The translations under genes and the position numbers were made by a program. Shown in pieces: positions 1-45,753 of a DNA stretch of 45,753 bases (positions are counted from its first letter, which is position 1; each line of letters begins with the position of its first letter). The DNA comes from Desulfurococcales archaeon (lineage in GTDB: Archaea; Thermoproteota; Thermoprotei_A; Sulfolobales; Desulfurococcaceae). The stretch lies in NCBI GenBank assembly GCA_027067785.1, contig JAMOVL010000023.1, positions 1-45,753 of the forward strand. Reading direction: 5' to 3'. Below the pieces are notes generated by a model. It made no database searches. It was not told where the DNA came from and saw nothing but the letters and a program-made list of their open reading frames with translations.

Positions 1-101
1 CTCCTGGCTTCCCCAAAGACCAATAATCATCATCTCTGAGGATTCCTTATTTTCGAAGGCCTTGTTATAGTTTCTTCTTAGAATACTGCGGTGTAGATGC
101 T

Positions 102-1250
102 ATGGATGAATACGTGTATAAGAGTCTGTGCCGTTCGCTCGGCAGTCTATGCCATTCTGTAATTGACGCCATATTCAGGGTACCCCGCAGACTATATTTG
201 AGGGTTAACACAGCGGTTATATCTAGGGATCATCTACTCGATCTACTAAGGGCTAAGGGAATTAATGTCTATCCAGATCCTTACGTCGATGAAGCAATCT
301 ATATTCTTCTAGCGGGTCCCTATAAGATAGAAGTGCTCCAGAAGAAGATTATTGTGAATAGACACGCGGCCGAATCAATAATGATGGGTGCTAACACATA
401 CGCGCCGGGAGTGATCGATTATGATTATTTTAAACAAGGTGAAACAGTCACGATAATGGCTCCTAATATGAAGCCCGTAGCTATAGGCGTAGCAGTAGTC
501 GATTCTGATACGTTGAAAAAGATGAGGAAAGGCCTTGTAGCCCGTACAATTAAAAGCGTGTACAGAGCTCCCCCGATCAGGGATCTCCCAGAATATAGAG
601 CGGGGTATTTCTATCCACAAAGCCTACCGGCAATGATGGTCTCCAGACTACTCGATCCGAAGCCGGGCGAAGTCATAGTTGATATGAACAGCTCGCCGGG
701 CGGTAAGACGAGCCATATAGCCCAGCTAACCCGTGGAGCAGCAAGGATATTAGCATTTGACCGTAATACTGGGAAGATCGAGCGGGTCAGAGAAACCCTT
801 GAGAGGCTTAGACTTTACCGAAACGTTATCCTAGCCCCCGCCGATACGAGATATATCGATATTGATCTACTCGGCTCAGGCATTGCTGACGCCGTACTGA
901 TTGATCCACCATGTACTGGTCTAGGTGTTAGGCCTAAGATAGAGATAAGGACGAGTAGAGCGGATCTAATCAATAGCTACCGGTACCAGAGACAGTTCTT
1001 CAGACCAGCCAAAACCATTGTTAAGCCGGGCGGCCGAATAGTTTATTCCACATGCACCCTTACGTATGAGGAGAACCAAGGAAATATATTGTACGCTATA
1101 AAAACATATAAGCTCCAATGCGTTGACCTAGGACATGTCCCCTACGCTGAGAAAATAGTGTTCGATAACTGTACTGCGTACAGGTTCGGACCCCACATCG
1201 AGGATATGCCGGGTTTCTTCATAGCTGTCCTTAGGAAGCCTCTCTCCTAA
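102..1250 (+). CDS. NOL1/NOP2/Sun-family RNA (cytosine-C5) methyltransferase, PUA-like N-terminal region
   Basis: SAM motif DMNSSPGGKTSHIAQ and catalytic motifs DPPCTGLG and YSTCTLTYEEN. Confidence 0.9.
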   Translation: MDEYVYKSLCRSLGSLCHSVIDAIFRVPRRLYLRVNTAVISRDHLLDLLRAKGINVYPDPYVDEAIYILLAGPYKIEVLQKKIIVNRHAAESIMMGANTYAPGVIDYDYFKQGETVTIMAPNMKPVAIGVAVVDSDTLKKMRKGLVARTIKSVYRAPPIRDLPEYRAGYFYPQSLPAMMVSRLLDPKPGEVIVDMNSSPGGKTSHIAQLTRGAARILAFDRNTGKIERVRETLERLRLYRNVILAPADTRYIDIDLLGSGIADAVLIDPPCTGLGVRPKIEIRTSRADLINSYRYQRQFFRPAKTIVKPGGRIVYSTCTLTYEENQGNILYAIKTYKLQCVDLGHVPYAEKIVFDNCTAYRFGPHIEDMPGFFIAVLRKPLS

Positions 1251-1797
1251 TAATCTTCGAGCCACACAATGGGCAGATCTGTTCTTGGGGTGAAGAAGGT
1301 ACATAGCCGCACACGGGGCAGAAAACACGGTATTTCCGCGGCTTCTTAATCCCAGTGGTTCTGAGAGGCTTGAACCCTATACCCATATGATGGAGTAGAT
1401 TTTGAAGGCTATAATCATCAGTCACAACTACCACGTTACCGCATTTCTTCTTAAGAGATAATGCAAGCGCGGCCACCGCTACATCGGTTCGTGATAACTT
1501 TACCAGCTCACCGACCTTCTTAGCAGTCTTAACCGCTTCCTCAACACTCGAAGAATCAGGTGCCTCGATCCTTATCCTCCCGATTGCTAGGCCGAGCTCA
1601 AGGGCTTCCCTATTCTCAGCGTCTTTTACCTCACTATATACCTCAATAGGTATCAGGTATTCAGCGCCTTGGATATTTGCGAGCAAATGATACTTCGCAA
1701 GAAGCGCTCCAGTGTCAAGCACAATACATATTTTCCTACTTGACGAAGAAGAGCCTCCTTCTATCAAATACTTTCTTGGCCACATCTCTACGACCAC
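1231..1797 (-). CDS. Nob1-like PIN-domain rRNA maturation endonuclease with C-terminal Zn ribbon
   Basis: PIN start VLDTGALLA, VVTDDYSLQNLL, Zn ribbon CPVCGYVPSSPQEQICPLCGSKI; true start may be internal because the ORF overlaps the NAD kinase end. Confidence 0.85.
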   Translation of the reverse strand: MVVEMWPRKYLIEGGSSSSSRKICIVLDTGALLAKYHLLANIQGAEYLIPIEVYSEVKDAENREALELGLAIGRIRIEAPDSSSVEEAVKTAKKVGELVKLSRTDVAVAALALSLKKKCGNVVVVTDDYSLQNLLHHMGIGFKPLRTTGIKKPRKYRVFCPVCGYVPSSPQEQICPLCGSKIIRREAS

Positions 1798-2623
1798 TCA
1801 ATCTTATGATTCTAAAGCTACGGAAATCCATTTCAATGCTTATATGAGAGCCTCTCCCGAGAGTCTCCATGTTTTCTCCATCAATATATAAGTCGGCATC
1901 TCCATGTGTTCTAATAGTGATCTTTGATAGGCGTGGTACTATTATGGGTTTTATGTTTAGCTCCATAGGGTTTAGAGGTGCGATACTGATCCCGCTTACC
2001 GAGTACTCCAATAAGCTACCGCCCACAGAGAGGTTGTATGCGGCTGATCCAGCTGATGTAGAGACGATAACACCATCACCGTAGAAGAAGAGATGAGAAC
2101 ACATACCCGGCGTGGTCATCTCGATCTCAAACCTTACAACCCTACCATGATCTATACTGACAAGAGCGGCTTCGTTCAATGCATAGTAGCTATTACGCGA
2201 TGATATTATGTGTAGCCTATCATAATCTTCCAGGACGAAGTCTCCATTGATAACTCTATCTATAACCTCATCAATATTTTCTAGATCTATGTCTTCATAT
2301 AGTATGGTGCGTCTCCCGCAGGGTATTGGAAGTATTAACGGTGTATTCTCAGGATAAACCCTCGATATCTTCAGGAGTGTGCCATCACCACCTATACCGA
2401 TTATGAGGTCAACATATTCTCTTGCACCACGAATAATGTCATCGACCCAGAACGTATCGACTTTTAATCCCTTCGAGATAAGAGCTCGCCGCACATTTTT
2501 AGCTAACTCTATACATTTATCGCTAGGCCTATATACTATGTAGGCTTTCCTGAAGTAATCATTTCCCCCATGCAATGCCATCATTTCTCCATCTACACGA
2601 TGTTTCCATAAATAATTAGACAC
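1736..2623 (-). CDS. ATP-NAD kinase
   Basis: GIGGDGTLLKISR motif and STSAGSAAYNLSVGG motif typical of NAD kinases. Confidence 0.88.
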   Translation of the reverse strand: MSNYLWKHRVDGEMMALHGGNDYFRKAYIVYRPSDKCIELAKNVRRALISKGLKVDTFWVDDIIRGAREYVDLIIGIGGDGTLLKISRVYPENTPLILPIPCGRRTILYEDIDLENIDEVIDRVINGDFVLEDYDRLHIISSRNSYYALNEAALVSIDHGRVVRFEIEMTTPGMCSHLFFYGDGVIVSTSAGSAAYNLSVGGSLLEYSVSGISIAPLNPMELNIKPIIVPRLSKITIRTHGDADLYIDGENMETLGRGSHISIEMDFRSFRIIRLSGRRDVAKKVFDRRRLFFVK

Positions 2624-2681
2624 AGAGCCTAGTTAAACAATTACGTGGGCTAATAAATAAAACTAGAGACGGAGAGAAGGC

Positions 2682-3647
2682 TTGAAGTGTATCGAAGTAC
2701 CTAAGACTTACGCTGAGAAAACCATAAGGCTCCTGCGGAGACATGGTCTCCTTGACACCGAACATCTAATTACTAGGAGAGACGACCATGTAGTAATTCC
2801 TCTGAGGAATGATGAACAAGTTCCGGACATACTCGTTAATATCCCGTTGAAAATCATCAGTTGCAATCCACCTATTAGGAGAAAGATAAGGTTAAGAGTT
2901 CCGTCCCATGACGTGATCGGCGATGTCGTTATAGTTAGGGAGAATGTCCTCGAAACTATGGATAGAAACGAACTAATACATGTTCTCCGTACACTCTACC
3001 CCAAAATAAGAACGATATACCTTAAGAGAGAAACTACAGGTGAGTTCAGGACTGCAGTTCTCGAAGCAATATGGGGAATCGATAATCCCGTGACAATGCA
3101 TAAGGAATACGGGCTACGGTTCAAAGTAGATCTCAGAAGAGCGTATTATAATCCGAGACTAGCTGAAGAACATAGGAGGATCGCTGAAGAAGTAGGTGAT
3201 GACGAGAAAATATTTGATCTATTTGCAGGAATAGGTGGGTTTTCGATACATATAGCTTCTCTACATAGGTCAATTATCTATATGAATGATCTTAACCCAT
3301 ACGCTGTTAGACTGGGTATTGAGAACATAATCATAAATAGAAAGAGGATCAGGGGATTGATCATACCATTATGCATGGATTCATCGCTTACCCCTAAGTA
3401 TTTCAAGCAGGGCGTTTTCGATCGTGTTATCGCTAATAATCCTCATTACAGCCACTTATTTGAGCATGTATATAGGTATCTATTGAAGGACAACGGTATA
3501 CTTCACCTATACTTTGTATCCAGTATTGAGGAGCGTGATTCGTTTATCGAGAAGTATTTCAGTGATTGGAGAATATTACAATTGAGAAAAGTCATTGACT
3601 ACGCTCCCTACGTCTTTATATGGAGAGCTGATCTCGTCAAGACTTAA
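2682..3647 (+). CDS. Trm5/TYW2-like tRNA methyltransferase
   Basis: FDLFAGIGGFSIHIA SAM motif; NDLNPYAVRLGIENI; ANNPHYSHLF. Confidence 0.85.
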   Translation: MKCIEVPKTYAEKTIRLLRRHGLLDTEHLITRRDDHVVIPLRNDEQVPDILVNIPLKIISCNPPIRRKIRLRVPSHDVIGDVVIVRENVLETMDRNELIHVLRTLYPKIRTIYLKRETTGEFRTAVLEAIWGIDNPVTMHKEYGLRFKVDLRRAYYNPRLAEEHRRIAEEVGDDEKIFDLFAGIGGFSIHIASLHRSIIYMNDLNPYAVRLGIENIIINRKRIRGLIIPLCMDSSLTPKYFKQGVFDRVIANNPHYSHLFEHVYRYLLKDNGILHLYFVSSIEERDSFIEKYFSDWRILQLRKVIDYAPYVFIWRADLVKT

Positions 3648-4058
3648 AACGTAGAGATCCACAAATAACTCCGAACCATTTTTAAGACAGCCCACTAATG
3701 CTCTATCAATATCCCTGGCGGCCTTGTTCGCCCTAATAGCCAGTGTCGCTGGCTCTACATAGCTGCTCTTTCTAACAATTATTTTGTTCGGATCACTTAG
3801 GATTAAGTTGGACGAGCCTTGTGCTAAGACTATATCTTTAACATTACCACACTTCAACACAATGATTAATATGGAATCGTTCCTCTTAACAGCGTCTTTA
3901 AACCGCTGACTGAGATCCTTGACGGATTTATCAGCTCCAACGCCTATGATACAATCACCGCGGGGTGTGAGATATTCTTCTTTAGTTATTTCAAACGTTG
4001 TTCTATGTGTTGCTTTTATCAGTGGGTGGCCATAAGCCTTGATCGTTTCATGAATCAC
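3576..4058 (-). CDS. DUF371-family protein
   Basis: GHPLIKATHRTTFEITKEEYLTPRGDCIIGVGADKS resembles archaeal DUF371. Confidence 0.75.
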   Translation of the reverse strand: MIHETIKAYGHPLIKATHRTTFEITKEEYLTPRGDCIIGVGADKSVKDLSQRFKDAVKRNDSILIIVLKCGNVKDIVLAQGSSNLILSDPNKIIVRKSSYVEPATLAIRANKAARDIDRALVGCLKNGSELFVDLYVLSLDEISSPYKDVGSVVNDFSQL

Positions 4059-4121
4059 TTTGTATCCCCATGTTTAGCGTTATAGTAGGGTTATAGTATA
4101 GTATATTCATGGTGGTATTTT

Positions 4122-4790
4122 GTGTCCCGCGACAAATATTTTGAAGAAAGAAAAAGAGTAGTTGATTACCTTGTTAGCCTAGGGTATATTAAGAGCGATA
4201 AGGTAAGGGAGGCGCTGCTTCGTGTTCCGAGAGAGGAGTTTGTTCCAGAGCCATATCGTGATCTAGCATATGTTGATCGACCGTTACCGATAGGTTATGG
4301 GCAGACTATAAGCGCTATACATATGGTTGCAATAATGACTGAAGCACTAGATCCTATGCCGGGAGACAAGGTGCTGGAAATAGGTACGGGTTCTGGCTAC
4401 CAGGCAGCTGTATTGGCTGAGATAGTCTGTAAAAATGGGGGTGGCCACGTCTATTCTATCGAAAGAATACCCGAGCTTGCCGAGTTTGCGAGGCGTAATC
4501 TCGATAGGACTGGTTACAGTGATTGTGTAACCGTTATCGTGGGTGATGGTACACGTGGTTATCCTGAAGCAGCGCCATATGATAGGATAATAGTTACAGC
4601 AGCTGCTCCGGATATACCCAAGCCTTTAATCGAACAATTAAGAGATGGTGGGAGAATGGTTATTCCTGTAGGTGATAGGTGGGTGCAAAGACTATACATT
4701 ATTGATAAGAAGGGTGGTAAAACAATTATTAGGCGTTCGATAGAGTGTCTCTTTGTACCCTTGATCGGAGAGTACGGGTGGAAGTATTAG
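4122..4790 (+). CDS. pcm: protein-L-isoaspartate O-methyltransferase
   Basis: [19 protein letters not shown] and [17 protein letters not shown] signatures. Confidence 0.93.
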
Positions 4791-5839
4791 CGTTTAAACC
4801 ATGCTTCGAGACCCATTTGTTTTCCTTTGATGTGTTCTCTATAAGCCTTCATAAGTCTCTGAACAGCGTTTTTCACACGCTCTGGGTTGAAATCATGTTC
4901 TTCAACCAGTATCTCATAGATTGCTTTCTCGTCGGGTTCTCTCCATTCAAGCTTATAGTCTGTCGTTACAGGCGGGTTTAGGAAGTATTCTCTTATCTTC
5001 TCAGGGGGCACGGGGAATTCTGCTTTGTATAGCTTGACTATTTTCTCTATTGAGCCATAGGCTTTTATGAGCTGGAGTGCTTTCTTCGGCCCTATACCCT
5101 TTATTCCATCGGGGTTATAGTCGGTGCCAAGCATGATGGCTATGTCTATGAGTTGTTCACGTGTGATACCTAGTGCCTCTAGTAGTTTTTTGAGCTCTAT
5201 TAGTTCGGGCTTTATCTCGATATACACGTTTTTCCTCGGAAGCTTTCTTCTACCTGTTATCGTTAGGTTTCTGATGAGCCTGGGAGAGCCGAATAAGAGG
5301 CTGTCATAGTCTTGTGAAGCACTTGCCCATGCGTCGCCCCTGCTCGCTATAAATGCTGCTTGTGCTTCTCCCTCGGCTGGTGCTTGAACCCATGGAATAC
5401 CCATTGCGTCGAGAAGCTTTTTAGCATCTGCCACCATTTCGTCTGTGAGTTTTGCTGCCATCATGGCGTATCTGCGTGCCGCCTCTAGATCTCCTCTTCT
5501 TATTGCCTCCTCATACTTCTTGGAGGCGTCCTCCTTGATCTTCTTTCTCCTCTCTATCTCCTTAGCCTTTATCTCCGGCGGCTTACCATCAAAGACATAG
5601 GCAGGCTTTATCCCGTGCTCCATAATGTTTATTGTACGGTAGAATAAGCCGCTTAGATGACTTGTTATCCTCCCCTGGCTATCCATGAGAGGTGTTCCGT
5701 CGGGCTGCCTGATCGCTGTTAGGAACTGATATAATGCATTATATCCATCTATGACTATGGCTTTCCCTCTCAGTGCTCTTAGATCATCGATTATGGTCTT
5801 CGCCTTATCAGGAATTAGATCTCTGAGATTAACACCCAT
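4787..5839 (-). CDS. fen: flap endonuclease 1 with C-terminal PIP box
   Basis: [40 protein letters not shown]-terminal [10 protein letters not shown]. Confidence 0.96.
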
Positions 5840-5903
5840 TCAGCGTCACCTCTCCCCACATAACACTATTGGTTATTGGACAAAATAAACTAGGATCATG
5901 TAT

Positions 5904-6167
5904 TTATGAGAGAAGCTTTGTTATATTAGGCGAAACCTTAATCACAAGTTCTCTTCCTACACGGGCAACTACTATGAATCCTCTAAGCTCCAGCTTCATC
6001 AGCTCTTCGTAAAACTCGGACTTAGAGACCTCTATCCCGTGATCCTTCTTCAAGGTCTCAAGAAGATCCTTCTCACTAATCCCACCTGTATGGTTAAGAA
6101 CTTCTTCTAGTATTAGTCGGAACAATGGCTGATTCCGCCATATCTCTGAGAAACGCGGCATTATCAT
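5904..6167 (-). CDS. small winged-helix-like protein
   Basis: 87 aa ORF upstream of fen; HTH-like composition. Confidence 0.5.
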   Translation of the reverse strand: MIMPRFSEIWRNQPLFRLILEEVLNHTGGISEKDLLETLKKDHGIEVSKSEFYEELMKLELRGFIVVARVGRELVIKVSPNITKLLS

Positions 6168-6294
6168 CCACCCTGTTCTTAATCATTGTTTCTTGAAAGT
6201 TACTCATGTATGGGTTTTATCATGGATGATTATATAAGCATTAGTTGGAAAATAATGGGGAGCCCACTAGAACACTATTACTCTAGTGTGGTTT

Positions 6295-8538
6295 TTAAGA
6301 ATATACTGATGGTTTAAGATACTCTCTCGGTAATCTCTGCCTAGCTCTCGTCGCCCATTCCTCATATATTCTCACTATGTCGGGCGTTATTGACGGCTTC
6401 ACTTTCTCCATTGCCTCGAGGAAGTGGCGCATATGTATCTTTGTGATGTTGATATCTTCTTTGAGAGCACGCATAGCAGCTTCGCGGACGAGTGCTTCTA
6501 GGTCGGCACCACTATATCCTTCTGTTCTCTGTGCAAGCTCGTATAGGTCGACATCAGGCGCTAATGGCATGTTGCGGGTATGTATCTTGAGTATTTCAAG
6601 CCTTGAATTAACATCCGGGGGCGGCACATAGATCAGCTTGTCGAATCTACCGGGCCTCAGCAGCGCTGGATCCAGTATATCCGGCCTATTGGTGGCAGCG
6701 ATAACTACTACGTTCTCGAGACCCGATATACCGTCCATCTCAGTTAGTAGCTGGCTGACTATTCTCTCGGTCACTCTTGTATCGGCGGCATATCCCCTTG
6801 CCGGCGCTATAGCATCGATCTCATCGAAGAATATCACTACGGGTGCATACATTCTCGCTTTCCGGAATATTTCTCTCACAGCTTTTTCTGATTCTCCTAC
6901 CCATTTGCTTAGTATTTCTGGGCCTCTTACTGCGATGAAGTTCGCACCGCTCTCAGTAGCAACAGCCTTGGCCAACAAAGTCTTACCAGTACCTGGCGGT
7001 CCATATAGTAGTATGCCTTTCGGAGGCCGTATACCTAGTCTCTTGAAGACTTCAGGGTACTTCATAGGCCATTCAACGGCTTGTTTTAGCTCCTGCTTAG
7101 CCTCTTCGAGACCGCCTATGTCGTTCCACGAAACCTCTGGTACCTCTACATAGATCTCCCTCAGACCGCTCGGCACGATCTCCTTGTATGCCGCCATGAA
7201 GTCCTCCATTCTAACCTCCATCTTCTCAAGTACTTCAGGCGGTATCGTATCACTATCCAGATCTATTTCTGGCAGGTATCTGCGTAGAGCGTTAAGAGCT
7301 GCTTCCCTCACAAGAGCCGCTATATCAGCACCTGTGTATCCGTGTGTTATCTCGGCGAGCTTACGGAGATCCACGTTATCGGCTAGCGGCATTCCTCTCG
7401 TATGTATTTGTAGTATTTCGAGCCTTCCCTGCTTATCCGGTAGCGGGATCTCGATTTCACGGTCGAACCTGCCCGGCCTCCTCAGGGCTGGGTCTAGGGC
7501 ATTCGGCCTATTAGTTGCCGCTATAACTATGACATCCCCACGGCTCTCTAGACCGTCCATTAGTGCTAGTAGCTGGGCTACTACTCTTCTCTCGACCTCG
7601 CCCATAACCTCGTCTCTCTTCGGCGCGATAGCATCTATTTCATCGATAAATATTATGGCCGGAGCATTCTTCTTTGCCTGCTCGAATATTTCTCTGAGCC
7701 TCTGCTCCGACTCGCCATAGAACTTACTCATGATCTCCGGGCCATTTATCGCTATAAAGTATGCTTCGGACTCGTTAGCAACGGCTTTTGCAAGCAGAGT
7801 CTTACCAGTACCGGGAGGACCGTAGAGCAGTATGCCTTTAGGCGGATCTATGCCGAGACGTTTGAACAGCTCTGGATGCCTGAGCGGCAGCTCAACCATT
7901 TCGCGTATCTTCCGGATAATATGCTTCATACCACCGATGTCTTCGTAGGTGACACGTGGTACTTTATAGGCGTCCATAGGCTTCTCTAGAAGCACGACAT
8001 TCGTCGTCCTCTTAATTATTACTGGGCCTTTAGGCTTAGTGAATACCACTTTTAACGGCAGGCTCTGGCCAAGTATCGGTATCATCACTATGTCTTCCTC
8101 CATGACCGGCCTGTCCAGTAGCTTGTTCTTGACGTAGTTGGCTAGCCTATGATCTGCTGGTGCGAAATACTTGGCCGGCGCAAGTTTCACGACAACCGCT
8201 GGCGGTACATTTATCTTCTCGATCACTACCTTGTCTCCGATCTTAACCCCGGCATTCTGTCTCGTGATATTGTCGAGCCTGATGATGCCGAGGCCCCTAT
8301 CCTGTGGTCTACCCTGTATTACTCTAACAACTGTTCTGCGTTTGCCCTCAACAGCTATTATATCGCCGTTCTCGAGGCCGAGCTTCTCCATGATTTCAGG
8401 ATCTATGCGTGCAATACCCTTGCCTACATCTTTGGGCTCGGCCTCGAGAACTCTCAAAGTGATCCTGTTCTTATCTTTCTTAGATGATGCCGATATGTTC
8501 ACCAATTCATCCACCTTAAAACAACACTGGGTACACAT
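6295..8538 (-). CDS. CDC48/VAT-type AAA+ ATPase with two AAA domains
   Basis: two [15 protein letters not shown] Walker A motifs, [12 protein letters not shown] / [12 protein letters not shown] Walker B motifs, CDC48-N domain. Confidence 0.97.
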
Positions 8539-8656
8539 ATGAATTCATGATGAGTATTATGTCTCGGTTTAGAGAATCGTGTAATCCCCTTAAATACTAT
8601 TGTTATCAAATTAATTCATACATATAGGACTTAAAGACTGGCTGTTAAGAAAAACA

Positions 8657-8932
8657 TTACTCGCTAATCCTATGTACTGCTTCAACCTCTACTTGACTAA
8701 CACCTTCAACATTCATTACTGCTTTCTCCAGAGGCTCTGTTCCACCCTCGGTCTCTTCCGGTATGAAGACGTATAGTCTTAGTGCTTTGAGGCCGAAGGC
8801 TATAGGCTCTATATCATAGCCTTTAATCTCGTATCCTTCGGGCAAAGCCTCCGCGATCTTGTTCTTGAGCTCTTCTAGATCGATATTAATGTCTTCAGGT
8901 AGAACCTTTAAGAGTACGAGTACTTTTGCCAT
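8657..8932 (-). CDS. translation elongation factor 1-beta (aEF-1B)
   Basis: 91 aa; VLLKVLPEDINIDLEEL...GYDIEPIAFGLKALRLYVFIPEE. Confidence 0.9.
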   Translation of the reverse strand: MAKVLVLLKVLPEDINIDLEELKNKIAEALPEGYEIKGYDIEPIAFGLKALRLYVFIPEETEGGTEPLEKAVMNVEGVSQVEVEAVHRISE

Positions 8933-8950
8933 ATCCTATACACCTCTAGC

Positions 8951-9178
8951 TTATGGACCTCTAAATCCACAGTTGGGACAAACATAGGGTACAGATAGCT
9001 TTCTACACTTCTTACATCTTCTTATAATTACCTGTCCGCAGTTAGGGCAGATGAACGCTGTTCCATGCTCGTGTGGCGGGATTATTCTATGACAACTACT
9101 GCATACTGGTGGTGAGGCTGCCTCCAGCAACGATATGTTCTCTGTCTCCAAACTATACTTTGCACCCATTCCCATCAC
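8951..9178 (-). CDS. Zn-ribbon RNA-binding protein
   Basis: multiple Cxx[27 protein letters not shown]; next to aEF-1B. Confidence 0.85.
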
Positions 9179-9272
9179 TCCCGCAATGCACTTCTACTAT
9201 GCTATCCGATAATCTTTTAGGGAGACTTAAAAAACTATTCCAAATTTCTTGAATATTATAGCGTAGTGCTAG

Positions 9273-9644
9273 GTGGCTGAAATGCTGGGAAAAGAGTATA
9301 AACAAGTAATAGTTGTCCGTACCGATATACAGATGAGCAAGGGGAAACTAGCTGTCCAAGTAGCTCATGCTTCCGTAATAGCTGCTTTCATAGCCTATAA
9401 GGAATACAGGAAATGGTTTGATAAATGGTGGGATACAGGGCAGAAAAAAGTCGCACTCAAAGGCGGCGATGAGAAAAACCTTCTAGCCATAGCTGATCAG
9501 GCGCTACGCTCAGATCTACCGGTGGGCATAGTAAGGGATGCCGGCCTCACAGAGCTTCCGCCAGGGACTCTCACAGCTATAGCTATTGGCCCAGCCCCAG
9601 CAGATAAGATCGACCGTATAACAGGGAGGCTAAAACTGCTTTGA
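9273..9644 (+). CDS. pth2: peptidyl-tRNA hydrolase, Pth2 type
   Basis: MSKGKLAVQVAHASVIAA, GIVRDAGLTELPPGTLTAIAIGP. Confidence 0.95.
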   Translation: MAEMLGKEYKQVIVVRTDIQMSKGKLAVQVAHASVIAAFIAYKEYRKWFDKWWDTGQKKVALKGGDEKNLLAIADQALRSDLPVGIVRDAGLTELPPGTLTAIAIGPAPADKIDRITGRLKLL

Positions 9645-10729
9645 AGAAATCAGATAATCCACTCGACATAATAACAGGTATCAGGTACTACCTATTAGAA
9701 AAAAGCATCGATCACATATATGCTCCGTCCCCGAATACTTTTCACGTCGAAGAAATAGTTGATCTTAAAAGAATGGGGTTTACCCTGGAAAAATCAAACT
9801 ATATAGTTCTACTGATGACCAAAAAAGGACTCGAAACATTAAAAGCTATAGAAATCATTGCTCGGGCTCTGAGAATACCGCAATCCAACATATATTATCT
9901 CGGGCTTAAAGACAAGCATGCTACTACAAAACAATACCTATTCATTAAAACAAACATACTAAGAAAAGAGATCCCAGAAAGACTATATGATAGCAGGATA
10001 GAGCTTCAACGCGTAGGCTACGTTAAACGTAAACCTAATAGGAAATTCCTTCTAGGGAACAGGTTCAAGATATTAGTTTGCGGTAAAAACATAGTGAATG
10101 AACTAAAAGAGATATTGTCCGAGATAACCGCTCATGGTCTTCCAAACTATTATGGCTATCAAAGATTTGGTGTTCGAAGACCTAATTCGCACATACTTGG
10201 TAAATACATAGTATTGAAACGCTACGATCTTTTTGTTGGAGAGCTTTTATCATCAATTTATTCTTATGAGGACAGAGACGAAATCCTTCATAGATGCTCC
10301 AAGAGTTTTCCAGGTAAAAGATTCCTATATGAGAACATGTTCAACAGTGTCTTGAAGCTCTTCAAGAACAATATATACAAGAAACGCTTGGTGCCACTTC
10401 TGCTTGAAGCCTATTTATCCTATCTTTTCAACGAGTTACTCAATACCTTGATAGAATCATGTGGGTGGAAATGTTTAGAGAAAACCTATCCTATGGCGTC
10501 CTGTAGGGATGCCCACAAATATTACCGTGACGTTATATCTGTGGAAAACTTATCGTATAGTATGTTAAAACACTTGACCTGCTGGCGTAGACCTGGGATA
10601 ATGGTGCCAAGAGATATTTCGATCTATATGTCAAACAACAATACTGTCCTAGAATTCACGCTTGGTGTAGGAGAATATGCATCGATAGTTCTTAGAGAGA
10701 TTTTTAAGAATAAATATATGTTATATTGA
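9641..10729 (+). CDS. truD: tRNA pseudouridine synthase TruD family
   Basis: YLGLKDKHATTKQYLFI, LPNYYGYQRFGVRRPNSHILGK. Confidence 0.9.
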   Translation: MKKSDNPLDIITGIRYYLLEKSIDHIYAPSPNTFHVEEIVDLKRMGFTLEKSNYIVLLMTKKGLETLKAIEIIARALRIPQSNIYYLGLKDKHATTKQYLFIKTNILRKEIPERLYDSRIELQRVGYVKRKPNRKFLLGNRFKILVCGKNIVNELKEILSEITAHGLPNYYGYQRFGVRRPNSHILGKYIVLKRYDLFVGELLSSIYSYEDRDEILHRCSKSFPGKRFLYENMFNSVLKLFKNNIYKKRLVPLLLEAYLSYLFNELLNTLIESCGWKCLEKTYPMASCRDAHKYYRDVISVENLSYSMLKHLTCWRRPGIMVPRDISIYMSNNNTVLEFTLGVGEYASIVLREIFKNKYMLY

Positions 10730-10739
10730 TTTATCGATT

Positions 10740-11282
10740 TTACTCAAATCTTATCCTTACGGGACGGCCGAGAAGCTCCGATAATATTTCTTCGAGATAC
10801 TTTTTCTTACCAGCAAGGAATCTCTGATCCTGTCTCGATATCCTTATCACAGTTTGCTCGGAGCCATCAGGCAGCCAGAGCGTATTAACTCCCAGGAGAG
10901 TCGCCGGGTAGATCAGCTGTTCTACGATCCTCTTTTTCTCAGGAGAATAGTTTATCACTCTTACTCTAGCTCTTAGTTTACTTGACAATTTTTTGCTAAG
11001 TCTTTCTAGAACCTCGAGATTCTCTATACCACGTATAAGTATCACTATGAAGCTATCGTATTTATATGATCTAATGTATTCTCCTTGATCTCTGAGCTCT
11101 TTCATCTCCTCTTCGATCTCCATCAACGATTTCATAATAGGTATTTCGTACTCCTTGACGATACCAGTATCTACTTTGCGCTGGCAGCTAGGACAAAGTA
11201 TACCGCTACGCACACATATCCTATCGAGCGGGTATCTCAATGCTTCTTCCTCACCGTCCGCCCATTGCTGTGTTTCATTCAC
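10740..11282 (-). CDS. KH-like/NusA-related RNA-binding protein with a CPSC motif
   Basis: SGILCPSCQRKVDTG, internal KH-like region, RISRQDQRFLAGKKKYLEEI. Confidence 0.6.
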   Translation of the reverse strand: MNETQQWADGEEEALRYPLDRICVRSGILCPSCQRKVDTGIVKEYEIPIMKSLMEIEEEMKELRDQGEYIRSYKYDSFIVILIRGIENLEVLERLSKKLSSKLRARVRVINYSPEKKRIVEQLIYPATLLGVNTLWLPDGSEQTVIRISRQDQRFLAGKKKYLEEILSELLGRPVRIRFE

Positions 11283-11357
11283 AGTTAGGACTAGATAAGT
11301 AAGTAGAGTATATTAATGGTATCCCTAGAGCCTCCGCTGAATTATTTTATTAGAAAC

Positions 11358-11515
11358 CATGGCCTCGGTAACCGGTGCATCGTTCATCCCATGACGGTCC
11401 TGAGGAGAAGACACCTCATCGGTACATCCATGGATTTAGTGGGTTGAAGGCCGGGAACCCCCGAGTCATCCCATGCCTATCCGGCAGACGTCGCTCGGGG
11501 AGCGGGGGACAATAA
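11358..11515. ncRNA. candidate structured RNA of unknown class
   Basis: GC-rich intergenic region; ccatgg 11358-11363 recurs near 11450; tgagg/cctca hairpin; gggtt/aaccc hairpin; ccccgag/ctcgggg stem; 10-mer tcatcccatg repeated at 11384 and 11466. Confidence 0.35.
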
Positions 11516-11570
11516 ACAGTATTGCTTCTATGGTGATAAATTATTTTTGGCTATACAGAGCCAATCAGTA

Positions 11571-11632
11571 AATATGATGGGGTGTTCCGGCGGAACTGAG
11601 CCTTGGCGATGATGTCCTCTTCGCTGACCCGA
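11571..11632 (+). ncRNA. candidate box C/D sRNA
   Basis: C ATGATGG (11574), guide GGTGTTCCGGCGGAA, D' CTGA (11596-11599), C' ATGATGT (11609), guide CCTCTTCG, D CTGA (11624-11627); intergenic. Confidence 0.65.
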
Positions 11633-11634
11633 CG

Positions 11635-12189
11635 CTACTTGATCTTTAAACCTATGCTTGTAAGCCTATTCTTAATCAGTGCTTGTTCGTCCTTGGGGAA
11701 CAGCTTAATAGTCTTCTCTACAAGCTTTATATCGATCTTTTTCAGTTTCTTAAGATAATTTGATAGTTTCTGGAGATCTACTCCCTGCCTAGCTTTTAGG
11801 ACGAAGTATTCTTCGGGTTTTATGAGCTTAATTTTATATCCTTTTAGCTTAATACTACCTGCCGACTCAAGGATCTCTAGCGGGATATTGAAATCCATGA
11901 AGTTCTCATATATCTCCACTATAATCTCCTTATCTCCGGCAGATGCGATGAGCCTTGGTGTCCCTATATCGGTTGTACTGTATCCCCATCCCTCTTTCTC
12001 AGCTATCTCACCATAGAATTCCTGCTCTATTAGAGGACTCGGCTGTAGAGCATATATGTCTACATCGCCTGTGAACACCCTGGTTTTCAGCGCTAACCGA
12101 ACCACGGTGTCGCCTATTACAACATAGTCAACCCCGTGATCCACTAGTTTCCCGAGAACTAATGCCAAGTCGTCCAATCCATACCCCAT
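11635..12189 (-). CDS. predicted nucleotidyltransferase-fold protein
   Basis: DYVVIGDTVVRLALKTRVFTGDVDIY followed by TPRLIASAGDKEIIVEI...KPEEYFVLKARQG. Confidence 0.65.
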   Translation of the reverse strand: MGYGLDDLALVLGKLVDHGVDYVVIGDTVVRLALKTRVFTGDVDIYALQPSPLIEQEFYGEIAEKEGWGYSTTDIGTPRLIASAGDKEIIVEIYENFMDFNIPLEILESAGSIKLKGYKIKLIKPEEYFVLKARQGVDLQKLSNYLKKLKKIDIKLVEKTIKLFPKDEQALIKNRLTSIGLKIK

Positions 12190-12303
12190 TACTCACCACC
12201 ACACGAATCACGATACTATTCCATAATTGCTAATATAAAGAATAGGTGATCCCGAGGGAGAAAACTATATAGAGACAACATTCTAGGAGAACAAATATTG
12301 GAT

Positions 12304-12399
12304 GGGCCCGTAGCCTAGCCAGGATAGGGCGCCGGCCTCCTAAGCACTATGAACTGCAGGGCCAGCCGGAGACCCGGGGTTCGAATCCCCGCGGGCCCG
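12304..12399 (+). tRNA. tRNA-Arg(CCU) with 21-nt intron at 37/38
   Basis: acceptor GGGCCCG/CGGGCCC; anticodon stem CCGGC/GCCGG, loop CTCCTA|A, intron about 12343-12363; T arm GTTCGAATC. Confidence 0.93.
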
Positions 12400-12417
12400 C
12401 ATAACCTTCTCCTATCT

Positions 12418-12765
12418 CTATGAACATTGTTCAGCCTTCAAGCTAGTTACATAAGCCCCTGCGATCACAGCTATAAACCATAACTCTAGAAACAAGTATC
12501 CAAGGTTAAGCGGCCCCAAATTCGTAAATATAAGCCACAGTACACCTATGATGTACGCTATAATGGTTATAATGCCATGGAATATACCGGCTCTCCTTGT
12601 ATTTTCATTACTGCCACTCATCTTCATCCATCCCGTTGGAAGGGGTAGCCAGTCGAAGAAAGCCGCTATGAAGAACAAGTATTTAATACCATATATTACA
12701 GCAGTTATGAAGAGAACGCCCGCTACTGCTACGCATATGAGGGTTTTAGTCATATTTGACAACAA
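12418..12765 (-). CDS. small membrane protein
   Basis: multiple hydrophobic segments, 115 aa. Confidence 0.55.
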   Translation of the reverse strand: MLSNMTKTLICVAVAGVLFITAVIYGIKYLFFIAAFFDWLPLPTGWMKMSGSNENTRRAGIFHGIITIIAYIIGVLWLIFTNLGPLNLGYLFLELWFIAVIAGAYVTSLKAEQCS

Positions 12766-12855
12766 ACATACTCTACCCTGTATTGGCTCTAAAAATAAAA
12801 TAAGAATAGAAGTTGTTCTAAAACCTTGTTAGAACATTGTCATAACGTGTTCATA

Positions 12856-14046
12856 CTAGGAGAATAATGTATGGATGTCGTAGTATACTTGCCACGCCTT
12901 GTTCCTAATACGCTCACTAAAGCCCACTGCTTCGTAGCCTATTGGCCTTCTTTCTTCAAAGACGGTGCAGCTGATCTGATCAATTGTTTCTTCACACCGC
13001 AACGTCGGTGAAAGGCCTAGTGATTCCGCCTCCTTCAGGCTTAGACCTACTCTAACTATGTGTGCTCCTCCGATATTCTCATATATTGTCGGCACGATGC
13101 CACGTGTTTCTTTCTTTGTTCCTGTAATGTTTCGGGCTATAATTCTCGCATAATGTGCTGCAACGAATCCTAAGGGCCTATAAACTTCTTTACCAGTGAT
13201 TAAATCGTGGCTTAGAGCACAGTCTCCTGTTGCATATATGTTTTTGATACTGGTCGCCCCGCTCCTGTTTATCCTGATTGCTCCTCGTACTGTCTCTATA
13301 CCAGTATCTTTCACGAGGTCAGTGTTGGGTCTAACTCCAGTGGTGAAGACGACTATGTCTGCAGGATCGATTCTTCCCGACGCCTTTACTCCCTTGACTC
13401 TACGATCACCTATGATCTCTTCAACCCCTGTACCTGTATGTATTCTTAATCCTTTTCCTGATAGATAGTTCTTTAGCTTCGAAGATAATGGTTTATCTAT
13501 TACGCCCGGCAGTATATCTTCCATTAACTCGTAAACAGTTACTGTTGCCCCCATCTTTTTAAGCGCTGAAGCAGCCGTTAACCCTACTAGTCCAGCTCCT
13601 ATAACAGCTATTCTTAGCGGGCCCCGTATTCTCATGAGCTTCCTTAGATCTCCTATGTCGTAGAACGACATAGTGTTGTCTAGTTCAACGCCTTTTATGG
13701 GTGGTATGAATGGTTTGCCGCCAGTAGCTATGACGAGGTTGTCATAGGTTATCTCACTGCCTCCTTTAAGTAGTACTTTCTTCCCGGTAACATCGATCTT
13801 ATCCGCAACACCATGTATGACATTTATGCCTTTATCTAGCAGGAGATTGTATATGCCGATGTATGTGTAGTCTATTGATAATTTCTCGCTCAATACTTCG
13901 GCGAGCCTATGCTTGGAGTACGGCGGCCATTCAGCCGCGATCACTGTTATATTGTTTGGGGTATAACCGTATTTTGTGAGATAATATGCTGTATATATTC
14001 CCCCTATTCCACCACCTATTATTACTGTCTTCATAGAATAGTTCAC
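12856..14046 (-). CDS. FAD-dependent pyridine-nucleotide-disulfide oxidoreductase (NADH oxidase-like; AorC-like by context)
   Basis: GGGIGGIYTAYYLTK, IAVIGAGLVGLTAASALKKMGATVTVYE, IYATGDCAL. Confidence 0.88.
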   Translation of the reverse strand: MNYSMKTVIIGGGIGGIYTAYYLTKYGYTPNNITVIAAEWPPYSKHRLAEVLSEKLSIDYTYIGIYNLLLDKGINVIHGVADKIDVTGKKVLLKGGSEITYDNLVIATGGKPFIPPIKGVELDNTMSFYDIGDLRKLMRIRGPLRIAVIGAGLVGLTAASALKKMGATVTVYELMEDILPGVIDKPLSSKLKNYLSGKGLRIHTGTGVEEIIGDRRVKGVKASGRIDPADIVVFTTGVRPNTDLVKDTGIETVRGAIRINRSGATSIKNIYATGDCALSHDLITGKEVYRPLGFVAAHYARIIARNITGTKKETRGIVPTIYENIGGAHIVRVGLSLKEAESLGLSPTLRCEETIDQISCTVFEERRPIGYEAVGFSERIRNKAWQVYYDIHTLFS

Positions 14047-14522
14047 CTCCCCCCGATCTTCTCAAGATACTCGTGGATAGTCTTGGCAACGCTGCTTATC
14101 CTTCTTGTCTTAACCATATGTGCTGGCACGTACTTTATGGCGCCTGTAGGGCAAACTCTTACGCATGCCGGATCCCCACCGCATAGATCGCATTTAACAA
14201 GTTCGCCTCCATAGGATTCCCTGATTGCTCCGAAGGGGCATACTGAGATACATGCTTTACACGTTGTGCATCTTGACTGGTCCAGTACGACGCGTCCGTC
14301 TTCGACGCGCAGAGCGTCAAACTCGCAAACGTTAACACAGGGAGCAGGATCGCAGTGCCGGCAGACAGCGATATCTATCACTATGCCTTTTTCCACTATG
14401 ATCTTTATCATGGCTTGCCTCTCATCTATTACTCCGCTACGGGCAAGGGAACATGCGAATACACATCTCATACAAGCATTGCATTTCTCGATGTCTATGT
14501 CTAGTATGTATTTGGCCACCAC
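14043..14522 (-). CDS. polyferredoxin-type electron-transfer subunit, four [4Fe-4S] motifs
   Basis: CNACMRCVFACS, CRHCDPAPCVNVCE, CTTCKACISVCP, CDLCGGDPACVRVCP; overlaps the next gene by 4 nt. Confidence 0.9.
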   Translation of the reverse strand: MVAKYILDIDIEKCNACMRCVFACSLARSGVIDERQAMIKIIVEKGIVIDIAVCRHCDPAPCVNVCEFDALRVEDGRVVLDQSRCTTCKACISVCPFGAIRESYGGELVKCDLCGGDPACVRVCPTGAIKYVPAHMVKTRRISSVAKTIHEYLEKIGGR

Positions 14523-14626
14523 TGATCATCTCACTACCTTATACAAACGTCTGCTCACACTTCATTCCCAACCACTACGTAGCTATATCGATTAATGAGA
14601 AGGGAAGAGAAAAAATAATGTTAAGG

Positions 14627-15202
14627 TTAAATATTGAGTTTCTTCCTCTCCTCCCAGATCCTGTACAGGGTCTTAACGGCTTCTTCAGCCTCTTTAACAC
14701 GGTTACCCGCTGGTACCTCAATGCCTTTCTCGAGAACCTCGTATACTATGCCTACGGCTTTGCCTTTCTTCAGCTTTCTAACAACCTCGTATTCAGGACC
14801 GTAGAATATCGCTCCATGTGGGCATACCTTTACACACTCTGGATCTCCGCCGCAGAGGTCACACTTTATCGGTTCAGCCTTGACTGTTAATGAGATCGCT
14901 CCGAATGGACAGGCGTATACACATTCACGGCAACCGATACATTTGTTATAGTCTATTAGCCATGCACCGGTCTTATCGTCAAAGTATATAGCGTTGGCTG
15001 GACAGGCACGAGCACACATTGCATCGTTACATTGTAGACAATATACTGGTGTTGACGCCTGTATCTCCGGCTTCGTAATGATTGTTATTCTTGACAGGTA
15101 TGGGTTGACGACACCGTAGTGCTTGATGCTACAGGCTAGCTCACATAGGTGGCATCCAGTACATTTCTCATAATCTACTGCCAGGATATACCTGTGGGCC
15201 AT
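14627..15202 (-). CDS. polyferredoxin-type electron-transfer subunit, four [4Fe-4S] motifs
   Basis: CTGCHLCELACS, CLQCNDAMCARACP, CIGCRECVYACP, CDLCGGDPECVKVCP; likely start MAHRYILAVDYEKC, shorter than the 15259 ORF. Confidence 0.9.
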   Translation of the reverse strand: MAHRYILAVDYEKCTGCHLCELACSIKHYGVVNPYLSRITIITKPEIQASTPVYCLQCNDAMCARACPANAIYFDDKTGAWLIDYNKCIGCRECVYACPFGAISLTVKAEPIKCDLCGGDPECVKVCPHGAIFYGPEYEVVRKLKKGKAVGIVYEVLEKGIEVPAGNRVKEAEEAVKTLYRIWEERKKLNI

Positions 15203-15207
15203 CCTGC

Positions 15208-17151
15208 TCACCTCCCACGTGGATACTTGTCTAGAGGCCATAGAGGCGGGCCATCCCATTCTGGGAACTCCTTGTTCTCGATCTCATCGGCAACCCATTC
15301 AATCCCCAGCTTCTTCAGCGTCTCTCTCTTTGGCACAGCGGTCTCTACGTCGCATCCCCTCCTCTTCAGGTACTCGTCAACCATCTCCCAGTGCCTCTTG
15401 ATCTCGGCCTGGATCTTCGGCGTATTGATTATTTCCGGCGGGAACGGTACTGCGTAGTGTTTCTTCTTAATGCCCTGCCTGACGTTGAACGCCATTTCGA
15501 TCAGGTATATCCTGTCAGCGATCTCTACTAGTTTCTCCTCGGTGAACTCATAGCCTGTCGCAGCAGTCAGTAGTTTTGCTAGTCCTTTGAACAACGGGTA
15601 CTTCCATACTAGTGGAATAGCCTGCGGCCATGAGTTGATGGAGCCCTTACATCTCCCTATGCTGTCGGTTAGTGTACATGCGCGCTCGCTGACGATGAGT
15701 GCGCCTACAGGGTCTTTCCTGTAGTCTGGAAGACCTCCCTCTAAGAGTTTCAGAGGTAGCTCTGGATCCATGTTTCTATCGTTCTCCCAGTATGCCCAGC
15801 TTCTCCCACGTAGGTGGTCTGCTCCTCTTGTCGATGTTGCATGAGCTAGTGTGAAGATGCCGTTGAGGAAGTCTACGTGGTACCAGCCCCTGCTTAGGCC
15901 TTTGACGTCATAACTATACTTTAGTGCTTCGGGACCGACTATTTTGGCGAAGTTCCTGTATCCTTCTGCTAGTTTGTTCCCGAATCCTTCTCTGTATGCT
16001 ATCATCTCTATGAGCTTGATCTGTGTCTCGGCATCACCCCATCTTAGGGGTATTCCGCCTGTATCGGTGTCTGTTATGATTCCTTTCTCGTAGAGGAATT
16101 TTGCCATTGCTAGTGTATCGCCAAGCGTTATCACGTCCATACCGTACTCGTCGGCCATCTGCTCCATCTTCAGGATAGCCTCTGTGTCTGTGATGGCATT
16201 GTTTGCTCCCAGGGCATATATTGATTCGAACTCGCTTGATACGCCGTACTCATTCCATTTCGGCAGTTTGTACACGTCTTTACACGATACTGGACAGCTG
16301 AAACACTGAGTTCTGCCTACCTCGTATTTCGCTAGATCGACAGGCCTTATACCCTCTGGTAGTTCTTCGGGGCCTAGGTATTTCTCGAAGTACTTCCACC
16401 CGGGATGCCATGCTAGGAGGCCATAATGTGTTCCTATTACGCTGTATATTTTCTTGACGAACTCGTTCTTCTTGAACCATTCCTCGTCTTCTTTGGCTAG
16501 CTTGAAGAATGTCTCGGGATCAGCTATTTCGACTCCCTTGGTGCCTCTTACAGCGATTGCTTTGAGGTTCTTAGAACCCCATACGGCTCCTGTTCCACGT
16601 GCTCCGCTGTGGTACTTGTCGATCATAGTTGTAGCGAATCGTACAAGGTGTTCGCCGGCCGGGCCTATTCCTGCAACGGCTATGTCGTCGCCATGTATGT
16701 CTCTTAGTGTATCAACCATTTCGCTGACCTTTAATCCCCATAGATCACTAGCATCTCTGATCTCTACCGTGTCGTCCTCTATCCATATGTATTTCGGCTT
16801 ACTCGCTCTTCCAGTAATCACTATCTGGTCGTAGCCTGCGTGCTTTAGGATCGCTGAGAACTCTCCTCCCGCGTTGCCATCGCCGAGTATTCCTGAGAGA
16901 GGAGATAAGCTGCTTATCTCGGTCCTGCTCGTCATCGGTAATGCTGTACCTGCTAGTACACCGTTAGCAAGGCATAGTACGTTCTCGGGGCTTAGCGGGT
17001 CTATTCCCGGCTTAACCATTTTGAAGAGCCTATAGGAGTTTAGGCCTCTTCCGCCAAGATACATTTTCGCCTCGGTCTCGCTGAGAGGCTGTACTACGAC
17101 TTTCTCCCTGGTCAGGTCAACGTAGATTACTTTACCTCCCCATCCATACAA
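15208..17151 (-). CDS. tungsten-type aldehyde:ferredoxin oxidoreductase
   Basis: MYGWGGKVIYVDLTREK, YLGGRGLNSYRLF, GNAGGEFSAILKHAGYD, GSKNLKAIAVRGTKG, CFSCPVSCKDVYK, ATSTRGADHLRGRSW. Confidence 0.95.
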   Translation of the reverse strand: MYGWGGKVIYVDLTREKVVVQPLSETEAKMYLGGRGLNSYRLFKMVKPGIDPLSPENVLCLANGVLAGTALPMTSRTEISSLSPLSGILGDGNAGGEFSAILKHAGYDQIVITGRASKPKYIWIEDDTVEIRDASDLWGLKVSEMVDTLRDIHGDDIAVAGIGPAGEHLVRFATTMIDKYHSGARGTGAVWGSKNLKAIAVRGTKGVEIADPETFFKLAKEDEEWFKKNEFVKKIYSVIGTHYGLLAWHPGWKYFEKYLGPEELPEGIRPVDLAKYEVGRTQCFSCPVSCKDVYKLPKWNEYGVSSEFESIYALGANNAITDTEAILKMEQMADEYGMDVITLGDTLAMAKFLYEKGIITDTDTGGIPLRWGDAETQIKLIEMIAYREGFGNKLAEGYRNFAKIVGPEALKYSYDVKGLSRGWYHVDFLNGIFTLAHATSTRGADHLRGRSWAYWENDRNMDPELPLKLLEGGLPDYRKDPVGALIVSERACTLTDSIGRCKGSINSWPQAIPLVWKYPLFKGLAKLLTAATGYEFTEEKLVEIADRIYLIEMAFNVRQGIKKKHYAVPFPPEIINTPKIQAEIKRHWEMVDEYLKRRGCDVETAVPKRETLKKLGIEWVADEIENKEFPEWDGPPLWPLDKYPRGR

Positions 17152-17449
17152 TTAGATCACCAGGATATGTTGTTCAAATAGAAAATGTAGGGTTCTCGTC
17201 AGATAATAAGCGTTCCCCAATATTCTATCATAGAGTGTTTACTCTTCATACAAGCAAAACATTTCTTCTAATAAAAAATATCGACAGTAAAAGCATAGAA
17301 GACAGAATACTCTAATAAACATAGAGACAGAGAAAACATACACGCGATGACGACGGAGTCACGGGACTGAACAAATGATGACCGGGCTATTAACCCGAGC
17401 AAAAACATAGAAATAGGCAACAAACAATCACAAAATACACGGCCAACAA

Positions 17450-17525
17450 GGGCCCGTAGCCTAGCCAGGACCAAGGCGCCGGCCTTCGGAGCCGGAGGTC
17501 CCGGGTTCAAATCCCGGCGGGCCCG
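17450..17525 (+). tRNA. tRNA-Arg(UCG), CCA encoded (17526-17528)
   Basis: GGGCCCG...CCGGC CTTCGGA GCCGG...GGGTTCAAATCCCGG CGGGCCCG CCA. Confidence 0.96.
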
Positions 17526-17536
17526 CCACTTAGGAT

Positions 17537-17938
17537 TTAGTTCTCTGTTTTCATTTTGATTTTTCTTGTAATGAAAGATATAGCGGTTCTAGCTTTTTCT
17601 ATGGCTTCTTCTGCTTCATCTATGGTTATTTCGATCCCGGTATCTGGGTAGCGTGCTTCTATGGCTAGTGGGTATAGCTCATCAATGTCGAGCTCGTGTA
17701 GTTGTTGAAACTCTTGGTCGATTTCACTACATAAGTCTATGAGCCGGGATAAATTATGTGTCTTCCCGAAATGCTTATTGTGGAGCACAAGATACGCCTT
17801 TAATGCTTTCTCAACAGCTTGTTGTGCATGAAAGACAATAACCCAGGGTTCTTCACCGATCTCGAAAAGCTTCTCAGCTACCCTTAAGTCTGTATAGGCT
17901 TTCCTTAACCATTTCTCGGCAATTTCTTCCTTACTCAA
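17537..17938 (-). CDS. HEPN-domain protein (probable toxin of HEPN/MNT pair)
   Basis: WLRKAYTDLRVAEKLFEIGEEPWVIVFHAQQAVEKALKAYLVLHNKHFGKTHNLSRLIDLC. Confidence 0.9.
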   Translation of the reverse strand: MSKEEIAEKWLRKAYTDLRVAEKLFEIGEEPWVIVFHAQQAVEKALKAYLVLHNKHFGKTHNLSRLIDLCSEIDQEFQQLHELDIDELYPLAIEARYPDTGIEITIDEAEEAIEKARTAISFITRKIKMKTEN

Positions 17939-18341
17939 CTTGTTTTCCCTCTAGATGAGCATAGTACGCAATCGTTCCAACAACGTTCTTGTATTTAACA
18001 TAGTACTCCTCACTAACCACTATTACATCACAGTATATTCTGTTCTTAGAAAGTGTCCTATATATCCGATATTGTAATCTCCTAATAGTCTTTCTATCAG
18101 GAGAGCCGCCTACGACAATCAACAAATCCCAATCGCTATCTTCCCTATAGTCACCTCGTGCCCGTGAACCAAAAAGGATTATATTCTTTACCTTAACACC
18201 CTCTTTTCGAGCCTCATTAATAATTACGTCCTTAATGGTTCGCATTAAATATATGGCTTGAGAACTAGACACTCTAATCACCTTACATCTCCATAAACCT
18301 TCTAATGATCTGTAAGTCCTCTCTAAGCTCTTCCTTTCCAT
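17931..18341 (-). CDS. MNT-type nucleotidyltransferase (antitoxin of HEPN/MNT pair)
   Basis: IILFGSRARGDYREDSDWDLLIVV; overlaps HEPN gene; true start may be internal (MRTIKDVII). Confidence 0.9.
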   Translation of the reverse strand: MERKSLERTYRSLEGLWRCKVIRVSSSQAIYLMRTIKDVIINEARKEGVKVKNIILFGSRARGDYREDSDWDLLIVVGGSPDRKTIRRLQYRIYRTLSKNRIYCDVIVVSEEYYVKYKNVVGTIAYYAHLEGKQVE

Positions 18342-18567
18342 AGTGTATTGCTATTCCCTCCCTGACTAATAGCTCTAGGAAGTCCTATTTAGAGAGACCA
18401 GCTATTCTTCTTGCTTGCCCCAGTGTTGCTATGCCTTTCTCGTAGAGCCTTAATGCTAGTTCTATTCTCAGTCTCTCTTCAAGCTTGCCAAAAGGAACCC
18501 GCAGGTTTTCTGGAACCTCAATAACAATGCGTTTAACACTGATTTTAGCCACCATTATCTCCCTCAT
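18306..18567 (-). pseudogene. UPF0175-family (VapB-like) antitoxin interrupted by in-frame TAG
   Basis: EVPENLRVPFGKLEERLRIELALRLYEKGIATLGQARRIAGLSK*DFLELLVREGIAIHYGKEELREDL; same frame continues past the TAG. Confidence 0.75.
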
Positions 18568-18652
18568 AAGACATTATATTCGTAAAAGCTATTAACCCTA
18601 GCCACCACTCGTACTAATTCGATTAAAACAATAACTCAATCCCCAGGCTGGT

Positions 18653-18724
18653 TGTCCCATATACTAGGTAATAGGTATGAATTCTTACCGTAATTGTCCC
18701 ATTTTCTCATCAGTGTGTGGGACA
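18653..18724. promoter_or_regulatory. A-type three-part repeat: TGTCCCA (18653), TGTCCCA (18695), inverted TGGGACA (18718)
   Basis: same architecture and near-identical intervening sequence at 21784-21854. Confidence 0.8.
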
Positions 18725-18737
18725 TTTCCTTTTAAGA

Positions 18738-18789
18738 GCCAGCCTTTGGAGCCGGAGACCCCGGGTTCAAACTCGCGGCGGGCCCGCCA
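18738..18789 (+). repeat. tRNA-Arg-like 3' half, copy F1
   Basis: gccagcctttggagccggagaccccgggttcaaactcgcggcgggcccgcca; resembles 3' half of tRNA-Arg(UCG), no 5' half. Confidence 0.85.
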
Positions 18790-18915
18790 CTTATAAACCA
18801 ATTATATAAAGTCTACCGTTCCCGACGCGAGAATTGGAACTCTTAATTCGAATCGGGAAATTAGGTTTAGTTCTCACTCCACCGGGGATAATCTGGATTG
18901 ATAATCTCATTAGAG

Positions 18916-19362
18916 TTAAGGGATTACTTTAAGCCATGGGACTCGCTTGAAGTCTTCGTCGAACGTTGCTAGTGTTCCTATATTGTAATGCTTGCAGGTT
19001 ATAGCTATTTGTGCATCATTTGGCGTCAGCCTGTAACTCTTAATAGTCTTAATTAGTTCGTCTCGGTCTTGATAATCCCTTAGTATGGTTACTTTGAAGT
19101 CTCCTAGAAAACTGTTAACCTTTTCTATGGCTTCATCGGGAAATCCGTACTTGGTTATGTGCTTCCGGAAAGAGTATTTCCCTTTAACACCATATTTTAT
19201 ACTGGCAATCTTGGCTCCAACGGTGTATAATAGTTCATTGTATGCTATCATAGGAATAGCCATGCCGTCTATAATGGCCTCCCTGATAATACTCTCTGAG
19301 GTACTGGTTAGCTCTGTTTCAAAGAGGAAATGGTAGACGACGTTTGTATCTAGGCATATCAT
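18916..19362 (-). CDS. PIN-domain VapC-type toxin
   Basis: MICLDTNVVYHFLF...NDAQIAITCKHYNIGTLATFDEDFKRV. Confidence 0.92.
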   Translation of the reverse strand: MICLDTNVVYHFLFETELTSTSESIIREAIIDGMAIPMIAYNELLYTVGAKIASIKYGVKGKYSFRKHITKYGFPDEAIEKVNSFLGDFKVTILRDYQDRDELIKTIKSYRLTPNDAQIAITCKHYNIGTLATFDEDFKRVPWLKVIP

Positions 19363-19568
19363 TGTGCTTGCGCCTCATCCTCAAGCTCCAAGAACTCCTC
19401 AATAGAGGATTTCCCGAGAACACCCCTGTACTTTTTGATTAGTTCATCTATGTCCTCTTCTACTATCACCTTGTACTCTTTGCCCTCCTCAAGGTTGATG
19501 CTACCCAGAGGCTTTAGCACGCCTTTCTCGTATCTTACTCTTATAACCCTGGACAATTCTAGCCCCAC
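19359..19568 (-). CDS. VapB-type antitoxin, DUF104-like
   Basis: IRVRYEKGVLKPLGSINLEEGKEYKV; overlaps vapC by 4 nt. Confidence 0.88.
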   Translation of the reverse strand: MGLELSRVIRVRYEKGVLKPLGSINLEEGKEYKVIVEEDIDELIKKYRGVLGKSSIEEFLELEDEAQAQ

Positions 19569-19613
19569 TTATACATGAGGTGCATCGAGGCAATTAGCCT
19601 TTTCTAGCTGAGA

Positions 19614-19696
19614 TGTTTCCAGATTATTCGCTCTGATATCCCAAGTGATAAGCATTTGTGAAGAGTGTTTCCATTTGATGGTTCCCATTGGAAACA
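19614..19696. promoter_or_regulatory. B-type three-part repeat: TGTTTCCA (19614), TGTTTCCA (19666), inverted TGGAAACA (19689)
   Basis: same architecture as 20584-20665 and, with a different word, as the A-type. Confidence 0.8.
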
Positions 19697-19710
19697 TGGT
19701 TTATAAGTTC

Positions 19711-19762
19711 CAGGCCTTTGGAGCCAGAGACCTCCGGGTTCAAATCGTAGCGGCTCACCGCA
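19711..19762 (+). repeat. tRNA-Arg-like 3' half, copy F2
   Basis: caggcctttggagccagagacctccgggttcaaatcgtagcggctcaccgca. Confidence 0.78.
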
Positions 19763-19888
19763 TAAACATCCCTATATAGGCTTCACTATTCCTTGCGAGG
19801 AAAGTTGCTACTCTGAGTTAAGTTGAGGGAATTATGATTGCCTTTCCTCACTAGGGATAATCTTGAAGAGCTAGGAAACTACCTTAAG

Positions 19889-20320
19889 CTATGGCACCCG
19901 TTTAAAGTCCTCATCAAACGTGAGTATGGCATCTATGCCGTAGTGCATGCATGTCAACGCTATTAGCGCGTCTGCTGGTAGCAGATGGAACTTCTTGGCT
20001 GCATCTATGAGCTCTTGAGGTTTAGCCCTGTCTTCTACCACAGCTATGTTTGTCTCTTTTAGGAAGTTGTATAGTTCATCTATGTCTTCCTCGAAGAATC
20101 CGTATCCGTGTTTCTGTATGTATTCTCTCAGTTTTTCTATGCGCCGTATTCCTAATCTTATCCATGCTTTGGTCCTCACTATAGTGAAAATTACTTCATC
20201 TAACACACGAATGCTTGTGTATAGCTCGTCCTCTCCAGAGGTTGTGTCCTCTACAATTTGGGAGTATGGCTTCACATCATGTAGATAGTAGAGTATTGCA
20301 TTAGTATCTAGGAAGAGCAT
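19889..20320 (-). CDS. PIN-domain VapC-type toxin
   Basis: MLFLDTNAILYYLHD...PADALIALTCMHYGIDAILTFDEDFKRVP. Confidence 0.92.
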   Translation of the reverse strand: MLFLDTNAILYYLHDVKPYSQIVEDTTSGEDELYTSIRVLDEVIFTIVRTKAWIRLGIRRIEKLREYIQKHGYGFFEEDIDELYNFLKETNIAVVEDRAKPQELIDAAKKFHLLPADALIALTCMHYGIDAILTFDEDFKRVP

Positions 20321-20523
20321 TACTGCACCTCAGCCTCCAGCATAAACCTGTCGAGGAGCTCCTTAGGCGCAGGACCCAGTACTCCACGATACTTGCGGAG
20401 AACCTTTCTCTTCCTTGCAATCCCCAGAATCTTTACTAACAACTCCTCACCTTCCTCAAAATCAACATTATCCAGCGGTTTTAGCACACCTTTTTCATAC
20501 CTAACCCTAATGACCTTAGACAA
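20320..20523 (-). CDS. VapB-type antitoxin, DUF104-like
   Basis: MSKVIRVRYEKGVLKPLDNVDFEEGEELLVKI. Confidence 0.88.
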   Translation of the reverse strand: MSKVIRVRYEKGVLKPLDNVDFEEGEELLVKILGIARKRKVLRKYRGVLGPAPKELLDRFMLEAEVQ

Positions 20524-20583
20524 TTCTTAACACCCATCCATATATTAAGCGCATCGAAGGAATTAGCTCTTGCCTTAATAACA

Positions 20584-20665
20584 TGTTTTCAGATTTTCAG
20601 TAATGACATCACAGGGGTAATCAGCTATAGAGCTTGTTTCCAACTTATGGTTCCTTCTGGAAACA
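20584..20665. promoter_or_regulatory. B-type three-part repeat: TGTTTTCA (20584), TGTTTCCA (20635), inverted TGGAAACA (20658)
   Basis: matches architecture at 19614-19696. Confidence 0.78.
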
Positions 20666-20680
20666 TTGTTTATATTTTCT

Positions 20681-20730
20681 CGGCCTTCGGAGCCGGAGAC
20701 CCCGGGTTCAAACTCGCGGCAGGCCCGCCA
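20681..20730 (+). repeat. tRNA-Arg-like 3' half, copy F3
   Basis: cggccttcggagccggagacccc gggttcaaactcgcggcaggcccgcca; retains the UCG anticodon loop. Confidence 0.85.
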
Positions 20731-20807
20731 TATTTTGCTAAATTTAATAGCACAGCCTTATATAATCAATCAGAATCATATACTAAAGGAATTCCCATCT
20801 CTTATCA

Positions 20808-21167
20808 TCATGATAAGATTGGTCGTCTTCGTATTTTCGTCTCAGTTACTATTGTTATATAGCCGTATAACTGTTCCTTGAGCCGTAATGCTCTTAGAAT
20901 TGCTCTAATCCTGTTTGGTATTCTTGGGTCTCTTAGTCTTAGAATGATCACACCAGGTGGATTATATGCCTGAGCAAGGTACCCGAAATCCTTGTCCATG
21001 GTTACTATTATCTTGTTATGGCTAATAGCCTCCCTAACAACTTCTTCATCGGGAACTCCTCTTCTTTCTACTAGTATTGATTGCACATGATATCCCTGCC
21101 TCCTAAGCTCATTAAAAACCTTTAACCCAATATTTTCATCAAGAAGAAGCCTAAGCTCTCGTCTCAA
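20808..21167 (-). CDS. DUF5615/PIN-like toxin candidate
   Basis: LLLDENIGLKVFNELRRQGYHVQSI...IIVTMDKDFGYLA. Confidence 0.85.
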   Translation of the reverse strand: MRRELRLLLDENIGLKVFNELRRQGYHVQSILVERRGVPDEEVVREAISHNKIIVTMDKDFGYLAQAYNPPGVIILRLRDPRIPNRIRAILRALRLKEQLYGYITIVTETKIRRRPILS

Positions 21168-21393
21168 TTACTACCTCCTCTCTACCAAGAACCTTAGCTG
21201 CATAGAGTAGTGCTGCCCTAATATCTTCAAGGCTTAAATTATAGTCCTCGACTATCTCTTCCGGCTTCATACCAGCAGCTAGGAGCTCTAGTATCATGTC
21301 AACAGTGATTCTCGTGCCCTTAACCACGGGCTTTCCAGCCATAACTCTAGGATCAACCACTATTCTCTTAAGCAAGTCATTCATTACAATCAC
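21151..21393 (-). CDS. DUF433-family antitoxin candidate
   Basis: RIVVDPRVMAGKPVVKGTRITVDMILELLAAGMKPEEIVEDYNLSLEDIRAAL. Confidence 0.92.
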   Translation of the reverse strand: MIVMNDLLKRIVVDPRVMAGKPVVKGTRITVDMILELLAAGMKPEEIVEDYNLSLEDIRAALLYAAKVLGREEVVIETRA

Positions 21394-21489
21394 CTTACAT
21401 ACTACTTATTGTAACCACTCTAATAACTATCATCACTGTTTTAATTCAAGCAAACTCTCTGGCAATCACGAGACCCCTTTAAGTTCTTT

Positions 21490-21721
21490 TCTTCACCATA
21501 ATAAATGATATTCCCTCCTCAGTAAGAAAATCTAGAGGCCTTAATTGTGTGAACACACTATTCTGATATCTGCCCAAGCGATGCTATAGTCTTCTCATAA
21601 GATCTTAGTGCAAGCCCCATCCTTAATTCCCCTAAACTGGTCTGAACAACCTATGACCTTACCAACTACTATGACAACACGTCTAGCATCAGCCTTAACC
21701 AGCATTGCATCTTCTACAAGA
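21490..21721 (-). pseudogene. decayed UPF0175 antitoxin
   Basis: minus-strand remnants in different frames: MGLALRSYEKTIASLGQISE* and LDFLTEEGISFIM. Confidence 0.65.
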
Positions 21722-21783
21722 CATAATTTTAACTACCCCAACACTTAATAAGAAGACTCGTTAACACATAGCTCTGGTTCAAC

Positions 21784-21854
21784 TGTCCCATATACTAGAT
21801 AATTGGTATGAATTCCTATCGTAAATGTCCCAGTTCACATCAAATTCTGGGACA
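21784..21854. promoter_or_regulatory. A-type three-part repeat: TGTCCCA (21784), TGTCCCA (21826), inverted TGGGACA (21848)
   Basis: TGTCCCATATACTAGATAATTGGTATGAATTCCTATCGTAAATGTCCCA matches 18653-18701 with few substitutions. Confidence 0.82.
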
Positions 21855-21866
21855 GAAGCTTATAAA

Positions 21867-21920
21867 GGCCGGTCTCCGACTCCGGAGACCCCCGAGTTCA
21901 AACCCGTGGCAGGTCCGCCA
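21867..21920 (+). repeat. tRNA-Arg-like 3' half, copy F4
   Basis: ggccggtctccgactccggagacccccgagttcaaacccgtggcaggtccgcca. Confidence 0.75.
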
Positions 21921-22131
21921 TATTATTATGAATCGTTTCTGTCCCCAGAGTGATTCTAAACTTTTCTTTCTGAATAATGGGTTTGATATATTATCAATTC
22001 AGTAATATTCATCACGAAAATAATCAATATATAGATGTTCATAACTCAATATTGGAGATGTTGTCTAACACCTCGGCGTAATGCCTTCAAGAATAAATGA
22101 CTAAAAATAAAATAATATAATAGAAGGACGT

Positions 22132-23529
22132 TTGATAATAATGAAATCTATCAGACATAACTCATATGCTGTAGAGTATGTTTTGAAGTTAAAACTAGAC
22201 ATAAATGATAGACAGCTCAGCGGATCATCTAGGGTTACCGTGGTTAGTTATAGTGGAAAACCTGCTGGTACATTAAGATTTATACTTAATCATGGCCTTA
22301 AGCCTCTCGATGTTAGGGGCGAGCTTATCAGTAAATGGAGATGGTATAGGGGGAGTATAGGCGGCTTACGGGAATTATTCGTTAATGTTATAGAGATCAC
22401 ATATGATAAGCGCTCAGAGAATGATAATAGGATCGAGATAACCATAGATTTTGAAGGAAGTATTAGGGACTATAGTAGTGTTTTCCCATATGTAAAGGAT
22501 TGCATAGGCGAGTATACCCTTATAAGAACAGATGCCTACTCATACCCTGTATTTCTAGCCAATAACGATTTAAGTTTCCATAACCTCGTATCATCAGTTA
22601 TTAGTCAAAGATTTAAGTATAGGATAGAAGTTGCCGCTCCTCGAGACTACGTGGTAGCTAATGTTGGCAAACTAGTTGGCCATAAAGTTAGGGAAGATTA
22701 TAAGGTCTACGTATACATAAGTAAGGTTCCTAGCTGGAGGATGGATATTGCCGTTGCTAAGTTTAGAGTATTAGAAGAGAAACAAGATGATCTAAGAATT
22801 TTCTATTTACCAGAAGATAAGGAATACGCGGAGAGAATACTATACACGTTAAAGAACTGCTTGAAATACTATGAGGAATTATTTGGAAAACCAGCTAGAT
22901 GGAATGGATATACGATCATAGAGCTGCCGGAAACATGGGGTTCACAAGCAGACTATACGGGTATGCTACTAGAAAGGAAGGGCTTTACAGATTCCCACCA
23001 TGCAGGCATTTATCACGAACTAGCCCATCTATGGAACGCTCAATCAGCTGAGCATCCCCCTTCCCGATTTCTCGATGAGGGATTTGCCAGTTATTTCCAG
23101 TTACTAGCTGAGAGAAGATTCATAGGCGATAAATGGTTCAAGGAGAGGTTAAGGAATGCTCGAGAAAAAATTAGAGAATTAGCCAAGAAAACACCCAAGC
23201 TACTAGAAGTCCCTCTTGCAGACTATGGTAAATACTACTTAACAGATGCATCATACCTTGTCGGAGTACTACTACTGTATGTTCTAAACAGATTAACAGG
23301 CGATCAGTGCTTCTACAAGGCTATACGTAGATTCCTTGAAAAGCACTACGAAACACCAGCTACACTGGAAAGCTTTAAAGAAGCATTTGTGGAGATCTGC
23401 GGAGACAGGATAAGAAGTTTCTTAGAAGAATGGTTCTATACGACAAAACCAGTAGAGCTGATTATAGAGAAAGACATAGATGAAATTATAGAGCTATACA
23501 AATCAAGGTTATACGAATCGCTTCAATAA
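22132..23529 (+). CDS. M1-like (gluzincin) metallopeptidase
   Basis: IYHELAHLWNAQSAEHPPSRFLDEGFASYFQ: HExxH with downstream E. Confidence 0.85.
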   Translation: MIIMKSIRHNSYAVEYVLKLKLDINDRQLSGSSRVTVVSYSGKPAGTLRFILNHGLKPLDVRGELISKWRWYRGSIGGLRELFVNVIEITYDKRSENDNRIEITIDFEGSIRDYSSVFPYVKDCIGEYTLIRTDAYSYPVFLANNDLSFHNLVSSVISQRFKYRIEVAAPRDYVVANVGKLVGHKVREDYKVYVYISKVPSWRMDIAVAKFRVLEEKQDDLRIFYLPEDKEYAERILYTLKNCLKYYEELFGKPARWNGYTIIELPETWGSQADYTGMLLERKGFTDSHHAGIYHELAHLWNAQSAEHPPSRFLDEGFASYFQLLAERRFIGDKWFKERLRNAREKIRELAKKTPKLLEVPLADYGKYYLTDASYLVGVLLLYVLNRLTGDQCFYKAIRRFLEKHYETPATLESFKEAFVEICGDRIRSFLEEWFYTTKPVELIIEKDIDEIIELYKSRLYESLQ

Positions 23530-23834
23530 TGTTAAAGTTCGTTCATTGCTATTACTAGAATTCCAGATGATGTTGCATGGATCACTGCACTAGTATAAGG
23601 GAGTATTAATGCAGCATACTACCAATTGTTTCAATATTGTCACTTTTAACCAGATATTTATCATATATTGTCCTGTCCTAGATTATATCAATTATACTTA
23701 ATATCCGCCAAAACATCTAGGTTTCTTATATTTCAACGTTCTCCGGTAAAACAGCATTTAGGTGCGGGCTTTCGGATTATGTTTAGTATCCAGATCCTCT
23801 TGTGTGCTCATTAAAAATTGTTATTATACAACCA

Positions 23835-24858
23835 CTAATGGTATCCCTTTACATACTTGCGGTTTCTAGAGAATAAAGATATCATCAGTAATGCTGGCAT
23901 AATTGTTACAATCATTATCTCGGTAAACAGAAGGATATTGTCTTCACGTCTTATAGCGTTAAAACAAATCCATTCAGGATAATTGCTGTATAGTGCTAGG
24001 ACTACCATGCTTGTTGTCTCGGTGTTCATGTCGCCTTGAATAACTATTTTCCCATTAACGACGCGGTAATCTGTGTGTGTACCGCCTTTAACGGGGTCTT
24101 GTGCTTTGGCTATTATTTCTAGGCATTTTTCATAGATATCTTGATAGTCGTAGATTATGGTCGAACCAGCAGCCTCAAGAGCCCTGTAGAGATAAATGAA
24201 GAGCGCACATTTATAGACCTGGTAAACCCCGTGTTCTTTTACGAAATTATCCTTGAAACCATAGCCATCCCACATCCTCGTTAGATTAAGGAATGATTTT
24301 TCAGCCTCAGATTTAGAGCCTTGTAATAATTTATTCAGAGCATGATATACGAGTAGGTCGGCATAATTGTACCAATCAGTGATAATTACCGAAGTGTTCA
24401 TCTTTTCGTATACAATGGTGTAGCCATCAATTCTTCCCACGACTTCTTTCTCCGGCTTATAGAACTTATCAGGAATACTTTTGCATAGAAGGACATCTAT
24501 CTTACCGTTCCATCCGCCACTGAAATTATTGTATAGGACACTCATTACTCTTTCAGCTAATGGTGATCCGAGAACGGCTAGAGCTCTAGCAACTAATACA
24601 TTATCATTAGCGACGTAGATCGTTGTGTTATCTGGACTTACCATTGTAGCGGCTCGTAAAAGATCTGCTTGCGGCACATATTGTTCTTCAAGAAATGATC
24701 TAGTTTTTCACTGCTAAGCAATGGGATATAATTCGTTGTTTCCCCCATCCAGTATCATCGCCTATTAATGACGATACCAATAGTAATGTAAAGATTATTA
24801 TTAGCGTCAGGGACACTGGTCTGCATTTCCATATTTTTTCTCGAGGTTCTAAAGACAT
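23835..24858 (-). pseudogene. membrane-anchored hypothetical protein with apparent 5' frameshifts
   Basis: 24858 start MSLEPREKIWKCRPVSLTLIIIFTLLLVSSLIGDD, then ETTNYIPLLSSEKLDHFL in a second frame, then LEEQYVPQADLLRAATMVSP in the 23835-24677 ORF frame. Confidence 0.55.
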
Positions 24859-24905
24859 AGTTGTCTCTCCAGTTATCATCTCTATATGAATATCTATAGA
24901 TATAA

Positions 24906-25844
24906 TTAGTGTTTTGAAATTTTCGTATAAGAAGCAAGTAGAAAAACGAATACTATTACCAATGTAGCTATTCTCTCATAGTTCGGTTCAAATGCCCTGA
25001 TAAGGTCAATGAATAGTATTGGCGAGATTATAGCGATGTATGATAGATAGCGTGCCAGCATGGTATCGTCAGTAATGTTATCCAGTATATCCGCAAGCTT
25101 TACAGCAGTTATTCCAATGATTATTCCCATAATAAACGGTATTATCGGATAGCTTATGATCGCTGATACTATGTAGAAACATATGAAAAATAATGCGCTC
25201 CATAAACCCCAATATAGAGCATACCTAATTGCTCCCATACCATGATGTTTGCCTAGATCATAACGAGTACTTAGAGCTACGATCACCAGCAACGTAGCGA
25301 TTATTATCATGGCTAGATAATTATTGATGCTTATTGTGTAGTTAGTAAGGGCGTTAATAACCAGTATATCAGCACCAAATACTACTAGCACGAGTAATAA
25401 TGTCCTGCCCTTTACTAGTCTACGCCTAGAAAACGAGGGATACAGTGCTTCGGATAAGATTATCGGGGCGAAAATACCGAAAACCCCGTGGAAAACCATG
25501 AGATATATACCCCAGACCCAGTTAACACCGATCCATCTCCCGTATTCCCCAAATATCCCAAGATCCTTCCACCCGGGATTGAAGAAGGATTTTACGGCAA
25601 TGCCCTCTTCAATAATGCCATATACGAATCCAAAAATTATGATCGAACCGTACTTTAAACTATATTTCAACCAGCATTCTCTGATAATAATAGCTCCAAG
25701 CCCATATAGGCATACTAGGATTAATAAATTGAGGGGATTAATGAAAGACCATAGATTCGTAGAGCCTGTAAGAACCTCCGCTGTAAAAGGAGGGAGAAGC
25801 AAAAGCGTCAATATCATATAGAGTTTCTCCCTGTTTACTCTCAA
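24906..25844 (-). CDS. polytopic membrane protein, unknown function
   Basis: multiple TM-like segments. Confidence 0.7.
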   Translation of the reverse strand: MRVNREKLYMILTLLLLPPFTAEVLTGSTNLWSFINPLNLLILVCLYGLGAIIIRECWLKYSLKYGSIIIFGFVYGIIEEGIAVKSFFNPGWKDLGIFGEYGRWIGVNWVWGIYLMVFHGVFGIFAPIILSEALYPSFSRRRLVKGRTLLLVLVVFGADILVINALTNYTISINNYLAMIIIATLLVIVALSTRYDLGKHHGMGAIRYALYWGLWSALFFICFYIVSAIISYPIIPFIMGIIIGITAVKLADILDNITDDTMLARYLSYIAIISPILFIDLIRAFEPNYERIATLVIVFVFLLASYTKISKH

Positions 25845-25915
25845 TTATTACACCGGAATAAATTAAGTACTCCTTTTACAATTTTCTCAATGATGTATAG
25901 TTAAACATATCTTGA

Positions 25916-27688
25916 GTGATAGCCTTGGGTATCTCTAAGCTTATAGGCCTTATCGAGAAAACAGCTAGTATACCTTACTATACCGTAATAGGTGATGCTT
26001 CCGGCAAAATAGTATATGTGAGCAATAAGGATGGATTACGGAGAACATGGGTTTACGATCCCGTGGAAAACATAAGTTTTCCTATAACAACCTATCCATC
26101 GGTGATCGTCGCAGTTCCTAGAAGGAGCGAGTCGAACAAGATAATATACACGTATGATGTAGCAGAGGGAAGAGAGCTTCACAGAATCTGTATCGTAGAT
26201 ATTGATGAGCGGAGAGAGACCTGCATCAAAGAATTAGAGCCTATGAGAATATTTAGCCTGGCATGGAATGGTGAAAGCATAGCGTTAACGGGCTCAACAC
26301 AGGAGAAACTCTATCTGATCGTATTCAGAGACGGTAGAATACTTAGAAAGAGAGAACTCGATGTATACATAGATGTGTCCGATGTCAATGAAAGATATGT
26401 CGTAGGATATGGAATGTTGTCAGGGAATCCCAGATCATCTGAAATATTCGTATACGATATTCAGAAAGACGAGTTTAAAGCATATACTCCGCGGAAAGGC
26501 AGTATCAATGAAAAACCTATATTCTGTAATGAAAAGATCTTATTCGAGTCAAACTATGAAGATCTTGATAAGAAGAAACTCTACACCATAGATATTGATC
26601 TCTCTGGGAAACCCGAAGAACTGATATTCAAATACAGTGATTACACGGATTTCAAACTAGTAGAACATACATTCTATGATTGCAGAAATAACAAGATCTA
26701 TGTAATTGCCAAAAAGAATGGTAGAACACAGTTATTCGTAGACGGTAAAAGAATCCCTGCCCCACAAGGCTCGGTCTCAGGCGGCTTAGCAATAATCGGC
26801 GATACCGTATACTATGCAATGTCATCCCTGGTAGAACCTCACCAGATCTATAAGAGCACAGAGGATAGCTTCACAGAAGTATTAACGAACAAATTACCGG
26901 ATGAGCTGAAAGAGGCTTTTGGAGAAAGATACTTTGTGAAAATAAGATCAGTAGATGGAATACTTGTTCCAACCTACATTGTTGAGTCGAGGAAAAACGG
27001 TAAGCCGGGCCCAACAGTTATATACGTGCATGGAGGTCCTTGGTGGGAAGTATCTGACGCATGGTCGCCGATAATAGCGTCAATAATTCTCTCGGGATAC
27101 CATGTCGCCGCACCAAACTATAGGGGATCAACGGGTTACGGTGAGAAGTATCGTCTACTAGATATAGGTGACCCCGGCGGCAAGGACCTTGAGGATATAG
27201 TTTCTGTTGCTAAATATGTTGTAAAGGAGGGTATTGCTTCTAGTGTAGCCATAGCTGGCTATAGTTATGGAGGATATATGACCTATCTCGCCACGACCAA
27301 GTATCCCGATCTATGGGGGGCGGGAGTAGCTGGGGCAGGAATTACTGATTGGCAGGAACAATACATGCTCAGCGATGCACTATTTAAGAAATTCATAGAG
27401 ATACTCTTCGATAGTTACAAGCCGGAATTGCTGAGCGATAGATCGCCTATAAAATACGCTGACAGGCTGGCTTGTCCTCTATGTATCATTCATGCATCTA
27501 ATGATACCAGGACACCGTTAAAACCCGTGATGAGATTCATGGAAAAACTCGTGGAATCGCAGAAACTGTTCGAGGCACACATATATCCGGGCCTTGGCCA
27601 CATGCTGGTATCCATAGATGATCTATTAAGGTTCGTCATACCAATGATTACATTCCTAAAGAAATACTATGTTGAACGACATGCTTGA
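25916..27688 (+). CDS. S9-family acylaminoacyl-peptidase-like serine peptidase
   Basis: GYSYGGYMTYLATTKYPDLW nucleophile elbow; VIYVHGGPWWEVSDAW; GLGHML histidine. Confidence 0.92.
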   Translation: MIALGISKLIGLIEKTASIPYYTVIGDASGKIVYVSNKDGLRRTWVYDPVENISFPITTYPSVIVAVPRRSESNKIIYTYDVAEGRELHRICIVDIDERRETCIKELEPMRIFSLAWNGESIALTGSTQEKLYLIVFRDGRILRKRELDVYIDVSDVNERYVVGYGMLSGNPRSSEIFVYDIQKDEFKAYTPRKGSINEKPIFCNEKILFESNYEDLDKKKLYTIDIDLSGKPEELIFKYSDYTDFKLVEHTFYDCRNNKIYVIAKKNGRTQLFVDGKRIPAPQGSVSGGLAIIGDTVYYAMSSLVEPHQIYKSTEDSFTEVLTNKLPDELKEAFGERYFVKIRSVDGILVPTYIVESRKNGKPGPTVIYVHGGPWWEVSDAWSPIIASIILSGYHVAAPNYRGSTGYGEKYRLLDIGDPGGKDLEDIVSVAKYVVKEGIASSVAIAGYSYGGYMTYLATTKYPDLWGAGVAGAGITDWQEQYMLSDALFKKFIEILFDSYKPELLSDRSPIKYADRLACPLCIIHASNDTRTPLKPVMRFMEKLVESQKLFEAHIYPGLGHMLVSIDDLLRFVIPMITFLKKYYVERHA

Positions 27689-27746
27689 TGCCTAGAACGA
27701 GGTATTAGGGTATCGATGATTAGATCGAGGCAAACTAGCAGTAGTA

Positions 27747-28922
27747 TTGTTCATAGTAACGGCCTATACAGGCACGTTTGCGTTCAAACTCAGTATGCCC
27801 GCAGTAGCTTTTTACGCTAAAAACATACTTGAGGCGTCAATGCTAGGTATAGGTATGTTAACATCTTCTTTTTTCATTGCAAGGGCGACTACTGCTATCC
27901 TCGCAGGTGCTCTCACGGACAAGATAAAAACTAAGATACTATTCTTATCGGCTACAGGATTTATTCTAAACGCTTTCGTCGTAGAACTGTACCCGTATAT
28001 TGCTAGTTTACCATGGCTTCTTTTCCTTAGATTCCTGCAAGGCGTTCTAAATGGTTTTGCATGGGTCCCGATACAGGCTGTTCTAGGTCTATTGGTTGAG
28101 AAAAACATTAGAGGCCGTGTATACTCGGTATACTTTATACTTGGGACGCTCGGTTCTTTTACAGGAAACACTGTCTATTCATTCCTTACAAGTAAGCCTC
28201 TCAGTTATATCCTAGGTATATCATCAACTCTATTTCTCGTTTCAGGCCTGCAGGTGCTTGGCTCGAAACTTCTACTTAGAGGAAAAACTGTTCTTGTAGC
28301 TTCAAGTGATATCAAGAGAAACACAGTGAAGAAAGGATTAGCGGGAGGAATTAGCACTGTATTTCTAGTACTACCCTTACTATTGATTGTCTTCACAAGC
28401 AATATGTTCGGCTCATTTCTAAAAGGTGATCTCATATATGTTTATCTATATGTATTTCAGGGATTTTCTGAATCGTCTGCTCCAATGATTGTCGGGATAG
28501 CTAGTCTGCTTGTACTGCCGATAAACTATGTTATGAGCTAGTTCTCGGATAGAAGGGATAGCTACTTGGCTCTAAGAATATCTATCCTAACAGGTGTTAT
28601 TGGGGGAATACTACTGGCTCTGAGGAATGACTTTATCGCTGTACTTGGATTGCTGATGGCCTTAGCTGGTAGCTCTAGCACTATACCTATCACTAGGAAA
28701 TTAGCCGTATCGATAAAATCTAGAGCCGGGACAGGTATCGGATTGTTAAACACAACAGGTAATCTTGGAAGTATGCTTGGATCAGCTGTAGCAGGGTATG
28801 TCTTGGATAGTCTTGGAAATATGTATTTGATAGGATTGATTAATGTTGCAATGTTCGTTATTGTCTTACCGATGATTGTAGCATTATTTTTCACCCATAA
28901 TATTGGAGGAAAACACTACTAA
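27747..28922 (+). pseudogene. MFS transporter interrupted by in-frame TAG
   Basis: ORFs 27747-28541 and 28566-28922 share one frame; reading through TAG at 28539-28541 gives NYVMS*FSDRRDSYLALRISILTGVIGG. Confidence 0.8.
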
Positions 28923-29356
28923 CATTCAAGATTTCTATTCTTCAATAGCTTTCCTGTTTTACTAATAGATAGACATAGAAGCTTACCTTCTCTCGTTAAA
29001 GGTTTATTGATACTCCTATACTTGTGTTTGAAAACCAGAAATGATACAAGCATGATAACGGTTGTGTAGAGAAGCCCGATAACGGCGTTATACACGTTAA
29101 ACATTGACATTATAACATTGAATGAAAAACCCATTAACTTAGTCATAGCCATAAAGAATATGTTCCATAATACAATGAATAGGAACGAGAAATACGTTAG
29201 TTTGCTGAATACTGGATGCGTACCTAGTTTTTTGAATAAATCAAGATCGTGTTTCTTACATGCGAAATCCCTACCCGTTTTAACCGACATCACTATTCCA
29301 AAGATCAGTCCCACGTATCCGATTATGTTAAGAACACTAATAATCATCGCAATCAT
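28919..29356 (-). CDS. small membrane protein
   Basis: hydrophobic segments, 145 aa. Confidence 0.5.
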   Translation of the reverse strand: MIAMIISVLNIIGYVGLIFGIVMSVKTGRDFACKKHDLDLFKKLGTHPVFSKLTYFSFLFIVLWNIFFMAMTKLMGFSFNVIMSMFNVYNAVIGLLYTTVIMLVSFLVFKHKYRSINKPLTREGKLLCLSISKTGKLLKNRNLEC

Positions 29357-29454
29357 CTCGTTATGGAGGCCATTCTTTACTACGCGAAACTAGTATTTAT
29401 TCCTATGATCTACATATTACTTTAGACAATACGGGGTTATAGGGTGTATTATTA

Positions 29455-31077
29455 TTGTCTAAGAAAGAATCAATAGGATTTACAGAAGCTTTTAGCATCG
29501 GAGTCGGCGGTATGATCGGTGGAGGTATTTTCGCCGTCCTCGGCCTTAGCCTGCAGCTGGCAGGCACGGCTGCCCCGGTAGCGTTCCTAATAGCGGGATT
29601 GATAGCTCTTGCCACGGCATACTCGTATTCAAAGCTATCAGTAAGATATCCCAGCGAGGGGGGAACTATAGAGTATCTTGTAAGAGCATATGGCAACGGC
29701 GTGTTCTCCGGCGGGTTAAATATAATGTTATTGGCAAGCTATATAGTAATGATCAGCCTCTACAGCTATGCTTTCGGAAGCTATGGTGCTAGCGTTCTCG
29801 GAGGCTCTGTTCTCGTCAAACATTTACTTGCGACACTGGCTATAGTCATCTTTACAATAGTTAATGCGCTCGGAGCAGTTATAACTGGGCGTACAGAGGA
29901 TGCACTCGTATTATTTAAGGTTGCAATATTGGTACTCGTAGTTGGTGCTGGTCTTTCATTCGTTGACTGGGGGAGGCTTTCTCCATCCAATTGGCCAGGC
30001 CCCGTAAACATTATAGCTGGTGGCATGATCATATTCCTGGCCTACGAGGGCTTCGAGCTCATAGCTAATACGGCGAAAGATGTTAGGGACATAAAGGTGC
30101 TTCCTAAGGCATTTATTTCAGCAGTAGTATTTGTCACGACAATATATGTACTAGTAGCTATAGTCACTGCAGGAACTCTTACTCCGCAACAGGTAGCCGT
30201 TGCTAGAGACTATGCCCTCGCTATGGCGGCTAAACCCGCTCTCGGCGAGCTCGGATTCTTATTGATCGTGGCAGCTGCGCTTGCCTCGACGAGCAGCGCT
30301 ATTAACGCTACACTCTATGGCACGGCTAGAGCCAGCTATATCGTTGCGAAATATGGTCAGCTACCGAAAATAGTGGAGAAGAAGGTCTGGAGGAACGCGT
30401 ATGAGGGCTTAATCCTGATAAGTATTCTCAGTGTCATAATGGTTAATACTACGAGCCTTGAAGCGATAAGTGCTGCTGGCAGTGGCGGGTTCCTAACGAT
30501 CTTCATGATGGTTAATTTCGCGGCCTATAAGCTGAGAAGAGAGACCGGCGCGAACAAGTATATTACTCTTCTCGGCGGCTTCGCGACATTGTTTGCTCTA
30601 AGCTTACTGATCCTTAGAATGATCCAGCTAGCACCAATGAAGTTATCAGTGTTCATACTCCTAGTGGTGTTCTCGTTCTTAATCGAATACGCTATACGCC
30701 GCGCAACGGGTAGAAGGATCTCGAAGTATATTGATCCAGACCTAGAGAGGCGTGAAAAACACATAAGAAGCTGGTATGAATGGATACACCATATAATAGA
30801 GGAGATCCTGGACGAGTTCAGAGACGCCGAGATATATATTGTAGGCAGTATTGCAAGGGGAGAGATCCATAGATCTCATGACGTGGACGTCATGGTTGTA
30901 AGCAAAAATGTCCCGCCGGACAAGGAGGAGAGACTGAGAAAGAAATTAGAGCTAAAGCAGAAGAAGCCCCACCTGAGAAAATACCCTGTAGACATACATC
31001 TAGTGAGGCCTGAAGAGAAAGAAGAATGGTTAAAGAAAGAACATAAGAAGATCGAGCCGAAGAAAGAAAACAAATAA
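29455..31077 (+). CDS. APC-family amino-acid permease fused to C-terminal nucleotidyltransferase-fold domain
   Basis: FSIGVGGMIGGGIFAVLGLSLQLAGTAAPVAFLIAG; C-term IYIVGSIARGEIHRSHDVDVMVVSKN. Confidence 0.88.
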   Translation: MSKKESIGFTEAFSIGVGGMIGGGIFAVLGLSLQLAGTAAPVAFLIAGLIALATAYSYSKLSVRYPSEGGTIEYLVRAYGNGVFSGGLNIMLLASYIVMISLYSYAFGSYGASVLGGSVLVKHLLATLAIVIFTIVNALGAVITGRTEDALVLFKVAILVLVVGAGLSFVDWGRLSPSNWPGPVNIIAGGMIIFLAYEGFELIANTAKDVRDIKVLPKAFISAVVFVTTIYVLVAIVTAGTLTPQQVAVARDYALAMAAKPALGELGFLLIVAAALASTSSAINATLYGTARASYIVAKYGQLPKIVEKKVWRNAYEGLILISILSVIMVNTTSLEAISAAGSGGFLTIFMMVNFAAYKLRRETGANKYITLLGGFATLFALSLLILRMIQLAPMKLSVFILLVVFSFLIEYAIRRATGRRISKYIDPDLERREKHIRSWYEWIHHIIEEILDEFRDAEIYIVGSIARGEIHRSHDVDVMVVSKNVPPDKEERLRKKLELKQKKPHLRKYPVDIHLVRPEEKEEWLKKEHKKIEPKKENK

Positions 31078-31185
31078 TCCGTTACCCATCAAGATTTTAT
31101 TTGTATTTCTTCAATTAATTGGTAACCGGAATCAATGAACCTGTATTGTAAGTACATGAAAGATTATAGGGAGAGGTAGATCGGT

Positions 31186-32400
31186 ATGGCGAGGCCAAAA
31201 GGGTTAATCGTCGGCTTGGACCTGCTGTTCATGAGCGTAAACTTCAGCGCACTAACATTGTTCGCTGCTCTAAGCACATATGTGTCTAGCTCGATAGGCC
31301 TCGACAAATTCACCGAGTGGCTGGCATCAGCAGTCTATAGCGCTGGTATCTTCGCTGCATTCTTTATCGGTCACTCAAAATTCACCGAAACTCATCCTAG
31401 GAAAACAGTGTTCATAGCAGCCGTGCTAGCTTCGATACCGCAGTTCCTCATACCATACGCTATTAATCCCTGGGAAGTAGTGGTGCTGAGATTCATACAG
31501 GGAATGGTTATGATGGCATTACCGATATTCTCATCGCAAGTCGGATTATTGTTCGCCGAAGCAAGGCCGTTGGCGCTCGGAATAATATTGTCCGGAATAT
31601 TTGTAGGTGGCCTGATAGGCTCGAGCGTTGGACCGTTATTAGCGACTAGTATTGGATGGAGGGCAACATATGTGTTATTCGGCATAGCAATGCTGATCGC
31701 AGCAATAATCTGGATAGGTCTTACCCCACGTGATGCACTGCCAGTACATAAAGAGGAAGTGAAGACTGAGAGAAGAGTGAGTGTATGGAGAGACCCGTTC
31801 ACACTGCTGTGGGGCTTCTCGTTCTTCCCAGCGATCTGGATAATATTCACCCTAGCACCACTGATCTCTTTCATAGTGGAGAGCATGGGTGCTCCTGGCA
31901 GCGTTAACAAGCTGTCCTCAACAGTGCTAGAAGCATCCTATTTGACATGGTCTATAATCATAGGTGGTGTAGCCTACGCGCTCGCTAAGCGTAGAACTGG
32001 GACACCGCGCAATATGTTCAATACCTTCGCATCAGTACAGCTCTTCTGCTTCATAATAACCTTCATCGGAGTACTAGTTGTGATGAACTCGCATAACGTC
32101 GCAGTACTATTGCTAGGCTTAGTCCTAGTAGCTATGATCCAGGGAACAGGACCGACATTCTGGTCAGCTCCCTCCACAGCGTATCCTGAGGATCTCGCTA
32201 TAAGGGCTGGATACGCGCTTGGACTAATATCAAACTCTGCAGCACTAGTAGGGCCAATGACGTCAGTGGCAGTGCACAATGTAGCAGCTGTATGGGGTAT
32301 AATATTATTCATGGCACTACTTGGAGCAGTGCTGACATTTATAGGTATGAAGATGGAACTGCCTATTGAGAAGTATGGCGAGAAGAACAAACAACTATAA
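31186..32400 (+). CDS. MFS transporter
   Basis: about 12 TM-like segments; GILFSGIF.. VGGLIGSSVGPLLATSIGWRATYVLFG-type MFS region. Confidence 0.85.
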   Translation: MARPKGLIVGLDLLFMSVNFSALTLFAALSTYVSSSIGLDKFTEWLASAVYSAGIFAAFFIGHSKFTETHPRKTVFIAAVLASIPQFLIPYAINPWEVVVLRFIQGMVMMALPIFSSQVGLLFAEARPLALGIILSGIFVGGLIGSSVGPLLATSIGWRATYVLFGIAMLIAAIIWIGLTPRDALPVHKEEVKTERRVSVWRDPFTLLWGFSFFPAIWIIFTLAPLISFIVESMGAPGSVNKLSSTVLEASYLTWSIIIGGVAYALAKRRTGTPRNMFNTFASVQLFCFIITFIGVLVVMNSHNVAVLLLGLVLVAMIQGTGPTFWSAPSTAYPEDLAIRAGYALGLISNSAALVGPMTSVAVHNVAAVWGIILFMALLGAVLTFIGMKMELPIEKYGEKNKQL

Positions 32401-32475
32401 CATAGTTTGATGAGCCGTATAATGTAATTCATACATGTTTTTCAATAGAAGTATGTATTCTCGCTCATTGAATAA

Positions 32476-33048
32476 TCATGTATATGACGTACTACTGGCT
32501 AGAGTTTCTCTGAGGAAGAATGGTATAAACGAGATACTGGAGATTAGTTCGGGTATTGCAGCACCAGGGGGATAATGAATAGAGAAATGAAGAGTCCATA
32601 TGATCACATCAAAGATCGCTATTATGAATGCTGGTATACTAATATATTCATATCCATATGATGTTAAATAAGCTATGATTAATAGAAAGAAGGCTACCGA
32701 TACTATGAAATGAATTATTCCATAGGATTCGTTTAACACACCTATAAGTATTAGCATAATACCAGCTATGCATAAGATTACTTTATTGGAGGGCTTAACT
32801 CCGCTAGATAATACGGATGCTAATCCTAAGAGGTAGCCTCCGATCGCTAGTCCAGAGTTAAATATTGGTGCAGAGGATAAATGCTTCATATTTCCCAAAT
32901 CGCTGAGAGCATTTATCCAGATATTGAACCCTGGCGCACGTGATATTGACAGTATTATTGTAACATATGGGATTATAACGGAGACTACCGCGATCAACCT
33001 AGAAGAAGCTAGGCCGCTACAATACTGTTGACCGGCTCTACGCTTCAT
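32476..33048 (-). CDS. DUF998-like membrane protein
   Basis: hydrophobic; WINALSDLGN...NSGLAIGGYLLGLA. Confidence 0.65.
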   Translation of the reverse strand: MKRRAGQQYCSGLASSRLIAVVSVIIPYVTIILSISRAPGFNIWINALSDLGNMKHLSSAPIFNSGLAIGGYLLGLASVLSSGVKPSNKVILCIAGIMLILIGVLNESYGIIHFIVSVAFFLLIIAYLTSYGYEYISIPAFIIAIFDVIIWTLHFSIHYPPGAAIPELISSISFIPFFLRETLASSTSYT

Positions 33049-33059
33049 ACATGTTCACC

Positions 33060-34289
33060 TTATATTTTCTCTATTAATAGCGTTATAAGATATGCTACCA
33101 AAACTATTGCAACAACTAGTGCTATATTAACAAGAATAATTTGAAGAGTAGTTGTCGCTGTCGTATGCTTATGAATGATGAATGTTAGGTCGAGGTTTCT
33201 CACGATCTTTATCTTGGTATTGTTTAGATGTGCTAATAACGTTATATGTTCAACTTCACCCATTGATAGAGGCTTGGATATTAGGACATAATAGTTTGAA
33301 GACACTATCCTGTAACAATACTCTACATTAATGCTTGTTCCATTCCTTAGAGATATTATTATATCGTAATGTGGTGGGATAGGTCTATTTCCACTTATGT
33401 TCTCGGTTTCAACAACTATTCTTAGCGGTGACGCGTAAGAGGTTTTCAGGTAGAACTCTATCCTGTCATCATGACGCTCGACGGTAGTATTAAATGGTTT
33501 AGATGAAAGCAGAGATATTTTACCGATGAACTTAGGTTTTTCATACTCTATAATTATACCTTCAGAATAATGGGCGCCGAAATCCGGATAATCGGATACA
33601 ATTTCTACTTCTGATTCTACGAGTAGATTAGTATTGTTTTCATTGTCTTTTTGATAGTACATATAGTATTCATATAATGGAGTTCCGGATAGCATGTCTT
33701 GATAAGACGCATAGATAAACTTCTCGATAATATTGTCCCTACGGATAATGTAGGAATAACGTGTTTCAATACAATATACGTTCTTATAATAGGCTATCAC
33801 TGTTGCATTGGGTTTTGTTACCCATTCTGGCCAGATAAATGGTTTTGATACAAGCTTTATCTTCATTGTTCCCGTTATATTCGTGAGTTGTAATATGAGG
33901 GGAATAGACAGTCTGCTGCCTGAATATGTTTCATTATAGAGAACTGATATCATCTTATTCATTAATGCCTTCGGAATACCGATTATTTTAACCAGGCTTA
34001 TATTTACCAGCGATATTTTTACTGGGTGTGTAAGCTCCTCCGATAGGGGCCCGACAAGTAGTTTGTATTTCAAGCTTATTTCGAATCCTTTAGGCGATGT
34101 TAGACCTAGTAGGACTGGTACGAGTGGTTTGCCCGAATATATTATTCTGAAAGTTCCTTGATACAAGTATGTATGTGGTTGCGTAAATGTATTATGGTCT
34201 ATACTACTATATCCATACGTCATTGTCTCAACAATACTTCCCAAAAGCACTAACACTAGTAGTGTTATCATTACGTGTTTACTCGGCAA
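33060..34289 (-). CDS. membrane-anchored extracellular protein, unknown function
   Basis: N-terminal signal-like segment, many N-x-T/S, C-terminal TM. Confidence 0.65.
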   Translation of the reverse strand: MPSKHVMITLLVLVLLGSIVETMTYGYSSIDHNTFTQPHTYLYQGTFRIIYSGKPLVPVLLGLTSPKGFEISLKYKLLVGPLSEELTHPVKISLVNISLVKIIGIPKALMNKMISVLYNETYSGSRLSIPLILQLTNITGTMKIKLVSKPFIWPEWVTKPNATVIAYYKNVYCIETRYSYIIRRDNIIEKFIYASYQDMLSGTPLYEYYMYYQKDNENNTNLLVESEVEIVSDYPDFGAHYSEGIIIEYEKPKFIGKISLLSSKPFNTTVERHDDRIEFYLKTSYASPLRIVVETENISGNRPIPPHYDIIISLRNGTSINVEYCYRIVSSNYYVLISKPLSMGEVEHITLLAHLNNTKIKIVRNLDLTFIIHKHTTATTTLQIILVNIALVVAIVLVAYLITLLIEKI

Positions 34290-34436
34290 AATTACCTCCC
34301 TTACAGACGGACAAGTGCTATCGGTTAAGGGCCCACTTCCTCACAGCCTTCTCGGCTCGGCTATGCGGGCAATCACTCATCAGTATTATTATCACTGGAA
34401 ACCAACAATTTATTTGTAATCAGTTATTCCTAAGAG

Positions 34437-35237
34437 GTGACTAGTAGATTGTTTGATATAGAGGGATTAAGGGTCTTAGTAACAGCGTCGAGTAGAGGCA
34501 TAGGATTCGGTATTGCTAAGGTGTTGGTAAGGGAGGGAGCCAAAGTCGTTATCTCGTCGAGAAACAGGGAGAGACTCTACAGGGCTCTTCATGAACTAAA
34601 CAGTATTGGGTCGGGAGAGGCATACGCTGTTCAAGCCGATCTCACAAGGCGTGAAGATATAGAGAGACTAGTAAGGGAAACTGTTGATAGGCTAGGCGGG
34701 CTTGACGCCCTTGTCTATGTGACTGGGCCGCCGAGACCTGGTAGATTCCAGGATCTCAGACTTGACGATTGGGATTACGGGGTTAGATTGCTCATTATGA
34801 GCGCTGTTTGGCTCACATACTACTCTCTACCCTACATCATGGAGTCGACAAATCCTTCTATCACTTATGTTACAAGTGTAGCGGTTAGAGAACCTATTGA
34901 AACCATAGCGTTGTCTAATACTTTAAGGATAAGTGTACATGGCCTCGTCAAGACACTGGCTAGGGAGCTGGGAAGGAAGAATATTAGGGTGAACGCTGTT
35001 CTGCCAGGCTATATCTATACCGATAGGATCAAAGAGATCGCATCTGACAAGGCTTCGAGAACTGGTAAGAGTGTGGATGAAGTAATAAACGATATGGTTA
35101 AAGAAGTTCCTCTAGGGAGGATAGGTAAGCCTGAAGAAGTAGGTTATCTCGTGGCATTTCTCATAAGCAAATATGCTTCATATATCAATGGCGCCTCTAT
35201 ACCGATAGATGGCGGCTTACTTAGATCGGTGTTCTAA
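34437..35237 (+). CDS. SDR-family oxidoreductase
   Basis: VTASSRGIGFGIAKVLVREGAKVVISSRN; NAVLPGYIYTDR; YINGASIPIDGG. Confidence 0.9.
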   Translation: MTSRLFDIEGLRVLVTASSRGIGFGIAKVLVREGAKVVISSRNRERLYRALHELNSIGSGEAYAVQADLTRREDIERLVRETVDRLGGLDALVYVTGPPRPGRFQDLRLDDWDYGVRLLIMSAVWLTYYSLPYIMESTNPSITYVTSVAVREPIETIALSNTLRISVHGLVKTLARELGRKNIRVNAVLPGYIYTDRIKEIASDKASRTGKSVDEVINDMVKEVPLGRIGKPEEVGYLVAFLISKYASYINGASIPIDGGLLRSVF

Positions 35238-35348
35238 TGCCTGTCTACACGAAAAATAGTAATTAACACCCTTTTTCTCCAAAACAAATACGATAATGCT
35301 GAGCGGCTAGTAGCTGATTCGTGATGATCAACACCTAGGCTTAGAGGG

Positions 35349-35402
35349 ATGATGAGGCCGGCCTGTCCCTACTGATGGGGTAGGCCTTGGCCTCTGCTGA
35401 CC
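35349..35402 (+). ncRNA. candidate box C/D sRNA or terminator hairpin
   Basis: C ATGATGA (35349), CTGA (35372-35375), CTGA (35397-35400) in intergenic DNA; also can fold ggcct...aggcc. Confidence 0.4.
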
Positions 35403-35403
35403 A

Positions 35404-36741
35404 CTACTTCTTCTCGAGTAGTGCGTAGTAAAACCCTATAGTGCCGTGGAGATGGGGATATGCTCTCATAGTACCCGGTAGTAGTGGTGATTGTTTGAAA
35501 GGCTTTTCCAGCTTAACTAGTACTGCATCACCGTGTTTTTCCAAGAACTGTTTCACCACGCATTCGCCTTCTTCGACTAGGACGCTGCAGACCGTGTAGA
35601 GAAGCCTGCCGCCGTGCTTTAATAGCTTCCATCCGGCTTCAAGAAGTTCTTGTTGGAGAACAACTATTTGCTTTATGTCTTCCTCTCTATATCTCCACCT
35701 AACATCGGGGTTTCTCGCGATTGCTCCTGTGGAACTACATGGTGGGTCGACTAGGACGTAATCCATGCTTTTCTCCCCGAGTATCTCGGGGGATCTCCTG
35801 GCGTCTTCAACATGTATTGTAACGGCCTTTATGGTCCCTGTACGTTCCAGGAGCCTCCTCATCCTCTTGGCTCTATCACTGTATATCTCGAAGCTATGGA
35901 TCCTTGATTTTAGACGTGTGTATTCGGCTAGATAACTGGTTTTCCCGCCGGGTGCTGCGCATAGGTCAGCGATGCTCGTTCCAGGCTTTGGGTCAAGTAA
36001 TTCGACAGCTACCATGCTCGACTCGTCCTGTGGAGTGAGTATTCCTGTCTCGATTAATTTAACGAGATCCTTGCCGAGCGGCCCGCTCACTATGATTGAA
36101 TTAGGGCTATAGTTTCCCGGCCTGACTTCGTAGCCCGCTCTCCTCAGGTACTCCAGGACAGCGCTTCTACTTGCTTTCAAAGAATTTGCTCTGAAGGTTT
36201 TGGTATACTGTTTAAATGTTGATGAAAGGAAAGCCTCTAGATCCTCACCAAGGAGATCGAAACTGTGTTTCAACGCTTCATATAGTTGAGGCGATACCCT
36301 GTAGTTAATGATTATCTTGTCTTCTTCACTAACTGGTCTCCACTTATTGCTCGCAATGATATCAATTAGTTTCAATATATTGTCTCTACCTTTTCTTGCA
36401 AGGTATTTTTTAGCATATCTAATAATCGTGTGTTTTAAGCTATGGCCTGCCCTGGGATCGAGTTGTACCGTATATGTTACTAGTCTTAGTGCAGCACGGG
36501 CTTCACTATCTATCTTACTTATCTCTATATTTGTTAATGACTCTATGATCCTATCGATCAAGCCTTGGTTTCTGAATACGCCATAGATTATTCCAGAAGC
36601 GCGCCTGTCGAGAGATGAGCCCTGTATCCTGTACTTCTTCATTGCTCTCCTTATGGCTTCTTGCACAGGTTTTACATATTCTCCGGTTCTTAATGCTTCT
36701 ATAACGGCGTACACCATTCTCTGGTATTCTTTCGTAACCAT
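35404..36741 (-). CDS. NOL1/NOP2/Sun methyltransferase with NusB-like N-terminal domain
   Basis: DLCAAPGGKTSYLAE, DPPCSSTGAIARNPDVRWR, YTVCSVLVEEGE. Confidence 0.92.
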   Translation of the reverse strand: MVTKEYQRMVYAVIEALRTGEYVKPVQEAIRRAMKKYRIQGSSLDRRASGIIYGVFRNQGLIDRIIESLTNIEISKIDSEARAALRLVTYTVQLDPRAGHSLKHTIIRYAKKYLARKGRDNILKLIDIIASNKWRPVSEEDKIIINYRVSPQLYEALKHSFDLLGEDLEAFLSSTFKQYTKTFRANSLKASRSAVLEYLRRAGYEVRPGNYSPNSIIVSGPLGKDLVKLIETGILTPQDESSMVAVELLDPKPGTSIADLCAAPGGKTSYLAEYTRLKSRIHSFEIYSDRAKRMRRLLERTGTIKAVTIHVEDARRSPEILGEKSMDYVLVDPPCSSTGAIARNPDVRWRYREEDIKQIVVLQQELLEAGWKLLKHGGRLLYTVCSVLVEEGECVVKQFLEKHGDAVLVKLEKPFKQSPLLPGTMRAYPHLHGTIGFYYALLEKK

Positions 36742-36825
36742 AATGATCTCCCATATATTTACGGGGAACTACACTGTATTTGTACTCCTATAGTACTATC
36801 TATTATGTGGAGAGGTGGTGTTTGA

Positions 36826-37995
36826 TTGGTGTTTAGACTTGGTTTGGCTACAACTTATCCCCCAACCCATTGTGGTATAGCTGAGTATTCGCGCATGCTT
36901 TTAATGGCTATGAAATCCATTATGCCCTCTATCGAGGCCTATGTATTTGCCGATAGGCTTGGAGGCGATGAGAGGTTCGACGAGTTTGCACGTGTAATGG
37001 TTTATCCTTGTTTCACGCATCAGGAGAGGAGCTATAGGGATCTACTGGATAAGCTGGCCGAGATAGGGGGTGTTGATGTACTACATGTTCAGCATGAATA
37101 CGGTATTTTCGGCCTACATAACGGCTTAATCCACGCGATCGAAGAGGCTGTTAGGGAGAGGCTTGTTAAGAAGACAGTAATAACTATGCATACGGTTGAT
37201 CATCCTAATTCGCCGAGGAAAGCCACTATAGAGTTCCAATCACACCTGAATATCTTTGACGCCGTCATAGTCCATAGTGTTCTCCAGGAGTTCGAGCTAC
37301 AGCACCAGGACATACATCCTCTGAGGATATACAGGATACCGCATGGCACAATGTTGAACCCTTACCTATGGATGCCGAGATTTAAGCTGATGGAGGAATT
37401 AGGGCTTCGCTCAGAGCAGTTGAGAGGATTTATTGTTGTTGTTCCAGGTTTTCTCAGAAAGGATAAGGGTTTCGATATACTTGTTAAAGCTGTGAAGCCC
37501 CTGTTGAAGGAGAGGGGATTTACCCTTATAGTTGCGGGTGAAACAAGGGATCCGGCTCTAAGAAGAGAGCTTGAAGAAATGATTAAGAATGGGCCTAACA
37601 CTATTTTTATCGAGCGCTACTTGGCGAACGAAGAGATCCTTAAACTGGTCGCTCTGGCTGACGCTGTAGTCCTGCCTTACAGGGATCGGCCGAAATCATA
37701 TAGTGTTTCAGGAATCCTGCATCTTTCAATGGGTGGGCTGAAACCCATTATAGGAACGAGGACTCCTAGGCTTATTGAGCTCTATCAGCATGCGCCGAGA
37801 CTCACTGTCCCGCCGAAATCACCGAGAGAGCTTACGAAGAAGATCCGCTGGTTGTCTAAAAACTATGATCTCGCGATCGCGTATATGAGCTCACTATACA
37901 GTTACGCCGTTAGAACACAGTGGCTAAGGATGGCCCGTAGACACCTATCATTATACGCTTATCTGCTCGGAGTGGATCGTGTATCTAACATATAG
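36826..37995 (+). CDS. GT4-family glycosyltransferase
   Basis: TYPPTHCGIAEYSRML, VVPGFLRKDKGFDILVKA, VLPYRDRPKSYSVSGILH. Confidence 0.88.
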   Translation: MVFRLGLATTYPPTHCGIAEYSRMLLMAMKSIMPSIEAYVFADRLGGDERFDEFARVMVYPCFTHQERSYRDLLDKLAEIGGVDVLHVQHEYGIFGLHNGLIHAIEEAVRERLVKKTVITMHTVDHPNSPRKATIEFQSHLNIFDAVIVHSVLQEFELQHQDIHPLRIYRIPHGTMLNPYLWMPRFKLMEELGLRSEQLRGFIVVVPGFLRKDKGFDILVKAVKPLLKERGFTLIVAGETRDPALRRELEEMIKNGPNTIFIERYLANEEILKLVALADAVVLPYRDRPKSYSVSGILHLSMGGLKPIIGTRTPRLIELYQHAPRLTVPPKSPRELTKKIRWLSKNYDLAIAYMSSLYSYAVRTQWLRMARRHLSLYAYLLGVDRVSNI

Positions 37996-38041
37996 TTTGA
38001 TATTACTTTAAGATTACAATAGGGATCAATGGCTTGAAGCG

Positions 38042-38596
38042 GTGGAGGGTATGGATGAAGAAATAGTTTGTAGGGCATCTTATCATGGTACAGAAATTAT
38101 TGGTTTAAGAGCCGATATTACCAAGCTTGACGTGGACGCTATAGTTAATCCCGCTAATAGTATGCTTATTATGGGCGGCGGGGTCGCCGGGGCGATCAAG
38201 AGGGCTGGCGGGAAAATCATTGAGGACGAAGCGGTACGGCATGCACCAGTACCTGTAGGGAAAGCCGTTGTGACAGGTGCCGGCAGGCTTCCGGCAAAAT
38301 ACGTCATACATGCTCCCACCATGGAGAAACCCGCTATGAGGATTAATCCTGAGAAAGCCTATAAGGCGACAAGAGCAGCTCTTATCAAAGCACTTGATCT
38401 ATCGCTCAAAACAATAGCAATACCAGGTATGGGGACAGGGGTAGGCGGCCTAACACCGCGGGAAGCCGGGAAAGCCATGGCGAGAGCGATCAAGGAGATA
38501 CTAGGCCTTGGCATGAAGCTTGAGAAGATATACATCGTAGACCTGAATAGAGAAGTACCATTAGAAGTATGCAAAGCCATAGAGGCTGATCCCTAG
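38042..38596 (+). CDS. macro-domain (ADP-ribose-binding) protein
   Basis: DITKLDVDAIVNPANSMLIMGGGVAGAIKRAGG...IAIPGMGTGVGGL. Confidence 0.93.
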   Translation: MEGMDEEIVCRASYHGTEIIGLRADITKLDVDAIVNPANSMLIMGGGVAGAIKRAGGKIIEDEAVRHAPVPVGKAVVTGAGRLPAKYVIHAPTMEKPAMRINPEKAYKATRAALIKALDLSLKTIAIPGMGTGVGGLTPREAGKAMARAIKEILGLGMKLEKIYIVDLNREVPLEVCKAIEADP

Positions 38597-38598
38597 AA

Positions 38599-38868
38599 AT
38601 GCGTGTTATAGTAAAATACCTGTTATGGATGCGTGATAAAGCAGGAACAAACAGAGAAGAATATGTTTTCGACCAAGAAGAAATCACAATCGAACAACTA
38701 CTACGGAAAATAATACTGAGACACAAAAACCTAGAAAAACATCTAGCGAACCCGTTCACCAGCGAAAACCCCGTAATAATAACAATTAACGGCAGACCAG
38801 CAAAACCAGGTGCAAGAATCCGAGAAGGAGACCAAGTAACAATAATGCCCCCAGTATCTGGAGGATAA
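38599..38868 (+). CDS. MoaD/ThiS-like ubiquitin-fold protein (SAMP-like)
   Basis: 89 aa beta-grasp-like sequence ending in GDQVTIMPPVSGG. Confidence 0.88.
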   Translation: MRVIVKYLLWMRDKAGTNREEYVFDQEEITIEQLLRKIILRHKNLEKHLANPFTSENPVIITINGRPAKPGARIREGDQVTIMPPVSGG

Positions 38869-38880
38869 AAGAGAGAATAG

Positions 38881-38984
38881 AGCCGCCGGCGGGATTTGAA
38901 CCCGCGACCACCGGCTATCCCGACGGGCCTGAAAACACCGAGCCGCTTACAAGGCCGGCGCTCTACCGGCTGAGCTACGGCGGC
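38881..38984 (-). tRNA. tRNA-Thr(UGU) with 31-nt intron at 37/38
   Basis: acceptor GCCGCCG/CGGCGGC, loop CTTGTA|A, intron about 38917-38947. Confidence 0.92.
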
Positions 38985-39610
38985 ACAAACCAATATAAAA
39001 CAAGAACCGGAACCCCCTAAAAGAATTTTCCCACAAAACACAGGAAACACACTACTATGACCTCCATCATTAACGCAACAATATCGTCTTACTAGCAATA
39101 ATATTAGATCCAGAAACATTGCTGAGAATACGTAGAAAAGCCTACGAGATCTTTATCAAGCGTATAACCGGATAAGCTTATTTCTTCTTATCGTATTCTC
39201 TCAGCTTGTCCAAGACAGGCTTATAGTACTTAACCGCCAATTCTATAGCTTCCTTCCAAGAAAGAGCTCTAGCTTTCTTAGCAGTCATTAATATACTCCT
39301 TTTTTTATCAATATCATTTGTAGCTATAAAAAGCTAGTATGAACAGCCTATGGCATAAAAATATATTCTTCTGTTTTCAAAGGAATACTCTTACAGTTAG
39401 GATAACAATCCGCTTATTATTAGCTAATAACATAAAGTGATAGAATATCATACAGTAGATTCATAGCCTTTTTCATCGTAGATTTTCAAGGATAGGTCAC
39501 GATGTTCATAAATATATGCTCCATGGCAATCTTTAGAATAAAATTCCTTGTCAATAAATACAAAAAGACACTATACATACTCGTAGAAAAAATTCATAAA
39601 TAAGGATCTA

Positions 39611-39964
39611 TTGTGGTGCGGGGGGTGGGATTTGAACCCACGCAGGCCTACGCCATCGGGTCCTAAGCCCCCCGCCCTTTGCAGGCTCATAGAAGCTGAC
39701 CATAGAACTAACTACTATTCGGTGACACTCAATAGGATTCAACGAGAAGATCTTTCTCCAAAAACCCTTATTTGGACAGAACTAATGTACCAGGAGTTCC
39801 TGTTATGGCTGAAAGACGATAATCCAGACTTGTCCGTTAAACAGTATAAGAGCTATAAGAACAGATCAGCAGAGCTAATAGGCAAGAACCTATACTATGA
39901 GCAGAGCAAAAAGAATCTGTTGGAACCTATAGCTTCGCAGGCCATCCAGGTATTCCGTGGCTAG
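39611..39964 (+). pseudogene. int(C): truncated C-terminal part of SSV-type tyrosine integrase
   Basis: reads WCGGWDLNPRRPTPSGPKP through att, then SPKTLIWTELMYQEFLLWLKDDNPDLSVKQYKSYKNRSAELIGKNL; stops before any catalytic region. Confidence 0.7.
39614..39670 (-). repeat. duplicated 3' portion of tRNA-Leu(UAG): distal att copy
   Basis: 57-bp perfect direct repeat of 43276-43332. Confidence 0.95.
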
Positions 39965-40628
39965 ATATAGTCAGTAAGGTTTCAGGCCTCGAGTTCAGCG
40001 GAGACGGAAAGAAGGTCTATTGCCCAAGGCACGGCTGGGTAGACTATGTTGTAACCAGTGACGGCCGCATTCTCTGCGGCTACGACAACCACGTATTATT
40101 CGATCCCAACAAGCCCAAAGAACTACCAACCAGCGAGCTCAAGAAAATAAAGAAAGAACTTGGACAAGTAATGGGCGAAATCCAGGAGCTACGAAACACA
40201 GCTCAAATGCAGCCAATACAATCATTTGAGAAGAAACGGGAACCATGTATAGAAGAGGAATCAATGGAAGAATAGGCCCCTCATAAAAAACCCAGTTTTT
40301 TACCTACAAAAGACCGTGATGACTGGAAAGAGATAGAGAAGCTAGTAGCGAAGCGTTACGGACGCCGTATCAAGAAAACAGCATACACAGCATACGGGGA
40401 TGACTGCTTCGACTCAATAATCGATAAGATACGACACAGCAAGCTCTACTACGAAATTAAAGAGTTCGTCAAAGAAGAGATCGGGAAAAAGTCGAAGTCA
40501 TTGTAAAAAGAACATCATAAAAGGGGAGGCTATAGCACTAGCGTCAAATACATAGGATCTTTGGGCTCCTTCCTCAACTATTTTAATAGTCACTTCAGTA
40601 TCTACGGTTTCCGTAAGCCTGTATCAAC

Positions 40629-40660
40629 AACGTTAAATTTATATACCAGCAACGTTTAAT
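40629..40660. promoter_or_regulatory. TATA-like box flanked by direct repeats AACGTTAAAT / AACGTTTAAT
   Basis: repeats at 40629-40638 and 40651-40660 (22-bp spacing) around ttatata; upstream of ORF 40800. Confidence 0.5.
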
Positions 40661-40799
40661 AACCCAAAAGCTTATTCGATTTAAAAACCTTAGGTATTGT
40701 TGGGAGAATAAGTACGCGGAAACAGATAACAGACTTGGCTGCAACGAGTACTGTAATAAACATATCTTGACTTGGCTAGGATGAGAGGGGCTGGGTAGT

Positions 40800-41387
40800 A
40801 TGGTACCATTTTTTAGACTAATTAAGCCTACTGGAAGAGAGAAGGTGAACTTAGATAGGATTCGTAATGATATTGTTCTTGCTCTTCTTTGGAAGCTTAG
40901 TAAAAAGACCCGCTTACCTATAACTGAGAAGAAAATCCAAAAACTTGTTTTCTTGGCATTATATATAGGTAAGAATGGTTTCTTTGAAGAAGAAGGGCTG
41001 CGAAAGATATTCGATGACTATCGTATAATATGGCATGGTGTATTTAGTGGTTTATTAAGAGATACATTAACTAAGCTAAGCTTCAAAGAAAAGATATTCA
41101 TAATTAGAGACGAAACTGCTACAGATATTATACTTGCTGATCTTGATGGAGCAAAAAAGGCGTATGACAAACTTAATGATCTTTTGAAACAAAAGATAGA
41201 TTGGGTTGTAGAGGTTTATGGCGATAAGACTGGAGATGAGCTAGAGGAGCTAATAAACAAAATATTTGGTATAGAAGGCAGTGAAGCAGGCAGCCTAAAG
41301 GCATTGGTCTTTGGCTCTAGAGTGGAAGACCTTATCATGGCTGCCAAGGTGTACGCTAGTGGAAAACAAGAAAAAGCCAGTATTTAA
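40800..41387 (+). CDS. hypothetical protein, weak Panacea/SocA-like resemblance (candidate antitoxin)
   Basis: ITEKKIQKLVFLALYIGKNGFF...DYRIIWHGVFSGLLRDTLTKLS...WVVEVYGDKTGDELEELINK; overlaps next gene. Confidence 0.45.
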   Translation: MVPFFRLIKPTGREKVNLDRIRNDIVLALLWKLSKKTRLPITEKKIQKLVFLALYIGKNGFFEEEGLRKIFDDYRIIWHGVFSGLLRDTLTKLSFKEKIFIIRDETATDIILADLDGAKKAYDKLNDLLKQKIDWVVEVYGDKTGDELEELINKIFGIEGSEAGSLKALVFGSRVEDLIMAAKVYASGKQEKASI

Positions 41388-41985
41388 AGCATTATTTGAT
41401 ACCAATGCTTTATCAATAATTCTTGGTGAAATACTTGCTACAGATCGTGGTAGAGATCCCGTTTATCCCAATGTACTCTTTGCCGTAAATAATGGGTTTC
41501 TCAGGATCTATGTAACACCAACGGTTCTAAGCGAACTACAGGGTGGTACAGTAGAAGCAGACCGAAGAATAGCTCTCCTTCATGAACTATTGAAGAGGAA
41601 CATAATTATTGTAACAAAAGATACGGAATGCTGTTACTCCAAGATACTTCGTGAGTGCATAGAGGACCTAGAAAATTTTCTTAAACCACGAGATCAATCT
41701 GATTATGAAATAGTAAAAGAATACTTTGCATACATAGAGACATCTACGGGTCAATCCCACATAGAAGAGATACCCCTTCTATTCATAACAGAGAATAAAA
41801 GAGATTTTACGGCTAACATAGCCAGTACAATAACGAGGTGTATAATGGACTATATAACACTAGAACTCCAAAGACGAGGATACGCAACCCCCGCAGGAGT
41901 CTATAATCTAAGATGGCTAGACTATCAGATAGGAAAGATACTAGAAAACATAGCAAAAAGACTAAAATGTATAAACAAAGAATAA
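41360..41985 (+). CDS. PIN-like nuclease (candidate toxin)
   Basis: KALFDTNALSIIL...TPTVLSELQGG...LLFITENKRDF; likely GTG start overlapping upstream ORF. Confidence 0.65.
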
Positions 41986-42359
41986 TGTGAAGTCATTCTA
42001 GTTGGGATCAAGGAGTTTATTACACTAATCTAAAAGTTTGTCTTAGCTTAATACTGGGATCTGTAGAAAGAATCAAGACTAAATCAAAATAATGTCCTCA
42101 CCCTAAAGATTTGATTGTACAGGTAGATCAAGGAATTTGTTAGACGAGAGATCGAGAAAAGATTGAGTTAAGCTGTCGTGGAAAGGGGGCGTATTCGCTG
42201 ACGCAATTATGTACTATCGTGAAAATGCCTTCAACACCCTTTCTGCTCTGCTGTATCAAGGATGTCCCGACGATCGGCAGCGGGCGGCCGACGAAAGTGG
42301 TCTTTCGCCAATGACTCGGTGAAAGCCTTGTTTTCGCCTACTCCTTATTGGTGTAAACC

Positions 42360-42986
42360 ATGAGTAGTTTTAACGGTTCAAGGGCTATTGGTTACATCAG
42401 GGTTTCTACTAAGCAGCAGGACGAGAATAACCAGAAACAAGCCATTCTAAAATATGCTGCTGAGCACGGGATCGAGATCCTAGAATGGTTTATTGACAAG
42501 GGAGAATCAAGAATGAAGCCCTGGAATAAGAGACCAGCAGCTAAGAGAATGGTTGAGTTCCTGGAGAGCGGCGGTAAAACCTTTGTAAACTATGTTGTAA
42601 TATTCGACTTTACAAGGCTTGGTGCAAGCATGCTTGATATTCTAAGCCTGTTCAACAAGTTGGAGAAAGAACTTGGTGTCAGGGTCATCAGCGTTAATGA
42701 TGAGTGGCTGAGATCTAATGATGAATCGCTTCGGAAGCTATTAATAGCTATTTTCTCCTGGATGGCCGAGATGGAGCTAAGATTAAGACGGGAGAGACAA
42801 CAAGCAGCCTGGGAGAGTGGTAAACAAAAAGGAAGGCCCCCAAAAGTAAAGGACGAGATCCTATTAAAATACTACAAGAAATACAGAAACTTGCCGAAGA
42901 AATATATTTGGTATAGGCTTAGAGAGAACGGCTACGATATCAGCTATGATCGTTTTCTTCGGAGACTTAAGAAACTTATCAAATAA
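42360..42986 (+). CDS. small serine recombinase (resolvase/invertase type)
   Basis: AIGYIRVSTKQQDENNQKQAILKYAAEHGIEI...VIFDFTRLGASMLDILSLFNKLE; C-term HTH. Confidence 0.93.
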   Translation: MSSFNGSRAIGYIRVSTKQQDENNQKQAILKYAAEHGIEILEWFIDKGESRMKPWNKRPAAKRMVEFLESGGKTFVNYVVIFDFTRLGASMLDILSLFNKLEKELGVRVISVNDEWLRSNDESLRKLLIAIFSWMAEMELRLRRERQQAAWESGKQKGRPPKVKDEILLKYYKKYRNLPKKYIWYRLRENGYDISYDRFLRRLKKLIK

Positions 42987-43007
42987 TAGTGGTATTTTTC
43001 TCTAGAT

Positions 43008-43057
43008 GGCTCAGATGATCGATCATTCTGGGGATTCTTCATAAAATCTTCTGAGCC
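43008..43057. repeat. inverted repeat GGCTCAGA...TCTGAGCC containing palindrome ATGATCGATCAT
   Basis: GGCTCAGA 43008-43015, TCTGAGCC 43050-43057, palindrome 43014-43025, just after recombinase stop. Confidence 0.6.
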
Positions 43058-43119
43058 CCCAAGAGCTTGGAGTCTTTTAAACATTATGTTTTCTTATTGC
43101 CCAGAATAGGGGCTCTGAA

Positions 43120-43332
43120 TTGTATTTATACATTGCAAGAGATCGAAAAGGCGATCGAGTTTATCGCTACCTAGTAGTTGAAGAAAAGATACGTGTTAAT
43201 GGTAAGCGGAGAAGCAGAAGAATAATACGAATACGTGTCGATGACGCCATCAAGATTCTATTAATGCTGAAAGAATGGTGCGGGGGGTGGGATTTGAACC
43301 CACGCAGGCCTACGCCATCGGGTCCTAAGCCC
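43120..43332 (+). pseudogene. int(N): N-terminal part of SSV-type integrase reading into tRNA-Leu att
   Basis: MYLYIARDRKGDRVYRYLVVEEKIRVNGKRRSRRIIRIRVDDAIKILLMLKE then WCGGWDLNPRRPTPSGPKP in the same frame as int(C). Confidence 0.75.
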
Positions 43333-43363
43333 GACCCCTTTGACCTAGCTCGGGCACCCCCGC
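43279..43363 (-). tRNA. tRNA-Leu(UAG), CCA encoded (43276-43278)
   Basis: GCGGGGG acceptor, loop CTTAGGA, long variable arm, GGGTTCAAATCCCA T arm. Confidence 0.94.
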
Positions 43364-43442
43364 ATCCATTATTGGGTTTAGTTGCGAGAGGGGTTTTAAT
43401 TGGTTTTCGGAGCTTTTTGTTAAAGCTTATATTTTATACTTC

Positions 43443-44156
43443 TTGTTTATTGTTATGGTGATAGGCTTCATGCCCCGGGTTAATGTTAGGCTTGTATCCT
43501 GGGAAGATATAGTTGATTGGGCTTGGGGTCTGGCCGATAAGATCAGGGCTTCAGGGTATAAGCCGGATGTTGTGGTTGCTCTTGCCCGTGGCGGCTATGT
43601 CCCTGCTAGGCTGATATGTGATTTTCTAGATATTGAGAACCTTCTGAGTATTCAGAGCCAGCACTGGACTGAGGCTGCTAAGGCTGAGGAGAAAGCTATT
43701 ATCAAGTTCCCCTACACAGTCGATCTGAGCGGTATGAAGGTACTACTTGTCGACGACATAGTGGATACTGGCGATACGCTCAGCCTCGCCAAGAAATTCG
43801 TCACCGAGAACTGGAAGCCGTTAGAAGCCAGGACAGCCGCGCTCCAATGGATAAGCCCCGTGGCGAAGTTCAAGCCGGACTACTACTATATCGAGGTCAA
43901 GGAGTGGATCTGGTTCCAGTATCCGTGGACCAGGCTCGAAGACACGTACCAGTTCATAAAACGCATGATGACTGAGACCTACAAGGAGACCGGTAAGAAA
44001 GAGTGGAGTTACCAAGAAATAATCGACGGGTTTAAGGAATGGTACGGTATAGACGTAGGGGAGAGATACTATCGCGACGCCCTGAGGATTCTTGAGGAAA
44101 AAGGAATAATTAAACACGACGAATCCTCCGGAAAATACGTTCTAGTGAAAACATAG
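43443..44156 (+). CDS. phosphoribosyltransferase with C-terminal winged-helix-like extension
   Basis: VLLVDDIVDTGDTLSLAKK PRPP motif; C-term YQEIIDGFKEWYGIDVGERYYRDALRILEEKGIIKHDESSGKYVLV. Confidence 0.88.
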   Translation: MFIVMVIGFMPRVNVRLVSWEDIVDWAWGLADKIRASGYKPDVVVALARGGYVPARLICDFLDIENLLSIQSQHWTEAAKAEEKAIIKFPYTVDLSGMKVLLVDDIVDTGDTLSLAKKFVTENWKPLEARTAALQWISPVAKFKPDYYYIEVKEWIWFQYPWTRLEDTYQFIKRMMTETYKETGKKEWSYQEIIDGFKEWYGIDVGERYYRDALRILEEKGIIKHDESSGKYVLVKT

Positions 44157-44181
44157 CTCCGACGATCGGGTGTAGGACAAC

Positions 44182-45003
44182 ATGTTAGTCAGACCAAAGG
44201 AACGGGTCGATATAGGAGTTATCGGGGGAAGCGGGCTCTACGGTATCGAAGAACTAGAGAACATTAAAGAGATAAAAGTATACACCCCCTACGGCGAACC
44301 CAGCGACAAACTAATCATTGGAGAGCTTAGAGGTAGAAGAATAGCTTTCCTACCCAGACACGGCCGGGGACACAGGATCCCGCCTCACCGGGTCAACTAT
44401 AGGGCGAACATATGGGCGCTGAAAACACTAGGAGCCAAATGGGTCTTATCATTCTCTGCTGTAGGTAGCCTCAGAGAGGACTATAGGCCGGGAGACTTCG
44501 TTGTACCAGACCAATTCATAGATATGACCAAGGGAGTAAGGCCTATGACCTTCTTCGAAGGGGGATGTGTAGCGCATGTTAGCATGGCGGACCCATTCTG
44601 CGAGCATCTCCGAAGAATAATAATAGATGCCGCCCACCACGTCCCTGGATTAACACTGCATGAAAAAGGCACTTACATCTGTATCGAGGGCCCAAGGTTC
44701 TCCACAAGGGCTGAGAGCAATATCTGGAAAAACGTGTTCCACGCAGACATAATAGGGATGACGCTCGTACCAGAAGTAGTACTGGCATGCGAGGCCGAGC
44801 TATGCTATGCCACAGTAGCCATGATAACAGACTACGATGTATGGGCTGAGAAACCCGTTACAGCCGAAGAAGTATTAAAGGTTATGAGGGAAAACACGGA
44901 GAAAGCTAAAAGACTACTGCCGGAAATAATCGAGAGAATACCGGATAAACCCGATGAGAGGTACTGTAGTTGTTGCAGAGCTCTCGAAAACGCAGTAATA
45001 TAG
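44182..45003 (+). CDS. 5'-methylthioadenosine phosphorylase-like purine nucleoside phosphorylase
   Basis: [57 protein letters not shown]-terminal CSCC. Confidence 0.95.
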
Positions 45004-45753
45004 GCTCTTTTAAAGACAGAGTCAAACATATTGAAAAGGTATCCAGGAATATAGAAGCTGAAATAAGGCGTTACTTAGAGAGCGCCAAGGGGAGACTCTA
45101 CATTACATATTCTCGTCTGGGCATTCTTCCAGCGAACGTATTATACTGGATAATATCAACCATTTCCCCATCAACCGACATAAGAATAATGGATGCCATG
45201 AGCTACTCCTACTTCGTAGCCGCCTATACCGAGCCCTCAACAATACTTTATTTTACAACCGATCCAGGCTCCAATATCACTCTCAGCCTGCTTCAAGCAG
45301 CAAGCTTAACTGGAAACAATGTTTTACTTGTAACCATAAAGCCTAGAAACGAGATCCTCGCAGACCTACTATCTCCGTATGAAAAAATAACCGTTGATCT
45401 CCACGACGAGATAGAAGCTTCCCTATCAATGAGTATAGCTTCATTCATCGCCGGTGTAAAAACATACAAAGGACTCGGCAGACGACATGATCGGCTCGAG
45501 AAACACGTCGATGAAGGATTCAGTCCAATAGTAGAGGAACTGCTGGAGAAATACAGTGACCTCATCAAAAAGGTTATAGAGACCAGAAAGATCATCGTTA
45601 CATCTTCGAAGATCTTGGAGCCCTCAGCCCTGGTAATATCGGAAGCGTTGAGGAGAAAAGGCATTAGTTCCGAATATGAGCCCATAGAATACGTTATGGG
45701 TCCCGGCGATGTACTGGTTATATCATCAACAGTCGAAGAACACTATATTAGGG
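44970..45753 (+). CDS. partial CDS running off the window; SIS-like/initiation-factor-2B-like fold possible, function uncertain
   Basis: open frame [49 protein letters not shown]...[15 protein letters not shown] to the window end. Confidence 0.55.

Follow-up and report, generated by a model that had tools for sequence, protein, structure and literature searches.

Toxin–antitoxin units stacked at tRNA-Arg genes of hyperthermophilic archaea look like small mobile cassettes

Introduction

Integrons are rich in toxin–antitoxin (TA) cassettes. Integrons and superintegrons, including archaeal ones (PMC9668308), share several features with the locus described here, i.e., single-operon cassettes with one site each, a fixed entry point, a common orientation, and TA cargo. 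They differ from it in that no IntI, attI, or attC is found here, entry is at a tRNA gene, and the matching SSV-type integrase has its gene in other elements.

In Streptococcus, CIMEs formed by site-specific accretion are integrase-less, att-bounded elements stacked with integrase elements at one target gene (PMC7563491). The units considered here are likewise att-bounded, lack an integrase of their own, occur in tandem with integrase-bearing elements, and tend, if weakly, to be most decayed farthest from the target. Whereas the structures reported for CIMEs comprise two or three elements, of conjugative origin and with varied cargo (PMC7563491), up to seven units of ~1 kb are found here. Their cargo is almost only TA, the same cassette is met again in other genera and families, and the apparent parent is an SSV-type integrase element of archaea.

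SSV/pNOB8-type elements belong to the same recombinase superfamily (PF16795; PDB 3uxu, 3vcf, and 4dks) and use the same class of tRNA targets; the core of ~48 bp lies within the range of 29–69 bp cited for crenarchaeal tRNA cores in PMC6563490. In contrast to these elements, the integrase gene here is unsplit by integration, carries an N-terminal HTH, and is accompanied by paired X arms and by TA cassettes without integrase. In Aeropyrum pernix, six partial tRNA fragments were noted in 2011 and ascribed to possible viral integration (PMC3218864); the passages of that paper dealing with the fragments do not describe cassette structure, arm repeats, TA cargo, or cognate integrases. From the comparisons reported below, it looks as though heat-loving archaea stack mobile TA cassettes of ~1 kb at tRNA-Arg, each usually consisting of one operon and a shared recombination site.

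The array at tRNA-Arg(UCG)

The window, i.e., the whole stretch of DNA that was analysed, is a contig of 45,753 nucleotides from a Desulfurococcales archaeon (assembly GCA_027067785.1, contig JAMOVL010000023.1). It contains the following array.

17450..17528, +, intact tRNA-Arg(UCG), array head and landing site (attB/attL); ARAGORN, Rfam tRNA 66.4 bits
17529..18789, +, cassette 1, 1261 bp: HEPN, MNT, and truncated UPF0175; right end class A
17537..17938, -, HEPN protein, 133 aa; PF05168, E 6.9e-27
17931..18341, -, MNT nucleotidyltransferase, 136 aa; PF01909, E 1.8e-11
18385..18567, -, antitoxin-like ORF of the UPF0175 family, cut short by a premature stop; PF03683, tblastn
18790..19761, +, cassette 2, 972 bp: VapBC; right end class B
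18916..19362, -, VapC-like PIN toxin, 148 aa; PF01850, E 7.2e-16
19359..19568, -, VapB-like AF2212 antitoxin, 69 aa; PF01954, E 3.6e-19
19762..20730, +, cassette 3, 969 bp: VapBC; right end class B
19889..20320, -, VapC-like PIN toxin, 143 aa; PF01850, E 3.2e-17
20320..20523, -, VapB-like AF2212 antitoxin, 67 aa; PF01954, E 2.5e-20
20731..21920, +, cassette 4, 1190 bp: DUF5615/DUF433 pair and UPF0175 remnant; right end class A
20808..21167, -, DUF5615 (PIN-like) protein, 119 aa; PF18480, E 2e-18
21151..21393, -, DUF433 antitoxin-like protein, 80 aa; PF04255, E 1.3e-24
21570..21626, -, UPF0175 gene remnant; tblastn, 19 aa at 79% identity

The anticodon of the head tRNA is read as TCG by ARAGORN. 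Copies of its 3' half lie at 18742, 19714, 20683, and 21873 (spacing 1260, 972, 969, and 1190), and unit ends were placed at 18789, 19761, 20730, and 21920. The unit lengths agree closely with the first-pass annotation, which had described four units behind an intact tRNA-Arg, and Pfam supports the gene contents that it had proposed (HEPN/MNT with UPF0175, VapBC twice, and DUF5615/DUF433). All cassette genes of the window are on the minus strand. The UPF0175 ORF of cassette 1 is, by tblastn, an otherwise full-length match broken by an in-frame stop, while that of cassette 4, already thought to be decayed, is found by tblastn only as the remnant listed above.

End-to-end homologues of cassette 1 are found in genomes G020 (83.7%) and G011 (83.5%), with unrelated neighbours there. 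Cassette 2 has homologues in G003 (83%), G045 (77%), G060 (79%), and G029 (79%), cassette 3 in G045 (78%), and cassette 4 has a relative in G020 (76%). Downstream of the array, a peptidase gene (22132–23529) was not found in the five other members of the genus and is, therefore, unusable as a conserved anchor.

The composite recombination site

At its right end, each unit has a pair of direct repeats with an inverted copy (X-X-X'), followed by an AT box and then by a 3' half of tRNA-Arg, 48 nt long.

18653..18789, +, composite site 1 (class A): X1 18653–18659, X2 18695–18701 (TGTCCCA), X3' 18718–18724 (TGGGACA), AT box 18730–18736, tRNA half about 18739–18789
19615..19761, +, composite site 2 (class B): X1 19615–19621, X2 19667–19673 (GTTTCCA), X3' 19689–19695 (TGGAAAC), AT box 19701–19708, tRNA half 19711–19761
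20585..20730, +, composite site 3 (class B): X1 20585–20591 (GTTTTCA), X2 20636–20642 (GTTTCCA), X3' 20658–20664 (TGGAAAC), AT box 20669–20676, tRNA half 20681–20730
21784..21920, +, composite site 4 (class A): X1 21784–21790, X2 21826–21832 (TGTCCCA), X3' 21848–21854 (TGGGACA), AT box 21860–21867, degenerate tRNA half 21869–21920

Units 1 and 4 thus read TGTCCCA/TGTCCCA/TGGGACA, and units 2 and 3 GTTTCCA/GTTTCCA/TGGAAAC, with one mismatch in X1 of unit 3. X1 and X2 lie 42 bp from each other in class A, against 52–54 bp in classes B and C, a difference of about one helical turn. The AT (TATA-like) box sits between X3' and the tRNA half in 4/4 units. Such triples exceed chance: among 59 halves, taken from the window and 19 related loci, 16 carry a perfect 7-mer triple (1 in 2950 shuffles) and 30 a triple with at most one mismatch (29 in 2950 shuffles), a pattern which the same test found in none of the intact head tRNAs. 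The composite end outlined by the first-pass annotation, with its repeats, TATA-like box, and tRNA-Arg 3' half, is borne out by the four units, and its repeats also by the shuffle test.

Rfam gives no family at cut-off in the composites, and their single-strand folding is only moderately better than that of shuffles (z −0.9 to −2.9). A sequence-only model was used for the composite search; a mixed-class covariance model with paired X2 and X3' was dropped because classes A and B were one column out of register in its alignment.

Distribution, cargo, and turnover of the cassettes

The same composite recurs in arrays at tRNA-Arg(TCG/CCG/GCG) in ten families (f1–f10) of the order, which answers a search proposed with the original description. 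About 38 of the 147 genomes carry it, counting only matches that reach into the arms. At three loci (L021, L022, and L037), the array or lone composite is not headed by a tRNA within the stretch examined. The longest arrays have seven units of ~1 kb, and unit lengths peak at 0.9–1.03 kb. Among units shorter than 3 kb, 92/102 have a TA-like ORF, and the density of such ORFs is 12.0 per 10 kb in cassettes vs. 0.49 in flanks. Most are oriented towards the tRNA (VapB 41/45, PIN 58/68), so that, as in integrons, single-operon cassettes share one orientation and one entry point, here with tRNA-Arg at the head of the arrays.

The occupancy of orthologous sites varies: the tRNA may stand alone, be followed by a single cassette, which is not the same in all genomes, or be followed by four. 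In G002, the tRNA site is empty, and the upstream flank is 95% identical up to the tRNA end. One VapBC cassette is common to G001 and G003 at the orthologous tRNA, and in G001 it is flanked by the tRNA on one side and by the remnant of an integrase on the other. G005 carries a different cassette from that of G001, although the flanks are 93% identical, and homology ends at CCA. The predicted gain and loss of single cassettes, with junctions at CCA, is thus observed. The block as a whole is not common to related species; had it been, this would have spoken against mobility. Between genera and families, end-to-end cassettes are shared at 77–92% identity (e.g., aligned 1–1265 vs. 1–1259, or 2–980 vs. 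2–980) with unrelated neighbours, the left flanks being unrelated in 18/18 pairs.

Integrase elements with the same arms

No integrase is present in any of the four window units. In the window's own genome (81% complete), neither the class A nor the class B integrases have a match, so that the cassettes there need not be mobile at present. Full-size elements of 6–25 kb, likewise situated at tRNA genes, carry the gene of an SSV-type integrase (PF16795-like, 420–500 aa) with an N-terminal HTH; its catalytic domain gives the Pfam and PDB matches named above. R277, K324, R368, and Y402, which we take to be the catalytic residues, are invariant in 14 sequences. About 25–30 int ORFs are intact, i.e., not split with attP inside int as SSV-type integration would have it; those with an adjacent tRNA mostly start 50–220 bp downstream of the intact tRNA gene.

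Six integrase elements (6–25 kb; one approximate) have the same X...X' at attL and attR beside the core. Across the integrase loci compared, the X...X' spacing in attL is mostly 21–24 bp, as in the cassettes. Every A-clade integrase examined is accompanied by the class A X (TGTCCCA), in one case at a spacing of 26 bp. The class B X (GTTTCCA) occurs at the G019 integrase, the single integrase element behind class B, the class C X (GTTGCAT) at four integrases, and the class D X (TGTTTCA) at three or four. Each X class of the window cassettes thus has an integrase element carrying that X, in a classification partly defined after seeing the data, since the match was noticed while reading sequences. 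In the best-sampled clades, the X class tracks the integrase clade.

Left ends of class B and C cassettes match those of class B and C integrase elements, respectively. The left-side X...X' pair of the integrase elements is missing from most cassettes, for which one arm would have to suffice. As in CIMEs, att sites are kept (right ends corresponding to attR, several left ends to attL), and integrase and transfer genes are lacking. Searches of phage, plasmid, and IMG/VR collections, in which the order may be under-sampled, gave no carrier of the integrases or of the class A arm pattern. PF00589 (XerA-like) recombinases occur in most genomes.

Mobilisation of the cassettes and alternative explanations

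Each unit is probably a non-autonomous TA cassette, bounded by the tRNA-Arg core and X-X-X' arms and mobilised in trans by an SSV-type integrase, the gene for which sits on the larger elements that insert at these tRNAs. The cassettes are best read as CIME-like and, in behaviour, integron-like. In the proposed cycle, the integrase would bind the X repeats and core and excise a circle comprising cargo, X-X-X', AT box, and core. The circle would recombine with an intact tRNA-Arg, strand exchange presumably occurring inside the 48-bp stretch from the anticodon stem to CCA, with a predicted crossover in the anticodon loop. Judging from the junctions compared, the cassette's own 3' half would restore the tRNA, and the old half would shift downstream with the X-X-X' preceding it. 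Repeated insertion would stack cassettes behind the tRNA, newest first, an order supported by a single direct comparison and by a weak trend in polarity. The X sequence would decide which integrase family serves which cassette, binding being predicted from the X match. TA cargo would make cassette loss costly and thereby account for the bias in cargo as well as for the length of the arrays.

Several claims of the first-pass annotation are modified by this reading. It had seen no recombinase, which holds inside the units, but a matching integrase is present in separate elements. Its cassettes do behave as individually mobile units, judging from gain, loss, and recurrence, and units free of recombinase are consistent with mobilisation in trans. 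Its suggestion that the tRNA-like sites act like attC finds no support; with a tRNA core and arm-type repeats, they resemble ordinary tyrosine-recombinase att sites, here of a specific archaeal integrase family. Insertion of one element after another beside the tRNA, with which it had contrasted the units, belongs to the mechanism itself.

Homologous recombination between tRNA halves could, without integrase, move cassettes among arrays and genomes, as ~50 bp of tRNA homology flanks every unit, to which composites add ~90 bp of shared arm. It may still contribute to cassette movement; as the full account it is unlikely, since the position, spacing, and sharing with integrase elements of the class-specific X-X-X' arms are left unexplained.

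Alternatively, the units could be immobile relics of full-size elements that decayed independently, keeping the TA genes beside attR because their loss kills the cell. Some cassette left ends do equal those of integrase elements, in the L120 unit VapBC lies next to the right end, decayed integrases are present in arrays (G001), and tRNA halves decay with distance in the array, though weakly (Spearman −0.24, P = 0.026). Nevertheless, independent deletions would not yield identical end-to-end cassettes in different families with unrelated neighbours, and this sharing weakens the relic reading; neither the peak in unit length nor the differences in single cassettes between species with 93% identical flanks favours it, and it is judged distinctly improbable. 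Deletion may well be the first origin of the mobile cassettes, whose ends, common to integrase elements, are compatible with it, with no intermediate series found.

It is very improbable that the AT box and tRNA half form a promoter and a short RNA gene, such as one half of a split tRNA or a tRNA-like regulator of the TA genes. Split tRNAs occur in this order (PMC3218864), and an AT box precedes each half, but it lies only a few bp away, too close for transcription to start at the 5' end of the half. Moreover, Rfam has nothing at cut-off there, the halves are degenerate in older units, and integrase elements whose cargo differs show the same layout at their attR. Nor does the locus fit a split tRNA itself, the full tRNA being intact in the window and the composites bearing, in place of complementary leaders, arm repeats common to integrase elements.

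A true integron, with attC cassettes moved by IntI, is scarcely credible despite the cassette organisation and TA cargo noted above and the report of integrons in archaeal MAGs, including Thermoproteota (PMC9668308), since the matching integrase is SSV-type and the sites are host tRNA core plus arm repeats with the modest folding already given. Serial tandem duplication of one unit beside the tRNA, left open initially and suggested by the right end common to all units, can be rejected with near certainty because only 3/141 unit pairs within arrays are homologous, no more than between arrays (153/5010).

Implications

With its matching integrase in a separate element family, the putatively trans-mobilised cassette system looks integron-like, built on a tRNA gene instead of attI. 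Archaeal 'tRNA-integrons', in which integrase families of different X classes compete for or share tRNA-Arg entry sites and self-maintaining TA cassettes circulate independently among hyperthermophile families, are a wider proposal held with middling confidence. The cassette system would explain the spread and build-up of TA operons in small hyperthermophile genomes, account for unexplained tRNA fragments, and offer a second, independently evolved cassette system for comparison with integrons. Arm-site specificity tied to integrase clade would, furthermore, allow a code-like prediction from X to integrase, testable in vitro.

Aeropyrum pernix is among the array carriers, its genome being recognised by the split tRNA-Asp at 372080 (PMC3218864); its composites probably include the six fragments mentioned there. 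As A. pernix is in culture, excision is directly testable in it. In two complete Aeropyrum genomes, the second of which (G093) is presumably that of Aeropyrum camini, most AF2212 antitoxin matches lie within these arrays.

Array Behind tRNA-Arg(TCG)

In the window, four cassettes, ending at 18789, 19761, 20730 and 21920, follow a tRNA gene and are each closed by a copy of its 3' half.

17450-17528: tRNA-Arg(TCG), head of the array
18742 (start): first tRNA 3'-half copy
19714 (start): second tRNA 3'-half copy
20683 (start): third tRNA 3'-half copy
21873 (start): fourth tRNA 3'-half copy

Two direct repeats (X1, X2), an inverted one (X3') and then an AT box lie 5' of each copy, forming with the half (the core) a composite site. 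The repeat is TGTCCCA (class A) in units 1 and 4, and GTTTCCA (class B) in units 2 and 3; a perfect X triple accompanies 16 of 59 halves, versus 1 in 2950 shuffles. The gene contents proposed in the first-pass annotation (HEPN/MNT with UPF0175, two VapBC modules, and DUF5615/DUF433 with a decayed UPF0175) were borne out, two UPF0175 genes being broken. The window also holds a possible C/D-box sRNA 5' of the tRNA (17343-17400; Rfam sR14, 29.2 bits, below the 38-bit cut-off) and, at 12304-12400, a tRNA-Arg(CCT), interrupted by a 21-nt intron and overlooked by ARAGORN at default settings, which is not followed by an array.

Site Anatomy and Cargo

The core common to the copies spans 48 nt, from the anticodon stem to CCA. 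X1-X2 spacing is 42 bp in 22/31 class A sites, 52-53 bp in 19/23 of class B and 54 bp in 12/14 of class C (GTTGCAT), with X2-X3' spacings of 23, 22 and 21, respectively. The step from 42 to 52-54 bp between classes amounts to roughly one turn of the helix, suggestive of a protein-DNA complex assembling at the site.

Units below 3 kb peak in length at 0.9-1.03 kb, and 92 of the 102 carry an ORF of toxin-antitoxin (TA) type, at a density of 12.0 per 10 kb, versus 0.49 in the flanks. Cargo families, whose putative TA function is assigned by family membership, include PIN, AF2212, DUF433, DUF5615, UPF0175, TumE, HicA, HEPN and MNT; of the 45 VapB ORFs, 41 face the tRNA. A pair formed by a DUF5678 protein and a retropepsin-like aspartic protease domain recurs (loci L021:5410-6053, L021:9734-10414 and L022:4498-5190), possibly constituting an undescribed TA-like module.

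Distribution

A DNA search and a sequence-only covariance model revealed arrays with the composite in ten of the order's families, f1-f10 (by our own count, about 38 of 147 genomes); in f11, the composite was absent among the matches listed. At a strict threshold, the composite was detected in 17 of 398 phylum-wide genomes, G522 included. This good-quality genome, from another order of the same class, has composites at two intact tRNA-Arg genes (L243, L244), accompanied by a DUF433/DUF5615 unit and a fragment resembling an integrase. Three matches in other classes, on short contigs without a tRNA, could be misbinned. Exact arm-pattern matches in named genomes fall in MAGs labelled Desulfurococcales, Staphylothermus, Pyrodictiaceae and Acidilobaceae.

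At most loci, the head is an intact tRNA-Arg (TCG, CCG or GCG). Composites without a head tRNA within the fetched stretch (L021, L022, L037) were perhaps split off by rearrangement between tRNA-Arg sites. G049 was recognised as Aeropyrum pernix and G084 as Staphylothermus marinus from split-tRNA positions that coincide with published ones (PMC3218864). In that paper, viral integration or rearrangement is offered as a possible origin of the partial tRNA fragments of A. pernix.

The nearest known kind is that of cis-mobilizable elements (CIMEs) and accretion (PMC7563491); the integrons of archaea are of the conventional IntI/attC type (PMC9668308). Searches of an open-access library turned up no account of tRNA genes with arrays of TA cassettes.

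Probable Exchange and Insertion of Cassettes

Cassettes appear to move one at a time: all-against-all comparison yielded end-to-end cassette matches between genomes, with unrelated left flanks in 18/18 pairs and right flanks unrelated or just partly similar. Cassette 1 of the window is matched in G020 (83.7%) and G011 (83.5%), and cassette 2 in G003 (83%), G060 (79%, family f8) and G045 (77%, f2); 918 bp at 91% are common to G073 (f5) and G083 (f9). For G000 and G001, which belong to one genus, conserved DNA 5' of the same tRNA shows 80-84% identity; by this yardstick, which is flank DNA at one tRNA site rather than genome-wide identity, cassette transfer between families is likely. In 640 unit pairs, the right arm is common and cargo homology undetectable.

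Within the genus, the orthologous tRNA-Arg(TCG) site of G002 is empty: 95% flank identity to the window holds as far as the tRNA end, and homology picks up again at window position 23906, so that the window has about 6.4 kb extra, comprising the four cassettes and some 2 kb more, in which a peptidase gene lies. One VapBC cassette is common to G001 and G003; that of G005 differs from that of G001 despite 93% identical flanks, homology ending at CCA. In G001, the cassette separates the tRNA from an integrase remnant, an intact relative of which directly follows tRNA-Arg(TCG) on another G002 contig. Because G002 is a fragmented MAG and this contig starts at the tRNA, the two contigs may represent strain variants or a misbinned piece.

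Half scores drop with position (51, 38, 34, 32 and 28 bits; Spearman -0.24, P = 0.026 among cassettes), which, together with the cassette placement in G001, favours insertion at the tRNA end.

Associated Integrases

A search for recombinases close to arrays led to an integrase, 420-500 aa long, that lies at these tRNA genes and has a PF16795 match and an N-terminal HTH. Its nearest solved structures, 3uxu, 3vcf and 4dks, bear the database label 'probable integrase' and represent the SSV1 integrase. In the order, 51 of 214 genomes encode relatives, which are found at tRNA-Arg and also at tRNA Gly, Thr, Ser and Asp. An X...X' pair, mostly spaced by 21-24 bp, lies between the tRNA and the integrase start or overlaps that start.

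X classes at integrase loci
Class A: L120, L189, L035, L190, L186, L191 (26-bp spacing in L191)
Class B: L176
Class C: L174, L178, L180, L170
Class D (TGTTTCA): L119, L195, L202

Six integrase elements also bear a matching pair at the far end, beside a repeated core: L119 (about 9.5-9.6 kb), L195 (17.1 kb), L196 (6.3 kb), L170 (8.2 kb), L203 (11.1 kb) and L197 (approximately 24.6 kb). In the integrase tree, X class tracks clade for A (5/5), F (4/4) and the greater part of E and D; class C is scattered. Structure, distribution, the ends common to cassettes and integrase elements, and gain and loss between genomes are observed; we infer that X would be bound by the integrase HTH, with crossover inside the core, and that cassettes would be mobilised in trans and maintained through their TA cargo.

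In the mixed array at L119 (281-16661; G048:C47), the integrase element adjoins the tRNA, and smaller units of differing X classes come after it. Class A arm-like repeats flank both sides of one composite half in L021 (about 7403-7539), an arrangement resembling a complete attP. Elsewhere in the window, a serine-resolvase-like gene (PF00239; 42360-42986) lies close to tRNA-Leu.
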